Source: a virus
IMG/VR virus record: IMGVR_UViG_3300010885_047022
Location: 1 to 64,000 of that record
Reading direction: 5' to 3' (one strand)
DNA: 64,000 bases
The notes below the pieces were generated by a model. The model did not search any database. It was not told where the DNA came from and saw only the letters and a program-made list of their open reading frames with translations. Both the position numbers and the translations under genes were made by a program. Below are positions 1-64,000 of the stretch, in pieces (position 1 is the first letter of the stretch; every line of letters begins with the position of its first letter).

Positions 1-89
1 CCCATCAGAGCCCGTACATACTCCTGTTCCGCTGGAGCCATTTTGTGCTCTTCTTGTTCCAGAAATTCAGCTAACCAATAAATTGACAT
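1..89 (-). CDS. Partial hypothetical protein (N-terminus only)
   Basis: An ATG on the complement at 89 follows a strong Shine-Dalgarno (AGGAGA, about 5 bases away) and the frame stays open to the window edge. The 29 visible residues begin MSIYWLAEFLEQEE and are acidic and helical-looking; the rest lies outside the window. A TACTAT-like element (ATGCTATTATATA on the complement, near 118-130) sits about 32 bases upstream and may be its promoter. No family recognised. Confidence 0.6.
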   Translation of the reverse strand, partial: MSIYWLAEFLEQEEHKMAPAEQEYVRALM

Positions 90-145
90 TTTTCTCCTAA
101 AAGATAGTTACTATGTATATATAATAGCATGTTTTGAAAACTTAT

Positions 146-349
146 TCAGCCTATGCAGTTTCTTGAGCAGAACTTTTCATTATTATGCTCATAGACTATG
201 CCACGTACAAACTGTCTGTTGCATGTGGGGCAATTAAAAGTTTTGCCCTTTAATCCTATATATAAAATAGCTTTACCTAAAAGCTCTACTTTTAATGTAG
301 CTACGGGTGAATTTGAAACATTTTTCTTTGCGGGCTTTTTACCGGCCAT
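146..349 (-). CDS. Small two-CxxC zinc-finger-like protein
   Basis: A 67-residue protein with a basic N-terminus (MAGKKPAKKN) and two cysteine pairs, CPTC near residue 40 and CSRNC near the C-terminus, spaced about 20 residues apart. This resembles a small treble-clef or MYM-type zinc finger, so nucleic-acid or protein binding is likely; that is inference. The start is set by AAGGAGT seven bases upstream of the ATG. The gene is monocistronic-looking: a TACTATA motif lies 34 bases upstream and the next gene on the same strand begins at 89. Confidence 0.7.
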   Translation of the reverse strand: MAGKKPAKKNVSNSPVATLKVELLGKAILYIGLKGKTFNCPTCNRQFVRGIVYEHNNEKFCSRNCIG

Positions 350-382
350 TTTGACTCCTTAGGTATTCAAGACATCTAGGAG

Positions 383-391
383 TATAGTAAT
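383..391 (-). promoter_or_regulatory. Candidate late-type promoter motif ATTACTATA
   Basis: On the complement the sequence GTGATTACTATACTCC lies 34 bases upstream of the ATG at 349, in the short gap after the glycosyltransferase stop. The same ATTACTAT core occurs upstream of other genes in the window at a similar distance. The assignment rests on this recurrence. Confidence 0.35.
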
Positions 392-400
392 CACTTTTTC

Positions 401-1141
401 CTATTTATAGTTATTTTGCACGTAAACAGGATACGTTCCGTCTATTTCATAGTACTTTAGGGGGAACCTATCGAATGGATCTATGCCATCCTGTATTCTT
501 TGCAGGATAGATTGTACGGATTTGAATTCATCTTTATTATATTCCGTATGGGCAAAGGATTCTATCTTTTTAACTATGTCTTGTTCGCTGGCAAAATAAG
601 AAAAATGCCATCCCGCATCGGGAATAATATTTTTAGTATTTGATCTCAAATCTTGGGGGGTTGTGTTTGCCAGATGCTGAAACTTCAGAGCCACTGGTCT
701 TGCCCCCTGGTTGCAGTGTTGTGGAGCCATCCAATGAAAGTTCCAGAAGTATTGATTATTATCTAATCTTGTAGGTAGTTTAATTTTTTTCAATTTCCGT
801 ATAACAGATGGTTTAATTATTTCATCTGCGTCAGATATTAAAATTACGTCATTCTTCTCAGCAAGAGACAGCCCATCTACGATAGCGTTTCTTTGAAAGT
901 ATTCTCTTTCCCAAGATGTCGATAATGAAGAAGGAAAATCTATTCTTACTTTAATAATTTTATCCTGCCACCGTTCAATCCAGCTGGAAACATCATCTAG
1001 ATAGAACGGTTTATCAATGCCGGTAAACGTTTGTGACGCCTCGACAATCACAAAGTAATCTACGACATCATTAAGCTCTTCCAATCTTAGACGAAGAATA
1101 TCTTCTTCATTAAAATATGTAAAACAATCAAATATTTTCAT
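401..1141 (-). CDS. Glycosyltransferase, GT17-like (beta-1,4-GlcNAc transferase family)
   Basis: This 246-residue protein opens with IFDCFTYFNEEDILRLRLEEL followed by a strand ending VIVEASQTFTG, the N-terminal pattern of family 17 glycosyltransferases (relatives of eukaryotic MGAT3, common in bacteria and large phages). The segment VILISDADEI near residue 100 carries the DxD-type motif expected to hold the metal and the nucleotide sugar. The length is normal for phage and bacterial members. It would add a sugar to a glycan or protein in the cytoplasm; donor and acceptor cannot be read from sequence. The start overlaps the upstream gene by 14 bases, so translation is probably coupled. It is the last gene of a six-gene sugar and methyl transfer cluster (401-4584). 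Confidence 0.8.
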   Translation of the reverse strand: MKIFDCFTYFNEEDILRLRLEELNDVVDYFVIVEASQTFTGIDKPFYLDDVSSWIERWQDKIIKVRIDFPSSLSTSWEREYFQRNAIVDGLSLAEKNDVILISDADEIIKPSVIRKLKKIKLPTRLDNNQYFWNFHWMAPQHCNQGARPVALKFQHLANTTPQDLRSNTKNIIPDAGWHFSYFASEQDIVKKIESFAHTEYNKDEFKSVQSILQRIQDGIDPFDRFPLKYYEIDGTYPVYVQNNYK

Positions 1142-1586
1142 ACACTAATACATTCTCATTTTTAAAGATTGAATATCTTCTAATGTCAGTTTCCACTTGT
1201 GCATTAATAGTTAGATATTTTCCAAGATCATTTGCCCAAACACCTGGATTGACCAACATTGCAAAACCACCAGGTTTTAAAAAGTTTTTAATCTGGCTGG
1301 CTGTCATATCGGTGTCACCGTTTAAAAGTTTTGGATCATAATTAAATGAAATAAATAAATCACAAATTGATTCGCCAAAATGCATTCCGTTAACACCAAC
1401 CTCCCAGTACTTGCACCAGTCGTTAGAGAAATATTTTTCTCTTTCAGTATGTAACATAAACGCACCAATGCTGTGCTTAGGTGTGCGCAAAACATCTATC
1501 AGTTCTTTGTTGCGACCATAAACAGTTGTGAATGTTCTTTCGCGGAACACATCTCTAATTATATGTGCTACGTAGTCCCAGTTCAT
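1128..1586 (-). CDS. Methyltransferase-like protein, SAM motif I not recognisable
   Basis: The 152 residues include CDLFISFNYD followed by a helix and FLKPGGFAMLVNPG, which looks like the second half of a class I methyltransferase fold (post-II acidic strand and 'LKPGG' turn). The glycine-rich SAM-binding motif I is not evident in the N-terminal part, so it may be a degenerate or partner subunit of the methyltransferase encoded next to it. The start codon lies 9 bases after the stop of that gene. Function unknown; the placement between a methyltransferase and a GT17 enzyme suggests a role in the same surface or glycan modification. Confidence 0.6.
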   Translation of the reverse strand: MNWDYVAHIIRDVFRERTFTTVYGRNKELIDVLRTPKHSIGAFMLHTEREKYFSNDWCKYWEVGVNGMHFGESICDLFISFNYDPKLLNGDTDMTASQIKNFLKPGGFAMLVNPGVWANDLGKYLTINAQVETDIRRYSIFKNENVLVYENI

Positions 1587-1594
1587 AATATATA

Positions 1595-2134
1595 TTATAG
1601 CACAGGTTTACGGGCATCGACTTTAAGCCAGCCCCATTCATCTCCACGCTTAACATCCAATATCTCAAAACCCATTGTTTCAAAGTCGTCTTGTAACATT
1701 CTGTGCGTTAAGCCTACAAAGTGAAAGTCAAAAGGATTGAGTTGTTCAGCAAAAAAGATTTGCTGCATTCTTCTGTCTCCATCAAGCGAGTCCATGGTAA
1801 TCAATTGATTACAGGCTAGAATAAAGTCTGGGACTTCTATTCTGATCATGCCACCTGGCTTAACGATTCGACACCATTCAGCTAATACTGATTGATATTC
1901 TTTCCAAGGAAAATGTTCTAGGCATTCTGAGTTATAAACTATGTCAGCGTAGTTATCCGGAAGATCGATTTTGCGAGCATCACATACAACGTCTACTGGA
2001 ACAGTTCGTTTATTAACATGATCATATAGTGGAGTTGGATCTATGTCAATGTGCATCCAGTCTGGGCCAAGATATGTTCTAGTTCCTATGACTACCTTAA
2101 TGCCGTCGCCTTGCGGAATAGTTTCTAGTCTCAT
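1595..2134 (-). CDS. Class I SAM-dependent methyltransferase (Methyltransf_11-like)
   Basis: The protein (179 residues from the chosen start) has DVVCDARKIDLPDNYADIVY, the acidic motif II/III region, then ECLEHFPWKEYQ and WCRIVKPGGMIRIEVP, a classic Methyltransf_11 arrangement. The N-terminal segment with LGPDWMHIDIDP supplies the SAM-site strand found in related phage proteins. The start at 2134 overlaps the upstream stop as TGATG and has GAGGAAG nine or ten bases before it; an in-frame ATG at 2167 has no ribosome site and lies inside the upstream gene. A small-molecule or sugar methyltransferase is more likely than a DNA methyltransferase, since no DPPY or PC motif is present. Confidence 0.75.
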   Translation of the reverse strand: MRLETIPQGDGIKVVIGTRTYLGPDWMHIDIDPTPLYDHVNKRTVPVDVVCDARKIDLPDNYADIVYNSECLEHFPWKEYQSVLAEWCRIVKPGGMIRIEVPDFILACNQLITMDSLDGDRRMQQIFFAEQLNPFDFHFVGLTHRMLQDDFETMGFEILDVKRGDEWGWLKVDARKPVL

Positions 2135-2994
2135 CAGATCATTCTTCCTCTGTAGAAATTGGTCCATCTAGGAACTTTAATAAGATCGACTTCTCTACCC
2201 AATGCTGCTATATATATCGTCTCTGGATTTTCATTTATTCCCTGTAGTTCCGGCTGTGATTGATACCACTCTTCTAGATATATGGCGCTCCAATCTTCAA
2301 ATCTGGTTACATTAGGACTATGGTACGTGACATTCGGGCCAACGTAATATTTATTCCACTTGTTAACCCAATTAACAACACCTTCATTAATCCTATTTCT
2401 AGATGCGGGATCATTTGAGCTAGTTGAATCATGCCGCACTTGGACAGATGGATCAGCTATCATTTTCCAACCGTCAAGTCTAAGACGAGTTTGGTAATCG
2501 ACTTCTTCTTGATGACCGATCTGAGTATCAAATCCACCAATTCGCAAGTATGCCTGTTTCTTAAGCATCCAGCAGAAACCTACGCCCCATAGTATCTCTG
2601 TATACTTGGGTCTTTGAATTTGATAAGCTCCACCGTTAGGGAAGGCCATGGCAACTTCTAAGTTTGTAGCAAGATACCCCGCAAGTTTTTCGTCCCATCC
2701 ATGAGTTGTCACATAGGCGTCGTTATCTAAGTAGCCGAGATAATCTGTTTCGGCCCATTCTAATATTTGATTAACTGCTCCGACGTATCCACTATTGTGA
2801 TCTAGAAATCTTGGAATGATTCTTGAATCTTCACTAGCGTGTCTTTCAATAACTTCTCTGACACCTGGGTCAGTCGAAGCATTATCGACAACTAGAAAGC
2901 GCCAATCGGAAGTAGAGTTCTCTCTCATATTAATGAGCATCATATTTAACTTCTGAGGATTATTATAACTAGCAGTGCCCATATCTATTCTCAT
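2134..2994 (-). CDS. Family 2 glycosyltransferase
   Basis: GT-A fold glycosyltransferase of about 286 residues. FLVVDNASTDPG near residue 40 is the nucleotide-binding strand of GT2 enzymes, GYLDNDAYV near 90 gives the DxD metal motif (DND), and GFDTQIGHQEEVDYQTRLRLDGW is the usual acceptor-side E-D segment. A hydrophobic FCWMLKKQAY follows the catalytic core. It should transfer a sugar from a nucleotide donor in the cytoplasm. The ATG at 2994 is chosen because it makes an ATGA overlap with the upstream stop; a GTG at 3009 is the alternative. It sits in the modification cluster with two methyltransferases and an RmlD-like reductase. Confidence 0.85.
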   Translation of the reverse strand: MRIDMGTASYNNPQKLNMMLINMRENSTSDWRFLVVDNASTDPGVREVIERHASEDSRIIPRFLDHNSGYVGAVNQILEWAETDYLGYLDNDAYVTTHGWDEKLAGYLATNLEVAMAFPNGGAYQIQRPKYTEILWGVGFCWMLKKQAYLRIGGFDTQIGHQEEVDYQTRLRLDGWKMIADPSVQVRHDSTSSNDPASRNRINEGVVNWVNKWNKYYVGPNVTYHSPNVTRFEDWSAIYLEEWYQSQPELQGINENPETIYIAALGREVDLIKVPRWTNFYRGRMI

Positions 2995-3728
2995 GGCTTC
3001 ACCCACCACTGTTCATTTTCATGACGGACAAATCCTATTTTCACTAACATTGGATCCCATTCCCATTCGTATTTATTATTAATAGCTAGGTGCATTGGAA
3101 TAGAATTTCCGTGCTCGGCATCGCCTATGCCGAACGCATTATTGGGAATGAATACGCCGTTTTTCTTTAGGCAGTTAAATATAGCTAGCGCCCATTCATC
3201 GACGTTTACAACATGCTCGAGAAAATCTAAAGCGACAACACCGTCAAACTTATTACTACCAATTGTTGGCGCAAAGCTATCAGTGAATAAAGTTTTGATA
3301 TCTAGATCAGCGCGCTTGCTAAATCGATACTGTGCAAAGTTTGCTGTTTTACTATTTTCCAAATCATGGTATGTCGTCTCAATGCCCTGCTCTGCCATTC
3401 GCAAACTGAGAGTTCCAATTCCATCACCAATGCTTAAAACATTCTTTTTTCCAGAATGAAATAAACCTAAGGAAATTCCCTCACACATACCCTTGTAATT
3501 AAAACCCTCATCTAAATGATAGGCGGATAGCTCCCATATATAAGAGTCAGTAGTTCTATACCAATTTAATAAAGAATTAGGATCATCTACATTAGTTTGA
3601 TTGTCAATAAAATCTTTAGCGACTTCATGATGATTAGCATGAAATCCAAGACTTAATCTATTCTTTGCATCGTTTAAACTTATTCCTAAAAATCCAGAAA
3701 TAAGTTCAGCTTGATTATCTATGTTCAT
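2991..3728 (-). CDS. Class I SAM-dependent methyltransferase
   Basis: A 245-residue protein with a clear motif I, VLSIGDGIGTLSLRMAEQG, near residues 98-116, followed by an acidic strand end (TTYHDLE), DGVVALDFLEHV (post-II) and LKKNGVFIPNNAF (motif III). An all-helical N-terminal extension of about 90 residues precedes the SAM domain. The start at 3728 overlaps the upstream epimerase-like gene by 14 bases. The substrate is unknown; with its neighbours it probably methylates a sugar or glycan. Relatives also include small-molecule O-methyltransferases, so the substrate class is inference. Confidence 0.8.
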   Translation of the reverse strand: MNIDNQAELISGFLGISLNDAKNRLSLGFHANHHEVAKDFIDNQTNVDDPNSLLNWYRTTDSYIWELSAYHLDEGFNYKGMCEGISLGLFHSGKKNVLSIGDGIGTLSLRMAEQGIETTYHDLENSKTANFAQYRFSKRADLDIKTLFTDSFAPTIGSNKFDGVVALDFLEHVVNVDEWALAIFNCLKKNGVFIPNNAFGIGDAEHGNSIPMHLAINNKYEWEWDPMLVKIGFVRHENEQWWVKP

Positions 3729-4584
3729 TTTTTACTTTCTCCCATAATAGATATGAGGATATTAGTCCTTCTTCGTAGGATCTATTGTGTAATGATTTAC
3801 ACCATGTTGTATCTTTTGGTCTTGGGGCAATCCCCTTAAAGTGCTCATGTGATACACCTTCAATTACAGGGTTAATACATCCATGTAAATTATACTTTAG
3901 ATCTCGTGCTATTGCAAATCTACTACACTTTATAGGAATCCCTAAGTGAACTATTTTTTCTTTGGCGTTCTTGAAATTCAAAGCTCTGTTCCAAAGTATT
4001 TCAGCGGCATCGTCTGCAAACAATGGGGAAAAAAATCTATCATTAACTTGTAGCTGAACATCATCCTGAATCATTGACTCTAGGGGATTCTTGCGTCCAA
4101 TATTCTGGAAAGGTCTTACACCAATAACAAAAGTTAATCGACATATTTCAGTATTTTGATGAGCTAAAGCTATCTGTTCAGCAGTTAGTTTTTGTTTGCC
4201 ATAGTGAGTTAATGGATGAGCTATATCGCTAGTATCATAGCATGAGTTCTCTCCACTGAAAATACCTTGAGTACTCCCTTGTATCAAGTACTTGTCATTT
4301 TTCGTTACCCATGTACATAGTGTTTTTACTAAATCAACATTTACACTTACATATTTCTGCGGATCTGATTCAACGACATCAACTCTATTCTCTCCAGCTA
4401 AATTAATAATTACATCTGGATTTATAATGTCTAGTTCTTTTCGAACGTCTTGATTATCAACATCTATTCCATGCCATCCAGGACTAGATGTTTTTCTCGA
4501 ATAGATTACTTCAACATCTTTTGGCTCATTGATTTTCATATGTTGACCGACAATACCACCGGCACCTAATACAAGAATTTTCAT
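3715..4584 (-). CDS. NAD(P)-dependent sugar epimerase/reductase, RmlD-like
   Basis: The 289-residue protein has the Rossmann motif GAGGIVG at residues 7-13, DVIINLAGENRVDVVESDP (typical RmlD 'N.A..t.Vd.cE'), QGSTQGIFSG and the catalytic YGKQK (YxxxK), followed by RLTFVIG. This is the extended short-chain dehydrogenase fold of dTDP-4-dehydrorhamnose reductase and related enzymes. It would finish or alter a nucleotide-sugar for the nearby glycosyltransferases. It is the first gene of the sugar/methyl cluster; upstream is tRNA-Ser. The exact reaction (reductase, epimerase or dehydratase) is not decided by sequence alone. Confidence 0.85.
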   Translation of the reverse strand: MKILVLGAGGIVGQHMKINEPKDVEVIYSRKTSSPGWHGIDVDNQDVRKELDIINPDVIINLAGENRVDVVESDPQKYVSVNVDLVKTLCTWVTKNDKYLIQGSTQGIFSGENSCYDTSDIAHPLTHYGKQKLTAEQIALAHQNTEICRLTFVIGVRPFQNIGRKNPLESMIQDDVQLQVNDRFFSPLFADDAAEILWNRALNFKNAKEKIVHLGIPIKCSRFAIARDLKYNLHGCINPVIEGVSHEHFKGIAPRPKDTTWCKSLHNRSYEEGLISSYLLWEKVKNEHR

Positions 4585-4608
4585 ATTTCCTTCTTTAAGA
4601 ATGTTATT

Positions 4609-4702
4609 TGGCGGAGAGAGTGGGATTTGAACCCACGGATGTATTTTACCACATCGACATCTTAGCAGGATGTTCCATTCAACCGTACTCTGGCACCTCT
4701 CC
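4609..4702 (-). tRNA. tRNA-Ser (anticodon GCT), CCA encoded
   Basis: Read on the complement: a 7-bp acceptor stem (GGAGAGG with TCTCTCC, one G.U pair), discriminator G and an encoded CCA; an anticodon stem ACATC/GATGT with loop CTGCTAA, so anticodon GCT; a long type II variable arm (about 18 nt, GATG..CATC stem); and a T arm GTGGG-TTCAAAT-CCCAC. The long variable arm and GCT anticodon identify a serine tRNA reading AGC and AGT. It lies between the exonuclease and the RmlD-like gene and is the only tRNA seen in the window. Confidence 0.95.
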
Positions 4703-4710
4703 TAAATTTA

Positions 4711-5469
4711 TTAGGAAACTATACCAGGTTTTTCTACATCTTCTGACATTCTAGTTCTACTCCATGCTCCGCATGAGTTGCAATACCATTGCTGATATGT
4801 TGCCACTTGGGTGTATCTTTGTCCACGACGTTGCAGATCTTCCGATTCACATATTGGACAAGAGCTTTCTCCTGAATATACATTAAGATTTGGATGATTA
4901 GCCATCCATGGTCTCAGTTTCATGTAGACATTACGCAACAAGTCAACGTCTTGTTTGGCATACTTTGTCATAGTCTTCCATGCCCTCATGTCTCCACGCA
5001 TGCATCCAGCCCATGTAGCAAAGCCACCTGTATCCACCTTCGCACCTACACCTAGGTGTTTCCCAAGGTTATCCAATTTATTACTATTGAACATAAAGTA
5101 TCTTCTGGCAGATTTTAATGTATCAATTTGTTTTACTGGCGAGACCGGTCCTAGATTGTGGTAAACAAATCTTGCATTTGCTTTACGCATATCAAATCTA
5201 TCTCCATTGTGGGCAATAACAATATCTGCCTCATCTAAGAGATCCCATAACTTTTTTGCAACATGAAAATCATTTTCTGGATCCTTAGCGTAGGTATCTG
5301 GAAAATCCACTAGAGCGCAAACTTGTGTTTTACTTTCATGTTCCCATCTATAGGAGACACACAATAAATACCATTCGCGCTCATGCTCAATAACATTCTG
5401 TTCAAAGTGCCCCCAAACATAACTTAAGTTTGGTGCAGTTTCTATATCATAATAAAGTATCTTTGCCAT
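4711..5469 (-). CDS. DEDDy-type 3'-5' exonuclease with C-terminal zinc ribbon
   Basis: The 252 residues begin with ILYYDIETAP (ExoI motif, D-x-E), then IVIAHNGDRFDMRKANARF (ExoII, Asn-Gly-Asp) and YAKQDVDLLRNVY (ExoIII, Y-x3-D), the DEDDy signature of DnaQ-like and polymerase-proofreading-like 3'-5' exonucleases. A C-terminal zinc ribbon follows (CPICE and CNSCG, about 25 residues apart). It degrades or trims DNA or RNA 3' ends; proofreading for the phage polymerase III alpha is possible but unproven. It has an unusually long leader with an inverted repeat and is followed directly by tRNA-Ser, so it could also act in tRNA 3' processing. The fusion of exonuclease and zinc ribbon is recurrent in phages. 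Confidence 0.8.
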   Translation of the reverse strand: MAKILYYDIETAPNLSYVWGHFEQNVIEHEREWYLLCVSYRWEHESKTQVCALVDFPDTYAKDPENDFHVAKKLWDLLDEADIVIAHNGDRFDMRKANARFVYHNLGPVSPVKQIDTLKSARRYFMFNSNKLDNLGKHLGVGAKVDTGGFATWAGCMRGDMRAWKTMTKYAKQDVDLLRNVYMKLRPWMANHPNLNVYSGESSCPICESEDLQRRGQRYTQVATYQQWYCNSCGAWSRTRMSEDVEKPGIVS

Positions 5470-5513
5470 ATGTACCTGTTTCAGTCTGGCTTACATTTTT
5501 AATCGCTGCAACT

Positions 5514-5581
5514 ATTATAACACAAATGGTGGCGCAGTGCTCTTTAAAAGTCACACCACACCACCATTTTATAATAGTAAT
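5514..5581 (-). promoter_or_regulatory. Leader region of exonuclease: inverted repeat and two promoter-like elements
   Basis: The 110-base gap upstream of the exonuclease contains, on the complement, an ATTACTATTATA motif (5571-5581), a 9-base inverted repeat AAATGGTGG / CCACCATTT (arms 5561-5569 and 5524-5532, 28 bases apart) and a TGTTATAAT extended -10 (5514-5522), 45 bases from the ATG. No good -35 is seen. The repeat could form a leader hairpin or be an operator; there is no U-tract, so it is not a standard terminator. Confidence 0.4.
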
Positions 5582-5791
5582 TTATTTATTAACTGTTTTT
5601 AAAATTAAAAAGAATAATTTCTGTAGCTGTTCTTCGGTAGTGCTGAAAACCATTTCTTGATTATCTCCAAACGTCAATTTTATCACATGCCCCTTGATTA
5701 ATCCGCCCTCTGTTGTTATCATTGAAGTTGATGGAGTAATCTCTATATTTTTCATTGCTGGCATAAAACCAGCAAACGTCATATCATCCAT
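5582..5791 (-). CDS. Hypothetical 69-residue protein
   Basis: The product (MDDMTFAGFMPAMKNIEI...) is neutral to mildly acidic, predicted to be beta-rich in the middle (GGLIKGHVIKLTFGDNQEMVFS) and helical at the C-terminus. The start overlaps the upstream stop as TAATG, so it is translationally coupled to the basic mini-protein before it. No family recognised. Confidence 0.6.
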   Translation of the reverse strand: MDDMTFAGFMPAMKNIEITPSTSMITTEGGLIKGHVIKLTFGDNQEMVFSTTEEQLQKLFFLILKTVNK

Positions 5792-5949
5792 TATTTTTTC
5801 TTTTTTCTAGCTACTGCCATATTATCAATTAAATTTGGATAAGGACGCCCTGCTGCCTTTGCTCGAGCTTTTGCTTTCACTTTTAATTTTGGCGTTAATT
5901 TCTTAGACTTTTTCTTAGGGGATGGATTATCCCAAACCATTTCAGCCAT
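5791..5949 (-). CDS. Lysine-rich 52-residue protein
   Basis: A short frame with start 5949 and stop 5791-5793. The protein begins MAEMVWDNPSPKKKSKK, has a KVKAKARAKAAGRPYPN middle and ends VARKKKK. It is strongly basic and resembles the other small K-rich products between 5791 and 10230. It starts two bases after the upstream stop (TAATCATG junction) and its own stop overlaps the next start (TAATG). DNA binding or a virion-interior role is a guess from charge. Confidence 0.7.
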   Translation of the reverse strand: MAEMVWDNPSPKKKSKKLTPKLKVKAKARAKAAGRPYPNLIDNMAVARKKKK

Positions 5950-5951
5950 GA

Positions 5952-6257
5952 TTAACTCTTATCTTGATCGTAAATCTGATATCCACTATCTGTAGGTTTT
6001 GTTTCCTTATCCTTTAGTCCGTTTGCAGCGAGAACTCCGCTTAAACAACCAGACAAGAATAAAACTATAGGAACTAGCAGGGAATCAATAAAAGCTTTGT
6101 CGTTGGGACTCTGCTGATTAATCGGTTGAGTGACGAACACTAAAGCGTACATCACTCCACATACAATGACCATAAATGTAAATGCTAAACTCGCACCGAC
6201 AAATAAAACCATACGAGCTTTTATTTCACTATTTGTATATCTTTTCTTTTCATTCAT
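5952..6257 (-). CDS. Two-transmembrane protein, candidate holin
   Basis: From the ATG at 6257 (ATGA overlap with the lipoprotein stop) the 101-residue product has a basic N-terminus (NEKKRYTNSEIKARM), a first hydrophobic helix (VLFVGASLAFTFMVIVCGV...), a short loop QPINQQSPNDKAF and a second helix (LLVPIVLFLSGCLSGVLAA), then a charged tail. Two helices, small size and a position directly after the endolysin and a lipoprotein fit a holin. A longer in-frame start at 6308 lies inside the upstream gene and lacks a ribosome site. A second holin candidate of the r1t type is encoded at 33110-33307, so the division of roles is open. Confidence 0.65.
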   Translation of the reverse strand: MNEKKRYTNSEIKARMVLFVGASLAFTFMVIVCGVMYALVFVTQPINQQSPNDKAFIDSLLVPIVLFLSGCLSGVLAANGLKDKETKPTDSGYQIYDQDKS

Positions 6258-6445
6258 TGAGGAACACTCCCATATATCTCTTCTGGACACGTTCCAGAAG
6301 CTGTACAAATTGGTGGTTTACAATCCGCACTCTCCCAATTAGTTGGATCCTGACATGGGTATCTGTATGCATCGCTGCATCCACTCAATAATCCCATACA
6401 AAATGCACCTAACATAGCTACTAATGCTAAAATCACTTTACGCAT
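6254..6445 (-). CDS. Small Cys-rich lipoprotein
   Basis: The ATG at 6445 (TGATG with the endolysin stop) gives 63 residues: a signal peptide MRKVILALVAMLGAFCMG followed by the lipobox LLSGC, then a mature part with several Cys (YPCQDP, ADCKPPICTASGTCP). Lipid anchoring to the outer face of the cytoplasmic membrane is expected. Similar 'YRYPCQDP..W..A.CKPP.C' lipoproteins occur in large phages near lysis genes, from memory. It could help lysis or block superinfection; neither is shown by the sequence. Confidence 0.7.
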   Translation of the reverse strand: MRKVILALVAMLGAFCMGLLSGCSDAYRYPCQDPTNWESADCKPPICTASGTCPEEIYGSVPQ

Positions 6446-7251
6446 CAGCCGAACATCTTCTTCCATGTTACAGGACCAACAGAGCCATCCGCAGTGAGGC
6501 CATTTGCTGTTTGCCATGCCTTTAGTGAAGCAACAGACTTGGGGCCAAAATCGCCATCTGCTTTTGCTCCAATGATTGCCTGAACCAAAGAAGCTGACGC
6601 TCCTTTAGAACCAAGACCTACTGGAGCACCTGGGTAATCAAAGTGCATGCCACCGCCAGCAGGTGCAGCTGGGGCTGCTGCTGGAGCAGCCTGTACTGCG
6701 CCATTGGGGGCAGCGTCGCCAAGACAGTACTGCCAGTGCCATGCCTCAAATTCTTTAGAAGCAGGGTTATCTCCCTGAAGGTAGAAACCATACTTGGGGG
6801 CGTTTTCACACATCCACTGGAAGGCAGGAACATTGAGACCAAACGAAGCGGTCTTGCCGCCCTGATCGTAACCAAGGTCAATAGCAAGTCCCCAGCCATG
6901 GTTAGAACCCTTGAGACCAGTTGGGTCTGGGGCGGCTGACGGGGCTTTGCCCTTCTTCAACCACCAGGTCTTACCCTCATATTGACGGGTAACGCCAGTG
7001 CCAGTATCAGTTGTTACATAACGATCCATAAACATGGACAGCTGACCTTCGAATGAGCGGTAGTCGCCAACGTTCTTTAGCTTGATGCCAGCAACAATTG
7101 CTGCGTCATACAACTTGTTAAACTCTGCTGCGACGGGGGCATACATTTTTCCGCCAGTCTTAATGGGTGCAAGTACGCTGTCAGCTAACTGACCATTCTT
7201 ATACTGCTTAAGAGCCGTAGGTACTACAAGTTTGATAAAAGGTAAACTCAT
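6445..7251 (-). CDS. Endolysin: M15 D,D-/L,D-peptidase with peptidoglycan-binding domain
   Basis: Residues 1-180 form an M15 (VanY/VanX-like) zinc peptidase: SNHGWGLAIDLG at 116-127 supplies His118 and Asp125 and FEAWHWQY near 168-174 supplies the catalytic Glu and last zinc His172. An Ala/Pro linker (about 186-202) leads to a C-terminal PG_binding_1 repeat (LGSKGASASLVQAI...DGDFGPKSVASLKAWQ..NGL..DGSVGPVTW). The enzyme cuts peptide stems of peptidoglycan at lysis. There is no signal peptide, so release depends on a holin. The ribosome site AGGAGA precedes the ATG, and a TACTATTATA motif lies 30 bases upstream. By eye its G+C is clearly above its neighbours, which suggests separate acquisition. 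Confidence 0.9.
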   Translation of the reverse strand: MSLPFIKLVVPTALKQYKNGQLADSVLAPIKTGGKMYAPVAAEFNKLYDAAIVAGIKLKNVGDYRSFEGQLSMFMDRYVTTDTGTGVTRQYEGKTWWLKKGKAPSAAPDPTGLKGSNHGWGLAIDLGYDQGGKTASFGLNVPAFQWMCENAPKYGFYLQGDNPASKEFEAWHWQYCLGDAAPNGAVQAAPAAAPAAPAGGGMHFDYPGAPVGLGSKGASASLVQAIIGAKADGDFGPKSVASLKAWQTANGLTADGSVGPVTWKKMFG

Positions 7252-7280
7252 TTATTAATCTCCTATTTTCTTATTTAATA

Positions 7281-7290
7281 TAATAGTAAT
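7281..7290 (-). promoter_or_regulatory. Candidate late-type promoter motif ATTACTATTA
   Basis: The complement reads GCATTACTATTATATTAAAT in the 42-base gap upstream of the endolysin, 30 bases before its ATG. It matches the recurrent ATTACTAT core. No -35 element is apparent. Confidence 0.35.
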
Positions 7291-7293
7291 GCA

Positions 7294-7920
7294 TTATTTA
7301 AAACTTGGCCAGCCACCATTTATAAACTGAAAAACTTTAAAAGCTTTATTAAAGTTTGCTATCATTAAAGATGGATTGTCTGCCATTGCAGGACTTACTT
7401 CTACATGTATATGAGTCGATCCGATGGTAGTTCCACCGTGACGCAAGTGAGCAGCTCTATCCCAAGTTTTCCATCCCGAAAATCTTTTCTCATTAAATTC
7501 CGAGATAGCTGCTCTATCACATCTATAGCCAGCTCCAAACATATTTCTTTCCGTATATATTTCCGGAGGCTCTGAAGCAGGTCTTGCATAACGGGGGATC
7601 GCTGATGTCTTAGTCCCTGGAAGATATACCCCACAATAATCATGGATTTCCTCTATACCTAACCCCTCTGCACCATCTGATAAAAATCTTAACAAATTTA
7701 TATTTAAATATCTAAAATCACCATCTGCTGGCAATATAGGTCCAACGTCAAAAGCCCTACCAGTATAGTGTACAGAAATTACGTTAGACGTTAAAGTTCC
7801 AAGAGGTCGCATTTGAAAAAAATAGCAAATACGATCATAAAGAGCTGTTACTCCAGGCCTAGACTTTTGTTTATTAACTTTTACGTCGGCCGTACCAGTA
7901 TAGGGTCTATTGTTTTTCAT
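7294..7920 (-). CDS. M15-like zinc peptidase, putative second peptidoglycan hydrolase
   Basis: This 208-residue protein contains SVHYTGRAFDVG at residues 49-60, matching the SxHxxGxAxD zinc motif of M15 peptidases (His51, Asp58), and THIHVEVSP at 169-177, matching the C-terminal zinc His motif. It has no wall-binding domain, signal peptide or membrane segment. It is separated from the endolysin by 42 bases carrying a promoter-like motif, and overlaps the upstream basic mini-protein gene by an ATGA junction. It may be a virion-associated or accessory lysin. It is quite different in sequence from the endolysin, so not a recent duplicate. Confidence 0.7.
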   Translation of the reverse strand: MKNNRPYTGTADVKVNKQKSRPGVTALYDRICYFFQMRPLGTLTSNVISVHYTGRAFDVGPILPADGDFRYLNINLLRFLSDGAEGLGIEEIHDYCGVYLPGTKTSAIPRYARPASEPPEIYTERNMFGAGYRCDRAAISEFNEKRFSGWKTWDRAAHLRHGGTTIGSTHIHVEVSPAMADNPSLMIANFNKAFKVFQFINGGWPSFK

Positions 7921-8126
7921 TTTTTCTTATTTTTATTTGTTATTTTTTTTAAAGTCTTAGCAAAATTAGCTTGTTGTACAGTTAGTTTACTGTATTTAGC
8001 TGGGTTTTTTGTAACTGTCGCAGCAAATCCTGCTGGAGTTTTGCCAACTTTTTTAGCTTTGGCAGTGAATGCTCCAGGTCTTTTAATGGCTTTTTGAATC
8101 CACTTTTTATCGGCTGGCTTCGCCAT
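7917..8126 (-). CDS. Small basic protein, KWIQKAIKRPGA family
   Basis: The 69-residue, highly basic product begins MAKPADKKWIQKAIKRPGAF and ends TLKKITNKNKKK. Similar small proteins with a 'KW(I/M)..AIK.PGA...KAKK.G' N-terminus are frequent in large phages and have no known function. The ribosome site AAAGG precedes the ATG at 8126. A strong terminator and a TACTATA motif lie just upstream, so this gene starts a new transcript. A structural or DNA-packaging role is inference from charge and late position. Confidence 0.75.
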   Translation of the reverse strand: MAKPADKKWIQKAIKRPGAFTAKAKKVGKTPAGFAATVTKNPAKYSKLTVQQANFAKTLKKITNKNKKK

Positions 8127-8166
8127 ATTTTCTAGCCTTTCGATTAGACATAAATATTGATATATC

Positions 8167-8175
8167 TATAGTAAT
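8167..8175 (-). promoter_or_regulatory. Candidate late-type promoter motif ATTACTATA
   Basis: The complement reads TCATTACTATAGATATATC, 41 bases before the ATG at 8126 and directly downstream of a strong terminator. A fresh start of transcription is needed at this point, which makes this one of the better-supported copies of the motif. Confidence 0.45.
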
Positions 8176-8184
8176 GATAGATGC

Positions 8185-8224
8185 AAAAAAAAGAGGGCCA
8201 TGACATATAGTCATAGCCCTCTTT
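8185..8224 (-). terminator. Rho-independent terminator
   Basis: On the complement, AAAGAGGGCTATGAC pairs with GTCATGGCCCTCTTT (one G.U pair) around a TATAT loop and is followed by a run of T. This is a strong intrinsic terminator for the mini-protein gene at 8241-8372. Confidence 0.9.
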
Positions 8225-8240
8225 AATTAAAACGATTAAA

Positions 8241-8372
8241 TTACATCTTCTTCTTTTTCTTAGCTATTGCAGCCTGGATAAAGGGGGGAAGTTTCTTTTG
8301 AGCTGCAGTCATACCAGCTGTCTTTTTCGAAGCTGTTTTCTTAGGTGCAGCTGCTTTCTTTTTCATGGCCAT
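8241..8372 (-). CDS. Lysine/alanine-rich 43-residue protein
   Basis: The frame starts at 8372 and stops at 8241-8243. The protein begins MAMKKKAAAPKKTASKK and ends AAIAKKKKKM; nearly 40 percent of residues are lysine. A perfect GGAGGT ribosome site sits about 7 bases before the ATG and the upstream stop is two bases away (TAATCATG), so it is well expressed. The tail LPPFIQAAIAKKKKK may form a basic helix. It resembles the C-terminal tails of histone-like phage proteins only in composition. Confidence 0.8.
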   Translation of the reverse strand: MAMKKKAAAPKKTASKKTAGMTAAQKKLPPFIQAAIAKKKKKM

Positions 8373-8374
8373 GA

Positions 8375-8638
8375 TTATACCTCCGTTGATTTTATTTTTT
8401 TTTCACTTGATTTTTTATAATGCCACATCATGTGGTCATGCATCTGGTCATCGACTTTATCAACTTGCTCATCAAGATGATCAACCTTGTGATGCAGGTG
8501 TAAAATCTCATCTTTTACGTCGCCTATTAACTCTGCAACGGTATTATGATCACTTTTATTTTCTGATCTACTTTTTTGAACTAACGCTGCAAGTATAGCG
8601 CCGACGGCAGCAATTATGGCAACAGTAACAGCTTCCAT
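8375..8638 (-). CDS. Membrane-anchored coiled-coil protein (holin-like or scaffold)
   Basis: This 87-residue protein has one N-terminal transmembrane helix (TVAIIAAVGAILAALV) followed by a charged coiled coil with heptad pattern (DEILHLHHKVDHLDEQVDKVDDQMHDHM), rich in His and Asp. The arrangement resembles single-pass holin-like proteins of actinophages (DUF2746 type), but that match is from memory. The His/Asp content could bind metal. It lies in the mini-protein operon between the DUF6321-like gene and an AK-rich gene. Confidence 0.6.
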   Translation of the reverse strand: MEAVTVAIIAAVGAILAALVQKSRSENKSDHNTVAELIGDVKDEILHLHHKVDHLDEQVDKVDDQMHDHMMWHYKKSSEKKIKSTEV

Positions 8639-8644
8639 AATTAG

Positions 8645-8932
8645 TCACCATTTAACCTTATTAGCCCAATACGCGGCTGACATTTTGCCTTTGGCAATAT
8701 TCTTGGCGTGTCGTGCTTGGAATGCTTCTCTGCGTGCCCTATAGGCTTTAGACTCACCTTCTTTTTTAGGCGAGCCTGAAACACCTTGTTGACCAAAGCG
8801 AATAGTTTTAACTTGATCACCAGACTTAGCCACAACTACATGCGACTTAGTGGGATGACTTGGTGTTTTCTTGGGCTTATTATAGCCAGAAACACCAGCT
8901 TTGGTTAGGCGTGAATCTTTTTTGGCAGGCAT
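8645..8932 (-). CDS. DUF6321-like small basic protein
   Basis: The 95 residues include KKDSRLTKAGVSGYNKPKKTP, HPTKSHVVVAKSGDQVKTIRFGQQGVSG and RHAKNIAKGKMSAAYWANKVKW, the signature of the DUF6321 family, which is widespread in phages and giant viruses with no known function. The protein is basic and probably structured in its C-terminal half. The start overlaps the upstream stop as TAATG. Given the family's distribution, a conserved virion or nucleoprotein role is plausible, but this is inference. Confidence 0.85.
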   Translation of the reverse strand: MPAKKDSRLTKAGVSGYNKPKKTPSHPTKSHVVVAKSGDQVKTIRFGQQGVSGSPKKEGESKAYRARREAFQARHAKNIAKGKMSAAYWANKVKW

Positions 8933-9171
8933 TACTTCATCTTTTGCTTAGTGTTAGTTAGCCTTTTACCTAAAGACTGAGGTGTTTTTTTACCATTCAC
9001 ATTTTTTCCGGCATGGGGATTAGGCCACTTGGTTTCCATGTGGTCCTTTTCTTTACGGCCTTTAGTGGGAATGAATCTTTCACCATGATCATTCTTCATT
9101 GGAGGATGATCGCCAGTTTCACCTGGAACAGCGACGCGAAACATGTCTTTATGTTTTTTAATTTGAGCCAT
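8932..9171 (-). CDS. Hypothetical small basic protein, 79 residues
   Basis: MAQIKKHKDMFRVAVPGETG begins this Lys/His/Pro-rich product; the middle (MKNDHGERFIPTKGRKEKDHMETKWPNPH) looks extended and unstructured and the end is KRLTNTKQKMK. AGGAAT lies 6 bases before the ATG at 9171. It is followed by the DUF6321-like gene with a TAATG coupling. No family recognised. Confidence 0.65.
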   Translation of the reverse strand: MAQIKKHKDMFRVAVPGETGDHPPMKNDHGERFIPTKGRKEKDHMETKWPNPHAGKNVNGKKTPQSLGKRLTNTKQKMK

Positions 9172-9198
9172 TGTTATTCCTAAGTAAATAAAATAAAG

Positions 9199-9330
9199 TT
9201 ATTTCTTTTTTTTCTTTTTCTTTGGAAAGCCAGTTTTCTTTGGCATGCCAGAGATAACGGGACCACCACTCTTTTGATTGTTGGTTCCCATTCTAGGTCC
9301 ACTAATATAAGTGAACTTTTTGATTGGCAT
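9199..9330 (-). CDS. Lysine-rich 43-residue protein with KKKKKKK tail
   Basis: The frame runs from 9330 to a TAA at 9199-9201. The protein begins MPIKKFTYISGPRMGTNNQK, has a glycine-rich middle and ends GFPKKKKKKK. It starts two bases after the upstream stop (AAGTAATTATG), a junction sequence repeated at 9675. The composition and position match the surrounding mini-proteins. Confidence 0.7.
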   Translation of the reverse strand: MPIKKFTYISGPRMGTNNQKSGGPVISGMPKKTGFPKKKKKKK

Positions 9331-9332
9331 AA

Positions 9333-9488
9333 TTACTTTTTGCCGGTTTTCTTAACTGTTGAGGCCCAATTCTTAGCGCCACTAGCGGGAGCTACGCTGC
9401 CCTTAGGATTGATTTTGTCGCCAATATCGCCCATGGTACCGGGGAAAGGCTTACGGAATGGATCGTTCTTTTTGTTCATGCTAGCCAT
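9333..9488 (-). CDS. Small basic protein, 51 residues
   Basis: Start 9488, stop 9333-9335. The sequence begins MASMNKKNDPFRKPFPGTMG, contains IGDKINPKGSVAPASGAKNW and ends STVKKTGKK. AAGGAA lies 4-9 bases before the ATG. It is less lysine-rich than its neighbours and has a Pro/Gly-rich, probably extended N-terminal half. No family recognised. Confidence 0.7.
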   Translation of the reverse strand: MASMNKKNDPFRKPFPGTMGDIGDKINPKGSVAPASGAKNWASTVKKTGKK

Positions 9489-9501
9489 GATTTCCTTCTC
9501 T

Positions 9502-9675
9502 CTATTTTTTTCTTTTTATTTTTGATGCCGAAGAAATAGCTATTGCTATAGCTTGTTTCTGCGATTTAACAGCAGGACCACCTTTACCAGAGTGCAGTGT
9601 TCCTCGACCATACTCACCCATAACAGATTTAATCTTTTTTTGGTAAGCAGTTGGTTTTTTCTTTTTAGTAGCCAT
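9502..9675 (-). CDS. DUF6496-like small basic protein
   Basis: The 57-residue product begins MATKKKKPTAYQKKIKSVMGEY and contains SGKGGPAVKSQKQAIAIAIS, the hallmark of DUF6496 ('..SGKGGKVVKSRKQAIAIALSEA..'), a small family common in phages and bacteria with no assigned function. The end is KIKRKK. It begins two bases after the upstream stop (TAATTATG) and ends 13 bases before the next start. Confidence 0.8.
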   Translation of the reverse strand: MATKKKKPTAYQKKIKSVMGEYGRGTLHSGKGGPAVKSQKQAIAIAISSASKIKRKK

Positions 9676-9677
9676 AA

Positions 9678-9827
9678 TTACTTTTTATTCTTGAAAGCTT
9701 TCCACTGACTTGAATAATATCCACCTTTACGTGGAGTATCCATAACGTTCATTACTGAATCTTTCAATAACTTATAATAATTGTTGTCTGAAGAAGTTTT
9801 GCTTCCCCAACCCTTATCCTTAGCCAT
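9678..9827 (-). CDS. Small basic protein, 49 residues
   Basis: Start 9827, stop 9678-9680. The product begins MAKDKGWGSKTSSDNNYYKL and ends QWKAFKNKK; Gly, Tyr and Trp are notable beside the lysines. AGGTAGGT precedes the ATG. A terminator (9878-9900) and a TACTATA motif lie upstream, so it is the first gene of the 9827-8241 mini-protein operon. Confidence 0.7.
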   Translation of the reverse strand: MAKDKGWGSKTSSDNNYYKLLKDSVMNVMDTPRKGGYYSSQWKAFKNKK

Positions 9828-9858
9828 AATGACCTACCTTGTATAATAGTGTAATATA

Positions 9859-9867
9859 TATAGTAAT
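9859..9867 (-). promoter_or_regulatory. Candidate late-type promoter motif ATTACTATA
   Basis: The complement reads GGATTACTATATATATTACAC, 32 bases before the ATG at 9827 and immediately after the terminator at 9878-9900. A new transcription start is expected here. Confidence 0.45.
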
Positions 9868-9877
9868 CCTATATAGC

Positions 9878-9900
9878 AAAAAAGAGAGGCAACGCCTCTC
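9878..9900 (-). terminator. Rho-independent terminator
   Basis: On the complement GAGAGGC-GTT-GCCTCTC is followed by TTTTTT. The 7-bp stem with a 3-base loop and T-run ends the transcript of the gene at 9919-10230. Confidence 0.9.
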
Positions 9901-9918
9901 AATTTTGTCTATAATATG

Positions 9919-10230
9919 TTATTTTTTATTTGGATTACTTTTTGGAGCAACCTTTTTTGTTGGCTTAGTGCCACCATGGTTCTTGGATACTTGTCCCTTT
10001 GGTCTACCAGGCTTTCTAGCCGGCGCTGCAGTATTTGCTTTGGGAGTGACATCCTTAGGGTTAGCGGGAGTAATCTTAATGTCTTTAGGAGTTGAATTAG
10101 CAGAAGTGGTTGGAGTCATCCAAATAATCGGCTTTTCTTCCTTAGGGGTACCCTTATCATCTAAGTCATGACCACCAATTTTGGCAGGTGACTTTTTATT
10201 AAATAATTTTTTCATTAATTTCTTTATCAT
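9919..10230 (-). CDS. Basic, disordered protein with AT-hook-like motif
   Basis: The 103 residues start MIKKLMKKLFNKKSPAKIGG and continue as a Lys/Pro/Thr/Asn-rich, apparently unfolded chain with ARKPGRPKGQ near residues 72-81. KPGRPKG is close to the AT-hook core (GRP flanked by basic residues), which grips the minor groove of AT-rich DNA. AAAGGAT lies 6-12 bases before the ATG. This is the largest member of the polybasic series and the one with the best case for DNA binding. It is closed by a terminator. Confidence 0.7.
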   Translation of the reverse strand: MIKKLMKKLFNKKSPAKIGGHDLDDKGTPKEEKPIIWMTPTTSANSTPKDIKITPANPKDVTPKANTAAPARKPGRPKGQVSKNHGGTKPTKKVAPKSNPNKK

Positions 10231-10270
10231 TTTTTATCCTTTTCAATATTTGTTAGCTAACTATTGTTTA

Positions 10271-10591
10271 TTATTTTCCTTGTTGTGATTCTTTAATTAA
10301 CTGATATCTTTCGCCTGTTTCTTTTGAAACAATTGAAAAGCCATATGAAGCTGCAGCTTCGATAATTTCAGTTAATTTATCTTTATCTTCCAAGGAAACT
10401 TCATTCAATGGCAAAGTAATACCTGCATACACGTCGATATTCTCAAAATTGCCAATGTTAATCTTTCTATTTACTCCACATATAAATACTGGATTAGTTG
10501 AAATAGATATTTCTGAACTCAAAATATTCACCACCTGGTCTATGGGAGAGTCTAATGACTGCTCCATTGCTGTTTTTGATATCTTAGGCAT
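10271..10591 (-). CDS. Hypothetical protein, 106 residues
   Basis: An acidic alpha/beta protein (MPKISKTAMEQSLDSPIDQVV...). The middle has alternating hydrophobic strands (NPVFICGVNRKINIGNFENIDVYAGI) and the C-terminus a helix ending IEAAASYGFSIVSKETGERY. The start overlaps the dNMP kinase stop by 8 bases. No family recognised; its place at the end of the sigma-factor/kinase operon suggests early or middle expression. Confidence 0.65.
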   Translation of the reverse strand: MPKISKTAMEQSLDSPIDQVVNILSSEISISTNPVFICGVNRKINIGNFENIDVYAGITLPLNEVSLEDKDKLTEIIEAAASYGFSIVSKETGERYQLIKESQQGK

Positions 10592-11381
10592 ACACGTCCG
10601 TAAAGGTTTGAACTAAATTTGTAGTAGCTAATGCTTGTTCCGCTATGTTTAAGTTGTCGGTATTAATTATAGCAGAGGCTTTTTCTTTTATCAAATCAAT
10701 TTCTTGTTCTGATCTATGGTTCATTTGCTCAGGTGTCATTTCGTGCCCATCTCGACGCATCATTCTTTCATTTCTAATCTCATCAGATGCTTCATAGCAA
10801 ATAATTAATCCATTGGGTTGATCAAGTATTTTCTTAGCTTCATTCTCAAATCTAACATCAGAAATGATAATAGCCATCGGCATATCTTGATCCTCAAACT
10901 CTGGAGTTCTCATATGGGATCTAAATAATTTATTGGCTTTTAATATTCCCCACTTAGCAAAGCACTCTTCATCGTATGCTCTGCACAAATCTCCAGCCTT
11001 TTGAAGGAAAGATCTTGGCTTATAGCCCTCAGGCTCTATGGGTAGATTGTAGATATCTTTTACTAATTGGCAAAACATATCATAATCAGGGATGGTGCCC
11101 AGGGCATTTGAGCCAAAGATATCATACACCACTTGGTGAATAGAAAATAGTTGACGGTCCTTCTGTCTAGAGCCAAGTGAGTTTTTTTTCACAGACGCTA
11201 GTTCATATAAAGGTAGGCTAAAAAATAAGTGATCCCATTTGACATGATTCGAAACAGGACTCACTTCTGCCTTAGGCACTATCTTTTCTGCAACAGATGT
11301 TTTGCCAGTCGCTGCCTTACCTGCTAGGCCAATAACTATCGGATAATCTTTATAAAATTTTTTATCTTTAATCATATCCAT
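10584..11381 (-). CDS. P-loop deoxynucleoside monophosphate kinase-like protein
   Basis: The protein (265 residues) has a Walker A motif GLAGKAATGKTSVAEKI near residues 18-34 and a later IIISDVRFENEAKKIL segment, which matches the 'iSDvRf.nEa' motif of phage dNMP kinases (T4 gp1 type) and related AAA-like nucleotide kinases. It also has EERMMRRDGHEMT-like basic LID residues (ERMMRRDGHEM). It would phosphorylate dNMPs for phage DNA synthesis, in keeping with the RNR, ThyX and dCMP deaminase genes in the window. A second ATG at 11375 is possible as the start. A TATAAT overlaps the start but lacks a -35 box. Confidence 0.75.
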   Translation of the reverse strand: MDMIKDKKFYKDYPIVIGLAGKAATGKTSVAEKIVPKAEVSPVSNHVKWDHLFFSLPLYELASVKKNSLGSRQKDRQLFSIHQVVYDIFGSNALGTIPDYDMFCQLVKDIYNLPIEPEGYKPRSFLQKAGDLCRAYDEECFAKWGILKANKLFRSHMRTPEFEDQDMPMAIIISDVRFENEAKKILDQPNGLIICYEASDEIRNERMMRRDGHEMTPEQMNHRSEQEIDLIKEKASAIINTDNLNIAEQALATTNLVQTFTDVYA

Positions 11382-11391
11382 ATTATACCAT

Positions 11392-11826
11392 TCATATCCT
11401 ATTCATTTTCTCTTTTCTTACTTCTAATTCATCTAAAAATTTATTTGCCAAGGCGTCTGGTTCCCAAACAAATGTTCTTTTAACTTGAATGACCCGAAAA
11501 TTAAATTCATCTCTGATTTCTTCAATAGTCATTAGCAATGGCATTAGAGCTGCGCTCTTGCACTTCCATTTACCATTGACCTGGTTAGCTACAACAGCCG
11601 AGTCTGTGTATAAAATTGGGTCTATAAGATCAGCCATAGAGCATATTAAGAGGCCAGCTATCACGGCCTCATATTCTGCCTCATTGTTAGTTCTAGGACC
11701 TAATCCTCTAGCAAACTGTGCTATCTTTTTTCTATTGCGATAAACAACAACAGAGCATGCAGCTTCTCCGATCTTTTTTTGACCTTGTCCCCTAGATGCT
11801 CCGTCGCAAAATACTTCTATGTTCAT
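11392..11826 (-). CDS. rnhA: Ribonuclease HI
   Basis: The 144-residue protein carries the RNase H fold: VFCDGASRGQG (Asp8), RTNNEAEYEAVIAGL (Glu49/Glu51), ILYTDSAVVANQVNG (Asp75) and VWEPDALANKFLDE (Asp124), the four acidic catalytic positions. The length is typical of compact RNase HI. It removes RNA from RNA-DNA hybrids, such as primers laid by the phage AEP primase. It sits in the sigma factor/kinase group, with 10 bases to the next gene. Confidence 0.85.
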   Translation of the reverse strand: MNIEVFCDGASRGQGQKKIGEAACSVVVYRNRKKIAQFARGLGPRTNNEAEYEAVIAGLLICSMADLIDPILYTDSAVVANQVNGKWKCKSAALMPLLMTIEEIRDEFNFRVIQVKRTFVWEPDALANKFLDELEVRKEKMNRI

Positions 11827-11863
11827 AAATAAAAAGCCAATCTTAAAAATTTAAACACTGCCT

Positions 11864-12070
11864 TCAGTCAACCTTTACATCATAATCTATACTAAAGCGT
11901 TTAGCTACATCTATTAGATTCTTTTTAAGGCTTGATGATATTTGAATTGTTTTTGTCAATAGATATTTATTACTTTTATATTCGACTTGTGTTGGAAAAT
12001 TAAGATCTTCTTTTTCTGTAGAATAAAATTCTTCAGATGTATTAACACTTTTGTAATGACCAATAAACAT
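11864..12070 (-). CDS. Hypothetical protein, 68 residues
   Basis: The product begins MFIGHYKSVNTSEEFYSTEK; it is a mix of strand-like (VEYKSNKYLLTKTIQIS) and helical (SLKKNLIDVAKRFS) segments. AAAGGAT lies 6-12 bases before the ATG at 12070. A gap of 37 bases separates it from the RNase H gene. No family recognised. Confidence 0.6.
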   Translation of the reverse strand: MFIGHYKSVNTSEEFYSTEKEDLNFPTQVEYKSNKYLLTKTIQISSSLKKNLIDVAKRFSIDYDVKVD

Positions 12071-12082
12071 ATTCTTTATCCT

Positions 12083-12598
12083 TTAGTAGGTACTAAAATC
12101 CGATTCCAGGTAGGAACCTTTTTCTTCTCTAAACGCAGCTACTTGCATGGACTGCATTTTGTCCATCAGCTTTCTAGCTGATTCTGATGCTATTCTAGCT
12201 GACGTTTCCATCGATTCAGCTAGGCTCATAATTGCCTCACAGGTAATCATTTCGGTATGTTGTGATTCAGCTGCTGCCATGGCTGAAGCTTCTCTTTCAG
12301 CTTCATTTTTTCCGGCTCTATTTGATTTATAAACTCTCTTATAATTACCTTCTATAATCTTATATTGTGCTCTAGACATTCCGGCAAAGCGCGCTGCTCT
12401 ACCATAAACATTAGATGTGCGGGCAACAAGTGACGCAATCGTATCTATTCCTAGATCTATAATATCAACCTCTGGAATTTCTACAAAATATTTACTATTT
12501 TTTTCTACGTCAGCATATGCTTCGATAACCTCTTTTAATTGAGGTCCAAGAAAATTCTGCAATAGTTCTTGCAATTTTTCCATTGATTGTAAGTTCAT
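12083..12598 (-). CDS. Helical hypothetical protein downstream of the sigma factor
   Basis: This 171-residue protein is almost entirely helical, with an Ala/Glu/Ser-rich C-terminal half (EREASAMAAAESQHTEMITCEAIMSLAES) likely to form a long coiled coil, and a basic centre (YGRAARFAGMSRAQYKIIEGNYKRVYKSN). The start is coupled to the sigma-factor stop (TAATG) with GGAGAA upstream. Tight coupling suggests a partner of the sigma factor or a recombination/replication accessory, but no family match supports this. Confidence 0.65.
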   Translation of the reverse strand: MNLQSMEKLQELLQNFLGPQLKEVIEAYADVEKNSKYFVEIPEVDIIDLGIDTIASLVARTSNVYGRAARFAGMSRAQYKIIEGNYKRVYKSNRAGKNEAEREASAMAAAESQHTEMITCEAIMSLAESMETSARIASESARKLMDKMQSMQVAAFREEKGSYLESDFSTY

Positions 12599-13458
12599 TA
12601 ATTTTTCTCCATATTAATTAGCATTGCGTATTCATTGAGATCATTTTCTAAGATTAAATCTTTTACTTTATTTTTAATTTTAGATAAGTGCTCTCTAACT
12701 GTATTCGGATGTTCATTAACTTTCTGAGATATTTCGCTGGACCTTTGCCCATCTACGTACCTCCATTTTAGAAGCTGTCTTTCTTGCACTGTTAGTCTAT
12801 CAAATGGTGGAATGTTTTTCTCGCCCAAAACCCAAAATTCATCAATTTTATCTGCAGCTAATAATTGTTCCATACTATACTCTACCGGATCTGCCTTAAA
12901 ACCAATGACATAATTTTCATCACCTTCATCATTGGTGGCATCGTCGTCCAGCAATGGGAAAGTTTTTCTGCCTAATTGATCAATGAGGAATGTATCTACA
13001 TTCTTTTTTAAAAGATAAAAGAAATAACTATATAAAAAACCGCTAAAAGGAATTGGACCCTTAGCTGAATCCTTCCTTTCGTATCTGCCTATGCATTGGA
13101 AGAAAGTCATGTATACAGTCTGCCTAATGTCTTCTTCATCCCCATATCTTTTCGCCATATAATGAATACCTCTCATGCATTCATTTATTACTCGCATATT
13201 GGATCCACTCATTTTATTTTTCATCAGAGCAAAGCGTGTTCCTGAATCCTTGATGAACAAAGAAATAAACCTTCGTATGTCATAGTCGTTCAAATTGAAC
13301 TTTCCATAATATAATAGTGAAATATATTTAGTTAAAAAATTACTGAATACCTTTAATAATTCTTCTTGTGCTTTTGCTGAACCCTTTTTGGCCTTAGCGA
13401 TTAGGTCTTGCATTTCATTCTCTTCTAAAGAGTAATATTGCTCCTTGTAAGCTGTCAT
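12598..13458 (-). CDS. Sigma-70-family RNA polymerase sigma factor
   Basis: The 286 residues show a helical N-terminal part with region-2-like EDIRQTVYMTFFQCIGRYERKD...FSGFLYSYFFYLLKK (residues about 110-155) and a C-terminal region 4 HTH, LTVQERQLLKWRYVDGQRSSEISQKVNEHPNTVREHLSKIKNKVKDLI (split here only by reading; residues about 222-269). A long insert separates the regions. It should direct host RNA polymerase to phage promoters, most likely late ones. It overlaps the upstream nuclease gene by 4 bases and is driven by the same TTGCAT-17-TATAAT promoter at 14055-14083, which fits an early host-read gene. Confidence 0.8.
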   Translation of the reverse strand: MTAYKEQYYSLEENEMQDLIAKAKKGSAKAQEELLKVFSNFLTKYISLLYYGKFNLNDYDIRRFISLFIKDSGTRFALMKNKMSGSNMRVINECMRGIHYMAKRYGDEEDIRQTVYMTFFQCIGRYERKDSAKGPIPFSGFLYSYFFYLLKKNVDTFLIDQLGRKTFPLLDDDATNDEGDENYVIGFKADPVEYSMEQLLAADKIDEFWVLGEKNIPPFDRLTVQERQLLKWRYVDGQRSSEISQKVNEHPNTVREHLSKIKNKVKDLILENDLNEYAMLINMEKN

Positions 13459-14021
13459 TTTTTACCTTCCCAGTTAACTATGTACTGACTATAAAAAACC
13501 TTTATGTCTTCGTAGAAGACAATTTGAGGAACTTCTATCTCAGCCATAAAATTCTTTGCGTCGTTTGAGTACTTACTTATGACGCATGTCATTTTTTCGA
13601 ATTCATCAGGATAATACCTTTTAAATCTTTTTAATTTAATTTTACTTTTATCATCTAGATAGCCCTTAATCTCTACCCATTCACCATTTCGTTCTAGAAA
13701 AAAGTCAGGAGTATAACCCTTTGTTCCTCTTTTTATTGGGAAAGAAAAAACAGTAGGTTCAAATTTAAATTCTATTTTATAAATATTTAGGATTCTAACA
13801 AAGTTAGCTTCCCAGCTGGATCTAACATTGAGTTCTATATCTTTCCTGAATCCAGTTTTAGTGTATTGGTACGCATTGCCCTTTTTCCTTGCAAAGACCC
13901 CATCATCCTCTAGGATTACTTTATCGATCTGCTTGTTTCTGATGTTATTCAAATTAGGTTGTTTTTTAAAAGAAGATTTTTCCAAAAAAAAGTCTTCTGC
14001 CTTGACAACATGTAGTTCCAT
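13455..14021 (-). CDS. PD-(D/E)XK nuclease-like protein (VSR/TnsA-type)
   Basis: From the ATG at 14021 (AAGGA nine bases upstream) the protein has 188 residues. RSSWEANFVRIL supplies the first Glu, GYTPDFFLERNGEWVEIKGYLD supplies the Asp and the E-x-K pair, and KLKRFKRYYPDE follows: a compact PD-(D/E)XK nuclease as found in VSR, TnsA and many phage endonucleases. It is the first gene behind the leftward promoter at 14055-14083, so an early DNA-processing or host-DNA-attacking function is possible. An upstream in-frame ATG at 14063 falls on the promoter and has no ribosome site. Confidence 0.75.
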   Translation of the reverse strand: MELHVVKAEDFFLEKSSFKKQPNLNNIRNKQIDKVILEDDGVFARKKGNAYQYTKTGFRKDIELNVRSSWEANFVRILNIYKIEFKFEPTVFSFPIKRGTKGYTPDFFLERNGEWVEIKGYLDDKSKIKLKRFKRYYPDEFEKMTCVISKYSNDAKNFMAEIEVPQIVFYEDIKVFYSQYIVNWEGKK

Positions 14022-14054
14022 TGTGATATCCTTAATGCCTGTAAGCGTGTATAT

Positions 14055-14083
14055 ATTATACACTAAAAAATAAAAATATGCAA
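14055..14083 (-). promoter_or_regulatory. Leftward sigma70-type promoter (TTGCAT-17-TATAAT)
   Basis: On the complement TTGCAT (14083-14078) and TATAAT (14060-14055) are separated by exactly 17 bases. It drives the nuclease and sigma-factor operon, with about 25 bases of leader before the AAGGA ribosome site. The -35 box is the mirror image of the -35 box of the rightward promoter six bases away. Confidence 0.75.
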
Positions 14084-14089
14084 AACAAC

Positions 14090-14118
14090 TTGCATTACCA
14101 CTAAGAAGGAAGTATACT
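14090..14118 (+). promoter_or_regulatory. Rightward sigma70-type promoter (TTGCAT-17-TATACT)
   Basis: TTGCAT at 14090-14095 and TATACT at 14113-14118 are separated by 17 bases. The -10 box ends only 7 bases before the ATG at 14126, so transcription should start at or next to the start codon, giving a leaderless mRNA. With the leftward -35 it forms the palindrome ATGCAA-6-TTGCAT. Confidence 0.75.
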
Positions 14119-14125
14119 AATCACC

Positions 14126-14290
14126 ATGAACACATTAACACACATCATCAACACAGCAATTGAAACCATTGACAACGAAATTATCGAGGACTTGGTTGTA
14201 GACCTTGGTTATGACTACGGCGATGCCGTCAAGGTAGTCACAGAGTTCAATGATTTCGATTTTGCTATCGATTCAGATTCAACTTTCTGA
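14126..14290 (+). CDS. Tiny acidic protein, only plus-strand gene, probably leaderless
   Basis: The frame encodes 54 residues (MNTLTHIINTAIETIDNEII...) with at least fourteen Asp/Glu and a single Lys, so it is strongly acidic, with a helical N-terminal half and a DFDFAIDSDSTF tail. It is framed by a canonical promoter ending 7 bases upstream and an intrinsic terminator 31 bases downstream, which is why I take it as real despite its size. An AAGGAAG lies 13 bases before the ATG, too far for normal use and inside the promoter spacer. It should be made at once by host polymerase; a host-takeover factor or DNA mimic is a reasonable guess, not a result. A longer complement-strand frame overlapping it has no support. 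Confidence 0.8.
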   Translation: MNTLTHIINTAIETIDNEIIEDLVVDLGYDYGDAVKVVTEFNDFDFAIDSDSTF

Positions 14291-14320
14291 TTCTTTTTTT
14301 TAAAAACTACGTATAGAATT

Positions 14321-14351
14321 GGGGCTGGGAAACCAGCCCCTTTTCTATTTT
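14321..14351 (+). terminator. Rho-independent terminator (GNRA loop)
   Basis: GGGGCTGG-GAAA-CCAGCCCC at 14321-14340 followed by TTTTCTATTTT: an 8-bp GC-rich stem with a GAAA tetraloop and T-rich tail ending the plus-strand gene. Read leftward the stem is followed by AATTCTATA, so it may also end the converging transcript from 14345-15148. Confidence 0.9.
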
Positions 14352-15148
14352 CCATAACTATTCTTTTTATTTCTAAAAACACCTGTTGGACACGCACCTG
14401 ATTTAGCGTGATCGCAATAAGAGCATACTCTGGTATTAGCGGTGGGTGTAAAATTCTGATCAACCATTATTTTTTGAATAGTATCAATCAGTTTATTCTT
14501 AACTTCTTCAATATCTTCTTCGGTAAAAAGATGACCTTTTCTTTTTCCAGATCTTAAATAATACAACTCCGCATAGATTTCTTTTTCTGGAAATATATTA
14601 TGAAGTGCAAGAGCGTATATACCGAGCTGTAGATTAGAGTGCACGTGTTTCTGTGCAACTTCCCATTTACCCGTTTTATAGTCTGTTATGTTAACTCTAT
14701 CTCCAATAATGTCAACTCTATCTATAAAGCCAATTATCTTGTATGACCCTATAATAAAAGAAAAAGACATTTCCTTATCGTATATGGAGAATTCTTTATC
14801 TACATTTTGATCATAAAATTCATTCAATATAATTGATCCAACGGAAATAAGATCTGGAGTTATTTCTTGATTTGGATCCCAAATAGGAATATTATTTTTG
14901 TATTCTTCCTGAAGTTCATTTAAGTCTAAGACTTTATTATTCTCTAAAGTATTTTCAAGAACAGCGTGGACGATATTTCCTAGAGCAGCTGGCGCATTGA
15001 ACTGTCTTGGTTCTTTCTTAATATAAGAGTAGAAGTATCTTGCCGGACATTGATCGTATGTATCTATTCTAGAGTATGAAAAATCTACTAAACTTAATTT
15101 TTCTAAATCACTTAAGCTATCATAATTTTTAATTAATATAGAACTCAA
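14345..15148 (-). CDS. Cas4/RecB-type PD-(D/E)XK exonuclease with Fe-S cysteines
   Basis: The 267 residues carry SYSRIDTYDQCPARYFY (Cys34), LGNIVHAVLEN (His61), IIGFIDRVDII (Asp143) and VNITDYKTGKWE (Asp156, Lys158), then a QLGIYALAL helix and a C-terminal CSYCDHAKSGAC (Cys242, Cys245, Cys253). The four cysteines fit a 4Fe-4S cluster as in Cas4, AddB and MGME1-like nucleases. The active site is complete, so it should be an active DNA end-resecting nuclease. It is the last gene of the leftward replication operon and meets the plus-strand gene's terminator. Confidence 0.85.
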   Translation of the reverse strand: MSSILIKNYDSLSDLEKLSLVDFSYSRIDTYDQCPARYFYSYIKKEPRQFNAPAALGNIVHAVLENTLENNKVLDLNELQEEYKNNIPIWDPNQEITPDLISVGSIILNEFYDQNVDKEFSIYDKEMSFSFIIGSYKIIGFIDRVDIIGDRVNITDYKTGKWEVAQKHVHSNLQLGIYALALHNIFPEKEIYAELYYLRSGKRKGHLFTEEDIEEVKNKLIDTIQKIMVDQNFTPTANTRVCSYCDHAKSGACPTGVFRNKKNSYGK

Positions 15149-15156
15149 AAATATTC

Positions 15157-15324
15157 CTACTGTTCTTCGTTGGGATCGTATATTAATCGACCATTTTCAT
15201 CGAATTCTCTTCCGATTTCATCTATAGTGTGATTATTAAGTTTATTTATATAAGCGCCCTGGCCGATTGCTACCCAACCAGTTTCACCTATTTCCATATG
15301 ATCGTCTTCTTCATAGGGCCACAT
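15157..15324 (-). CDS. Hypothetical acidic protein, 55 residues
   Basis: Start 15324, stop 15157-15159. The product begins MWPYEEDDHMEIGETGWV and ends GRLIYDPNEEQ, with a central GQGAYINKLNNHTIDEIGREF. GGAGG lies 6 bases before the ATG, and the gene overlaps the upstream one by 14 bases, which supports its reality. No family recognised. Confidence 0.75.
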   Translation of the reverse strand: MWPYEEDDHMEIGETGWVAIGQGAYINKLNNHTIDEIGREFDENGRLIYDPNEEQ

Positions 15325-15541
15325 CTTCGCCTCCTATAGATACTTTAACTTCAGTAATATCATCTGCATTCAGATAATAACTCACAACTGTGTATAGGTC
15401 TTTTAGTTCTTTTTGCGTTAGATAGAATCCAACACAGGTGCACTGTAAGAATAATTTGTCATCATAATTGTAAGTTGAATCAGTGTATTCTGTTAATTTA
15501 ATATTACCTTTTTCAACAACTGCTGGAAAGCTTTGGCTCAT
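15311..15541 (-). CDS. Hypothetical protein, 76 residues
   Basis: From the ATG at 15541, with GAGG nine bases upstream, the product is MSQSFPAVVEKGNIKLTEY... with a CTCVGFYLTQKELKDLYTVVSYY segment (strand then helix). It is neutral to acidic. An in-frame start at 15574 lies inside the upstream gene and is less likely. The position is in the DNA polymerase operon. No family recognised. Confidence 0.65.
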   Translation of the reverse strand: MSQSFPAVVEKGNIKLTEYTDSTYNYDDKLFLQCTCVGFYLTQKELKDLYTVVSYYLNADDITEVKVSIGGEDVAL

Positions 15542-15543
15542 TT

Positions 15544-15909
15544 TTAATCCTCGTAATAAGTTATGGGATCCCAATTAGGATCATTTAATTTTTCTCTCAT
15601 ATCTTTAACATATGAGTCCCAATCGCGTTCATCATCTGATTTCTTTTCATACTTGACTTGACTCTTAAATGGATTGGATTTAAACTTAGTCATAATAAGT
15701 TTACCCTGCTGGGTTTTCCATCTCAGAGTTCCATTCTTGCAATCGCAGAAATCTTCACTGTCTGCTTTAATAATAAGTTCTGGATCGTATCGACCTGAGC
15801 ACCCGTTACATTTTGTATATCTTCCTTTATCCTGACACCTATTGCATGATGGGCAAAACACCCAGCACCATCTATCTGTAGGATTAACTGAAGGTCTATC
15901 TGCTGACAT
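15544..15909 (-). CDS. Zinc-ribbon-like hypothetical protein
   Basis: This 121-residue protein has a Cys-rich N-terminal half: CPSCNRC near residue 19, CNGC near 34 and CDC near 56, enough for one or two zinc sites. The C-terminal half is charged and helical (YEKKSDDERDWDSYVKDMREKL). GGAGCAATAA precedes the ATG. Lying directly after the polymerase gene (stop and start one base apart), it may be a replication accessory; this is inference only. Confidence 0.65.
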   Translation of the reverse strand: MSADRPSVNPTDRWCWVFCPSCNRCQDKGRYTKCNGCSGRYDPELIIKADSEDFCDCKNGTLRWKTQQGKLIMTKFKSNPFKSQVKYEKKSDDERDWDSYVKDMREKLNDPNWDPITYYED

Positions 15910-18900
15910 TTATTGCTCCAATTCAATTAATTGTCTAATCGCATCTTCCACTTTAGGGGATGCCTCTATCTTATATTTGTAAATAAATTTATGTTTACCA
16001 TCCAATATCTGTAAGAATACAGGACGATCACCTCGTGACGAATCAATTATATCATAAATCTTATCTATAGTCGAAGTAGATATATTCTTTTTTACATTAA
16101 AAATTATTGCCTTACCTGTGGCAAATAAGTGCGCATCTACCTTTTCACATGATGAGAAGAACAACTTACATGTGGAATTTTCTTCGTCACCCTCTTTATT
16201 TAAAGTTCCAGATATAATTACTACATCACCTTTATTGAAGTAATCATCCGCTATATTTTTTGCATTGTTTGGAAAAATAATTACTTCAACATCTGAAGAA
16301 ATATCTTCTATTGATATCTTAAACATCTTCTGACCTTTTTTGGTCATTATCTTTTTGGAGGCTGTAATTATTCCCCCGACTTTTATATTTGATCCGACTT
16401 GATACTCAGATAATTCAATTATTTCGCAATCAACTTTCTTAGAAAGTATGTCCCATATTCCCATAATAGGATGACTAGTTACATATATTCCAAGTTCTTC
16501 TTTTTCTTTTTCTAGCATTTCTATTTCTTGCAGTCTAGGATATTCCCCTAAATCTATATTCACCAATTCATCAAATGCCCCAGCAGCTGCTAAATGTTCC
16601 AGCGTACTCTTCTTCAAAATTACAGGATCACATCTTCTGAGGAAGTCTACAATGCTCGTATATGGCTCCTCAGTGTTTCTGCAGTTGACTATTGCATCAG
16701 CTATCGATTGGCCAATTCCACTGACCGCAGACAGCCCAAATACGATTGACGTATCTCCTACTACTTCAAAGTCAATCCCAGATTTATTGATTGACGGTGG
16801 GGAGACTTCTATATTTAATTTTCTACAGTCCGATAAATAGAATGCTTGCTTTTCTTTATTGCCAACTACTGATGACATAAGTCCTGCCATATATTCTGTT
16901 GGATGATTTGACTTAAGATAAGCCGTGACATAACTAATCATGGCGTAACTTGCGGCGTGTGCTCTGTTAAATCCATATCCGCCAAAGTATTCAATATCTG
17001 AGAAAATCTTATTAGCTAAAGTTTCTGACATATCAGATGTTCGAACACATCCTTCGACAAACATAGATCGCATCTTGGCAATTTTATCCATTAATTTTTT
17101 ACCAATAACTTTTCTTAAATCATCAGCCTCTGCGGAAGTAAATCCTGCCAATTCTCTAGCAACTCCTAAAACATCTTCTTGATACAGCATGATTCCTAGA
17201 GACGGTGCTAGCACCTTAGCTAACTTAGGATGCTCATATTTAATTTGGCTACGACCATGTTTACGGTCAATATATTCTTTATCCATTCCAGAACCCATTG
17301 GACCTGGTCTATATAATGAGATTAATGCCATAATGTCTTCTACGTTACGTGGTTGAAGCTGCATCATCAATTGTCTCATGCCCGATGATTCAAGTTGAAA
17401 GACTCCGGCGCAGTTACCCTTACATAATTCATCATAAGTTTTTGCGTCGTCAAGCGGAATTTTATCAACATCAATAAGTTCGCCTTTACGCTTATGGACC
17501 AACTTGATGCAAGAGTCAATAACTCCAAGGTTTCTTAGGCCAAGAAAGTCAATCTTTAAAAGGCCACACTGCTCGACTCTGCCCATATCCCATTGCGTAA
17601 TGATTGGATTATCTACGCCCTTGCGCATGATAGGCAGGTATTCGGTTAGTGCATCCCTAGATATAACTATACCAGCAGCGTGTATGCCAGTTTGTCTTAC
17701 TAGACCTTCCAGTCCAAATGCCGTATCTACAATAGTTTTGGCATCTGAGTCTTTCTCATACAGCTGTTTGAATTCTTCAACTTCCATGCACTCCGAAAGA
17801 TTTTTCGAGATGCCCAATACTGGCGGAGGAACGAGTTTTGCCACTACGTCTCCACCGGCAAAATCGTAACCTAGAGCTCTGGCTGCATCTCGGATAGATT
17901 GTCTGGCGCCTGTCTTGTTGAACGTGCAAATGTGTGCAACGTGGTCAGACCCATATTTTGCTCTGGCATAGTTGATTACTTCGTCACGATATCTATCATC
18001 AAAGTCAAGGTCGATGTCAGGCATTGATTTTCTGCCCTCAACAAGGAATCGTTCAAACATTAATCCAAATTTGATTGGATCTAGATTTGTAATTTTAAAT
18101 GCGTAGGAAAGGATACTTCCTGCTGCAGAACCGCGTCCCCAGCCAACTCTAACATTATTATTCTTGGCCCAATTTACTAGATCTGATACAACTAAGAAAT
18201 ATTCAGTAAATCCCATTTCTTTTACAACACGTATTTCGTGATTAGCTCTATCTATGATATGAGAAGGTAGAGGATCACCATATCTTTCCTTTAGGCCGCT
18301 CCAAGCTAATCTATCAAAGTAGTCCATAGGTGCTTCGAGAGTTGGAATAGGAAAGTCAGGGAAGTGAATATCACCAAAAGAAAGATTTAAATCAATCATG
18401 TCACAAACGTCCATACTATTCTTCAACCAGTCTGGATTAAACTTAGATGACATTTCATCATATGATTGAAGATAAAATTCTTCTCCAGTAAATGAGAATC
18501 TATTTGGGGTATGTATATTTGCATTAGTTGCCACGCATAACATGATGTCATGAGATCTAGCGTCGTGCTTATGTACATAATGGCAATCCCCACTTGGGAC
18601 GACCTTTGCACCAATAGTTTCTGCTATCTGCACTAATTGATTAAAGACTTTCTTTTGTTCCCCAAGACCATGATCTTGAACTTCAATAAAATAGTTTTCC
18701 TTACCAACAATATCTTGCATTTTCTTTGCAGATGAAAGAGCAAATTGATAATCATCTCTTAGCAATGCCTGGCATACTTCACTATTTAAACAGCCTGAAA
18801 GAACAATAATTCCTTCAGAGTGTTCTGCTATTAAATCATGATCAATACGTGGCTTAACGTAATATCCTTCTAGGAAAGATCTAGAAGATATTTTAATAAT

Positions 18901-19233
18901 ATTATTATAGCCAACTTTATTTTTAGCTAAAATAGTTATATGGTAAGGACCTCTTTGCTCCCATTCATTTTGTGATGGTCCAGATCTTTCTTCAGGATCT
19001 CTATCAAATCTAGTTTTTCTAGCTTGATAAAATTCAGAACCAAGAATTGGCTTAACCCCAATAGAAGTTCCAGCGTCATAGAAGTCCAACCATGAATGTA
19101 TGTTTCCATGGTCAGTAGTAGCTAAGCCTTTCATTCCTAAGGACTTAGCTCTAGTCAAGTACTGTTCTATGTCGCCATGACCGTCTAACATTGAAAAGAC
19201 TGTATGGTTATGGAGGTTAGTCCAATTCTTCAT
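15910..19233 (-). CDS. dnaE: DNA polymerase III alpha subunit (DnaE-type)
   Basis: The 1107-residue protein has an N-terminal PHP domain (NLHNHTVFSMLDG at 6-18, ATTDHGNIHSW at 38-48, PSGDCHYVHKHDA at 213-225), the C-family polymerase palm with GWGRGSAAGSILSY at 364-377 and PDIDLDFDDRYRDEV at 405-419, a (HhH)-containing middle, and an OB-fold near 965-1040 (VGGIITASKKIMTKKGQKMFKI). It is slightly shorter than bacterial DnaE (about 1160) at the C-terminus. This is the replicative polymerase; PHP metal residues look largely kept, so proofreading from this domain is possible. The gene meets the upstream zinc-ribbon gene at ATG/TGA. Together with DnaB-like helicase and AEP primase it gives the phage its own replisome. 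Confidence 0.95.
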   Translation of the reverse strand: MKNWTNLHNHTVFSMLDGHGDIEQYLTRAKSLGMKGLATTDHGNIHSWLDFYDAGTSIGVKPILGSEFYQARKTRFDRDPEERSGPSQNEWEQRGPYHITILAKNKVGYNNIIKISSRSFLEGYYVKPRIDHDLIAEHSEGIIVLSGCLNSEVCQALLRDDYQFALSSAKKMQDIVGKENYFIEVQDHGLGEQKKVFNQLVQIAETIGAKVVPSGDCHYVHKHDARSHDIMLCVATNANIHTPNRFSFTGEEFYLQSYDEMSSKFNPDWLKNSMDVCDMIDLNLSFGDIHFPDFPIPTLEAPMDYFDRLAWSGLKERYGDPLPSHIIDRANHEIRVVKEMGFTEYFLVVSDLVNWAKNNNVRVGWGRGSAAGSILSYAFKITNLDPIKFGLMFERFLVEGRKSMPDIDLDFDDRYRDEVINYARAKYGSDHVAHICTFNKTGARQSIRDAARALGYDFAGGDVVAKLVPPPVLGISKNLSECMEVEEFKQLYEKDSDAKTIVDTAFGLEGLVRQTGIHAAGIVISRDALTEYLPIMRKGVDNPIITQWDMGRVEQCGLLKIDFLGLRNLGVIDSCIKLVHKRKGELIDVDKIPLDDAKTYDELCKGNCAGVFQLESSGMRQLMMQLQPRNVEDIMALISLYRPGPMGSGMDKEYIDRKHGRSQIKYEHPKLAKVLAPSLGIMLYQEDVLGVARELAGFTSAEADDLRKVIGKKLMDKIAKMRSMFVEGCVRTSDMSETLANKIFSDIEYFGGYGFNRAHAASYAMISYVTAYLKSNHPTEYMAGLMSSVVGNKEKQAFYLSDCRKLNIEVSPPSINKSGIDFEVVGDTSIVFGLSAVSGIGQSIADAIVNCRNTEEPYTSIVDFLRRCDPVILKKSTLEHLAAAGAFDELVNIDLGEYPRLQEIEMLEKEKEELGIYVTSHPIMGIWDILSKKVDCEIIELSEYQVGSNIKVGGIITASKKIMTKKGQKMFKISIEDISSDVEVIIFPNNAKNIADDYFNKGDVVIISGTLNKEGDEENSTCKLFFSSCEKVDAHLFATGKAIIFNVKKNISTSTIDKIYDIIDSSRGDRPVFLQILDGKHKFIYKYKIEASPKVEDAIRQLIELEQ

Positions 19234-19439
19234 TAAATTCCTCTACTCTTGTCCGAACCTTCTAAAGAGCTATCTCTTACTTCTCTATATGTAATAATTA
19301 CCACTCCACCGCAATACTTGCACGGCACTGGCTTACCTTCTTGAGCAAACGGGCTATTATACATATATCTATCTGGCTGATCTGATTTACATTCAGAGCA
19401 GACGCCAATGACATCATCTGTATCTTCTATCTCAGGCAT
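19233..19439 (-). CDS. Small zinc-ribbon protein
   Basis: From the ATG at 19439, directly after AAAGGAGGTGAAC, the product has 68 residues: an acidic start (MPEIEDTDDVIG), CSECK near residue 14, CKYCG near 40 and a charged tail. Two CxxC pairs about 25 residues apart form a typical zinc ribbon. It overlaps the primase gene end and precedes dnaE, so a replisome accessory function is possible but unproven. A GTG at 19445 is an alternative start. Confidence 0.7.
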   Translation of the reverse strand: MPEIEDTDDVIGVCSECKSDQPDRYMYNSPFAQEGKPVPCKYCGGVVIITYREVRDSSLEGSDKSRGI

Positions 19440-20634
19440 GTTCACCTCCTTTATCCATTAATTTATACGCAAAGCGTACCGGGGATGGAGAGGACTGTTC
19501 TTGTGTTTCGACATACTTGTCCCCTATCTTTACCCATTTATTTTTTTTCTCTAGTGAACATTGTCCACATCCAACACCTGCAGAATTAGCTCTTTCGCAT
19601 GTGTAAGGTCTTCCGCCAATTCCCAATTCTCTTCTTTTAATCCAATCGTTTATATGACTATTAGTTTTTTCAACATTATAGTCTGAACAATTACTTAAGA
19701 TACCATGAAGAAATTTTATTGACTCTTCGTTATAAGTTAATATGGAACATAGGAATAATCTTGCCTCATGCTCTAAGTATTTCTTTTCAATAGCCTGTTG
19801 CTGAAGTCTAGCTATTGACGTACAGCTTTTCAAAAGTTTATCAGGAGTAAATTCTTTTTCTTTCACATTCATTTGCTTAAACGCAGTTGAACCATACTTG
19901 TTGAAATAGCCAATAAAATCTTTTGATTTTTCTTTTTCTATTTCCATATCATAAGTAAACTCTCTAAACCATTCATTAGCCTTGGCATTAAAGTTTTGTT
20001 CTGATACTTCATTGAAAGAGCGTGTAGTGCAGTAACCTGTTATTGAATCCATGCCCTGAAAAAGAATATCTTCTGGTATTAAATTCTTATATAGATTTGT
20101 ATCTTGATGTTTACTGCCCTCTAGGCGCCACATTCTTCTAGCGTCATACACGCTAAAGTCAAGCGACTCTAGCTTAAGTTTATCTTTTAGAGTTGAAGCT
20201 ATAAATCTAAAAATATTAGGAAGATTATTGGATGGATTAATTCCCAGCGTAATAGCTTCACATTCTATGTGAAAGCCTTTTTTCCCGGTAAAGTATACAA
20301 GTATAGCAGACTTTGGAATATAATTAATAAGATAATTATACAATTTCATACAGTCAATATATGATTCTTGTGGATCTTTGTTATCTATGTCAAAATACAA
20401 TGATCCTAATCTGATAGCTTTATCTAAATCAGTAGAATTATAATGCCAGATAGAAGTATAAAGGCCAACATTTGCATTCTGTTGACGAAAAGATTCCTTA
20501 TCTTTTGCTTCTATGAACAGAGTATTGTCTCCGTCTTTTTGACGAATAACTCTACCTAAACTTTGTACATACTTTGCTGTCTCTAGATATTTCCAAGAAG
20601 ACAAAAATTTATCTGGATCATTTGGTATTATCAT
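19432..20634 (-). CDS. Archaeo-eukaryotic-type primase (AEP) with C-terminal Cys cluster
   Basis: The 400-residue protein shows the AEP catalytic set: LYFDIDNKD at 80-87 (Asp82, Asp84), FTGKKGFHIEC at 115-125 (sxH motif, His122) and VYDARRMWRLEGSKH at 162-176 (third Asp, Arg and His). The N-terminus before it is alpha/beta. The C-terminal third is helical and ends with CERANSAGVGCGQCS, a PriCT-like cysteine cluster that could bind zinc or iron-sulfur. It would lay primers for the phage polymerase III. The start overlaps the upstream 53-residue gene by ATGA. It combines a eukaryotic-type primase with a bacterial-type polymerase. Confidence 0.85.
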   Translation of the reverse strand: MIIPNDPDKFLSSWKYLETAKYVQSLGRVIRQKDGDNTLFIEAKDKESFRQQNANVGLYTSIWHYNSTDLDKAIRLGSLYFDIDNKDPQESYIDCMKLYNYLINYIPKSAILVYFTGKKGFHIECEAITLGINPSNNLPNIFRFIASTLKDKLKLESLDFSVYDARRMWRLEGSKHQDTNLYKNLIPEDILFQGMDSITGYCTTRSFNEVSEQNFNAKANEWFREFTYDMEIEKEKSKDFIGYFNKYGSTAFKQMNVKEKEFTPDKLLKSCTSIARLQQQAIEKKYLEHEARLFLCSILTYNEESIKFLHGILSNCSDYNVEKTNSHINDWIKRRELGIGGRPYTCERANSAGVGCGQCSLEKKNKWVKIGDKYVETQEQSSPSPVRFAYKLMDKGGEHA

Positions 20635-20792
20635 AGTATTTTTGCCTTAGACTCTTCGTTAGAAATATTGGCGATTACAATACGATTTTCTTTTTTCAAA
20701 TTAAATGAATTATTTCTATAGTAGACTGATTCCTTAATTATATCTTCTAATATAGAAATTATATAGATTCTCTTTGATATTCTACTATTCAT
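20631..20792 (-). CDS. Hypothetical basic protein, 53 residues
   Basis: Start 20792, stop 20631-20633. The sequence starts MNSRISKRIYIISILEDIIK and ends NEESKAKIL. The start overlaps the HD-protein gene by 8 bases and the stop overlaps the primase start (ATGA), so the short frame fills the gap exactly, good evidence for a real coupled gene. No family recognised. Confidence 0.75.
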   Translation of the reverse strand: MNSRISKRIYIISILEDIIKESVYYRNNSFNLKKENRIVIANISNEESKAKIL

Positions 20793-21453
20793 TTGTCCAT
20801 CTGTCGTTGATTAATTGACTATCTTCGATTACAACATGTACCTTACTAGCTATATTATCAGCTAAGTGAACAATGTAATCCATGTAAGTTATTGGATATG
20901 TTTCTGGAACTGGCGACCAAGGACCTAGGTGACATCTAACTAGTCTCAGTATGCTCTGTACATTTTCTTCAGAAATAAACAATGTAGAAGAATGACTATC
21001 ATTAGCATATTCCTTATCGTGGCGGATACAGTCTGCTACAAATTTATTAACAGTATAGGGATGCATAGGATCATACTGGAACATTCCACTTTCTTCAGAC
21101 GGAATTCCTTTGGTGATATCATGCAATAGACACGCTGCAATTATAAGATCTCTTTCTTCTATACTTAATGCATAAGAGTCAGATATTATTTCCGCAACTC
21201 TAACAACTCTTTTGGTGTGCAAAACATTTCCACCAGGACCATGCTCATCCGGCGGATGATATCTTCCAGAAAAACTAGATGGTATTTCCCAAAATGTACT
21301 AGCTTTTAGTAAAAGAGATCTAACAAATGATTTAATTCCTTCATCATCTATTGATCCAATTTCTTCTAATAAAGGAGCTAAGTATTCATCTTCTTGAGTA
21401 ATTTGACTACTTGTATCTTCTTTGAGAATGTCATCTAAAATACTCTTACTCAT
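20785..21453 (-). CDS. HD-domain phosphohydrolase
   Basis: From the ATG at 21453 (TAATG with the upstream stop) the protein has 222 residues. VLHTKRVVRVAEII gives the first metal His, AACLLHDITKG the HD pair, and MHPYTVNKFVADCIRH with VRCHLGPWS further ligands of the HD superfamily (YfbR/YqeK-like arrangement). Such proteins hydrolyse (deoxy)nucleotide phosphates or cyclic nucleotides. In this context, dNTP pool adjustment or removal of a host signal nucleotide are both possible. It sits between a Cas4-like protein and the primase. ATGs at 21462 and 21471 are alternative starts. Confidence 0.8.
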   Translation of the reverse strand: MSKSILDDILKEDTSSQITQEDEYLAPLLEEIGSIDDEGIKSFVRSLLLKASTFWEIPSSFSGRYHPPDEHGPGGNVLHTKRVVRVAEIISDSYALSIEERDLIIAACLLHDITKGIPSEESGMFQYDPMHPYTVNKFVADCIRHDKEYANDSHSSTLFISEENVQSILRLVRCHLGPWSPVPETYPITYMDYIVHLADNIASKVHVVIEDSQLINDRWTNE

Positions 21454-22229
21454 TATTTCCATCCAATCCATTTAGAACATGCGTCGTCGTGCGGGCATTT
21501 TTTACAATAAGCTGTTAAGCCTCTTCTTGGTACAAAAGTTTCCTTGTGACACATTGTATCACACCAGTACTCTAAAGAATCTATATCTTCGCTACTAATT
21601 TCATATTCTATAAAATCTAAACTATTTGACATTAGATCAATATAGCCAAAGTTAGTTTCGTTAACTCGACTTGGATGACGGAGTTTAAATCCCATATACA
21701 TGGCAGAAAAATCAACTTGATACATGTGTCTATGATTTGTCTTATAATTAAAAAGAAGTTTTGTTACGTAATTTTTATTATCTTTTCTAATTATTAAATC
21801 AAATTTATCTACTATCTTAATTTCTTTGTTAATAATTGCTATATACTCTTCAGATATAGCTAGAGGAATCATATCAACGTCTGAATAAGTTTCATGAAAC
21901 GTAAGTAGTATACTTGCTGCCTTTGTAGTCAAGCTAGCCATATTTCCATACATGCTCTCATGTTGTTCAGTGGCTATATCATAATGATCCACATTTTTTG
22001 GGAACCATAATTTTTCCCATCTATTTAAAAGAGATGCATAGGAGGGACTAATGCCTGCTTGTTTTTTAAACCAAAAGAAATAAATAATATTCTTAATAGT
22101 TGATTCAAATTTAGCAGTGTATATATCTCTTGAATAAACTTTTTCAGGAAGTTTATCACGATATCTAAAATCATATAATCTCTCACAAGTTTGAAAATCC
22201 TTAATTGCTTCTACATTTAATTCTAGCAT
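21453..22229 (-). CDS. Second Cas4/RecB-like protein, active site partly degenerate
   Basis: A 258-residue protein with the frame of a Cas4/AddB-type nuclease: Cys15 in IKDFQTCERLYDFRY and a C-terminal YCKKCPHDDACSKW (Cys242, Cys245, Cys251), so a 4Fe-4S cluster is likely. The nuclease core reads KIVDKFDLII (Asp141) and LLFNYKTNH, where the acid before the lysine is Asn161 instead of Asp, as compared with DYKTG in the paralogue at 14345-15148. It may be catalytically impaired and act as a DNA-binding or structural partner. It lies between the DnaB-like helicase and HD genes. Confidence 0.7.
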   Translation of the reverse strand: MLELNVEAIKDFQTCERLYDFRYRDKLPEKVYSRDIYTAKFESTIKNIIYFFWFKKQAGISPSYASLLNRWEKLWFPKNVDHYDIATEQHESMYGNMASLTTKAASILLTFHETYSDVDMIPLAISEEYIAIINKEIKIVDKFDLIIRKDNKNYVTKLLFNYKTNHRHMYQVDFSAMYMGFKLRHPSRVNETNFGYIDLMSNSLDFIEYEISSEDIDSLEYWCDTMCHKETFVPRRGLTAYCKKCPHDDACSKWIGWK

Positions 22230-23689
22230 TAGTCAAAACCTTCTCCACTTAATAGTTCTTGAAGATCTGTTGACTCTGAATATGATTGATCACTAATGAC
22301 TTCATAATCTTCATAGATTTTTTTTGCATCGTTATATCTTACTAAAGGTGGATCGTACATGAATGCAGAACCAGTAATTCTATTTTTAGGTATTTGAAGC
22401 TGCATTATATTTTCATCTTCTGTTTCATCATTTGAAGCCAAACGTTTTTCTGTAATGAAAATTGTAACTGCGCACTTTTGCTGAATAGCTAAAGATCCAC
22501 CTGTATCTGATTGCTGTACAACTTCTCTTTTTTCTTTCATTCTGTTTGAGTTTTCCTGGGCAGTTATGATCATAGCGCAGTTCATATCTCTGGCAAGTTT
22601 TTCTAGTCTAACCATCATTTCTTCAAACTCGCCCCATCTTGGCTTGCCCTTACCACTACCACGGGTAAACATAGATTGAATAGTGTCAATGATAACTACA
22701 TCTGGCATATCTCCAGTGTGACCTATTAAATCTCTTAACCAAAACTCAAGGTCTTCAAAATATGGAGTCTCAGGATCATGACGAACCATTAATCTGTCTC
22801 CCCACTCTTCAAGTTTTGATTTAAACTTAGCCAAGTAAAACTGCTTTTTTTCTTCACTCCATTTATGAGCTTCTGAATAAACATTTTCACCAATGATTTG
22901 AGTCATAAGAATTCTCTCCCAGTGACCCAAAGCTTCTTCAAAGTTTACATACAAAACTCTATAACCAGTATCTAACCAATTATTAGCTAGACACTTAGCG
23001 AAGGTACTTTTTCCCTTGCCTGAGGGGGCGATAATTGCGTGTACAGCGCCCTTGAAGAATCCACCCTCATCCGTATAGCCCATGGCTCTATTTAGAGCTT
23101 TAAATTGCGTTGGCACGAAGTCAGGTATATCCAGCAAACGATCAGCTCTATTTAGAATGTCATTAGCTGTAGTTAATTTACTAAATGGGTCGTATTTAAT
23201 TTGATTTTCAAGATCTTTAATTAAAGAAGTTAAATCATTAATGCGATCAATATCTTCTTGTGATTTCAAACCTTTTTTATTAATAAGTATTTGAAGTTCT
23301 TGAAGATTGAGAATCTGTTTACGCTTATTTGCCTTGTGTTTGATTAATTCAACGACTGATTCTTTTGTAGAAGAATCCAGACTAAGAATATAATCTATCA
23401 TTATTCCTACGCCGGAAGAGCCACCAAGTGCATCATATATATCCGTCTCACTAGACAGCCATGATTTAAATGCTATTGGATCAACTATATCTAAATTAGT
23501 TGCTCGATAAAAACCAAGAAGCGCACCATAGAATTCGTGGATTCCTTTTTCGCCATGAATCATACCAACTATATCTTGTGGAAGATTTTCGTCAAAATAG
23601 GATATCGCACCCTGCTCTTTTAGGCAAAGTGCGAATGCCTGGTATTCTAGTGGGGTTTCTTGTGATTCTTCTATTTCTTCAAGTGCCAT
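22229..23689 (-). CDS. dnaB: DnaB-like replicative helicase
   Basis: From the ATG at 23689 (TGATG) the protein has 486 residues. The N-terminal helical domain (about 1-130) matches the DnaB N-domain; a linker helix precedes the RecA-like motor with Walker A IIAPSGKGKSTFAKCLA near 220-236, Walker B DVVIIDTIQSMF, AMIITAQENSNRMKEKR (motif 3) and SLAIQQKCAVTIFITEKR with a following KNRITG (motif 4 and arginine finger). It unwinds DNA as a hexamer at the fork. It lies in the same operon as primase and polymerase. An in-frame TTG one codon upstream is the only other start. Confidence 0.9.
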   Translation of the reverse strand: MALEEIEESQETPLEYQAFALCLKEQGAISYFDENLPQDIVGMIHGEKGIHEFYGALLGFYRATNLDIVDPIAFKSWLSSETDIYDALGGSSGVGIMIDYILSLDSSTKESVVELIKHKANKRKQILNLQELQILINKKGLKSQEDIDRINDLTSLIKDLENQIKYDPFSKLTTANDILNRADRLLDIPDFVPTQFKALNRAMGYTDEGGFFKGAVHAIIAPSGKGKSTFAKCLANNWLDTGYRVLYVNFEEALGHWERILMTQIIGENVYSEAHKWSEEKKQFYLAKFKSKLEEWGDRLMVRHDPETPYFEDLEFWLRDLIGHTGDMPDVVIIDTIQSMFTRGSGKGKPRWGEFEEMMVRLEKLARDMNCAMIITAQENSNRMKEKREVVQQSDTGGSLAIQQKCAVTIFITEKRLASNDETEDENIMQLQIPKNRITGSAFMYDPPLVRYNDAKKIYEDYEVISDQSYSESTDLQELLSGEGFD

Positions 23690-24324
23690 CAATTTTTAGA
23701 GCCTTTTAGTTTGCGGTAAAGATTCTTTTTATACTCTGAATTTTTCTTTTTCATTTCCTGATAATAATTAGAAGTTGTAATACTTTGCTTATTATTATCT
23801 TTCTTGCTATCTGGACTACTCCTAATAGCTTCCAGCATCCTATTATACACGCTAACTTCAGTTAGAGAGTCATTATAGCGAAAAACAATTAACGCAATTC
23901 CATTATCCTTGCACCATTGTGCTTTGATTATATCTCTTTTTTGTGCTTCTTCAAATTCATATTTTGATTCAAAAAATCTAGACGTGTAAAAGAAATGTTG
24001 ACGGCCATGATATTCTGCAGCTATTCCATACGAAGGGCAATAAACATCTAATCGAAGTTTTTCGCCAATATGAAATTCATTAACTACATCTTCTCCAGGC
24101 AAAAGTTTTTTCATTATCATTGTCAAAGCGGTTTGACCACGTGACATTTTCTTTTTAGAATCTTTTAACCAATTTAATCCAAGATAATTAATCTTTTTAT
24201 TTATCTCAGATATTGGAACGTCAAGTTCTTTTGCTATTTGATTTATTGAATAATTAGTATCAAATAAAAGATCTACTAAAAATTCAATATCATCATCTTG
24301 TATTTTTTTATAATTATCTTTCAT
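23689..24324 (-). CDS. HTH plus VSR/DUF559-like endonuclease
   Basis: The 211-residue protein has an N-terminal helix-turn-helix segment (DTNYSINQIAKELDVPISEINKKINYLGL) and a nuclease core LRLDVYCPSYGIAAEYHGRQHFFYT, in which the Asp and the E-Y-H-x-x-Q-H pattern fits VSR- or DUF559-like PD-(D/E)XK enzymes, followed by DIIKAQWCKDNGIALIVFRY. The C-terminus is basic and disordered. The combination is also common in phage homing-type endonucleases. It directly precedes the helicase gene with a one-base overlap. Role: DNA repair, recombination or mobile nuclease, not decided. Confidence 0.7.
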   Translation of the reverse strand: MKDNYKKIQDDDIEFLVDLLFDTNYSINQIAKELDVPISEINKKINYLGLNWLKDSKKKMSRGQTALTMIMKKLLPGEDVVNEFHIGEKLRLDVYCPSYGIAAEYHGRQHFFYTSRFFESKYEFEEAQKRDIIKAQWCKDNGIALIVFRYNDSLTEVSVYNRMLEAIRSSPDSKKDNNKQSITTSNYYQEMKKKNSEYKKNLYRKLKGSKN

Positions 24325-24961
24325 TGGTACTGTTATGAAATGCAGCCTTGCTCAATGACAAAGTTTTACCAGTATCAATTATGGATATGTTTAGATTATC
24401 CCACATCTTATTCATCAATGCTAAACCAAAGACACCACAATCTAGAAGGCAATAGTCTACTTCGTTTTCCATTTCCGCCAATTGTGCATAAACGCTATCT
24501 AACTTTTCGTGATAATTATTATATGGAACATTTATAATATGCGTATCAAATCCAAAGTGGCGTTGAGCCAACTTCTTATCATGGAGTGTAACGATAACTT
24601 TTGGAGTATTTCTAATATAGAAATCAATCACTGATTGATAGGCGTCTTTGTTATTTAGATAAAAGTATTCAAATACGTTTGAATAGTAATACTCAAAGTT
24701 TTTGTTTAATCCAATTTTAAAATGTCTTCCATTTTCAATATCAGAAACTAGGGTATGTGAAATTGCTTTCATAATTCTCTTGTCATTATTTTTTAATGAG
24801 GAGATAATATTCTTAGCAAAGTTAGCTGGAAAAGGATTCTCGCTATTTTTACTTAAGGCGACTATGGAAGATTTAGGAACATTAATGTAACTAAACTTTT
24901 CTTTTTTGCCCATTGCCGAAGTAAGATTTCTAAGTGAATCTGTTGGATTAAGAAATGTCAT
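24314..24961 (-). CDS. Hypothetical protein, possibly GT-D-fold related
   Basis: A 215-residue protein. The C-terminal part reads YCLLDCGVFGLALMNKMW...ISIIDTGKTLSLSKA, which recalls the end of GT-D/DUF1792 glycosyltransferases ('LL..G..G..L...L...G....DiG'). The DGE motif expected in the N-terminal half of that family is not seen, so I treat this only as a hint. The location directly after a GT2 gene fits a sugar function, while the genes downstream are replication genes. The gene starts 12 bases after the upstream stop. Confidence 0.5.
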   Translation of the reverse strand: MTFLNPTDSLRNLTSAMGKKEKFSYINVPKSSIVALSKNSENPFPANFAKNIISSLKNNDKRIMKAISHTLVSDIENGRHFKIGLNKNFEYYYSNVFEYFYLNNKDAYQSVIDFYIRNTPKVIVTLHDKKLAQRHFGFDTHIINVPYNNYHEKLDSVYAQLAEMENEVDYCLLDCGVFGLALMNKMWDNLNISIIDTGKTLSLSKAAFHNSTNER

Positions 24962-24972
24962 TTTATCTCCTA

Positions 24973-25665
24973 TTAAATTCCGAATGAACCCCAGTTAATC
25001 AAAACTGGCTTTTCATCTACGATTGAATTGATATGGTCTAACTGATGGAAAGCTCCACCGTCTAATTGTGAATATCTCTGATGCTTAGAAATTTTATCTT
25101 CATCTCTGATATAGCCAAGGTGTTGCATTACGAGTTTAGAATCAACCCAGTAATTTTTTCTAGCAATCATATCACCTACATAAGTAGGTTCAGATCCACA
25201 CGCCAGCTGCCTATTATTGAACCCACCATTTTCTAAGTATCTAAATATTCTAGTACTATTATTTGGTGTCCATAGTTTATCAACTCTATACTGAGTTTCA
25301 TTCCACATATGATAGAAGCGGACATTTACTACATCAAAAGGCGATGTATTTAAAACATCTCTAATTGGCGCATCATCTAAATGATAGAGCTTTTCATCGC
25401 AGTCAATAGCTACGACCCAATCTCCAATACTGGCAAATTTTTCTAGATTACCCCAGGCGAAGGCTCTTAATTTTCCTTCATGAACATTAAAAAGTTGTTC
25501 AGGTGTTTGAAAAACTTCAGCGTACTTTGCTGCTATTTCAGGAGTATTATCAGTTGAACAATCATCTGTAAATATTATTTTATCAACTTGAGTTGACAGT
25601 CTTTGCAAAACATCTTCCAAAAATCTAGAAGACTCATTTCTACCAATCATTTGTGCAATGATCAT
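24973..25665 (-). CDS. Family 2 glycosyltransferase
   Basis: From the ATG at 25665, seven bases after AAGGA, the protein has 230 residues: MIIAQMIGRNESSRFL, IIFTDDCSTDNTPEIAAKYA (nucleotide-binding strand), GDWVVAIDCDEKLY (DxD motif, DCD) and a C-terminal HQRYSQLDGGAFHQ segment. This is the TagGH/WcaA-like 'NE.....L..VL' branch of GT2. It would add sugar residues in the cytoplasm. A terminator lies between it and the upstream 63-residue gene, so it may have its own start of transcription, though no promoter is evident. Confidence 0.85.
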   Translation of the reverse strand: MIIAQMIGRNESSRFLEDVLQRLSTQVDKIIFTDDCSTDNTPEIAAKYAEVFQTPEQLFNVHEGKLRAFAWGNLEKFASIGDWVVAIDCDEKLYHLDDAPIRDVLNTSPFDVVNVRFYHMWNETQYRVDKLWTPNNSTRIFRYLENGGFNNRQLACGSEPTYVGDMIARKNYWVDSKLVMQHLGYIRDEDKISKHQRYSQLDGGAFHQLDHINSIVDEKPVLINWGSFGI

Positions 25666-25691
25666 TTTTTTCTTCCTTAGCTTTAAATGAG

Positions 25692-25717
25692 ATTGAGGGG
25701 GTTTTACCCCCCTCAAT
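25692..25717 (-). terminator. Strong hairpin, terminator of the 25757-25948 gene
   Basis: On the complement TTGAGGGGG pairs with CCCCCTCAA across a 6-7 base loop. The sequence after it (TCTCATTTAAAG) is only moderately T-rich, so termination may be partial and let some transcription into the glycosyltransferase gene. Confidence 0.7.
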
Positions 25718-25756
25718 TTCTGTCCAATAATTACTTAGAGACTTTATTGACGAAGG

Positions 25757-25948
25757 TCAGTCGACCATCTGTTCACGAGCCTCAACAGCCGAAATTCGCT
25801 CAGTCTCTACTTCTCTGTAGAGCATCTCTCCAAGAGCTGAACGACGATTGCTCGAACTTGTTGCAATCTTCTCTGCGTCTGTTTTGTTGTTAGCCTTCAC
25901 GAGCGAAGTTGTTGTCACTGTGAAATACTTGAACTTGTTATCTGACAT
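25757..25948 (-). CDS. Hypothetical 63-residue protein with its own terminator
   Basis: The product starts MSDNKFKYFTVTTTSLVKAN and ends ISAVEAREQMVD; an N-terminal strand pair is followed by two helices rich in Ala, Glu and Arg. AAAGG precedes the ATG by 7 bases and a strong hairpin follows the stop by about 40 bases, which suggests high expression of a stable message. By eye its G+C is higher than that of the surrounding genes. No family recognised. Confidence 0.7.
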   Translation of the reverse strand: MSDNKFKYFTVTTTSLVKANNKTDAEKIATSSSNRRSALGEMLYREVETERISAVEAREQMVD

Positions 25949-25963
25949 TGGTATTACCTTTCA

Positions 25964-26368
25964 TTAATTTGATGGATAATTGGTTGCGATATATTCTATC
26001 GCATCTTGCATTGTTGATGCAAGTTTTGTTGCCATATATTTTAGGTAAACTCTGTTCTTATTAGAGTCACAGCAAAAGACTACTGCTGGCTGATTATTGA
26101 ATTTAGCCCAAGCTAATTCAAAGTCAGTTCCTATATATGCGCGATCTTGTAACATATATTCTACCAGAATAATATCTGCTCGGCGTTGCATGAACAAATT
26201 TTTTTCAACAATTTCTTCTGGTGTTTCGTACCCTTGATCTACAATAGTAGTTGGATCCAATACGTCATAGCCTGCAAGATGCAGTGCTCTAGTTGCTGAC
26301 TTGCGCCAAAAGCGTCCATAGTCTTCAACGCCTTCAATTGCTCCGGAAAGAAATACTTTAAGCGGCAT
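25964..26368 (-). CDS. Nucleoside 2-deoxyribosyltransferase-like protein
   Basis: The 134 residues read VFLSGAIEGVEDYGRFWR, GYDVLDPTTIV, IVEKNLFMQRRADIILVEYM and RAYIGTDFELAWA, the linear signature of nucleoside 2-deoxyribosyltransferases (catalytic Glu in the last segment, 'G...E..wA'). The enzyme exchanges or hydrolyses the base of deoxynucleosides or their phosphates. In phages, members may salvage bases, clear damaged dNMPs or feed modified bases into the pool. It overlaps the next upstream gene by 11 bases. Confidence 0.8.
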   Translation of the reverse strand: MPLKVFLSGAIEGVEDYGRFWRKSATRALHLAGYDVLDPTTIVDQGYETPEEIVEKNLFMQRRADIILVEYMLQDRAYIGTDFELAWAKFNNQPAVVFCCDSNKNRVYLKYMATKLASTMQDAIEYIATNYPSN

Positions 26369-26777
26369 ATACTAATCCTGGCCAATAGTATTCTAAGTCA
26401 TTTGGTTCGTCAAAATATTGCGAATAATATCCAAAGTCTTTACGAAGAAGATTTGATCTATGAGATCTATGGAATTCTTCATTCCCAAACCAGGCCGGCA
26501 TTACTACACTGCCTGGATCTATCTCTTCATATTGCATATTGTTCTTATATCCCCTATTGACCCATTCTCGAATAGTTATATTTTGATATAACTTTAGAGC
26601 AGATTCATAACCAGTCCACATCAATGTTACCGGATGATTTCTCCAGCCTTTTGTAGGTGTTCTTTCTAGGAGTATATTCAGGACTTGGAATGTTTCAACA
26701 CGTTGCTTTCCAAGACGACGATAATCTAATACTTCTACAGATTTTTTAAAGTCTGCATATGGTATAAATGTCTGCAT
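26358..26777 (-). CDS. Pyrimidine-dimer DNA glycosylase/endonuclease V relative
   Basis: The 139-residue protein begins MQTFIPYADFKKSVEVLDYRR and continues LGKQRVETFQVL, GWRNHPVTLMWTGYE and PAWFGNEEFHRSHRSNLLRKD. This is the MSMEG_6728-like family that is annotated as related to T4 endonuclease V (Pyr_excise); the signature residues are well kept. It is common in Actinobacteria and their phages, from memory. The likely role is repair of UV-damaged DNA or a related base-excision step. It overlaps the deoxyribosyltransferase gene and follows SNase by one base. Confidence 0.8.
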   Translation of the reverse strand: MQTFIPYADFKKSVEVLDYRRLGKQRVETFQVLNILLERTPTKGWRNHPVTLMWTGYESALKLYQNITIREWVNRGYKNNMQYEEIDPGSVVMPAWFGNEEFHRSHRSNLLRKDFGYYSQYFDEPNDLEYYWPGLVYAA

Positions 26778-26778
26778 T

Positions 26779-27177
26779 TTAGTCCTTTTTGAATTCAGTG
26801 AATGTTTTGTCGCCTACGCCAAAGTATTCTCTAGCAAGACCAGACGCTATTATAGCATCATTTAGACACTCTCCGGCTTGATTCCATACTCTTGCTAGCA
26901 CTCTTCCGTACTTTTCATTCTTGTCAATAATTGTTTCTATCTTAACTTTATGATTGGCGGCTGTTAACCACTGATCAGTAAATTCTTTTGCAGCTAGACC
27001 CATTTTCTTTTCTTCAAGATTAGTTGTGCGACTCTCAGGAGTATTTACTCCATAAAGACGAACTCTACCTCTTTTTAGTGTATCGAATCCCAAATCGATA
27101 ACAATATCAAATGTATCGCCATCAATTGTTTTCTTGACCTCTGCGTTGTAGATCCAAGGGTTTAGTTTATCTGTCAT
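26779..27177 (-). CDS. Staphylococcal-nuclease-like (thermonuclease) protein
   Basis: A 132-residue SNase domain: VKKTIDGDTFDIVIDLG (metal Asp residues), RVRLYGVNTPESR (catalytic Arg and Glu), GLAAKEFTDQWL and EKYGRVLARVW (second catalytic Arg), with LASGLAREYF-like end (IIASGLAREYFG). All three catalytic positions appear kept. There is no signal peptide, so it acts in the cell or is packaged; host DNA degradation or RNA turnover are options. A related domain is fused to the baseplate hub at 60077-64000. Confidence 0.85.
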   Translation of the reverse strand: MTDKLNPWIYNAEVKKTIDGDTFDIVIDLGFDTLKRGRVRLYGVNTPESRTTNLEEKKMGLAAKEFTDQWLTAANHKVKIETIIDKNEKYGRVLARVWNQAGECLNDAIIASGLAREYFGVGDKTFTEFKKD

Positions 27178-27178
27178 G

Positions 27179-27970
27179 TTAATCTCTTTCTATTCCAATG
27201 TAGTCGCATGCTTTGCGAAATAATGCTTGACTTTCTTTAAATTTAGAATCTGCTTCTCCGCCGACAACTGAAGATTTATGCCAACTGTGCCCGATGGATA
27301 CACTTCCATCATACACCACATTGTAACCTAAGTGTCTGGCAAAGTATGAACACCAGGTTTCCTCATAATAATGAGGGGTAGGGAGAAATGCGCCTGTTAC
27401 CCCTGGATACATCTCTTGATACTTGGGATGGTTTGTTAGTGCATTCCAAACTTCTCTACGGATAAAGTATGCGGAGCCTGAGACCGTAACGCATGGAACT
27501 CTATCTTTGTAAAGATGATCGTCAAAATCGCTTTGTCTCCAACCACGATGAGTTGGAGCTGTATTGGTTCCCACGATTCCGGCGTGCGTTATCAATCCAT
27601 TTTCGTCTCTTTGCTTGGGACCTAGAATATGAATATCTGGATTCTCATCAAAAATTTGTTGAGCTCTTACCATAGAACTACTAGTCATCCATACGTCAGC
27701 ATTTAGTAGTGCAATCACGTCAGACGAGCCTTCAGCTGCCAATTGATTGCAAGCTCCAGAATATCCTATATTATCATTGTGATAGAATTTATTAATTCTA
27801 TATCTTTGATAATTGTATTTTAACCAACTAGCACTGTCGTCTTGCGAACCGTTGTCTGCTATATATAGATTCCAAACCTTAGGAGTATCATGCAGATCAC
27901 TGTGTAAGCAGTCTAGAAACCTATTCAGCAGTGGTCTTGTATTGTAATTAATTACGCATAGGTCTATCAA
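27179..27970 (-). CDS. Family 2 glycosyltransferase, rhamnosyltransferase-like
   Basis: This 263-residue protein begins MIDLCVINYNTRPLLNRFLD, followed by LYIADNGSQDDSASWL, NIGYSGACNQLA and VIALLNADVWM, then VSGSAYFIRREVW: the order typical of the rhamnosyl/mannosyl branch of GT2 (metal motif N-A-D). A HYYEETWCSYFARHLGY segment provides the acceptor-side acid. It overlaps the upstream membrane-protein gene by ATGA and precedes SNase by one base. Sugar and target are unknown. Confidence 0.85.
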   Translation of the reverse strand: MIDLCVINYNTRPLLNRFLDCLHSDLHDTPKVWNLYIADNGSQDDSASWLKYNYQRYRINKFYHNDNIGYSGACNQLAAEGSSDVIALLNADVWMTSSSMVRAQQIFDENPDIHILGPKQRDENGLITHAGIVGTNTAPTHRGWRQSDFDDHLYKDRVPCVTVSGSAYFIRREVWNALTNHPKYQEMYPGVTGAFLPTPHYYEETWCSYFARHLGYNVVYDGSVSIGHSWHKSSVVGGEADSKFKESQALFRKACDYIGIERD

Positions 27971-28221
27971 TTTATTTCTCCAAATTCAATTACCGCATCA
28001 AAAGCGGATGTGGGACTTAATCCGAATTCTACTAAAGACAAGAATTCTTGTTCTATATCAAATAATAAATCGGAGTCATAAAACTCTTTCAATCTATTTT
28101 TATATTGATATACAGTTGGATCTTTTTTCTTGGGTTTTAAAGAATTGATAGATTTATTTCTAGCAATTGAAACGCCCAAAATAAAAGAGCTAATCAAGAA
28201 AGTAATTTTACCATTCTTCAT
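27967..28221 (-). CDS. Small single-pass membrane protein
   Basis: From the ATG at 28221 (14-base overlap with the upstream gene) the product has 84 residues: MKNGKITFLISSFILGVSIA, a probable signal anchor, then a basic stretch (NSLKPKKKDP) and an acidic helical C-terminus. An ATG at 28254 would add 11 residues but overlaps more; neither has a clear ribosome site. It may be a membrane partner of the adjacent glycosyltransferase. No family recognised. Confidence 0.55.
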   Translation of the reverse strand: MKNGKITFLISSFILGVSIARNKSINSLKPKKKDPTVYQYKNRLKEFYDSDLLFDIEQEFLSLVEFGLSPTSAFDAVIEFGEIN

Positions 28222-28426
28222 ATTCAGTATCTGATTCGTTGTAGTGATTTTCATTAGCTTGAAATCTTATATGATCTGCTATTTCTCTAAATGAATCTGA
28301 ATGTTCATCTTGATGTTCAGTAGCTAAATAATCATATGTTTCAGCTATGTGCATAGCTAGCTCATGGCTAATCACTATTGCAGTTTCCCCTATATTCAAT
28401 TTTACTGAGATTTTTTTCTTACTCAT
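28208..28426 (-). CDS. Hypothetical protein, 72 residues
   Basis: From the ATG at 28426, with AAGGAAG about 6 bases before it, the product is MSKKKISVKLNIGETAIVIS then ELAMHIAETYDYLATEHQDEHSDSF, a strand followed by acidic, His-rich helices, ending TEYEEW. It overlaps the upstream gene by 8 bases. An in-frame start at 28456 lies deeper in that gene and is unlikely. No family recognised. Confidence 0.6.
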   Translation of the reverse strand: MSKKKISVKLNIGETAIVISHELAMHIAETYDYLATEHQDEHSDSFREIADHIRFQANENHYNESDTEYEEW

Positions 28427-28640
28427 TTGCTTCCTTGTCATTACTTTCTTGATCATTACTTACTTTATACAAACAGATATTGTCGGTGTCTGGTTCAAAT
28501 GTTACAAAAAATATATTCTTATCCTCCAAAGACATTCCTTCAGGAGGAGGACTATCAAGTGCTATTTTTTTAGATGAACATCCGTAAACTTGACTATGAT
28601 TTTTATATACTACCATATAATTCAGTTTAGCTGCTGGCAT
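28419..28640 (-). CDS. Hypothetical protein, 73 residues
   Basis: The product begins MPAAKLNYMVVYKNHSQVYG and ends with the acidic VSNDQESNDKEANE. Two strand-like segments (YMVVYKNHSQVYG and KNIFFVTFEP) suggest a small beta-sheet fold. It overlaps the dCMP deaminase gene by 14 bases. No family recognised. Confidence 0.6.
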   Translation of the reverse strand: MPAAKLNYMVVYKNHSQVYGCSSKKIALDSPPPEGMSLEDKNIFFVTFEPDTDNICLYKVSNDQESNDKEANE

Positions 28641-29088
28641 TATTGACCTCGAATAAATTGATTGAACATTCTGATAAAAATTTCTTTACGTTGTCCCAAT
28701 CCTTATAAGATTCATCATATAAGTAATAGACATTTTTTATTGTTGAATTAGCTATTAGTTTAGCGCAAGAAAAACATGGAGGACCATTTATATATATTTT
28801 TTCTGGTCTACTAGAATAATCAGAATGAAGTAATGCATTAGCTTCAGCATGTACTGCTATGCAGTTATCATAGTTAGATCCACTAGGTGACTTTTCTGCT
28901 AGTCTAGGGCAACCGCCATCTTCGCAATGTTTCTTACCTCTAGGTCCACCATTATAGCCTACTCCAACTATATGACCCTGTACATCAACTAACACTGCTG
29001 AATATTTTCTTTTTCCACAAGTAGAAAAAATATTAGCTACGGCAGTACACATCTGCATGTACTGAATGTCTTTTCTTGTAACTGTCAT
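28627..29088 (-). CDS. Deoxycytidylate (dCMP) deaminase
   Basis: The 153-residue protein has the zinc-deaminase motifs CIAVHAEANALLHSD (His80, Glu82) and GPPCFSCAKLIANS (Cys105, Cys108), with VGVGYNGGPRG and CEDGGCPR upstream, the arrangement of ComEB-type dCMP deaminases. It makes dUMP, the substrate of the ThyX encoded two genes upstream. An ATGA overlap with the 53-residue membrane-protein gene ties them in one message. Confidence 0.9.
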   Translation of the reverse strand: MTVTRKDIQYMQMCTAVANIFSTCGKRKYSAVLVDVQGHIVGVGYNGGPRGKKHCEDGGCPRLAEKSPSGSNYDNCIAVHAEANALLHSDYSSRPEKIYINGPPCFSCAKLIANSTIKNVYYLYDESYKDWDNVKKFLSECSINLFEVNNASS

Positions 29089-29246
29089 AGAACTAATATA
29101 GCCGCAATTGCTGAAGCGAGTATGGATATTATAATTGTTATTTTCCTATTCTTTGTACTAGTTGCAGATTGAGATATGGACTGCATCGTAAATGCCCAAT
29201 TAATGAATATTACAAATAGAATTATTCTAACTGCATCTATTATCAT
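29085..29246 (-). CDS. Two-helix membrane protein, 53 residues
   Basis: Start 29246, stop 29085-29087. The product has a first hydrophobic helix AVRIILFVIFINWAFT, a polar loop SISQSATSTKNRK and a second helix ITIIISILASAIAAILVL at the extreme C-terminus. ATGA overlaps on both sides (with ThyX and dCMP deaminase) make it a convincing gene. Its small hairpin topology resembles holin-type or toxin-type peptides, but nothing in the context assigns a role. Confidence 0.75.
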   Translation of the reverse strand: MIIDAVRIILFVIFINWAFTMQSISQSATSTKNRKITIIISILASAIAAILVL

Positions 29247-29956
29247 GATACACCAGTTAATAGTGGTATTGATACAGGAAATTTATCAATAATTAAATCT
29301 TTAACAGCGCGAGCATAGTCTTGAATTTCTCTTTGGGCGTCTTCTTCAAGGCGTTGATTTAGGAATAGGGCTACTGATTGCAGGCTGCATGACCATCTAT
29401 AAATGACATACATTCCATATGCTGGAAGGAATAGTCTTGCTTGTTCAGCTGCTACACCATTTTGCATTGCCATATTATAAAGAGCTTCTCCCTGTTGAAT
29501 ATAGTCTTCTAATTGTTGAGTCAAAAGCGTTCCAGTCCAAGGGTCAAGGGGTCCTCCGGATCCCTGTTTTTTATTGTCTGGTGCCAGTCTCCATTCTTCT
29601 TGTGATGGAATATAAAATTCAGGTTCAGAAGTTATATATCTTCTACTAGATTCATTCCATGAATCCATAGTATGATCAGATCCAATAACATACTTCCAAT
29701 GCTGACGAGCAACCATTAACGGTGCCTTAATTTCAAAAGTCATAAACGCATGTCTGAAAGGTGACATATGATTTTCTCTTGCTAAATAATCGATTAATCG
29801 TGCATCTCTTGCAGATAAAGTAGTTGATTCTTTAGCGAAAGAAGCTCGTGCGGCATTGGCTACACTAAGATCTGAACCCATTACGTCTACTAATCTTACG
29901 TAACCTTTATCTAAAACTTTTTTAATGGAGGGTTCATTAACTGAATCATATTCCAT
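29243..29956 (-). CDS. thyX: Flavin-dependent thymidylate synthase
   Basis: From the ATG at 29956, eight bases after AAGGAG, the protein has 237 residues. MSPFRHAFMTFEIKAPLMVARQHWKY and SWNESSRRY form the ThyX signature region, in a divergent form: the usual RHR is replaced around RQHWKYV, while the NExSxRY part is kept. LPAYGMYVIYRWSCSL gives the second conserved block ('lP...yt...w.....l..f...R'), followed by FLNQRLEEDAQREI. The enzyme makes dTMP from dUMP. It pairs with dCMP deaminase and the B12-dependent RNR. Confidence 0.85.
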   Translation of the reverse strand: MEYDSVNEPSIKKVLDKGYVRLVDVMGSDLSVANAARASFAKESTTLSARDARLIDYLARENHMSPFRHAFMTFEIKAPLMVARQHWKYVIGSDHTMDSWNESSRRYITSEPEFYIPSQEEWRLAPDNKKQGSGGPLDPWTGTLLTQQLEDYIQQGEALYNMAMQNGVAAEQARLFLPAYGMYVIYRWSCSLQSVALFLNQRLEEDAQREIQDYARAVKDLIIDKFPVSIPLLTGVS

Positions 29957-30293
29957 TTTCATCTCCTTCATCATCTATGTCAAAATCAGAGTAATATTCT
30001 ACCATACATTCATTAAAATCTTCAGATATTTTATAGAGCGAAGACAATAAACTACTGTAAACGTTATGCCCAGTAGTTATTAATTGTTCTTCTCCATCAA
30101 CTGCATTTATTAGAACTTCAGATATATGGCTCATTGCATCTGATAAAGATTGCTGGATTAAAAGAAGTTCCTTTAATCCAAGTTTTACATCTTTTTCAAA
30201 ATGATCTGACATATCTTTTAATTCATCTGAACTAACAATTTCAGTAAATATTTTTTCAAAATCTTCATTATCAAAGTTTTCTTTTTCAGGCAT
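29946..30293 (-). CDS. Acidic helical hypothetical protein
   Basis: The product (115 residues from the ATG at 30293; a GTG at 30305 that overlaps the RNR stop is an alternative) is strongly acidic, begins MPEKENFDNEDFEKIF and ends SDFDIDDEGDENGI. The middle is a helical bundle (KLGLKELLLIQQSLSDAMSHISEVLINAV). It lies between RNR and ThyX, so an accessory or allosteric role in nucleotide metabolism is conceivable. No family recognised. Confidence 0.6.
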   Translation of the reverse strand: MPEKENFDNEDFEKIFTEIVSSDELKDMSDHFEKDVKLGLKELLLIQQSLSDAMSHISEVLINAVDGEEQLITTGHNVYSSLLSSLYKISEDFNECMVEYYSDFDIDDEGDENGI

Positions 30294-30301
30294 GGTATTT
30301 G

Positions 30302-32236
30302 TCACTTAATTGGACAGGCTCCACCTTCACACTCAAGACTATCTAATAAATCTATATTGCTAGAATCGGCAAAATTAATTCCATCTTTAATTTTGGACTT
30401 TAGTTTATTATATGTGTCCAATGTAATTTCTTCATACGGAGCCATAATAAAACCATGATCACTATGAAGAAGGAATGAAACTGACTTCACTTTATTCTTA
30501 TAGTTTTTCTTCATCCATTCTTGGATTTCAGGAAGTTCTTCTTTACGATAATATACCGTAACACTTACATTATTATCTGCCCAACTTGTTTGAGCGCGGA
30601 CTACCCATTCGAGTTGCTGTATGGCTGTCATTTCTTTTGCCAACGTCGCATGTTCGGGTGTTTCGCATGGGAATTCTACTACGCAAATTGTATGATTTTC
30701 CTTGCCATCTAATCCAATGTCATATTGAACTTTATGACCTTTTTCTCTACAATAATTAACCAACGGATCGTTGCTGCCCATGCGTACGCGGCGAATATAA
30801 TATTGCGCATACGCTGGATGAATACCAGGAGTAACTCCAGCTAAAAGGCTCAATGTGCCACTAGGCTTAACTGTTGTTAACTTAATTGATTTATTAATTT
30901 TGATTTCATTTGACCACTTTTCGTCAACAGCTTTAAGATTCTTATAAGCGTCGTCAACCCAAGACAATTGTTCTTCCGTGGCTTGGAGCCAGCCAGTAAT
31001 ACCTTGACCTAATCTTCTATTTCGCTCAATTACATCTCGGCTCTTTTTGTATGGATAAGCCAATGTTGTAATGGCTTTTTGCGTCTTATAAAGAAGTGCA
31101 CTAACATCAAATAATTCTTCCTTAGAAGAAATATTGGGTAAGAAAATTTCAGCCAGATTACAAGGCTCACCGTCTTCTAAGCCAATTTCCCCACATGGAT
31201 TAGTTCCAATAACTTTATTGTCATTAACTTTTTCGCCAAGTCGACCATTCTTACGAATTAAATTACGGTTAATCAAACCATACGGCTCACCAGATCCATC
31301 ATAACCCTTCCAGAATTCATCAATTATTTCATCATATGAATCTGCGTAAATTGAGTTATTAGAGTTTGCACGCCAAGCTGGAATATCTCCCTTACCCCAA
31401 TTCTTAGCCTTTAAGAAGAGGAAGTCATCAGGATCTCCAATGGCGATTTGAGCAGAACGGCGGGCAGAACCAGCTACCACTATTTTGCCTATTATGTTAG
31501 CGATATCTAGGGCGTCGATGGAACGAATTTTCTTTCCAACTCTAGCATTAAGAATCTCACATATATTTTGAATTCCCTCAATGAGAACTTCAGGGCCTGA
31601 GGCTGTTCCCCCAAATGTCTTGAGAGTAGCGCCATATCCACGAACTAGAATGGTGCTATAAGTAAAGGATTCTCCAGTTTCAAAATAACTCTTGAGAACC
31701 TTACCAAGCAAAGCTGACCAACCGTTGCGTGAATCACCTACAATAAAGTCAGCGTCGTTAGTCTTTTCATGGCGAACATAGCCAACATTTTGTACTTTGG
31801 GGAAATCGTGAACACTAGCTCTTTCGACTGTAAAACCGACTCCACCGCCAACCATTAAATGGTCCATTAAAAACTGAAAATCTTCAACTTTTGAGATTGT
31901 TGTCATCCAACAATTAACCAAAGAAACGCCACTCATTTTTTCTACTAGGGGTGTGCCTAACTGCCACAAGCACCGTCCGGCAAAAATACCTTTAAGATTA
32001 AAAATATAATCAAATAATCTTTCAGCTTCTTCTTTCGTATAATTCGCCCCAATTGCTTGGGCTCCATTGATGCAGCGTTCAATCGTCTCATGCCAGTATT
32101 CTTTACGGCCTAGAGATTCAATGTCTCTTGAATAAGTTCTGCGATAGACTATTTCCCCTAAACCATTAAAGCCCCAAGGTGCTTTTTTATCTGCGTATGA
32201 ATTAACGAATTCTTTTGAAAGAATAATATTTTCCAT
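30302..32236 (-). CDS. nrdJ: Adenosylcobalamin-dependent ribonucleotide reductase (class II, monomeric)
   Basis: The 644 residues resemble the Lactobacillus leichmannii-type ribonucleoside triphosphate reductase: SLVNCWMTT (Cys109), GTNPCGEIGLEDGEPCNLAE (Cys348 radical site, Glu350, Cys359 redox partner) and the C-terminal LECEGGACPIK (Cys636/Cys641 shuttle pair). VKPSGTLSLLAG is the phosphate-binding loop. It is about 95 residues shorter than the Lactobacillus enzyme. It makes deoxynucleotides without oxygen or a second subunit but needs adenosylcobalamin from the host. The genes downstream are ThyX and dCMP deaminase. Confidence 0.93.
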   Translation of the reverse strand: MENIILSKEFVNSYADKKAPWGFNGLGEIVYRRTYSRDIESLGRKEYWHETIERCINGAQAIGANYTKEEAERLFDYIFNLKGIFAGRCLWQLGTPLVEKMSGVSLVNCWMTTISKVEDFQFLMDHLMVGGGVGFTVERASVHDFPKVQNVGYVRHEKTNDADFIVGDSRNGWSALLGKVLKSYFETGESFTYSTILVRGYGATLKTFGGTASGPEVLIEGIQNICEILNARVGKKIRSIDALDIANIIGKIVVAGSARRSAQIAIGDPDDFLFLKAKNWGKGDIPAWRANSNNSIYADSYDEIIDEFWKGYDGSGEPYGLINRNLIRKNGRLGEKVNDNKVIGTNPCGEIGLEDGEPCNLAEIFLPNISSKEELFDVSALLYKTQKAITTLAYPYKKSRDVIERNRRLGQGITGWLQATEEQLSWVDDAYKNLKAVDEKWSNEIKINKSIKLTTVKPSGTLSLLAGVTPGIHPAYAQYYIRRVRMGSNDPLVNYCREKGHKVQYDIGLDGKENHTICVVEFPCETPEHATLAKEMTAIQQLEWVVRAQTSWADNNVSVTVYYRKEELPEIQEWMKKNYKNKVKSVSFLLHSDHGFIMAPYEEITLDTYNKLKSKIKDGINFADSSNIDLLDSLECEGGACPIK

Positions 32237-32239
32237 TTG

Positions 32240-32950
32240 TTATGCTCCTATTTTATTTTCTATTTTTCTTATGTATTTAGGGTTTATTTTAGCTATCTCT
32301 GTTGACTTTATTTTGCATATCTGGTCTAACGTATACACCTTATGTATTTGTTTTTCAAAAAAGTATCCGCTTCGCCAGTTGAATACTTTATTGACAAATA
32401 CCTTATGATTCACAAACATATTACATATTACAGCACCGCCATATGCTTTAACAATATTCTTGAATTTATTTTCAATATCCTCACGATTATTATCATTTAT
32501 GCACTCATGGCTTACAGCTGACTCGTATAGCCAGTTGTAAGCTTGTCTAGTCATTGGTGCTATGTCAATTGGCTCTACAATACCAAGTGTTATTATTTTA
32601 TTCCTATTTTTAGATATCTCAAGATCTTCTTTTAGAACATCTATAAATACCTTAAACCAATCGTCTCTATAGAATTGTTTCCATGCGGTACACCAGAATA
32701 GTAAGTTACTGGGTGGATCTGGTATGGGCGTATTTTCTACTAGAGGAAGTATAGTAGCGCAGGCTACTGCTCGTTTAATGTGATCTTTTGCTTCAGTTTC
32801 GTTACTAAATTTGTTCATTGAATTTTTCCATAGGGCAGCAATGTGTTCCGACCAACTTATATCTGCTATGTACAGTTTTAAATACTTTTCTGCGACAGAG
32901 AGTGGAAGGCTATTGGTATTAATAGCTTCTTCTATTTCTTTCATTGACAT
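32240..32950 (-). CDS. Hypothetical protein, 236 residues
   Basis: The product begins MSMKEIEEAINTNSLPLSVA. It is mainly helical, with many Trp, Tyr and Lys (e.g. LFWCTAWKQFYRDDWFKVF) and a basic C-terminus (INPKYIRKIENKIGA). AAGGAT lies 6 bases before the ATG. It is the first gene of the RNR operon, right after a terminator, with a possible TTGTCT-17-TATACC promoter. No family recognised. Confidence 0.65.
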   Translation of the reverse strand: MSMKEIEEAINTNSLPLSVAEKYLKLYIADISWSEHIAALWKNSMNKFSNETEAKDHIKRAVACATILPLVENTPIPDPPSNLLFWCTAWKQFYRDDWFKVFIDVLKEDLEISKNRNKIITLGIVEPIDIAPMTRQAYNWLYESAVSHECINDNNREDIENKFKNIVKAYGGAVICNMFVNHKVFVNKVFNWRSGYFFEKQIHKVYTLDQICKIKSTEIAKINPKYIRKIENKIGA

Positions 32951-32987
32951 TTAGAATCCTTCATAAGATTGGATAAACAGGTTAAAA

Positions 32988-33016
32988 GGTATAAAAGGCT
33001 GACATTAATAAGACAA
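32988..33016 (-). promoter_or_regulatory. Possible promoter of the RNR operon (TTGTCT-17-TATACC)
   Basis: On the complement TTGTCT (33016-33011) and TATACC (32993-32988) have a 17-base spacer, 38 bases before the ATG at 32950, directly after a terminator hairpin. The -10 matches the consensus only in its first four bases. Confidence 0.35.
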
Positions 33017-33035
33017 CCCCGCCATTAAGGCGGGG
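33005..33035 (-). terminator. Rho-independent terminator
   Basis: On the complement CCCCGCC-TTAAT-GGCGGGG is followed by TTGTCTTATT. The 7-bp GC-rich stem ends transcription from the holin side. Confidence 0.8.
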
Positions 33036-33109
33036 CTGCTTATAGTTCTTGCTTCCTGCATGCACACTATTATAGCATGGGCAGCTGGAGACTTGTATGA
33101 GATTAACAA

Positions 33110-33307
33110 TTATTTGATCGTTGCTGCACTTTCGGGATCGCCAACTTTTGTTGCGACGAGACCTTTAACGACACTTATTGCTGCTGCAACAGCTGCTGTA
33201 GCTGCTGACTTAATTTCGTCAACACCACCAACTGTATAGACTGCAATAAAAGCTTGTGCTGCTGTCCAAATAGCTCTTTCTAAAATATCTTTTTGTAATT
33301 TATTCAT
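33110..33307 (-). CDS. r1t-type holin
   Basis: The 65 residues begin MNKLQKDILERAIWTAAQAF and continue IAVYTVGGVDEIKSAATAAVAAAISVVKGLVATKVGDPESA: the pattern of the phage r1t holin family of Gram-positive phages (amphipathic N-terminus, 'QAF.A', 'A..AAL....KG..A...G.P.SA'). AAGGTAGGT precedes the ATG. It would permeabilise the membrane at lysis and release the M15 endolysin. It is far (about 26 kb) from the endolysin but adjacent to a membrane-protein gene and ends the tail operon. Confidence 0.85.
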   Translation of the reverse strand: MNKLQKDILERAIWTAAQAFIAVYTVGGVDEIKSAATAAVAAAISVVKGLVATKVGDPESAATIK

Positions 33308-33317
33308 AGTACCTACC

Positions 33318-33584
33318 TTAGGAAAAATTCTTTCTAATTAGCTTCTCTATAAGAAGATGAAAAGTTAAACCTAGCCACACTCCTGTGAATATACTTCCTG
33401 TTATTTTATTCTCTGTATGTCTCCAAAAAGCTCTAGTTAATGTTTCGATCTTTTTGGACTTTATGGCATATATATCATATGCTATAATTCCTAAAGCTAG
33501 TCCACCCCAAGCGAAAGTTCCACTCTTTTTATCCTCTTTATCAAGGACTAGGGGAGTACTAAAAAAATTAGAGAGCTTGCGCAG
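33318..33584 (-). CDS. Membrane protein with probable CTG start
   Basis: A frame of 88 residues opens right after a TAG and has no ATG, GTG or TTG before residue 69. The only plausible start is a CTG at 33584 with GGAG six bases upstream, inside the end of the gene at 33568-34197. The product, LRKLSNFFSTPLVLDKEDKK then a hydrophobic FAWGGLALGIIAYDIYA, TLTRAFWRHTENK and a second helix GSIFTGVWLGLTFHLL, resembles small membrane proteins that sit next to holins in actinophages (from memory). It ends 10 bases before the holin start. It could be a co-holin or pinholin partner. Confidence 0.65.
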   Translation of the reverse strand: MRKLSNFFSTPLVLDKEDKKSGTFAWGGLALGIIAYDIYAIKSKKIETLTRAFWRHTENKITGSIFTGVWLGLTFHLLIEKLIRKNFS

Positions 33585-34197
33585 AAGCTACTCCAAACCA
33601 CTGCTTGACTTTTTTGCGACCGTAATCACTCGGATCATTAGCTTGACCAAAGGTAGTTGGGAATGCCTTTACGCTTGCAACGCCATGAAACTCAGTAGGC
33701 TGGAAGAAACCGAAAGACGAGGGAGCTCCCTGCGCTTCCGTTCTTTGACCGTGACCGGTATTACTGAATATGTTGGCGGATGTAACACCGTCGAAAATAT
33801 AATTATTGTAGAACGAGTAAGTAGTAACTCTTCCTGATTCGTGACCAAATATTGACGGGAATGCCTTGGCGCCAGTTAGACCCTTGAATTCCATTGGTCT
33901 AAATCTTGAACCTTCGTAATGTGCACCGTCCTGGAATAAACCAGCTAATGGATGAATGTACAGAGTGGTGCCATTAAACACCTGTGATAGGAATCTATTA
34001 CCAGGACGATTACCAGTACCAGGAATATTATGATTATCAGGAGCGCCATCTAGAACATGGCTTGTGCTATATAACGGATAAAAAGAATAAGTGCCAGTGC
34101 CCTTAGCTTTTCCTGTCATTGATGTATATGGATTGACCATTCCAGCAGTGGTTCTACCCTTTAAAACTGGTCTAGGTCCTACGTAAAAAGTGGCCAT
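33568..34197 (-). CDS. Virion-like protein with internal repeats
   Basis: The 209-residue product begins MATFYVGPRPVLKGRTT and is rich in Gly, Phe, Tyr and Thr. It contains repeated units of the form 'F.G......FP..FG': MEFKGLTGAKAFPSIFG near residue 102 and TEFHGVASVKAFPTTFG near 166, with partial copies FDGVTSANIFSNTG and QWFGVASAQAL. It lacks charged clusters and helices, as seen in phage decoration or fibre-associated proteins. AAGGAG precedes the ATG and a TACTATA motif lies 33 bases upstream, so it may be expressed apart from the large tail genes. A structural role is inference. Confidence 0.65.
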   Translation of the reverse strand: MATFYVGPRPVLKGRTTAGMVNPYTSMTGKAKGTGTYSFYPLYSTSHVLDGAPDNHNIPGTGNRPGNRFLSQVFNGTTLYIHPLAGLFQDGAHYEGSRFRPMEFKGLTGAKAFPSIFGHESGRVTTYSFYNNYIFDGVTSANIFSNTGHGQRTEAQGAPSSFGFFQPTEFHGVASVKAFPTTFGQANDPSDYGRKKVKQWFGVASAQAL

Positions 34198-34229
34198 TTA
34201 TTTTCTCCTTATGAAAACTACGTGACTTT

Positions 34230-34238
34230 ATAGTACAG
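34230..34238 (-). promoter_or_regulatory. Candidate late-type promoter motif GTACTATAA
   Basis: The complement reads CTGTACTATAAAGTC in the 62-base gap upstream of the gene at 34197, 33 bases before its ATG; the core differs from the other copies by one base. Confidence 0.3.
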
Positions 34239-34259
34239 AAAAATTTGCTTTTTTAAACA

Positions 34260-35525
34260 TTACACATAATTAATAATTAAATCAGTTAACATTGGGGCAG
34301 TTTTATCATCTAACATATTCAATGTAACTTCAATCCATACTGAATTTGAAGCTCCCGGATTACTTAAGGTATAGGTGCCAGAATCATTATAAATAACTCT
34401 ATAGCTAAAAGCGCTATTTATGAGGCTTGAGGGAACATTATATATTTTAGCAGTGACGTTAGTCACATCTGTTATTACATCACCATCCGGGGCTGTAAAT
34501 TTAATTATTGTTCTACCACTAGATAGGAACTTTTCATATCTAATATCTAAATCAGATAATCCATAAGTATATATAAATTTTCCAAGTTCGGTAAAATAAT
34601 TTCTTTGAACAAACTTAATTCTTATTGCGGTCATATCAGTATCAGGAAATACAAATGCCACTGGTGGACAGTTTCGTATGGTGTCTGAGCCAGACGTAGA
34701 CCAACCTCCCGGTGGAACCTTTCCGATTGCTTCTGATACTCCATCATAATATGATTTTTTATTTAAAGAAGTCCAACCATCAGAATCAGCTAAAGCCGGA
34801 TTCTGCTTAGAGGTATATTCAATACTAAATAAATCAACACCAAATGCTGGGTATGGATTAAGTTTAATGGTATTAGTTTTCAATGATCCAGCAGCCTCTG
34901 CAGGTATTTTGACATAGAGCATCATTTGCGCTCCGGCCATAGATGATGACTCAACTATTACATTTCTTTTCCAAACTTTATCTGGGGCATCGAGAATAGC
35001 ATTGTAGATTGGGGTGGTATCAATGACTGCACCATTTCCATCTACCCCAGCAAAGGCTGTGTCTATTTTAGCCTTAAAGAAATCGGGTACTATTTGGCCC
35101 ACAGATGGACTAGTAAACTTTAACTTTGAAAATGAACCACTGGATATCTTTGGTAAAGTAATGGTATTGTATATTGGATCAAAACTCAAAAGTTCTGTAC
35201 CTGCCACAGCAAAAGAAGAACCAACTAGAGTTGAATAATCTATTTGGCTAAAGGAATGTAAGGAGATTGTGTTTGAGGCAGCTTCTAGTGCGCTTACTCT
35301 ATTGGTAAGATCTTCTACAGCTGACGATAAAAATTTATGATCTTTAATTACTCTCTCAAAAGCTTGAGATAATTTATTGTCAATAATATTAGATTTATTA
35401 TAAAGATAAACTAAATCTTTGTAATTTTCTTCTATTCTTTCGTTATAATCGGAACTTTGAACAGGACCATTATATTGATAATCTCTTTTTTTAGTATTAA
35501 GTATGTCAGCCATATTAATTGCCAT
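34260..35525 (-). CDS. Structural tail/baseplate protein with N-terminal coiled coil
   Basis: This 421-residue protein has a helical segment at about 25-85 (ERIEENYKDLVYLYNKSN...SSAVEDLTNRVSALEAAS) consistent with a trimeric coiled coil, followed by a beta-rich body with NTIKLNPYPAFGVDLFSIEY and RIKFVQRNYF, the same style as the galactose-binding-like segments in the larger proteins upstream. It is likely a tail appendage or fibre-connector. Start could be the ATG at 35525 or 35513; it overlaps the upstream gene by 11 bases. Confidence 0.65.
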   Translation of the reverse strand: MAINMADILNTKKRDYQYNGPVQSSDYNERIEENYKDLVYLYNKSNIIDNKLSQAFERVIKDHKFLSSAVEDLTNRVSALEAASNTISLHSFSQIDYSTLVGSSFAVAGTELLSFDPIYNTITLPKISSGSFSKLKFTSPSVGQIVPDFFKAKIDTAFAGVDGNGAVIDTTPIYNAILDAPDKVWKRNVIVESSSMAGAQMMLYVKIPAEAAGSLKTNTIKLNPYPAFGVDLFSIEYTSKQNPALADSDGWTSLNKKSYYDGVSEAIGKVPPGGWSTSGSDTIRNCPPVAFVFPDTDMTAIRIKFVQRNYFTELGKFIYTYGLSDLDIRYEKFLSSGRTIIKFTAPDGDVITDVTNVTAKIYNVPSSLINSAFSYRVIYNDSGTYTLSNPGASNSVWIEVTLNMLDDKTAPMLTDLIINYV

Positions 35526-35910
35526 TCTCTAATCTTTGTATTTTATTTAATAAACGAGAAAGTTTAGAACTAATTTTATTCATTATATCTATTTCTAAAT
35601 TTTCTTCCACTGAACCATCTTTATCTATAAAAATATTTACATTGTCTATTGAGTAACTCAATCCATCATTAAGATTGACAGTGTTAGTAACGTCAGTAAT
35701 ATTCCCAATTAAATAAGTTAATTTATTTAAAATACTTATATCGATTAATTCTAGTTCATTTAATATTCTGTTTAAATCTAACTGCAAAAAATTAGTCTCT
35801 AAATTTTCAGATTGACTTTCCCTGGTTCCCCTAAATCTTACTCTATTAACTTGAAATAAAGGTTCTCTAATTCTTTTGGTAATTTTTGAATTATTATAAA
35901 TTGTACTCAT
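35515..35910 (-). CDS. Hypothetical tail-region protein, 131 residues
   Basis: From the ATG at 35910, four bases after GAGGAA, the product begins MSTIYNNSKITKRIREPLFQ and continues as a largely helical, Asn/Leu-rich chain ending SKLSRLLNKIQRLENGN. It sits between two structural genes, with short overlaps on one side, so it is probably a small baseplate or appendage component or chaperone. Confidence 0.6.
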   Translation of the reverse strand: MSTIYNNSKITKRIREPLFQVNRVRFRGTRESQSENLETNFLQLDLNRILNELELIDISILNKLTYLIGNITDVTNTVNLNDGLSYSIDNVNIFIDKDGSVEENLEIDIMNKISSKLSRLLNKIQRLENGN

Positions 35911-35921
35911 TATTCCTCTTA

Positions 35922-38054
35922 TCAACTATCATTATGTTTGAATTTAATTCTAATAGAATCTATTAAAGGTGTTTGAAGTGGGTTTTCATACCTAACCAAA
36001 TCGGCGCGGTATCTTATGGCAGTAACAGTGTCAGACACATTGGAATAATACCGCAATAAAGATTTTCCAGAAATTTCTCTTGAAGATAGAATTTCTCTTC
36101 TGCCATAGAAGTTGTCTATTGTAAATAGATTGGCACTTATATCTATTCTTCTTCGGAATTCCATCGGGTCTAAATACGAGAAATAATCTAAGAACATGGT
36201 TCCATATTCAATGAGATTTTTATTAGACATTAAATCAAAATTAATAAGCCCAGAAAAATTCTTATCATAAGTTATGACTATATTATTAATCCCAGTAACA
36301 AAGTTCCATTCTATAGTAGAGGAAATTACACCCGCTGGAAGGTCTGCTATAAGGCTACCATTCAAGTATACCGCTAAGTTAAAATCTTCTCTACTCTTTA
36401 CGACTTTATGGGAAACTTTATATTCTTTAGTCGTCAATAATTTTGTTTCCATTAAACCAACAGTAGAGGAATAAATTGATGGATTTATATTACTAATTTG
36501 ATTTAGTATAATATTTTTATTTAATTCATTTACATCATTAAGGGAGATTTTTTCTGTCCAAATATTTAAAGATTTATAATACTCTATATCCGTATTTGAA
36601 CTTCCAGTCAATATATTGTAATGCCTATAACAATTTAAATTGCCTAGAATATATGGATCTATAAATTGATCATTATCGTTCACTACAGTAACACGATATG
36701 CTTCCTTATCGGTATATGGAATAATCGCGGGATTTGCTTCATTAATATTATCTGGAGAATTGTTAATTGGTATAAATCCTAATTCTTCATTTGAGACATC
36801 TATATATTTTAATTGAGCGTTAGATCCACTAAGATTAACAATTTTTTGTGCTGAATTTTCTAATGATGAACTTAGTTCAATGGGTATCCAATTGAAGTCT
36901 GCAATCTGTTCGGCATTTTCATTATCCGCTGCAACATAATACTTAATGTCTGTACCAGAAACTAATTGTTCTTTTGTTTCAATTGAAATTGAATTTATTG
37001 TTAATCTATTATTATCTGAAGTTGGGATTGAAATCGGAGCTGAAACTATTGTGGCTTCCTGATCATAATAGTCGGCATTGATTACTAGTTCCCTTATTCC
37101 AAATTTATATATATAAGGATTTGATGAATTATTTTGTATTTGATCTGGCTCAGTTTTAAAAATAGTTAATTTTATACTTCTATAGAAGTCAGCTGGAATA
37201 TTAAAAGAAAATCTATTGTAATCTTTTTTAGAATCTTGCGATCTAAGTTGTTCTGGCTTATTATTGTCTGTGCTGGATGCGGTCATATAAATTGAACATG
37301 GCGAAGATGTCAATAATGATCCACTGATTCTTGACAAATTATAAGACAAATTTATTGGTATATCCAAAGTTAGAACTACGACAGATGGTTGTGGCGCACT
37401 ATATGTATATGACCAATAAGTATCATTTAATCCATCAAAAACAGATTCAAAATTTTGTATATCAACATTATTGACAACAGATTGATTATTTGACAAAACA
37501 CTATATTTTGCATTTGAAGAGGTTATATTATTAGTAGTAAGGGCATTTGAAATGCTATTAGTTATTTTTGGTATACTAACATTATTATTTAGTATATCAA
37601 CATAGGCGGACGTTATATTCATGTCAATTTTATCTAAGTTAGAGAAACTTTCTAAATAAGAATAAAAGTATCCATCTGAATTTGAATTCGCAAATAATAG
37701 ATAATCTATTTTATTTTCTAATATTTTTCTTTTACTTTTTAGATTATCTAATTTATTATTTAAAGATGTAACAATAGAAAATACTTCTTGGTTGTTTTCT
37801 ACGATACAATCATATAGAACCTCTACATTAAGAAGAGTGTTAGCCATTAATTCATTTATCAAATTAACATCTGTTTTTGCAACAATATCTAATTTTGTAT
37901 AATCTAAAGGAATTGGTTGACCAAATTGATAAACAGAAAAATATTCTCCAAATAATTTTCTTATTTCTTTTTCCGAAGGTTTTCTTCCTTGGGAATAAAG
38001 TAATTTATATATATTACCTAGAAATTTTCTTTTTTGAATAGATGATATATTCAT
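35922..38054 (-). CDS. Large structural protein, 710 residues (tail/baseplate)
   Basis: An Asn/Ser/Ile-rich protein with a helical N-terminus (residues 1-130, including NELMANTLLNVEVLYDC and a coiled-coil NNKLDNLKSKRKILENKIDYL), then long beta-rich regions. The segment YSAPQPSVVVLTLDIPINLSYN is typical of discoidin/F5-8-like lectin folds ('..p.v.L.ldi....'). It shares this layout with the proteins at 38054-40489 and 40501-43110/43131, so the three look like diverged paralogues. Carbohydrate binding on the host surface is plausible but not shown. The gene is coupled to its neighbour by TAATG. Confidence 0.7.
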   Translation of the reverse strand: MNISSIQKRKFLGNIYKLLYSQGRKPSEKEIRKLFGEYFSVYQFGQPIPLDYTKLDIVAKTDVNLINELMANTLLNVEVLYDCIVENNQEVFSIVTSLNNKLDNLKSKRKILENKIDYLLFANSNSDGYFYSYLESFSNLDKIDMNITSAYVDILNNNVSIPKITNSISNALTTNNITSSNAKYSVLSNNQSVVNNVDIQNFESVFDGLNDTYWSYTYSAPQPSVVVLTLDIPINLSYNLSRISGSLLTSSPCSIYMTASSTDNNKPEQLRSQDSKKDYNRFSFNIPADFYRSIKLTIFKTEPDQIQNNSSNPYIYKFGIRELVINADYYDQEATIVSAPISIPTSDNNRLTINSISIETKEQLVSGTDIKYYVAADNENAEQIADFNWIPIELSSSLENSAQKIVNLSGSNAQLKYIDVSNEELGFIPINNSPDNINEANPAIIPYTDKEAYRVTVVNDNDQFIDPYILGNLNCYRHYNILTGSSNTDIEYYKSLNIWTEKISLNDVNELNKNIILNQISNINPSIYSSTVGLMETKLLTTKEYKVSHKVVKSREDFNLAVYLNGSLIADLPAGVISSTIEWNFVTGINNIVITYDKNFSGLINFDLMSNKNLIEYGTMFLDYFSYLDPMEFRRRIDISANLFTIDNFYGRREILSSREISGKSLLRYYSNVSDTVTAIRYRADLVRYENPLQTPLIDSIRIKFKHNDS

Positions 38055-40489
38055 TACTTTTTTACCTTTGCTATTAGCTCATAAGAATAAATTAATGGAG
38101 TTATATTTGTATCTTTATTTTTTATAATTTCTATTTTAACATAAATTTTATTCACAATACTGGGAACTTCAGGACTATTTAAGTAAGCTACACCTGGAAG
38201 TTGATATGATTCAGATATATTTTTATTAAATGCAACCACTTCTGCTATACCTTGATTGTCTAATTGAACTGGAGAAATTTTTATCCAATTACTTCCATCC
38301 GCAGAAATATAATAGTTAATATTTATCTTATTCGAAAAAGTATTATCAATGCTAGTATCTGCTGACAACATTATGGTTTCCACGGGAGAGTCAAAAAGAT
38401 ATGGTGTAGAAACTATTTCTGCTTGATCAGCGTAAGTTTCATAGGTAACGTTTACGTCCCTTATTCCTATTGCTAGTCTTTTTGCTCTATACATTTCTGT
38501 TTGAGTTGAGATTGGAACTAATTTTTCCCAACTCCTAGAAGGACCAGTGTAAGTTATGTGTTCAAGATTTGGATTAGTGATAGTTATTTTAGTGTGATTT
38601 AAATCCCCCAAAATAAGGACATTAGTTCTTAGTATATTTGTAATAGTACCAGGTAGTGGTGCTGTTCCACCAGTGACTCTATACTTAACGCTATCTGCAC
38701 TAAGGATCTGAATTACCTCGACAGAATCAGGAGATCCTCCAAATAATTTACCAGTTCCGTTTGTTGCCGTAATGAGGGCATCTGCTTCAAGATCAGTTAC
38801 ATCTGTCATTCCCTGTATGGTAGCTATCCATGGGCCAGTTCCAGAGACAGAGGTTACTGTACCAGTAGTGCTTATTGGAATACTTAATCTATTAATGAAT
38901 GAAGTGACACCTTGATAGTCTTGACTAGCGTCATTTTCTGATTGAAAATATTTAGCTGGTCTGGTATCTGCATCGTTGGGTGACGGTTCAAAATTTGGTT
39001 CACCTGTCCATTCCATCCCATCGTCAGGATGATCTAGATCAGTTATCCAATTTAAGAAATATTTTTTTTCACCATCAACATTAAAAGTTACGATATAAGC
39101 AGAATAGGTGACTGCTTTTTTCTTTAATTTCACTTTGACTGATTTAGTAATCTTTGTATTTGATTTAAATTCATTAGGCTTACTTAAGAGAGGGATTATA
39201 TTATTTCTATTATATTGAATTTCCTCATAAATTTCTCTACTTAAAATATCTGGATTAAATCTAGATAATCCATAAAATGGACTATCTTTGTCTTCATTTT
39301 CAGAATAGTCAGGTTTCCAGTATACATGCTTTATGTCTATATCCTGTATCGAAGTTTGCTCAAAAGTTACTTCAATCTTAAGTATTTTTCTTTCAGAAAA
39401 TTTAATTGTAGCTTTATTGTAAAAATAGTTTTGTGCCATCTCAACAGTTAAGGGAGCAAAAGAAGATCCTATAAAGATTGACTTTTCTAAAATATTCTCT
39501 GAAGTTCCATCTTCTTTAAATAGTTTAATTTCATTAACTTTAACAAAGTTAGATGAACCAAAGTATGGAACAATGTCTATGGAATTAGCTTTAGTTGCAG
39601 TATTGGATTCCATTGATAGAGTTAATGTCAATGGTTTGGTGATATCGTAGGCAGACCAATTAGTCAATGTGCCCCTACCTTGATTGATGTCTACTGTTGA
39701 ACCGGTAAGATAAGAGAATTCATTATCAGATACTCCGTTTTTATTTACGGGACCATTATTTCGATCAACATTCAATGCCTCGTATTCAAAGTACGTTAAA
39801 GGATTCGAATCCATTACAGCACTTATGGAGCCGATTGTTGGATTGGACTCAAATATATATCTATATGCAGACGTCCCATCTGCATTATCTGCCCTAATGA
39901 CTTGATGATTATTGCCCATGAATCCATTAGAAGTGGTCATACTGATTCGCGTTGGCTGCCATGAACGAGATTTAGCTATTGGAAGAGAAAAGATACCATT
40001 ATATATATGTGGATTAGAATTAATCTTAACTTTATTAAAATCTACTTGGTCGGCATTATCAAATGAATCGCCTAAATAAACTACATCGTTCGATGGACTC
40101 TTTGTATACATCTGCAAAATTTTTGCTTTTGAAGCTATTCTTTCCGCATACTTTTTTTCATTTTCTATTTCACTAGAAAATAAATTAAATGTATTAATTG
40201 TTTTAGCAACTAAATAGTCTACATGCTTTGAGATAACATTCATGTCCTTTGCTAAATCCTGAGAAAATTTATTCAATTTAGAGGATACAGGTGGTTCACC
40301 TTTTATGTAGGGATCAAACTTACTCATTGGACCAGAAATATTTTCATATATTTCTGACAAAAGTTGATTATATTTTTCCATTCTTTCTTGATTTGTTTTA
40401 AAAGAATTTGTTTTTTCTAAAATCATAAAATCTCTAATCTTCAAAAAGATTTGATCATATGCCATTAGGTTAGAGGAGACTTGTGCCAT
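38054..40489 (-). CDS. Large structural protein, 811 residues (tail/baseplate)
   Basis: From the ATG at 40489 (AGGAAA upstream) the product begins MAQVSSNLMAYDQIFLKIRD, with a helical N-terminal 130 residues and a beta-rich remainder containing NWSAYDITKPLTLTLSMES and KINEIKLF-type discoidin-like strands. A central section (KKKAVTYSAYIVTFNVDGEKKYFLNW) is strongly beta. Layout and length are similar to its neighbours, suggesting duplicated tail-appendage subunits. A TTG at 40504 is the alternative start. Confidence 0.7.
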   Translation of the reverse strand: MAQVSSNLMAYDQIFLKIRDFMILEKTNSFKTNQERMEKYNQLLSEIYENISGPMSKFDPYIKGEPPVSSKLNKFSQDLAKDMNVISKHVDYLVAKTINTFNLFSSEIENEKKYAERIASKAKILQMYTKSPSNDVVYLGDSFDNADQVDFNKVKINSNPHIYNGIFSLPIAKSRSWQPTRISMTTSNGFMGNNHQVIRADNADGTSAYRYIFESNPTIGSISAVMDSNPLTYFEYEALNVDRNNGPVNKNGVSDNEFSYLTGSTVDINQGRGTLTNWSAYDITKPLTLTLSMESNTATKANSIDIVPYFGSSNFVKVNEIKLFKEDGTSENILEKSIFIGSSFAPLTVEMAQNYFYNKATIKFSERKILKIEVTFEQTSIQDIDIKHVYWKPDYSENEDKDSPFYGLSRFNPDILSREIYEEIQYNRNNIIPLLSKPNEFKSNTKITKSVKVKLKKKAVTYSAYIVTFNVDGEKKYFLNWITDLDHPDDGMEWTGEPNFEPSPNDADTRPAKYFQSENDASQDYQGVTSFINRLSIPISTTGTVTSVSGTGPWIATIQGMTDVTDLEADALITATNGTGKLFGGSPDSVEVIQILSADSVKYRVTGGTAPLPGTITNILRTNVLILGDLNHTKITITNPNLEHITYTGPSRSWEKLVPISTQTEMYRAKRLAIGIRDVNVTYETYADQAEIVSTPYLFDSPVETIMLSADTSIDNTFSNKININYYISADGSNWIKISPVQLDNQGIAEVVAFNKNISESYQLPGVAYLNSPEVPSIVNKIYVKIEIIKNKDTNITPLIYSYELIAKVKK

Positions 40490-40500
40490 AATATTTCCTA

Positions 40501-43131
40501 TCAACTATTCTTAGCTATTGATGTTAATTTGTCATAATTCGAATCAAAAGTTGCTGTTTTGATTTTTAACAGCACTGAGTCAGCTTTAGCGGGGATATCC
40601 AAGTGAGGGACATTCTTTCTCATTATTAATCTGAATCGTAAATTATAAGGAACATATTCATAAAAAACTTTAAAGGCGGAATTGATAACCTTATTGAAGG
40701 TAATATTTTTTCCATTTTGAATGAATAAAGTTAAGTTGGTATCATAAAATGTTGCACTATATTGAGTATTCGTATAGTTTGTCATATTAACTGCATACGT
40801 TCCATCTGACAATAAAATTTTAACAGGACTATATCCAGTTCCTGCTCCCCTAAATGTAGTTCCTATAGTGGAGCCATACGTACAATTGTTTAGATATGTT
40901 TCATTTATATATGGAATATATTCTAAATTAATAGACCTATTTGAATCAGTTTTAGTAAACTGCTGTCCTGGACCAGAATTATTTCCGTAGTTTTTTGTTA
41001 TATCTTCATATAGATTATATTTAATAAAATCTATTTCGTATGGATTATATGTTATGGTATCTAACGTATAAGAGACACAAAAAATACTTGAGGGTACAAA
41101 AATAGATCTATCTATTATAGATATTTTATTTGAAGTTGAATTGAATGAGTATTCAGATGGATTGCATCTTAAGCCATCTTTATAAAGAGTAACCGATCCA
41201 TTTAAGGCTCTAAATCTTAATTGTGCAGAAAAATCTGTTGTATCAAAAAATGCGATCTCAGAGTCAATTGCTGCGTCTGAGTTTAAGGCCATAGGAACCC
41301 AGTCTGATTCCATGTTTGGAGTTTCTTTGTTCGATATTGAAAGTTCATAAGATAATAAAGTATTTAAATTTAGATTGGGCATTGCGGTACTGGTAGAACC
41401 TTTGAGTACCTCGGCGCGTCCCTTAACAGCTAATACTTGTCCATTCATAGGAATTTTTCTACTCACGAAACATGATTTGTTTAAGCTTGATGAAGTGGAT
41501 TCTAAAAATTCTATTGACTTTAAAGAAAAAATATATTCATAAGAATCTTCAGATTCCTTAGTTAAAAGATCCACTATAGCGTCTTGCGATGTGCCAAATG
41601 ATCGGGACTGTTCATAGAATTGATATTTCTGATCTGACAAATTGTTGCTACTACCCTGTAACATAGATCCCGGATAGGCTAGTGTTTGTTGTGGATTTTT
41701 AGTCATGGATGATTCTATGAAATAATTAGAATAAATATTAGAATAATTTGTATCTAAATTGGATATTATATTATAAAAAAGATTTTTAAATATTGGAGAA
41801 CCAAATAATTTATTTCTATCTTCTAAATCAATATTACTTGCTTTAAACATTTCATTAGAAATCATCTTAGAATAATCATTAAGATCTACAGGAAACCTAT
41901 AACTATAATATTCATTGTCCATATTAAAATTTTTAGATAAACCATTAACGGTATTATTTCTCTTAAAATGCCAATAGACTAAGTCTTGCATTAAACTAAA
42001 TTTTTTACTTCTCTCATTTAATCTTTCGTTAATAAATGATTGAATCATTTTTGAGTTTAATTCAGAAGTTATTGGTGTTGTTTTAGTTCTAATATAAGAT
42101 GATTGATTAAATATAAATATAAATTTATTAATTATTTTTTTCTCAAAAGATATTTCTAATCTTGAATCAAGCATACTTGGAGCTGATAATAATAGATTAT
42201 ATGACTCTGCGGTATTTGAATTTGAAGATGGCGTATTAGGAGGATTAAACGCAACAATCTGTAGGAGTTGTAACCCATTTCCCAAATTTGGATTTATCCT
42301 TATTGTGTCAATGTTAATAGGAGAAGTAAATTCTACTTCAACAGCTGTTTGTGCTCCGTTTATATTGCTATAATTATAATTTAAATATTTTAAATAATTA
42401 ATTATATTTGAAGTTAAAACTATTGGACTTTTAATAGTTAGATTCCAAGAATCTTTTAGATTATCATTAAATAAATTATTAAAATCACTATCAGTAGTTA
42501 TATAATTGCCATAATTTGAAACTGTCTTAATTGATTTAATATTATTAATTACATTTTTATTAGTATAATAATTCCCCATTTTAAGCATTCCGCTAACAGT
42601 ATCTACGAAATAATTCCCACCGTCAACAAATGCAGTATTATCTCTGTCCGGAATAGCGAAATTAGAACCATCGTAAGAGTAATCATATAAATTATTATCA
42701 AATTTTTCAATATAATTGCTATTATATAAATCGTCCTTGCCAGAAATATATTCGTAATTATTAATAAATATTTCTAAATCATTTATATCTTTTTCAATTT
42801 TTTCTATCTCAGAAGAAAGAACATCAACTATTGAATCTAGGGCTAGGCCAGCTGAATTGGCACCTGAATATAGATTACTTAATCGTAATGAAGAATCTCT
42901 AAATAATTCTACTAGAACTTCTTTATTTAGAGGGGTCAAGGTTCCAATAACTGAAGCTGCAAAATTATTCCCAACAGAGAAAGCTGACAATCTACTTATT
43001 AGAGAACCAATTTCAATTTTGTCGATTTTCATGTTTTTAATTAAAGAAGTTACAGTAGTTTTGCTCAAACTAGAAAATGAATTAATTGTATCAGGTAGTT
43101 CTCTTAGCATCTCAGTTCCAACTGTTTCCAT
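40501..43131 (-). CDS. Large structural protein, 876 residues (tail/baseplate)
   Basis: Very Asn/Ser/Tyr-rich. A helical N-terminal part (FRDSSLRLSNLYSG...SIVDVLSSEIEKIEKDINDLE, coiled coil) is followed by beta-rich segments with TAVEVEFTSPINIDTIRINP (discoidin-like) and a long C-terminal part with YKDGLRCNPSEYSFNSTSNK, resembling phage baseplate-associated beta domains. Third of the three similar large proteins. An ATG at 43110 with GGAAC upstream and no overlap is an alternative start. Confidence 0.7.
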   Translation of the reverse strand: METVGTEMLRELPDTINSFSSLSKTTVTSLIKNMKIDKIEIGSLISRLSAFSVGNNFAASVIGTLTPLNKEVLVELFRDSSLRLSNLYSGANSAGLALDSIVDVLSSEIEKIEKDINDLEIFINNYEYISGKDDLYNSNYIEKFDNNLYDYSYDGSNFAIPDRDNTAFVDGGNYFVDTVSGMLKMGNYYTNKNVINNIKSIKTVSNYGNYITTDSDFNNLFNDNLKDSWNLTIKSPIVLTSNIINYLKYLNYNYSNINGAQTAVEVEFTSPINIDTIRINPNLGNGLQLLQIVAFNPPNTPSSNSNTAESYNLLLSAPSMLDSRLEISFEKKIINKFIFIFNQSSYIRTKTTPITSELNSKMIQSFINERLNERSKKFSLMQDLVYWHFKRNNTVNGLSKNFNMDNEYYSYRFPVDLNDYSKMISNEMFKASNIDLEDRNKLFGSPIFKNLFYNIISNLDTNYSNIYSNYFIESSMTKNPQQTLAYPGSMLQGSSNNLSDQKYQFYEQSRSFGTSQDAIVDLLTKESEDSYEYIFSLKSIEFLESTSSSLNKSCFVSRKIPMNGQVLAVKGRAEVLKGSTSTAMPNLNLNTLLSYELSISNKETPNMESDWVPMALNSDAAIDSEIAFFDTTDFSAQLRFRALNGSVTLYKDGLRCNPSEYSFNSTSNKISIIDRSIFVPSSIFCVSYTLDTITYNPYEIDFIKYNLYEDITKNYGNNSGPGQQFTKTDSNRSINLEYIPYINETYLNNCTYGSTIGTTFRGAGTGYSPVKILLSDGTYAVNMTNYTNTQYSATFYDTNLTLFIQNGKNITFNKVINSAFKVFYEYVPYNLRFRLIMRKNVPHLDIPAKADSVLLKIKTATFDSNYDKLTSIAKNS

Positions 43132-45832
43132 CCATGTCTTGAAGTTCGTAAGCTATACCAGCTGTCAAGCTATTGGATATAATATTATAAATTTCTTTTT
43201 GATCTACAAAATAATCTTTTACTTCTTCTGGTATTCTAATTATAACATATCCACCTTTATTATAGGCTTTGCCATTTGGGGAATAAACATCCCAGAATGA
43301 TAGTACCTCGGGGATTGCTTCTATTAACTCATGGTTTGATTTATCTATAGCTATTCCACCGCCCCTTAGTCTTAGGTCTATGGTTTCCGGGGGAATATTA
43401 TATGGGTTATTGGAAACGTAAATAGTGGCTATGGGCAGGGCAAATGGGTCATATTTGGCAGATCTGCTGTCGAAAATAGAATCATCATAAGTGAATCGGA
43501 TAGGAGTATCATACAAATAATCATTAATTTTAATTAAATTATTTGTGTTATTTTCAATATTTTGTTTTTTATAGATATTCTTTGGTATTATATAAATATA
43601 TAGTGGTTGGCCATAGTATATATTGCCTGAATTTAACACAGGATTTAATGGAATTGGTTCTCCATTTATATGATTTAATAAAATATCCTTATTCACTGTT
43701 GTATAATTAACTTTGACTAATTCTGAATTTTGAGGTATAATATTTTTATTGAATTCTATTAAACCATTATAGCAATCAATATCTTTAATGCTAGAATACG
43801 TAACTTCTACCCATTCTGAGGAAATGGATTCTCTAGTATAAATTTTAATCTGAGGCTTAATGATTCCAGCTATTGAATTTTTATTATTCGTAGGATAATT
43901 CCAAGCCAGAATTGGAGTACAATTTACTTTAATTTTATTAGCACTTAGTACTAGTGGAGTTTCATTAATAATATCTTGATATCCAAATCCAAACAATTCC
44001 GAAGACGCTGTCTTAAATTCGTTAATTGTCGTATATTGTGCTGTTAGTTCTTGACCGATATAACTAGTTTTCCAATCACTCCATTTATTCTCGGAGGAAA
44101 TAAAAATCTTCTTCCAGAAACTTCCAGTAGTTAGTGGCAGTGGCCATGCGTTGAACTTGGATAAATTATCATTCATTTTTCCAACTTTAATAGCGGAATT
44201 AGAATTAGTTTTAACAGAATATACCGGAACTATTGTTTTCAGTGGAACATTGGTTGGCTTAAACGTTGTGTTTAATGTTGGGCCAATATATTCATTTTTA
44301 TTTTGAGTATTACCGTCTGCGTCTATTGCACAAACGCCAATAAATATATTGCTGATACCTCTAGACATAATGTCTATATAAGTCATTTGATTTCCTAAAA
44401 ATTCTTTTTCCAAAATATCATAAAAACCATAAATAAATCCGTCTTGATTTTGAGTTTGGTTTTTTACTATAAATGAACCATATCTTAAATCTATTTCTTC
44501 ACTATTTATTGAAGATATTCCTGTTAATTGCGTATTAATTTCAGCAGAGGTTGGCAGTCCATACGGACCCCCATTTTGATCGCATAACAATAAAATCCCG
44601 TCATTAACATCTACTGAGTTTCTTGAATCAGAAAAAATACGACCGTCAATTGTCCTAAGTTTATATCCAGTTGCTAAAGATTTGGTAATATTAAATATTT
44701 GACTTCCGCTATAATAAATTGCTGAAGTAGTTAAGCTGTACTGATTGTTTAATTTTGTTAAAGTTACGGGGTTTCCTGTGACTGCATTTCCATCAGAGGT
44801 AACTTGAGTAATAGCCGCACTATTTAGTGTTATCGACGTTGGCGCGCTTGCAAAATTTATCATAAGATTATCAAAAGTATAAGTTGTATTATCATTTAAC
44901 TTATATTGATTATTTGTAAAATTAATAGTTTTAGTTCCCTGAAAAATTTGAGGATCAGAATAGGTGATTGAAGTAACATAAGAAGTATTCCTAGTCAGAT
45001 TAGAAGTAGTATATGTCTTACTCACATCCAGCGCAGATGTTATTCCAGTGTGAGTCTCCTCAGATTCTATTGTTGCAGTTACGATAGTTTCTCGAACAGG
45101 CGTAACTACTTCATTGATTGGATCTTCGCCAGGAGATTCGACCTTGATACTGGTTCCGTAAGCTTCAATTGCTTTAATGCCAAAACCTTCGCCACTGCCG
45201 TAGTACGCGACTGATCTTCCAACAATTGATATCCACATATATTTGCAGTCTGCTGCGGGCATTCCGCCCATCTGAATTTCAATATTGTTCTTTAATGCGT
45301 TTGCATTTATAAAATGCAGATTTGTTGCGACTATATCAGTGCTGTAAGAAGAGGACCATCCATATGCGTCAATATTAAAATTTCTCCAAAGCGGATTATC
45401 ATCGGCTTCAATAAAAATTGAATTAACAGTCTTTAATTTTAAAGTATTTATTTCAAAGAATATAATATCTCTAGCTTCACTTGGTCCACCAAATCCTGTA
45501 AAAGTAATTTTTCTATATGTCCCATCACCAATGCCAGAAGCAACAACAGCAGCCCTAGCTGCCCTCATATATTTAATAACTTCTGGAACACCTTTTGCTT
45601 CTGCCCAAAGAATCCAATTATCAAAATTTTCGTTATTTTTCCAGAATAAAGCTAAACTCCATTTAGTTTCACTGTCAACTTTTCCATCAATATATCTTTC
45701 TTTATTGCCTTCTTGAAATGTATGTACGGCGTCCATTGTCTTAGATCCATAAAGACCATCTATTGATGCAGTATAGGAACCATAAGCAGATAAAGTATAT
45801 TGTATGTATTTCACATATTCATGAGCAGCCAT
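43112..45832 (-). CDS. Large structural protein with N-terminal peptidoglycan-binding domain
   Basis: Residues 1-65 form a PG_binding_1-like domain (VKYIQYTLSAYGSYTASIDG, YGSKTMDAVHTFQEGN and DGKVDSETKWSLA), unusual at the start of a baseplate protein. A following discoidin-like region contains FGGPSEARDIIFFEINTLKL and MWISIVGRSVAYYGSGEG. The rest of the 906 residues is beta-rich, with a Thr-rich segment near 260-400. It probably sits in the tail tip and could anchor it to the cell wall. Its stop overlaps the start region of the next gene. Confidence 0.75.
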   Translation of the reverse strand: MAAHEYVKYIQYTLSAYGSYTASIDGLYGSKTMDAVHTFQEGNKERYIDGKVDSETKWSLALFWKNNENFDNWILWAEAKGVPEVIKYMRAARAAVVASGIGDGTYRKITFTGFGGPSEARDIIFFEINTLKLKTVNSIFIEADDNPLWRNFNIDAYGWSSSYSTDIVATNLHFINANALKNNIEIQMGGMPAADCKYMWISIVGRSVAYYGSGEGFGIKAIEAYGTSIKVESPGEDPINEVVTPVRETIVTATIESEETHTGITSALDVSKTYTTSNLTRNTSYVTSITYSDPQIFQGTKTINFTNNQYKLNDNTTYTFDNLMINFASAPTSITLNSAAITQVTSDGNAVTGNPVTLTKLNNQYSLTTSAIYYSGSQIFNITKSLATGYKLRTIDGRIFSDSRNSVDVNDGILLLCDQNGGPYGLPTSAEINTQLTGISSINSEEIDLRYGSFIVKNQTQNQDGFIYGFYDILEKEFLGNQMTYIDIMSRGISNIFIGVCAIDADGNTQNKNEYIGPTLNTTFKPTNVPLKTIVPVYSVKTNSNSAIKVGKMNDNLSKFNAWPLPLTTGSFWKKIFISSENKWSDWKTSYIGQELTAQYTTINEFKTASSELFGFGYQDIINETPLVLSANKIKVNCTPILAWNYPTNNKNSIAGIIKPQIKIYTRESISSEWVEVTYSSIKDIDCYNGLIEFNKNIIPQNSELVKVNYTTVNKDILLNHINGEPIPLNPVLNSGNIYYGQPLYIYIIPKNIYKKQNIENNTNNLIKINDYLYDTPIRFTYDDSIFDSRSAKYDPFALPIATIYVSNNPYNIPPETIDLRLRGGGIAIDKSNHELIEAIPEVLSFWDVYSPNGKAYNKGGYVIIRIPEEVKDYFVDQKEIYNIISNSLTAGIAYELQDMDGNSWN

Positions 45833-45850
45833 TACTTATTCCAATCTAAA

Positions 45851-48800
45851 CTACGCATAGTTTTTTATCCTGTTGTAATAGAATCTATAGTCACTGGCGG
45901 CGCCGCCAAAATATCCGGTGAATGTACTGGGATTTGTTATCTTTAGGGCGTCATTTATTGACCAGACATCTTGTTTAATAAATGCATTTTGCAGTGTGCC
46001 GTCATGGACTGATCTTTTAATTGTCTTATTTGAAAAAATAGAAACCGTAACTAATGCATTAGTGACAAATATACGAGTTGTTGGATTATATTCCGTTCTC
46101 GTCCAATGCCACGTTTCTACTGGAATTCGAGTATCTACTGGTGAGGTAGCAACTGTGGTAGGAGGTGCAGTAGTAACTGGTATAGTAGTAGTAGTAGTAG
46201 CAGCAGCTGGAACAGTAGTCGTGGTAGTAGCTGGGGGCACAGTAGTGCGAGGCACGGTTGTGGGAGGTGCGGTTGTGGGAGGTGTAGTGATTGTAGGTGA
46301 ACCACCAGTTGTTCCACTATCATTATTTGGCTTAACGACTACAGAGCCAAAGGAAGCACTCGTATATGTTCCTGTATTAGAAACACCCGCTGCTGCTAAT
46401 ATTGCTGATGTTATACCAGCTATATCTTCTGCGGTTAGGGCAGGCGGTTTCTTTGGATCTCCCGAGAAATACCATATTCTAGTATCTTTATGGATATCTA
46501 TATCGCCAGTATATGGAAACACATTATTTGCGCTTGAGCCAACTGTAGCTCTCAATAATCCTAGATCATCGATAGCTGATTGGATGGATATGCAACTGGC
46601 GCTAACTGATTCTGATTTTCCAGTAGTTTTAGTCGGATTAGTGGTAACTGTTCTTACTTCTTTTAGTGAGGCATTAAATGTGGCAGTTAGGGTAGTATTT
46701 AAAGTTATATTAAATGATAAAGGTTTATCTACGGCTCTTGCGTAATTATATTTAGATATTAAATTAAATGGATAAGATCTAAAAGAATTTAATACATTTA
46801 ATTCATTATTTAGTCTTCGTGTACCAGAAGTGCTATATTGGCTATCAATAATTGCGTAGGCGCCAAAATTACTTGGTATTGTTAACTTTGGAGAAACTTT
46901 ATTTGTATATGCGTAACATTTAACATTTGGATCTGTAACCTTGAATAAGTAATATGATGAAGGTATATTTTCATTGTTAATATTTGTACTCGTATCCACA
47001 ACTGTAGCATTACTTATTGTAATATCAGGATTTGTTACCTCTATAAATATTTCAATATTGGATGATGATAGAGTTTGAACTATTTCCCTTTGTGCAGGTG
47101 GCAAAAAGTTGGTTAGAGATGATTTATAAAAATCAAACATAGAATTATTATTATTTATAATATTTCTGACATATTTAGATTCTAAATTATTAATTGATAT
47201 CTGTGTAAAATATTGTTCTTTTTCATCTTCAAAAAGAGCGTCTTGATCCATAGTCCACGATGAGTCCCACTGTGTAATGAAATTATATAAAGAACTTCTG
47301 ATATCTATAGAACGAGTTGCTTGGCTTCTGCAATATAGGGCATAGGATACTATGTTATATAAAAGTTTAAAGGGACCCTCAACGATACCAGAATACAACG
47401 TAGTTCCACTGGGATCTGCTGCAGTCGGGCCATAGTTTGAATCTGCGACTTGCTCTGGACTATTTACGCTATAAATAGAATTGCAATAGGACATTAGCGG
47501 AAACGTTGTTGCTACAATATTTCCACGCGATAGTGAATCTCCTGTATTCGGGTATGCCAACACTATACCTGCACTATATGCTGATGTAGAACTTGCGCCT
47601 AAATTTAAAAATGAGTTTGCTACTGCTGCATTATTGAAGTATTTATATCTTTTAAAAGCGTTCCCCCTATATGAATAATTAGATCCATATATTCCATAGT
47701 TATCTTTTTCAAAGATACCATCTTGTATTGTCCATCCACCATTTTTAGTATTATCTAATAATACATTAGTATCCACATTATCAATATAATTAGATGAAGT
47801 TGTTGCTGAACTTAAGCTTAATTGTCTATTTAGAGCTGTGGCATTGCATGTCCCATCACTCATATCAATAATCAGAGTTCCATTTTTTCTTAGAAATTCT
47901 TGAAGTTTAGCGTTTTGATTTGCATTTATTGCTGCTGATGGAGACCACGCTAAAACATCAAAATTATTAAGATCATCAATAGAATCTATATTGACCTTCC
48001 AATAAGAGGCCAATGTTTTGTCTGTACCTGTTGCGTTGGGATTAACAAATGTATATTTAGCTAAATTAAACGGAGAGTTTTGTAACCTTGCGAAAACATA
48101 TGGGTTAACAGTAGAATTATTTTCTTGAGTTGGTGAGCTATATAAAACCCCAACATTTACAGTTTTCTGTACAATAGCGCCAGAAGAATCTACTTCTGAA
48201 CCATAGTTAACTTGATCAAAATTAATATTATTTCTTGTCCTGGCAATCATGCGCCAATTAAAAACTTCAAAACTTCTATAATCTTTAATTGCTTTTGACG
48301 GTACAATTATTTGATAGCCACTCTGTTTATTGACTTCAGAAATTAGAGTACGATATTTATCATCTATTTTTTTAATAGAAAAATTATTTTTATCTTTGTA
48401 GTTATCATCTATGACAAATGATTCTTCTGGAACTTCATAAAAATAAGGAACAGCATTTACTGTTTCAGTATAATTTAAAATTAAATTAAATGGATTAGCG
48501 TTGTCGTCGCATTCTATTTTGTCATATACTAGTTTTAGATTATTTGGTTTATCTGAATCAAAAAGAACTATAATTCTATAGGGCCATTGATTACCTTGAT
48601 AGTTATCCAAAGTTTTAAATGGCTCTAAAAGAATTCTATATTTTTTAGTATTAGTTATCGCATCAATATATTCATTGTTATTCCCGTCAATAACTTTTAT
48701 ATTTAGACCAGAAATAGATTCGGCTGGCATATATTGCTTTAAAGATATCAGGGATATATTTGCGGGGCCATTGATAAAATATCTACTCATGTACATATAA

Positions 48801-49153
48801 TGAACAAAACCGTCTGCATTGGTTTGAGTAATATCTATTTTTTCTGCATTAGTTGATCTATTTAAAAATATATTTCCAACAGTAATATCATTACTTGGAA
48901 AATCATAACTTCCGTCTATTTTCTTCAAAAAGCCTAGTTCGTCTGCAAAAGCTATGGTTGCTTTTAATCCATCTTCATTTGTAATTCTATTTTCCTGTAT
49001 GCTCCCAGATATATCCACTATAGAAATATTGTTGCGTGGATTCACTTTTAGAGAAGAAAACCATGATATGCCAGCGGCTTCCGTAGGAACATTCTTGCCA
49101 ATTTTAACTGACTTCTCATTGCCGTCTGTTGTTAAGTTTTCAAATTTTTTCAT
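45851..49153 (-). CDS. Large structural protein with Thr/Pro linker, 1100 residues
   Basis: The N-terminal 800 residues are beta-rich and Asn/Ser-heavy. A segment FDVLAWSPSAAINANQNAKL followed by LRKNGTLIIDMSDG looks like a glutamine-amidotransferase-like Rossmann fold. Residues about 945-1008 form a linker made of Thr, Pro, Val and Ala repeats (PPTTAPPTTVP type), of the kind common in secreted actinobacterial proteins. A 90-residue C-terminal domain follows (WHWTRTEYNPTTRIFVTNA) ending FYYNRIKNYA. The arrangement suggests a tail spike or fibre whose last domain is held on a flexible or glycosylated stalk. It is coupled to the upstream 2054-residue gene by TAATG. Confidence 0.75.
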   Translation of the reverse strand: MKKFENLTTDGNEKSVKIGKNVPTEAAGISWFSSLKVNPRNNISIVDISGSIQENRITNEDGLKATIAFADELGFLKKIDGSYDFPSNDITVGNIFLNRSTNAEKIDITQTNADGFVHYMYMSRYFINGPANISLISLKQYMPAESISGLNIKVIDGNNNEYIDAITNTKKYRILLEPFKTLDNYQGNQWPYRIIVLFDSDKPNNLKLVYDKIECDDNANPFNLILNYTETVNAVPYFYEVPEESFVIDDNYKDKNNFSIKKIDDKYRTLISEVNKQSGYQIIVPSKAIKDYRSFEVFNWRMIARTRNNINFDQVNYGSEVDSSGAIVQKTVNVGVLYSSPTQENNSTVNPYVFARLQNSPFNLAKYTFVNPNATGTDKTLASYWKVNIDSIDDLNNFDVLAWSPSAAINANQNAKLQEFLRKNGTLIIDMSDGTCNATALNRQLSLSSATTSSNYIDNVDTNVLLDNTKNGGWTIQDGIFEKDNYGIYGSNYSYRGNAFKRYKYFNNAAVANSFLNLGASSTSAYSAGIVLAYPNTGDSLSRGNIVATTFPLMSYCNSIYSVNSPEQVADSNYGPTAADPSGTTLYSGIVEGPFKLLYNIVSYALYCRSQATRSIDIRSSLYNFITQWDSSWTMDQDALFEDEKEQYFTQISINNLESKYVRNIINNNNSMFDFYKSSLTNFLPPAQREIVQTLSSSNIEIFIEVTNPDITISNATVVDTSTNINNENIPSSYYLFKVTDPNVKCYAYTNKVSPKLTIPSNFGAYAIIDSQYSTSGTRRLNNELNVLNSFRSYPFNLISKYNYARAVDKPLSFNITLNTTLTATFNASLKEVRTVTTNPTKTTGKSESVSASCISIQSAIDDLGLLRATVGSSANNVFPYTGDIDIHKDTRIWYFSGDPKKPPALTAEDIAGITSAILAAAGVSNTGTYTSASFGSVVVKPNNDSGTTGGSPTITTPPTTAPPTTVPRTTVPPATTTTTVPAAATTTTTIPVTTAPPTTVATSPVDTRIPVETWHWTRTEYNPTTRIFVTNALVTVSIFSNKTIKRSVHDGTLQNAFIKQDVWSINDALKITNPSTFTGYFGGAASDYRFYYNRIKNYA
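46132..46320. repeat. Low-complexity tract encoding the Thr/Pro linker
   Basis: On the plus strand this stretch consists of GTAGTA, GTGGTA and GGTGCGGTTGTG units. It encodes about 63 residues of almost only Thr, Pro, Val and Ala. Imperfect triplet and 12-15 base units make length change by slippage likely. It also opens a long spurious plus-strand frame (45918-46745). Confidence 0.8.
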
Positions 49154-52100
49154 TACTGTTCCTCATAATCTGGATGAGAATTCTCTAAGGTTGTTATATA
49201 TTCCGGAGTTGATCCAAATAGCTTTAATTGATATTGATCAAATTTTCTTAATGGAACCCATTGTTCTGGAATCCAGTTTGGTGTAGCGTTATTTGTGATA
49301 ACACTAGAAGAATCTGAATACTTATACACAAAATTAGGGGTCGCAGTTAGATCTGAATTCTGCTGCTTGCTATGAATGAAGGAACTAGGTAGGGGCAATC
49401 CTTCATTAGCATACTGAACATTATCATATGCCTCGTTCCAATAGACAATATCACCAGATATAGTAACAGCGTCTAGAGATAAATCTTCCCCATCATTTAT
49501 TAATAAGTTTCTGACTATAATTGGATCATCAATTTCAATTTTAAGGAACCAGTGACCAGGATTAGTATTGGATTGAGAGACAATATCATTGTTTATTACA
49601 AAAGTGCCGTCAGAATTCGTTGTTATACTATCTGCGGGCGTTCCGTCGAAGAGGTCTAATAAAGTTCTTTCCTTAATCCAGTTAAGACCTATTGCGTGTT
49701 CAAATGGCTTATTTTTCCAATAAACTCTGCCTACAATCGACACATTAGTTAATCCATCAGCTTGGATGGAGTATCTCACTGGCGTTGCCTTTACTTGTAA
49801 ATAAAATTTATTATTAGTATATATTTTAAATGGTATTATTTTTTGATGCCCAGCGGTGGGTGTATCTGTGATCCCAGAAATTAATATTGAACTTTCATCA
49901 GTTATCGCAGGTATAGTGCCAGTGTATCTAACTATAGTTGTAGCAAAACCATTATCGTTTGTTTGGACCTGAGAATCTTCAGCCTCAATCTCCGTACCAG
50001 AAATATCGAAAGACATATTTGGCTTTAAGTTTCCATTTATATCATAAGATACTATGGATAAATACATCAAATCTTCTGGTGAATCAGTTATGTGTGCTGG
50101 TGACAGATAGGCCTCTATCGATCCATATTCGTACTCGTGAGTATCAATATAGACATAGCCTTCTTCTAAAGGATTGCTAACCTGATTTATATCAAGATCT
50201 ATGCTGTTATGGTTATTCATATAATCTGATTCATAGACTATTTCATAGGTAGCTGGCGAATTAGGGGTGACTACAGTTCCGCCAGATGAATAAAGCCCAT
50301 CGGCCTTAGTTGCAATGGTTAGGGTCAAGTTGTTTGTAGGAGTCGTTCCACCAAGACTTGTTCCAGGAATGGTTATTGTATTGCCTACTTGATAGTTAGA
50401 ACCACCAGCAACAATGGTGGAAGATGAGTTATCTGCCGTACCTGTCCACGAGGCGTTAGCCGTGTTGCCATCAAAGTAATCGTTAACTGTTAAACTTCTT
50501 TCTATGAGCAGCGCATCTATTTGATGCGAATCTCCACTAGAACCCGTGCCAGTTGAATACACGGTAAAGTTAATAAAAACGGTATTAGCGGGTATCGTTC
50601 CTGTGACTGACAATCGTGTAGAAGTAGCACAAGTGGAAGCCGTACCACTAACTGTAGAAATAAGGGTAAGCGCACCAGTGTAAAATTGCATCTGTATACG
50701 ATATGAGCGTGAGCCCGATTTACGCAGACAACTTATTGAGGCGGTCAGAGTATCCCCAACTCTTGAAGTGTTAAGACCATAATACACTCCGTAGGTTGCG
50801 GCTGATGAAGCAGTTGAGACTAAAGACCACGATCCTGAGCCACCAGCAATAGTCCCTGCTGTTCGCACATTAGTAGCATTGTTAGCCTGCCATCCGGTCG
50901 TATTTGCCCCAAATGATGGGTTAAGACATAAGTTTGTACGGACGGGGCTAACTGTGATAAATCCGTTGTAAGCGGTTCCTGACCCAGTTTTGACAATGGT
51001 AAATACTGCGCCACTACCAGAGCCATTAGTCCCACTTTGGGTGACTCCAGTGTAGGTTGCTGCCGTTGTAATACTAGTCCCGGAAGATGTATATGTCGTA
51101 GTTCCTTGAGCCAAAGCCGACTTTGGGTTTCCGTTAAATGAACCAAGATAGAATGCGGTGGGACTAGTAACTCCAGTAACAGTCCCTGTAGTGCTATATG
51201 AATTTGGTGTTGTGCCAGCGATAGTAGCAGTATCGCCGACTGAAAAGCCGTGAGACTTAGATGTAATGTAGCTTGTCCGATTATTAGTTGAAGAATAAAC
51301 GGCTGAGTTTATATTGGATGTAGTTTGAGGAGGGGTACTGGATAGGTATAGGTTAGCTACATAAGAATCTTTTGTGCTGGAATAGACATCTTTATCTACA
51401 TAAAAAGCGTTGTTAACATAATACACAACTTCATACTCTCTACCCTGGACTGATGGAGTAGCCTCTGAGAATGGCGAAATAACATTAGTTGCTGTACTCA
51501 AATTGTTATATAAAGTTTTTCCTGTATACAAATCTTTTACAGATATTTTAGATATATTTTCATATGCCAGATATAAGGAGTTGCCACTATTGCCAAGAAC
51601 ATTTTCAGTATTATAAAAACTTGCCTTACCTGGTGTAGCTGAATCGGTAAATATTAAATTTCTATATTGAACAGCTGGTGTAGCTGAATCGCTAGCAACA
51701 TTTATTATTACAGGTGCGCCAAATCTAGGTATAGAAGTTAATTCAATATTAAAAAACTTTCCATTATGATTTTGGGTTACTGGATTGGCATAGATATAGT
51801 GTTGGTCCTGATCAAGATATAACCAGCCGGTATTTAATCCAGTCAGATATGAACTCTCATTCAAATTAGTTCTCTTGGCGTTGACATTCACGTATGTTTT
51901 TTCACTTGAAGATATTGAGGAGTTTAAGCTCTCTAACAATATTTCCGGATTATCCACATAAGTTTCTATGCTATTCGGTGTTGTCGTAAATTTAACATAA
52001 TTGATATTATATATATCTTCTAAATCTAGATTAAAAGAAGTTCTATTTAAATCAATAGTCTGCAAGAATTTATCTTGATTATAGAAATAATTTTTTGATT

Positions 52101-55100
52101 CATTTATTTTATTATAAGTATTATTATTTTCATCAATATAACCAGTAAATACATTTGGTGTTGTAGTGGCAGTAAAGATATCATTACTAATTTTATCAAA
52201 TGGATAATGAGTTGTAGGAGTCGCAGCATCGACGATAATATAGTCCGGAGTAGCACGGGGGTTACTTGCGGTTCCGCCAGATGAATAAAGCCCATCGGCC
52301 TTAGTTGCAATGGTTAGCGTCAGGTTGTTCGCGGGGGTCGTACCACCAAGACTTGCGCCAGGAATGGTGATAGTATTACCGACCTGGTAGTTGGAACCAC
52401 CAGCGGTTATTGTGACTGTAATAAACCCACTGTAAGCGGTGCCTGAACCAGTTTTCTGGATAGTAAATACTGCGCCACTACCAGAGCCATTAGTCGCACT
52501 TTGCGTTTTCCCAGTGTAGGTTGCTGCGGCGGTGACGCTAGTCCCGGAAGCCGTAAATGTCGTAGTGCCTTGAGCCAAAGCTGACTTTGGGTTCCCGTTA
52601 AATAATGCAAAATAAAATGTGTTAGTACTGTTGATGCCAGCAATAGTCCTTGTAGTGCTATAGGAACTTGGTGTTGTGCCAGTTATTGTAATGCTGTCAC
52701 CAACTGCAAAACCGTGAGGTCTAGACGTCGTGTATTGGGTTGTCCCGTAAATGGTAAAAGCGGCACCTGTTATAGCATGAGAATAATTAGGATAAAGAAA
52801 GTTAACTGTTGCAGATGTTAAGTAGTTCTTAGACCCTATTGCAGTATCATCTGATCTATGAAATGCATACTTAATATTTGGAGATGATGGAACCAAGTAT
52901 GAGTTTTGAGTATATGGATCTATTGCATATCCGCCATGAGAAGAATATGATCCAGAACGGTAAAGATTTTGTATCGCTGGAGTAGCTGCATTTATGTATA
53001 GATAGTTCAGAGATGAGTCTGGTGGATATATGATCTTATCTAATAAATCATCTTTAAAAGATATAATTTTATTTTCTTTGCCGGAAGCAGATATATCATT
53101 TATAGAGTTTAATACAATATTAGAAGTTAATACATCAGAATTTTTTACTTCTTGCTTAGTCGTATAAACAGTTGATCCAATTCGTAGATTTGCATTTACA
53201 TAGTCGATATTTGGTGATGTTAGCGTGGTAGAGGTATTCGCGCTTGGGTTAGATTTATACGCTATAGGCGAAGTATTGAAAGAAGCCCTGTAACCAGCGA
53301 CTGGCACTGTAATGTACGCCTGTGTTGCCTGATCCCATCTAACGCTATATGTAGTCTTAATGCTGGCTGCGTCATAGATGCTAATTGAATTTGATGCTGG
53401 GGTAGCCTGTGTATTATAGTACACGTCATTTGTTACTTTATTTCTAAACTCAAGATCAGTTAAAGTTAGTCCATCTTGATCAAATATCTTTATTAGATTA
53501 AACTCTGGACTTGCAGAGTTAGTAGATAAAAATCTATTTCCAACATACATATCATCTCTATCTAGATAGGAGAGATTTGTATAGAAAGTACTTGTCGCTG
53601 CATAGTTGTCGTGTGGTGGCAATACGATTTCGTACGCCAGTGCTACACCTCTATCATTCGCCCGACCTGCTTCATAATCTGAAACTGTTCTAGTATAATT
53701 TAAATACCAAGAATAATGGATGTCTACTGGAGAATACACATATGAAGGAGTGCTGCTTAGCTTTGTTCCACCTATTTCTATAGATCCAGAAAATGATATC
53801 GTTGCTGCTTCAACTGGATCTATTATTAACTTAGCGTCATCAAAATCACCAACACCTGGTTGATAGTATGCAGCTGGCAGATCTGTATCTGTATCATAAA
53901 TCGCTGCAATTCTGCTTATACCTTCACCTAGTGTGCCTGCATAATCCCATACTCCATCGCCCCAATTCACATATCCTAAATTACTTGGATATTTAATATT
54001 TAAATTTTCCACTAATTGTTTAAAGGCCGGAAGTGGTTTGCCATCTTCAGAAAAATAATCTGTGGAAGATTCAATATCAGATATTTCTAGAATTTCTGGA
54101 GTTGCACCTAGATAATCGGAATCTGGAGTTGCACCATATGCTCTCCATAAATCTAATTCTCGCCTAATAGTTTTCTTGTACGCGTCCGCGGAAACACCAG
54201 GAATATTCTTAGTGACATCTAAAATTCTCTTTTTATAATTAGAGTTTGACTCTAGATTAAGCCTCGGTAGGCTAACACGAGCGCCAAATTCATCAAAGTC
54301 ATTATACATATTTAAAGGATCTTGATTATATATAATTCCATTAATATTTAAAACTGAGAAATTTCTCATTGTAATTAATTGACGATCTAACATATTGTAA
54401 TAGAATACATAGTCTGTTGATCTTGAATTAAAGAAATCTAATAAAGATGAAACTCGACCTAGAGGTATATCGTCACCAGTAATTGTATTTATATTAGGAG
54501 GCACGTTATATGAGACATGGCACCATGCTAATTCATTGATATCTGCGCTATTAATATACGCATTAATTCCATAAAGATCAATTTGAGCAGATATATAATC
54601 TAAATTTTCGCCTAATAATGCATTTAAGAACGCGCCACCAGTAGACTGCGGTATTGCTAGACTGGGCGTTGCATCCGCCATTGAATCTTCGAATAAAGCT
54701 GTCCAAGATGGAAATCTTTTAAGAATGTTTCTGACAGAATTAGAAATAACTGGTGGGATTGGATCATAAATCCCTATTTCTAAATAAAATACTAGACCAA
54801 GTAAATTGATATCTATTTCGTCGGCATATATCTCAAGTTCTACTTTTACGTAGGGCTTTGCATTCCTGATAAAAATAGCATTAGTCTCTCCACTGAGAGC
54901 CGACTTTAGCCATGGCCCATCTTCAGCATCTGATTCATACATCTGAAGGTTAAAAGTTGGAGATATAGTTCCAGGTATATTAGTAAAAATATGCCTGTAA
55001 CTTAAAATATCAATCCTAGAAGAAGTGTCTATAAATCTTTGTATGCTTGGAGTTGCTTGTTCATATATCACTTCTCCGATATTAGTCATATATATTGTGT

Positions 55101-55317
55101 CAGCATTAAGTGCAGTGTAGCCATCTAGAGTCGATGGTGAAGTAAGTTCTGTTCCGACATAGGTTTTATCACCTATTGTATTTAATCCCAGTGCTGATCT
55201 TGTGGAAGAATAGTTCTTATATTGATCGTTGCTATATAAATTTATAGCGTCAGTCGTCCATATATTATCTGATTTATTAAAATCAGAACTTTTTAAAAGT
55301 AGTAAATATTGCTTCAT
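49153..55317 (-). CDS. Giant tail protein, 2054 residues, with repeated and inserted modules
   Basis: The largest gene of the window. The first 500 residues are helical/beta and include LNALLGENLDYISAQIDLYG and ARVSLPRLNLESNSNYKKRILD, similar to N-terminal regions of phage tail-connector proteins. Residues about 862-1016 hold a Gly/Thr-rich module (GFAVGDSITITG, GSGSGAVFTI, AGGSNYQVGNTITIPG) that recurs at about 1349-1456 and 1637-1681, split by a carbohydrate-binding-like domain (NLCLNPSFGANTTGWQ ... YFDGNTANASWTGT). Near 1740-1960 are invasin-like beta domains (AYLSPAHITDSPEDLMYLSI, VSIVGRVYW). It is probably the main host-contact tail protein. Many SATPA-type motifs punctuate the chain. 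Confidence 0.8.
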   Translation of the reverse strand: MKQYLLLLKSSDFNKSDNIWTTDAINLYSNDQYKNYSSTRSALGLNTIGDKTYVGTELTSPSTLDGYTALNADTIYMTNIGEVIYEQATPSIQRFIDTSSRIDILSYRHIFTNIPGTISPTFNLQMYESDAEDGPWLKSALSGETNAIFIRNAKPYVKVELEIYADEIDINLLGLVFYLEIGIYDPIPPVISNSVRNILKRFPSWTALFEDSMADATPSLAIPQSTGGAFLNALLGENLDYISAQIDLYGINAYINSADINELAWCHVSYNVPPNINTITGDDIPLGRVSSLLDFFNSRSTDYVFYYNMLDRQLITMRNFSVLNINGIIYNQDPLNMYNDFDEFGARVSLPRLNLESNSNYKKRILDVTKNIPGVSADAYKKTIRRELDLWRAYGATPDSDYLGATPEILEISDIESSTDYFSEDGKPLPAFKQLVENLNIKYPSNLGYVNWGDGVWDYAGTLGEGISRIAAIYDTDTDLPAAYYQPGVGDFDDAKLIIDPVEAATISFSGSIEIGGTKLSSTPSYVYSPVDIHYSWYLNYTRTVSDYEAGRANDRGVALAYEIVLPPHDNYAATSTFYTNLSYLDRDDMYVGNRFLSTNSASPEFNLIKIFDQDGLTLTDLEFRNKVTNDVYYNTQATPASNSISIYDAASIKTTYSVRWDQATQAYITVPVAGYRASFNTSPIAYKSNPSANTSTTLTSPNIDYVNANLRIGSTVYTTKQEVKNSDVLTSNIVLNSINDISASGKENKIISFKDDLLDKIIYPPDSSLNYLYINAATPAIQNLYRSGSYSSHGGYAIDPYTQNSYLVPSSPNIKYAFHRSDDTAIGSKNYLTSATVNFLYPNYSHAITGAAFTIYGTTQYTTSRPHGFAVGDSITITGTTPSSYSTTRTIAGINSTNTFYFALFNGNPKSALAQGTTTFTASGTSVTAAATYTGKTQSATNGSGSGAVFTIQKTGSGTAYSGFITVTITAGGSNYQVGNTITIPGASLGGTTPANNLTLTIATKADGLYSSGGTASNPRATPDYIIVDAATPTTHYPFDKISNDIFTATTTPNVFTGYIDENNNTYNKINESKNYFYNQDKFLQTIDLNRTSFNLDLEDIYNINYVKFTTTPNSIETYVDNPEILLESLNSSISSSEKTYVNVNAKRTNLNESSYLTGLNTGWLYLDQDQHYIYANPVTQNHNGKFFNIELTSIPRFGAPVIINVASDSATPAVQYRNLIFTDSATPGKASFYNTENVLGNSGNSLYLAYENISKISVKDLYTGKTLYNNLSTATNVISPFSEATPSVQGREYEVVYYVNNAFYVDKDVYSSTKDSYVANLYLSSTPPQTTSNINSAVYSSTNNRTSYITSKSHGFSVGDTATIAGTTPNSYSTTGTVTGVTSPTAFYLGSFNGNPKSALAQGTTTYTSSGTSITTAATYTGVTQSGTNGSGSGAVFTIVKTGSGTAYNGFITVSPVRTNLCLNPSFGANTTGWQANNATNVRTAGTIAGGSGSWSLVSTASSAATYGVYYGLNTSRVGDTLTASISCLRKSGSRSYRIQMQFYTGALTLISTVSGTASTCATSTRLSVTGTIPANTVFINFTVYSTGTGSSGDSHQIDALLIERSLTVNDYFDGNTANASWTGTADNSSSTIVAGGSNYQVGNTITIPGTSLGGTTPTNNLTLTIATKADGLYSSGGTVVTPNSPATYEIVYESDYMNNHNSIDLDINQVSNPLEEGYVYIDTHEYEYGSIEAYLSPAHITDSPEDLMYLSIVSYDINGNLKPNMSFDISGTEIEAEDSQVQTNDNGFATTIVRYTGTIPAITDESSILISGITDTPTAGHQKIIPFKIYTNNKFYLQVKATPVRYSIQADGLTNVSIVGRVYWKNKPFEHAIGLNWIKERTLLDLFDGTPADSITTNSDGTFVINNDIVSQSNTNPGHWFLKIEIDDPIIVRNLLINDGEDLSLDAVTISGDIVYWNEAYDNVQYANEGLPLPSSFIHSKQQNSDLTATPNFVYKYSDSSSVITNNATPNWIPEQWVPLRKFDQYQLKLFGSTPEYITTLENSHPDYEEQ
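50276..51272 (-). repeat. Internal repeat copy B, interrupted
   Basis: Two blocks, 50276-50409 and 50948-51272, closely match copy A at 52271-52735 base for base (for example GCCAGATGAATAAAGCCC and CCACTACCAGAGCCATTAG). The copy is interrupted by about 540 bases encoding another domain. Direct repeat in the same gene. Confidence 0.85.
50410..50947 (-). other. Inserted carbohydrate-binding-like module
   Basis: About 179 codons inserted in repeat copy B. The encoded 'NPSF....GW' start, beta-rich body (GSRSYRIQMQFYTGA, DSHQIDALLIERS) and 'YFDGNT...WTGTAD.S.ST' end form a typical tail-fibre CBM_4_9-like unit of actinophages (from memory). By eye the G+C is above the flanks. Confidence 0.75.
52271..52735 (-). 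repeat. Internal repeat copy A, intact
   Basis: Uninterrupted copy of the Gly/Thr-rich module (about 155 codons, residues 862-1016 of the giant tail protein), near-identical at many positions to the two halves of copy B at 50276-51272. Such 'G.GAVFT..TG.G..Y......GG..Y..GD.ITI.G..LGG..P.N.LT' modules recur in tail fibres of aquatic phages. Confidence 0.85.
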
Positions 55318-55329
55318 GCAACAACCTTT

Positions 55330-56499
55330 TTAATAATTAGAGGATCCTATTATAACAGAATATATATTAACATTTCCAGCTGTAATATATTCTTTTATAC
55401 TATTAGGTATAAAATCTTTTAATGGGAGTTCTCTTCCATCCGCAGTAAATGTATTAATAGTTACCCCTCTTATAAGATCAGAAGAAAGTTTTATTTGCTG
55501 TTCAATTTGCGATAATGAAATAGTATCACCAATAGTCATTGAATTTAAATACCGCTTAACGAATAAAGATGCTTGATTGCGCACTCCATTAATAATAGAA
55601 TCTGAATTTCCAGATGAAAGAGTCACAGTTGCCGACACACTAACGCTAATCTTTTCAGCAACTCTGACGTTAAACCTAACTCCTACTGGCTTAACAGCAC
55701 TGATTGCACTGAGAATGGCTTGGGGCAGAGCTTTAATGGCAGATGATACTTCTGGGACAACTATGATGTCACAAGAACCTATACCATAAGAGGCCTCACG
55801 TATTCTAACATCCTTAACGCCTTTTACAGAAAGGGCAGCAAAACGTACAGATTCAACTGTTCCTGGAGCCTTAGTCTTCATAGAGGCAAGGATTCTTCTG
55901 CGATAGTTGTCATCAGACTCTGAGGTAATATTTGAATAAATTTCTTTAGGGTTATTCGAATACACTACAACTGTTGGGGGAGCAATAAAATTGTGCTTAG
56001 TAAGTGAATTTTTAGGAGCTACATAAGAGTTATCGGAGAAATTAGGTTCAGCTCTACCGTAAGATCTGGTGGCTCCAGCCGGAATAGAGACTGTTGATGA
56101 CAGTTTATAGCTATATTGTTTGCTAGTGAAATTAGATACGTCATTATATAGCAGTGTCCCTGCTGGTATAGTCACACCAGCACTATGGGGTTTATCAATA
56201 AAGAATTCGATATTAAAAGATTGTCTTTCTTCTGCTACAAAATTTGTTACAGATTTTCTTGAAACACCATATAGATCACCAATTAAGTCAAGATTTCTGC
56301 CAGAAGCTGTGCTCAAATTACTTTGAGAAACTGTAAATCTAAAAGCTTCATAAAGATCAGATATTTCAGAACTTACTGATTCTGCAAAAGCTCTGGCTAT
56401 AGATCCTGGATATATGGCTGTAATGCCAGCATTTTTTTCAAGTCCATTCAGTATGGAGACTAGGATTTCTGATTTATTTTTAACGCCGTAAACAGCCAT
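55330..56499 (-). CDS. Baseplate J-like protein
   Basis: The 389 residues begin MAVYGVKNKSEILVSILNGL and show YPGSIARAFAESVSSEISDLYEAF with ASGRNLDLIGDLYGVSR, FFIDKPHSAGVTIPAGTLLY and ESDDNYRRRILASM...TVESVRFAALSVKGVKDVRIRE: the ordered motifs of Baseplate_J/gp47 (P2 J, T4 gp6). It forms the baseplate wedge in contractile tails. It lies just downstream of the gp25-like gene, as in other myoviruses. Confidence 0.9.
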   Translation of the reverse strand: MAVYGVKNKSEILVSILNGLEKNAGITAIYPGSIARAFAESVSSEISDLYEAFRFTVSQSNLSTASGRNLDLIGDLYGVSRKSVTNFVAEERQSFNIEFFIDKPHSAGVTIPAGTLLYNDVSNFTSKQYSYKLSSTVSIPAGATRSYGRAEPNFSDNSYVAPKNSLTKHNFIAPPTVVVYSNNPKEIYSNITSESDDNYRRRILASMKTKAPGTVESVRFAALSVKGVKDVRIREASYGIGSCDIIVVPEVSSAIKALPQAILSAISAVKPVGVRFNVRVAEKISVSVSATVTLSSGNSDSIINGVRNQASLFVKRYLNSMTIGDTISLSQIEQQIKLSSDLIRGVTINTFTADGRELPLKDFIPNSIKEYITAGNVNIYSVIIGSSNY

Positions 56500-56880
56500 T
56501 TATGCTCCTAAAGTCTGACTAACAGATAAAACTACTGGTTGGTCAATATCCGAAATGATATGAACATCAAAACGAAGAGTATCTCTACCAGTAGGTACAG
56601 CATCTATTTTAATATTCCTACCCTTAAAAATGCCTTCTCTTTGCAATCCTGTTTGAATCAGCCTTTTGCCAAATTCACCGGTTTCTGGAGACTGGGGCAT
56701 ACCATATAGTAAGGATAAATCAATGCCTAGCATTGGATATACGTAAAAATCTCCTGGTTCAGTCATTAATCTGATATAAGCTTGCTGAACGTCGCTTTGC
56801 ATGGAGGAGTTTGTAAGCACTATATCTTTATTGCCACCAATTAAAATATCCCCATTTAATGTAAAATATAAATCACTCAT
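56500..56880 (-). CDS. gp25/GpW-like baseplate wedge protein
   Basis: A 126-residue protein with GDILIGGNKDIVLTNSSMQS, DVQQAYIRLMTEPGDFYVYP and GIDLSLLYGMPQSPETGEFG, the pattern of the GPW/gp25 family (T4 gp25, P2 W). It connects wedge to tail sheath and is one of the most conserved markers of contractile tails. It overlaps the upstream gene by 8 bases and the gpJ stop/start are adjacent downstream. Confidence 0.9.
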   Translation of the reverse strand: MSDLYFTLNGDILIGGNKDIVLTNSSMQSDVQQAYIRLMTEPGDFYVYPMLGIDLSLLYGMPQSPETGEFGKRLIQTGLQREGIFKGRNIKIDAVPTGRDTLRFDVHIISDIDQPVVLSVSQTLGA

Positions 56881-57526
56881 TCATTTCCCTTAATGCTTTT
56901 AGGTGAGATTGATCAAAAGTAAGACCTTCTCTAATGTATTTTATCATTAGATCAATATGTTCTTTTGAATAATTCGAAGAATATGCTTCTAATAAGCCAA
57001 TTTGTTCAAAAGTTAAATCAGATAAATTATCTTCTGAGGTATACGTCTGTTGAGGTATTATTTGCTGTTGGTTAAAACCATAGTCACCAGATATAGTAAC
57101 GGTCTTTTGCTTTTCCTGATCTTCTAAATCGTTCATGCGGTCTAAATAATATGAAATTCCATTTTGTGCAGAATGAATGTTCTTATAATTTAATTTTACA
57201 AGTGTAGGCTCTGAATAATCAGATGATGAATAATTAAAATTATAGTTGTTCCACCTAAGCCCATCTTCCTTGCAATGTAACCTAATTTCATCCCCAAATA
57301 ATGAAATGCTTTTAGATCTACCGCTTATAACTATTCCAACTCCGGGAGAAGCAAAAATTTCTATATCACCTTGATCATTTAATCTAATGAAACTAGCTAG
57401 ATCGGGATGAGTTAATCCAACTTCTCTATCGGAAAACTCTCTTCTTTTTTGCATTTCTGCTTCAACTGGAAAATTGGCTTCTTGCCTTTTACCTTTTTTT
57501 AAAGCTTCATTATTTAAAATATCCAT
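56873..57526 (-). CDS. Baseplate-region structural protein, 217 residues
   Basis: From the ATG at 57526 (TGATG), MDILNNEALKKGKRQEANFP begins a protein with a beta-rich core (IRLNDQGDIEIFASPGVGIVI, KSISLFGDEIRLHCKEDGLRW) reminiscent of the repetitive part of spike proteins, and a helical C-terminus (EQIGLLEAYSSNYSKEHIDL). It lies between the OB-fold spike gene and gp25, so it is probably a spike-associated or wedge protein. No specific family recognised. Confidence 0.65.
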   Translation of the reverse strand: MDILNNEALKKGKRQEANFPVEAEMQKRREFSDREVGLTHPDLASFIRLNDQGDIEIFASPGVGIVISGRSKSISLFGDEIRLHCKEDGLRWNNYNFNYSSSDYSEPTLVKLNYKNIHSAQNGISYYLDRMNDLEDQEKQKTVTISGDYGFNQQQIIPQQTYTSEDNLSDLTFEQIGLLEAYSSNYSKEHIDLMIKYIREGLTFDQSHLKALREMNE

Positions 57527-57894
57527 CAATGCACCATGAATCTGGGTATACCAGTATTGACTATAGAGTTTCTTATATAAAATTTATTGCTAGTAACATC
57601 ATCAAAATAATTAAGTACATATGGACTAGATTCATTGGTATCTCTAAAGCCCACTAAACAACGTGTTCCTACTGTTGGAGAAACGGATTGAACGCCTTTA
57701 ACCATAGGGCACGGCACTGCTTTCAAAACATTACCCATACTATCGGAGTATTGTTCATCTAATATAATATCAGCTGTACTGTTGACCCTATCATAATTTA
57801 CAATGATTCCAGGTCTTGTCCTGGATTTTTGCATAGCCGAATTGTCTATTTGATTTTGTATTTTTTTATCAAATTTTGGATAGTTAACTGGCAT
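57526..57894 (-). CDS. OB-fold baseplate spike protein (gpV/gp5-N-like)
   Basis: The 122 residues contain RTRPGIIVNYDRVNSTADII, VPCPMVKGVQSVSPTVGTRC and LVGFRDTNESSPYVLNYFDD, the barrel pattern of gpV/gp45/VgrG OB domains at the base of membrane-puncturing spikes. It lacks the long beta-helix, which may be supplied by the neighbour at 56873-57526. It sits 21 bases after the tail-lysin gene. Confidence 0.8.
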   Translation of the reverse strand: MPVNYPKFDKKIQNQIDNSAMQKSRTRPGIIVNYDRVNSTADIILDEQYSDSMGNVLKAVPCPMVKGVQSVSPTVGTRCLVGFRDTNESSPYVLNYFDDVTSNKFYIRNSIVNTGIPRFMVH

Positions 57895-57915
57895 TGTTTC
57901 TCCTATTTTTAATCT

Positions 57916-60075
57916 TTAAAATATTGTTCCAGACATCCACTCTTGTATATGTGGAGCAGATTTAGATGTGGCACCGTTGTTCGGATTAGCAAAGTATTTT
58001 GTTACCCAAGCTTTTAAGTTATCTTCTGTTTTATTAGTATTTCTAGTATAGACCGCTACGGCATCAGACCATTTAACTCCTGTAATTGGACCATATGCTG
58101 GTCCGCCATCATAGTCTCCCCAAGCAGTTAGCACGTGCTGCATCTCGGGATTAGAACCAAGTTTTTGATCAGCTGGAAGTGGATACACTGGATCTCTTCC
58201 TGTCATTGTTTTGAATGCCATAAAAGCTTGATTAATTGGTATCCACAATCTATCATCAGTTGAATTTCTCGTATTAGTTTTATATTCTGCAGTAGCCTCA
58301 TTGGCCTCAGATACACTTATATCTCTAGCAAAACCTTTCCATTGACTAAATGAACTAAGGTTAAAGTATTGCCATCCTGATGCAGCCAGTTTCCAACCTT
58401 CGATGGGAGTTACAGTTGGCAGGGGGCTGAGGAAAGAATAGTGCCCATATGATAGCAGGTTAAGCTGAAGGAAGCCAAATGAATAGTCTCCAGATCTACG
58501 AATGGTAGGAGTCCAAGAACCAACATTACCTTCTCTTTGTGAAATTGCAGTAAGTACTGCTGCCAATTCTGGATAAGCTATAGTTCCTGTAAGAAGTTGG
58601 AAAATTTCATCAGCGGTTAATTCTCCAGTCCCAGCTGCTTTATAACTTTTTGTAAATTTAGAATCAAGAATATTTCCTGGAATTGTAACTCCTGCTGGAA
58701 CATAAAATAATCCTGAAGCTGGATTTCCCGAAGTTGTGGCGGGTGGCGCTATAGGGCCAGTAGTAAAAGCTCCTCCTGGTCCAGTATAGATTCCAGCTCT
58801 TGCTGCACTAAAACTTATATGGATATGATTTCTGTGCTTTGCATCGGGATGGAATTTTATATATTTTAAATTTGGATACTTTAATTTTACTGCTGCATCG
58901 TCTGCATCGTGGCCTACTCTTACGCCATACTCAGCTGCCAACTCGGGCATGTGCACTATAATATCGGGCATGATATGGATAGGTAGTGTGCTTAGTGCCG
59001 TCATTAGCACATCCATTGCTTTTCTATATATCTCTACATTTCCAGCATTATCCCATGGGGAGTATTTTTCTCCATTTAAGTCACCAGTGAAGTAAATATC
59101 GTAAGCCCTACCAAATCCATGATCTGATAAAGATCCATCTTCTTTTGTTCCGGCCTGCATTTCTTCCCGCCATCTACCGGTTCCAAAACCACCACCAATT
59201 TGTATCTTTGCAGCTAGCGCAATTAGACACTCAATTAGAGCTGGAGATACGTAGGCAAGTTGATTAGGGGCTTTAACTATATCAATGGGAACATCTTTTA
59301 TATTTGTTGCTGGATCTATGTTAGGGAATTCAGATATTCCATCGCCTGCGTAAGATTGTGTAAAGCTATCATTAATGTCAAAATAAAATCCACCAGTTAA
59401 ATTGCTCCAGTCATCGACTACTCCTAAATCTTTTAATACTTTTCCTCTTTCAAGAATCCATACCTTTTCCTCAGCGGAGACCCTGCTAGTTATAGCAACC
59501 ATTCTTGCTCCTGCTGTAGGATTACTAGAGTCTGGATTATAGGGCGTGTCACCGTGATCTGCTGGTGAATCTGAATTTGCTGGAGAATTAGCAAAAGAAT
59601 AGTCTTCCATAATAGAATCTGCCGCACCTTGAACAAAACCAGAACCACCTTGTTTTGCAGCTATGCTGTCAGCTAGAATTCTCGTAAAGGCTGCTCCGCC
59701 TGATATTGTAGTAGGCTTTGATGCATCGCCATCAGTGTATGCTGTACTTTCAGGGTTAACAATTGTCACTTTCGCGGTTGAATTAAATGTTGATTCTGAA
59801 CCCGCGGTAATTAAAGAATTTAAAGAACTTCCAATAGACTTATTATAAAATGTAGTAGCAAATTTTGGCGATCTATATAATATATCTCCAGATATAGCTT
59901 CGGATATAGTCCTGCTAGTAAGAGTTTTTCCAGTTACACCGCTTTTGCCAAAAGAAGTATTTTCAACAACAATTTTTCCATTTGGATATTTTGTACTTTT
60001 TGGATAATAGCTATCAAAAATAGCATTTGTTATTGACTGAGAATTTGATATTTGTTCACTATTTATGTCTACCAT
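57916..60075 (-). CDS. Tail lysin with M15-like peptidase and lysozyme-like domains
   Basis: A 719-residue protein with an N-terminal Ser/Asn-rich part, then an M15-like zinc peptidase (LSDHGFGRAYDIYF at 316-329 with His319 and Asp326; HRNHIHISFS at 414-423 with His417/His419) and a C-terminal transglycosylase/lysozyme-like domain (LTADEIFQLLTGTIAYPELA, AISQREGNVG with Glu515, RRSGDYSFGFLQLNL at 527-541). A TGPGGAFTTGPIAPPATTSG linker joins them. It should cut both the peptide and glycan parts of peptidoglycan during DNA entry. Third M15-like protein of the window. It follows the hub gene by one base. Confidence 0.85.
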   Translation of the reverse strand: MVDINSEQISNSQSITNAIFDSYYPKSTKYPNGKIVVENTSFGKSGVTGKTLTSRTISEAISGDILYRSPKFATTFYNKSIGSSLNSLITAGSESTFNSTAKVTIVNPESTAYTDGDASKPTTISGGAAFTRILADSIAAKQGGSGFVQGAADSIMEDYSFANSPANSDSPADHGDTPYNPDSSNPTAGARMVAITSRVSAEEKVWILERGKVLKDLGVVDDWSNLTGGFYFDINDSFTQSYAGDGISEFPNIDPATNIKDVPIDIVKAPNQLAYVSPALIECLIALAAKIQIGGGFGTGRWREEMQAGTKEDGSLSDHGFGRAYDIYFTGDLNGEKYSPWDNAGNVEIYRKAMDVLMTALSTLPIHIMPDIIVHMPELAAEYGVRVGHDADDAAVKLKYPNLKYIKFHPDAKHRNHIHISFSAARAGIYTGPGGAFTTGPIAPPATTSGNPASGLFYVPAGVTIPGNILDSKFTKSYKAAGTGELTADEIFQLLTGTIAYPELAAVLTAISQREGNVGSWTPTIRRSGDYSFGFLQLNLLSYGHYSFLSPLPTVTPIEGWKLAASGWQYFNLSSFSQWKGFARDISVSEANEATAEYKTNTRNSTDDRLWIPINQAFMAFKTMTGRDPVYPLPADQKLGSNPEMQHVLTAWGDYDGGPAYGPITGVKWSDAVAVYTRNTNKTEDNLKAWVTKYFANPNNGATSKSAPHIQEWMSGTIF

Positions 60076-60076
60076 A

Positions 60077-63000
60077 TTATCCTGGTGTTCCTACTTCTAT
60101 AGGCATTGCTGCCGATTCACCCGCTGTGATTGTTGATTGAGATTCTTTCTGAAGATCTTTAACATAAACTCTAGCTAAATTATTAACTACTAATTCCCAG
60201 TTTAATGTATATGGGTGACCATTTTCAAAATACTCATCCCAACTGACTTGAGGCCATTCTGAAACTAGATTATAAATTTCCTCTAAAATCTTCATGTAAA
60301 CTAATATATTATATTTATTTATATTTTCTTGAGAAAGACCATATAAGGGATCTTGATCATCAAGATTATCAAAATAATTTTCTTTTATAGTAGATTCTAT
60401 ATTGTTATATATTTCATTAAATTTTATTCTAAATGGCGATTGATCATACATATCATCTTGAACCTTAGATAGAACTGTGTCTAAAGATCCTATGTTATCT
60501 CTGAATAAATTGTTAATATTTACTTTATGCTTACCTATATTTTCTTCAGGAAGATAATAAAATATTGTTCCAATTGTTCTTGAGAATTGATCCTTTACAT
60601 AATTAGCGTCAATATTTTGAGATGCGCCTGCCTCGTAATCCTGTTCTAAGACTGCTGTTGTTCCAGTTCTGGTTGGATTAACTCTTAATACAAATATTTT
60701 ATCCGTCAAAGCTTTAATCGTAAATAATTTAGCTTTACCACCAGGAGTGGAAACATCTAATAGACTTAAATTATCATTTGCATTTATTGGATTAGTTGGA
60801 GTATCTGGATACCCAACTTTACCTTCCATGGTATTAATTTCGGAAGTGTTCATTCCATCAAAACGAACCTTAAAAGTAGCTCCGGATAATACATCTTCAA
60901 CTTCAATTGTGTCACCGTCAACAAAGTGAATTACTTTACAAAGTATTTTGAATTGTGGTTCAAGTCCGGCTTTTTCTGGACCAAGTCCAGCTAATTTCAA
61001 AATTTTACCATGAACTAGTGCATTCTCATAACTAGTATATCTGACTAAATCTGTGATTTGACTTTCATTCCATCCAAGACTCTTGAATAAATCATCACTT
61101 CTGATGTATGCATTTCCTTCAGGTGTTCTGACTTTAGCTCTAACTCCAAGAATGCCTGGAAGTAGTGCTTTAGAATGATATTTTCCTACAACCATTCCTT
61201 GATTATATGAAAGACCGGCATCCATTGGTTGACCATTTCTATTCAAATACTGCACATAGCATCCGTGTTGATCTAGTACCTTATCTCTAACCCAGCTCCA
61301 ACCCTTCCATGCTAATTGGCCAACTAGTGGTCCTCCTATTGCTGCCCCAACAAGACCTGCAGGAGTAACTGCGCCCAATAGTGCACCGGCTGCCAATCCT
61401 CCCGCTAAGATTGCAAAACCCGGAGCTGCGCCCTGTCCTGTTGCTTGTCCCTGTTTTATTAGTTGATCTTTAACATCTGGCATGCTTTGTGCAGTTTGAT
61501 TAGCCATAACATCTTTAACTAACGCACTTGAGCCATGTGTAAATTGGAATCCACCTAATATTTGAGGAGAGAGCGCTTGGCCGAGAGCATCCATTGATAT
61601 ATTGCCGCCAACAGATATTCCAGAATTACCAGACTTAATTCTATCTAAATAGATTCTAGTATCGTTTCTAATCGTTTGAACATTCATCCAAGAATGGATC
61701 CAAGATGTCATGAACCATCTTGCGGGATCATTTACGGTAACTAAGGCATTTGGTGTTATGGAAGTAATGTAACCCAACTCTGCAGTAAAGTGATGTATTA
61801 CCTGTTCTACTTCAAATATGCCATACATTCTTTCATAAACGTCGGCCAAATATATTAGATCGTGCGGTCTAATATCTGAGTTTCCAATGACTATTAATTC
61901 TCCACCATATATGTCTTTGATAGATTCCTTAAGATGAGAGAGTGCAACTCTTCTTGCTGATAATTCATCTGGAACTCCTTGGACGTTTTTTGCTACTCCT
62001 CTAAAAGTTTCCAATGGGTGCATTAGGGGGTGGAGGAATCCTGTAAATCCAGAACCAACCATATTGTCAAAGTATATTCCAGTTTCAACAGTTTTTTCTA
62101 CTTGTCTTTCAGCGGGAGCGCCCTTATCTAGGGCAACCGTTACTGGGTATTTTCCGTCGGAAACTGCAGTTATTACTGTAGCTACATTATTTATATTTTC
62201 TTGAATTTGATTAGATAGAATATGTGAGAAAGAACTTATGTAATGCAATCTTTGGAATGGTTCACGCACTTCCATGACCGGTTCACCATATTCTCTAGTG
62301 AAAGGATTGTCTACAGCCCTAAGAAGTGTTCCTGGTCTGCCTAGCGAATAGTAAATAGAATCATTAAGTGCCTTATTTAAAATGTTAGCTTGTTTTTTAA
62401 AATTACCTGCTTCAGAAAGCGCATATCCCATTTGTTGCATGGACAATTTAAACATTGACAAAAGACCAGTAAGTCCGTCAGATATAGCAGTAAAGATGGG
62501 TCCAATATTCGTATTCCAGAAATCATTGATTCCATCAACAACCTCACCAACAATATTAGTAGCACTATTGCCTTCACCTCTAGTTGAAACTAATAGTTGT
62601 CTAAATTTATCTTGCTTACCTGGCTTAGCATAATCATTATATGGGTCGATAAATGCTCTAAATATTTTATCTACTGGTTTAAAACTCCATTGATCTTTTC
62701 CAGTTTTCTTTCTATCTGGCTTTAGAACTAACCAAGCTCTGGCATATGGATCTTCCCACATTCTCTGACGGAAAATTCCAACCATTAAAAGGAATAATTG
62801 TTTTGGTGTTTTAATTTTTTTAACTAGTTCAGCTGTAAGAGTTGGACTTTCTGAATCGGAAGATAGACTGAACATCAATGTATTGCTAAGTTTTGTGTTT
62901 TTTTCACTTAGGAAATTGTCATGGATTGCCCCTAGAGATTTAACGACAACCGCATTAAAGTAATCTATTAATCCACCTTGATCAATACTTGCATCAATAT

Positions 63001-64000
63001 AATTCTGCCTGGCAAATTCAATCGCTGCCTTATAGCTTTCATCACTAAAGGTGTCGGCGCTTGATGAATTAGTTTCATCGTTTACTGTATTAAGATTGGA
63101 TGTAAAATCTGAACCTAAAAGTACTGCAAATTCATCTACTGCGCCTACTGTGCCACCTATAGAATTATTGAAGTGAGCTATGGGTGTATAGCCTGCATAA
63201 TTAGATCCAGTAAGTATATTCTTATAAAAATCTGGAAATTCATTTTCGTTATCTGGATCTAAACTAAATGTGTCAAAAAATATTTTTTTAACACTCTCAT
63301 ACGTATGATAACCAAACCTAAATTGATCCCAAATATCTTCTGCCATTCTTAATGTTCTTCCATCGCCAGCAATGACTGATACTGACGCATCAAAATTTTC
63401 GTCATAGTATGATCTAGCTTCAACACTAATTAAATCTAAAGGAGAATATACTTCAGCAAATGAAACTCTTCCAGAGCCTGTAGAGTTATCTGGCCCTGTT
63501 GTAGTTAATTCATCATCTAGTATTTGATAAAGATTATCTCTTCCCAGGGAACTGTAATCTGCATCTATTACAGCTTGAAAATATGTTTTTTGATCTCCCT
63601 CATTTATGACATTAAGCGGATTGCCGCCATATTGCAAGCCTTCAACGTTAGAAACTAATGAAGTGTCAATAGGACTAAACCGAGTTAGCGAATTATTAAA
63701 CGCATTAGAAATAGCACTTGTCCCAAAACCAAAATCTACGACAGGCGCGCTGGGGTCGATGAATGCTGACCCTGTTGCATAATTTGTAGAGCCTTCTTTT
63801 GGTTTGAACGATCCAAACCCAATGACTTGCCCCATTTCAGAGTCAATAATTTCACCAGTTTGATTTTTTAAGGAAAAGTTAACTGCTGGAGCAATAGATG
63901 AAGACACTACGCCAACTGGAGTTTCATCTGGCACAAAAGCCATATAGCATTCTTGCATAATTGGATAGGGTCTGAATCCAGAATTTCTCCAGTTATTCAT
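60077..64000 (-). CDS. Baseplate hub protein with C-terminal SNase-like domain (possibly partial)
   Basis: An ATG lies exactly at the window edge (64000), so the true start may be upstream; 1307 residues are visible. The centre (about 690-790: GGELIVIGNSDIRPHDLIYL, YERMYGIFEVEQVIHHFTAE, GYITSITPNALVTVND) is a late-control-D/gp27-like hub domain. A Gly/Ala-rich hydrophobic stretch follows at about 858-890 (AILAGGLAAGALLGAVTPAG). Residues about 1020-1180 look like a staphylococcal nuclease: HFVDGDTIEVEDVL, VRFDGMNTSEIN and QFSRTIGTIFYY. The last 100 residues are helical. It forms the central hub under the tail tube, and the C-terminal domain could act on host nucleic acid or be purely structural. 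Confidence 0.8.
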   Translation of the reverse strand: MNNWRNSGFRPYPIMQECYMAFVPDETPVGVVSSSIAPAVNFSLKNQTGEIIDSEMGQVIGFGSFKPKEGSTNYATGSAFIDPSAPVVDFGFGTSAISNAFNNSLTRFSPIDTSLVSNVEGLQYGGNPLNVINEGDQKTYFQAVIDADYSSLGRDNLYQILDDELTTTGPDNSTGSGRVSFAEVYSPLDLISVEARSYYDENFDASVSVIAGDGRTLRMAEDIWDQFRFGYHTYESVKKIFFDTFSLDPDNENEFPDFYKNILTGSNYAGYTPIAHFNNSIGGTVGAVDEFAVLLGSDFTSNLNTVNDETNSSSADTFSDESYKAAIEFARQNYIDASIDQGGLIDYFNAVVVKSLGAIHDNFLSEKNTKLSNTLMFSLSSDSESPTLTAELVKKIKTPKQLFLLMVGIFRQRMWEDPYARAWLVLKPDRKKTGKDQWSFKPVDKIFRAFIDPYNDYAKPGKQDKFRQLLVSTRGEGNSATNIVGEVVDGINDFWNTNIGPIFTAISDGLTGLLSMFKLSMQQMGYALSEAGNFKKQANILNKALNDSIYYSLGRPGTLLRAVDNPFTREYGEPVMEVREPFQRLHYISSFSHILSNQIQENINNVATVITAVSDGKYPVTVALDKGAPAERQVEKTVETGIYFDNMVGSGFTGFLHPLMHPLETFRGVAKNVQGVPDELSARRVALSHLKESIKDIYGGELIVIGNSDIRPHDLIYLADVYERMYGIFEVEQVIHHFTAELGYITSITPNALVTVNDPARWFMTSWIHSWMNVQTIRNDTRIYLDRIKSGNSGISVGGNISMDALGQALSPQILGGFQFTHGSSALVKDVMANQTAQSMPDVKDQLIKQGQATGQGAAPGFAILAGGLAAGALLGAVTPAGLVGAAIGGPLVGQLAWKGWSWVRDKVLDQHGCYVQYLNRNGQPMDAGLSYNQGMVVGKYHSKALLPGILGVRAKVRTPEGNAYIRSDDLFKSLGWNESQITDLVRYTSYENALVHGKILKLAGLGPEKAGLEPQFKILCKVIHFVDGDTIEVEDVLSGATFKVRFDGMNTSEINTMEGKVGYPDTPTNPINANDNLSLLDVSTPGGKAKLFTIKALTDKIFVLRVNPTRTGTTAVLEQDYEAGASQNIDANYVKDQFSRTIGTIFYYLPEENIGKHKVNINNLFRDNIGSLDTVLSKVQDDMYDQSPFRIKFNEIYNNIESTIKENYFDNLDDQDPLYGLSQENINKYNILVYMKILEEIYNLVSEWPQVSWDEYFENGHPYTLNWELVVNNLARVYVKDLQKESQSTITAGESAAMPIEVGTPG

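Follow-up and report, generated by a model that had tools for sequence, protein, structure and literature searches.

The window analysed here, 64 kb from the start of an IMG/VR virus record of 126,136 bases (G000), contains a rightward gene for a small acidic protein. This gene lies among replication genes and has a promoter and a terminator of its own (Table 1). Its divergent neighbour is a resolvase-like gene, which matches Pfam Phage_endo_I below the cut-off and has a proper Shine-Dalgarno sequence of its own (AAGGAT), and its convergent neighbour encodes a PD-(D/E)XK exonuclease. The gene order dNMP kinase-RNase H-p68-p171-sigma-resolvase, small gene, PD-(D/E)XK-p55-p87-p121-DnaE was kept in every relative checked, with the small gene always placed between the resolvase and PD-(D/E)XK genes. 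The initial annotation had singled out the nearness of the small gene to the sigma factor gene, a proximity which is shared by all genes of this fixed replication module and thus indicates no special link. Its statement that everything else runs leftward holds for the convincing genes of the window, but not for the whole record, in which recA and two small acidic genes form a rightward operon outside the window at 123,807-125,509 (loci L021/L022), preceded by TTGCTC-17-TATAAT at 123,533-123,561. Within the window we additionally observed another small protein that is conserved and very acidic, encoded in the DnaE operon (15,157-15,324, minus strand; 55 aa, net charge -11), a tRNA-Ser (GCT) gene (4,609-4,702, minus strand) and an HNH/homing-endonuclease-like gene (23,689-24,324, minus strand) beside a DnaB-like helicase gene, while the Rfam search of the window matched nothing.

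Table 1 Features of the small-gene locus, with positions in the 64-kb window.
Feature	Position	Strand	Basis
Sigma-factor-like gene, leftward operon	12598..13458	-	sigma-70 region 4, E 9e-6; phrog_1740, E 1e-7
Holliday-junction resolvase/endonuclease I-like gene, divergent neighbour	13455..14021	-	phrog_9019, E 2e-15
Sigma-70-type promoter of the resolvase/sigma operon, TTGCAT-17-TATAAT	14055..14083	-	conserved box spacing
Dyad ATGCAA-AACAAC-TTGCAT, centred at -39.5 relative to the ATG; candidate operator, alternatively a leftward terminator	14078..14095		dyad scan
Rightward promoter TTGCAT-17-TATACT, predicted start 14125/14126, at the ATG	14090..14118	+	reading of the sequence; conserved boxes and spacing
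Gene for 54-aa acidic protein, orphan family	14126..14290	+	homologue family, dN/dS, AlphaFold2, terminal Phe
Intrinsic terminator hairpin GGGGCTGG-GAAA-CCAGCCCC with T-rich tail	14321..14340	+	fold z -7.3
PD-(D/E)XK (RecB/Cas4-like) exonuclease gene, convergent neighbour	14345..15148	-	PF12705, E 3e-31

The small gene is a real and conserved gene, whose translation reads MNTLTHIINTAIETIDNEIIEDLVVDLGYDYGDAVKVVTEFNDFDFAIDSDSTF. The predicted length of 54 residues and the single Lys were confirmed by this translation, whereas the number of Asp and Glu residues is 13 and not at least 14 as first counted; even so, this is the most acidic of the 124 predicted ORFs of the record. Copies 80-100% identical to the protein are encoded by 17 IMG/VR loci, and a search seeded with the resolvase retrieved 68 loci at 71-100% identity, in nearly all of which, given enough sequence, the corresponding position is taken by a small acidic ORF in divergent orientation. 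Counting the more distant members added by profile search, whose source contigs reach 210 kb, homologues were found at this position in about 100 loci of related viruses, and each of the 12 records searched for copy number contained exactly one. The initial annotation had staked its reading on conservation of the frame in related phages, and the frame is indeed conserved: substitutions fall mostly at third codon positions and the median dN/dS is about 0.06 (mostly 0.03-0.14; 0.34 for one close pair), so that, judged by its substitution pattern, the gene is protein-coding and under purifying selection. At the same time it drifts faster than its surroundings, its identity falling to about 50% in comparisons in which most neighbours retain 56-90%, as would be expected for an interaction partner.

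The own promoter and terminator, together with the opposite orientation, would also fit a selfish or moron-type insertion without a role in the phage core, and one locus (L068) lacks the gene, its promoter joining straight to the end of the PD-(D/E)XK gene. We consider such an insertion very unlikely, since all other relatives with sufficient sequence have the gene in this place, down to about 56% resolvase identity; furthermore, searches of GTDB cellular genomes, and of GenBank and isolate phages by both DNA and protein, returned no homologue. In L068 the promoter is kept around 1,931-2,043 and the end of the PD-(D/E)XK gene appears to be cut as well, and this single contig possibly reflects either a real deletion, in which case the small gene is perhaps dispensable, or a misassembly.

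Two divergent promoters of the form TTGCAT-17-TATAAT/TATACT can be read directly from the sequence, as originally described. In the rightward one the -35 box (14,090-14,095) is followed after 17 nt by the -10 box (14,113-14,118) and after a further 7 nt by the ATG at 14,126. A loose version of this arrangement (TTG-N19..21-TANANT-N5..8-ATG) occurs eight times on both strands of the 126 kb by pattern alone, so that a single site proves nothing and the case rests on conservation. Aligning 19 upstream clusters on the ATG without gaps placed the -10 box at -13 to -8 in 17 of them, with a one-base shift in L086, and both the boxes and the spacing between -10 and ATG (5-9 nt) are kept in 18 of 19, L069 being the exception. 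The TTG lies 17-18 nt farther up from the -10 box, while the intervening spacer and a purine-rich stretch drift. This stretch is at least 13 bases away from the ATG, too distant for a Shine-Dalgarno sequence, and at 4-10 nt no such sequence was found in the window and 17 other clusters (18 of 19 in total), the remaining one, L069, having AAAGG. The kept spacing and the missing usable Shine-Dalgarno sequence together lend good support to the leaderless reading proposed initially, and we predict that the small gene is probably expressed from a leaderless mRNA. This mode of expression would not be universal in the family, because L069-L071 carry AAAGG at Shine-Dalgarno distance without a matching promoter, and because L080-L085 have ATT in place of the conserved start codon, their -10 box overlapping an ATG in the same frame (TATAATG). 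As the ATT is present in two haplotypes, it does not go back to one sequencing error.

In Actinobacteria over 20% of genes are leaderless and recognised by a TA signal (Zheng et al. 2011, PMC3160421). The small gene resembles these in its TA-rich -10 box about 10 nt before the ATG and in having no Shine-Dalgarno sequence, but differs from them in being a phage gene and the sole clear case found in this record. Actinobacterial hosts are also indicated by the gene content, since a WhiB gene occurs in each of the five relatives that reach at least 190 kb and the DnaE is similar to that of Streptomyces phages; the carriers of the cassette are thus probably a family of large, uncultured bacteriophages of actinobacterial hosts.

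Downstream of the frame, the expected terminator with a GAAA loop was found as a strong hairpin followed by TTTTCTATTTT, which folds far better than shuffled sequences. Each of the 19 clusters has this hairpin, its loop varying in sequence, and in L009/L099 a T-A pair is replaced by C-G in a compensatory manner. The earlier view of a self-contained, separately expressed unit is supported.

The leftward promoter (-35 at 14,083-14,078, -10 at 14,060-14,055) shares its -35 box with the left arm of a palindrome, and ATGCAA-N2..12-TTGCAT occurs only once in the 126 kb. Across relatives, a TTG-N3 box is found 17 nt from TATAAT/TATACT in 17 of 19 upstream clusters. The symmetry is beyond chance (Fisher p 2e-5): scanning all possible dyad centres in the 19 clusters gave -39.5 from the ATG as the single best position (z 3.95), and arms match better within than between clusters (0 of 5000 permutations, a test in which relatedness is not fully removed). 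Arm pairs are specific to lineages, namely ATGCAA/TTGCAT, TCACAAC/GTTGTGA, GCTACAAC/GTTGTAGC and TGCAAC/GTTGCA. The initial annotation had described the palindrome as formed by the two -35 boxes, which is true for the window and its nearest relatives (L106), where the left arm doubles as the leftward -35. Elsewhere the dyad stays with the rightward promoter, and most other clusters have a leftward TTG-N3-17-TATAAT with its -35 box outside the dyad, for which reason we rejected the idea that the palindrome merely consists of two -35 boxes. Six of the 19 clusters have no dyad, and on a resolvase tree with few well-supported forks it is absent from the outgroup L126/L135/L140 and from L108, L122 and L069. 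In a group without the -39.5 dyad (L054, L057, L074 and relatives), the leftward -10 box, upstream of the resolvase gene, lies between the halves of an inverted repeat, ATCAAGATA...TATCTTGAT.

Based on these patterns, the dyad is most likely a putative operator that overlaps the rightward -35 box. Alternatively, leftward transcripts arriving from the upstream operon might form an RNA hairpin at the dyad and be terminated before they reach the resolvase/sigma promoter. The minus strand would form a 7-bp hairpin followed by AUUUUUAUUUUUU (fold z -2.2), every cluster has an A-rich tract to the left of the dyad, and no leftward terminator was seen at 14,321-14,340; however, the arms in the window hold only two G-C pairs, the U-tract is not adjacent to the stem in L080 and L134, and L039, L086 and L134 have A-C as the outer mismatch when read on the minus strand. 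Moreover, the A-tract persists in lineages without the dyad, and the distance of the dyad is fixed relative to the rightward -35 box and not to the leftward -10 box. We regard this alternative as possible, though less likely than not.

The encoded protein is predicted to form an alpha hairpin with a disordered acidic tail: both AlphaFold2 models show helices at residues 3-26 and 31-42/43 (mean pLDDT 80 and 74). Searches of Pfam, PHROGs, PDB sequences and BFVD, as well as Foldseek, gave nothing significant and only likenesses of the helix-LG-helix type, a short helix-turn-helix resemblance to HU/IHF, UBA and ACP, of which the small protein has neither the HU arm nor the ACP serine nor the third UBA helix. 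Membership in the HU/IHF family was rejected (no Pfam match, hhalign P 0.07 for HU-beta, protein too short for the arm), as were an acyl carrier protein, where the LGxDSL position reads DYG, DHQ, NHG and similar, and an SSB protein, given that no OB fold or PF00436 match was found in Pfam and that the models are helical.

A sigma-like gene in the divergent operon would be a natural partner for a small co-activator or anti-sigma factor with a role like that of gp33 or AsiA, redirecting RNA polymerase together with the phage sigma factor. The small protein is acidic and helical like T4 gp33 and shares a helix-GM-helix stretch with it; one member weakly matches the Pfam late-transcription coactivator PF16805 (E 0.12), and hhalign aligns 22 residues to T4 gp33 (P 0.012). 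However, comparable scores were obtained for the controls IHF-alpha (P 0.008) and ACP (P 0.038), so that the helix-LG-helix match is generic and allows no family assignment; in addition, T4 gp33 has 112 aa and a C-terminus reading NTLDFLL, and the sigma gene is no nearer than other genes of the module. We therefore rejected membership in the PF16805 family, which is matched by a single member and not above IHF-alpha, and regard a role as transcription partner as unlikely.

The earlier suggestion of a DNA mimic, which would block a host DNA-binding, restriction or nucleoid protein, received no specific support and appears quite improbable. While the record's most acidic composition speaks for it, no homology to known mimics was found, the structural models match none of them either, much of the charge lies in the tail predicted to be disordered, and the acidic positions are not strictly conserved. 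What is conserved are hydrophobic residues and the end of the protein: in an alignment of 22 sequences, the three invariant residues are Ala34, Phe41 and the C-terminal Phe.

This last residue is Phe in all 19 distinct tails while the neighbouring residues vary (...DSDSTF in the window), and among ten neighbouring genes only dNMP kinase (Ala) is equally constant at its C-terminus. Next to this, p171 (171 aa, 12,083-12,598, minus strand) always ends in Tyr or Phe across relatives (SDFSTY, DYSTF). A C-terminal Phe on an acidic disordered tail, as found here, is what characterises SSB-tail-like docking proteins. The SSB of larger relatives ends in Phe as well (SVPDEF or SIPSSF), no SSB being seen in G000, which is a fragment, and T7 gp2.5 ends in DEDGDF, with a terminal Phe described as functionally required in a reference cited in PMC9917605. 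In contrast to SSB and gp2.5, the small protein carries its flexible acidic tail on a helical hairpin instead of an OB fold and shows no DIPF consensus, and its Pro, where present, is usually one residue farther from the end than in SSB. The invariant final Phe suggests docking on a replication or repair protein, and in view of the Phe-ended phage SSBs and T7 gp2.5 we propose the SSB-tail pocket as the docking site. This is the best mechanism we can offer, drawn by analogy from a short motif, and we hold it as possible while judging it more probably wrong than right; action by protein-protein contact of any kind is more likely.

Taken together, we read the cassette as a conserved stand-alone unit of large, uncultured, probably actinobacterial phages. 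A host-type RNA polymerase would start at or next to the ATG and produce one short, leaderless message before stopping at the hairpin, and this message would give rise to an acidic protein of 54-68 aa, a helical hairpin with a flexible acidic tail and Phe always last. The terminal Phe and the acidic residues would fill a pocket of the SSB-tail-binding type, and a host or phage protein with such a pocket, be it a polymerase, helicase, nuclease or repair factor, would thereby be blocked or recruited; the dyad at -39.5 would most likely be bound by a dimeric regulator tuning the rightward promoter. Early expression and a role in host takeover are plausible candidates for the small protein. As a whole, this explanation of a leaderless unit with a Phe-ended docking protein and a dyad-binding regulator falls somewhat short of an even chance in our estimation, and its more specific form, a free-standing SSB-tail decoy made early and leaderless under a fast-evolving dyad operator whose arms change in step, seems unlikely.

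The kinds of parts in this cassette are already known, whereas the libraries searched contain no description of the protein family. The locus thus adds an undescribed, conserved family of mini-proteins from uncultured phages, of a type which gene callers may miss, and the dyad with its co-varying arms provides a natural series for finding its regulator. Docking through a terminal Phe represents a simple and testable mechanism: a decoy of this kind, if true, would recruit or disable replication and repair enzymes that depend on SSB, and in Actinobacteria the small protein would then offer a natural means, compact in size, of inhibiting or recruiting them.
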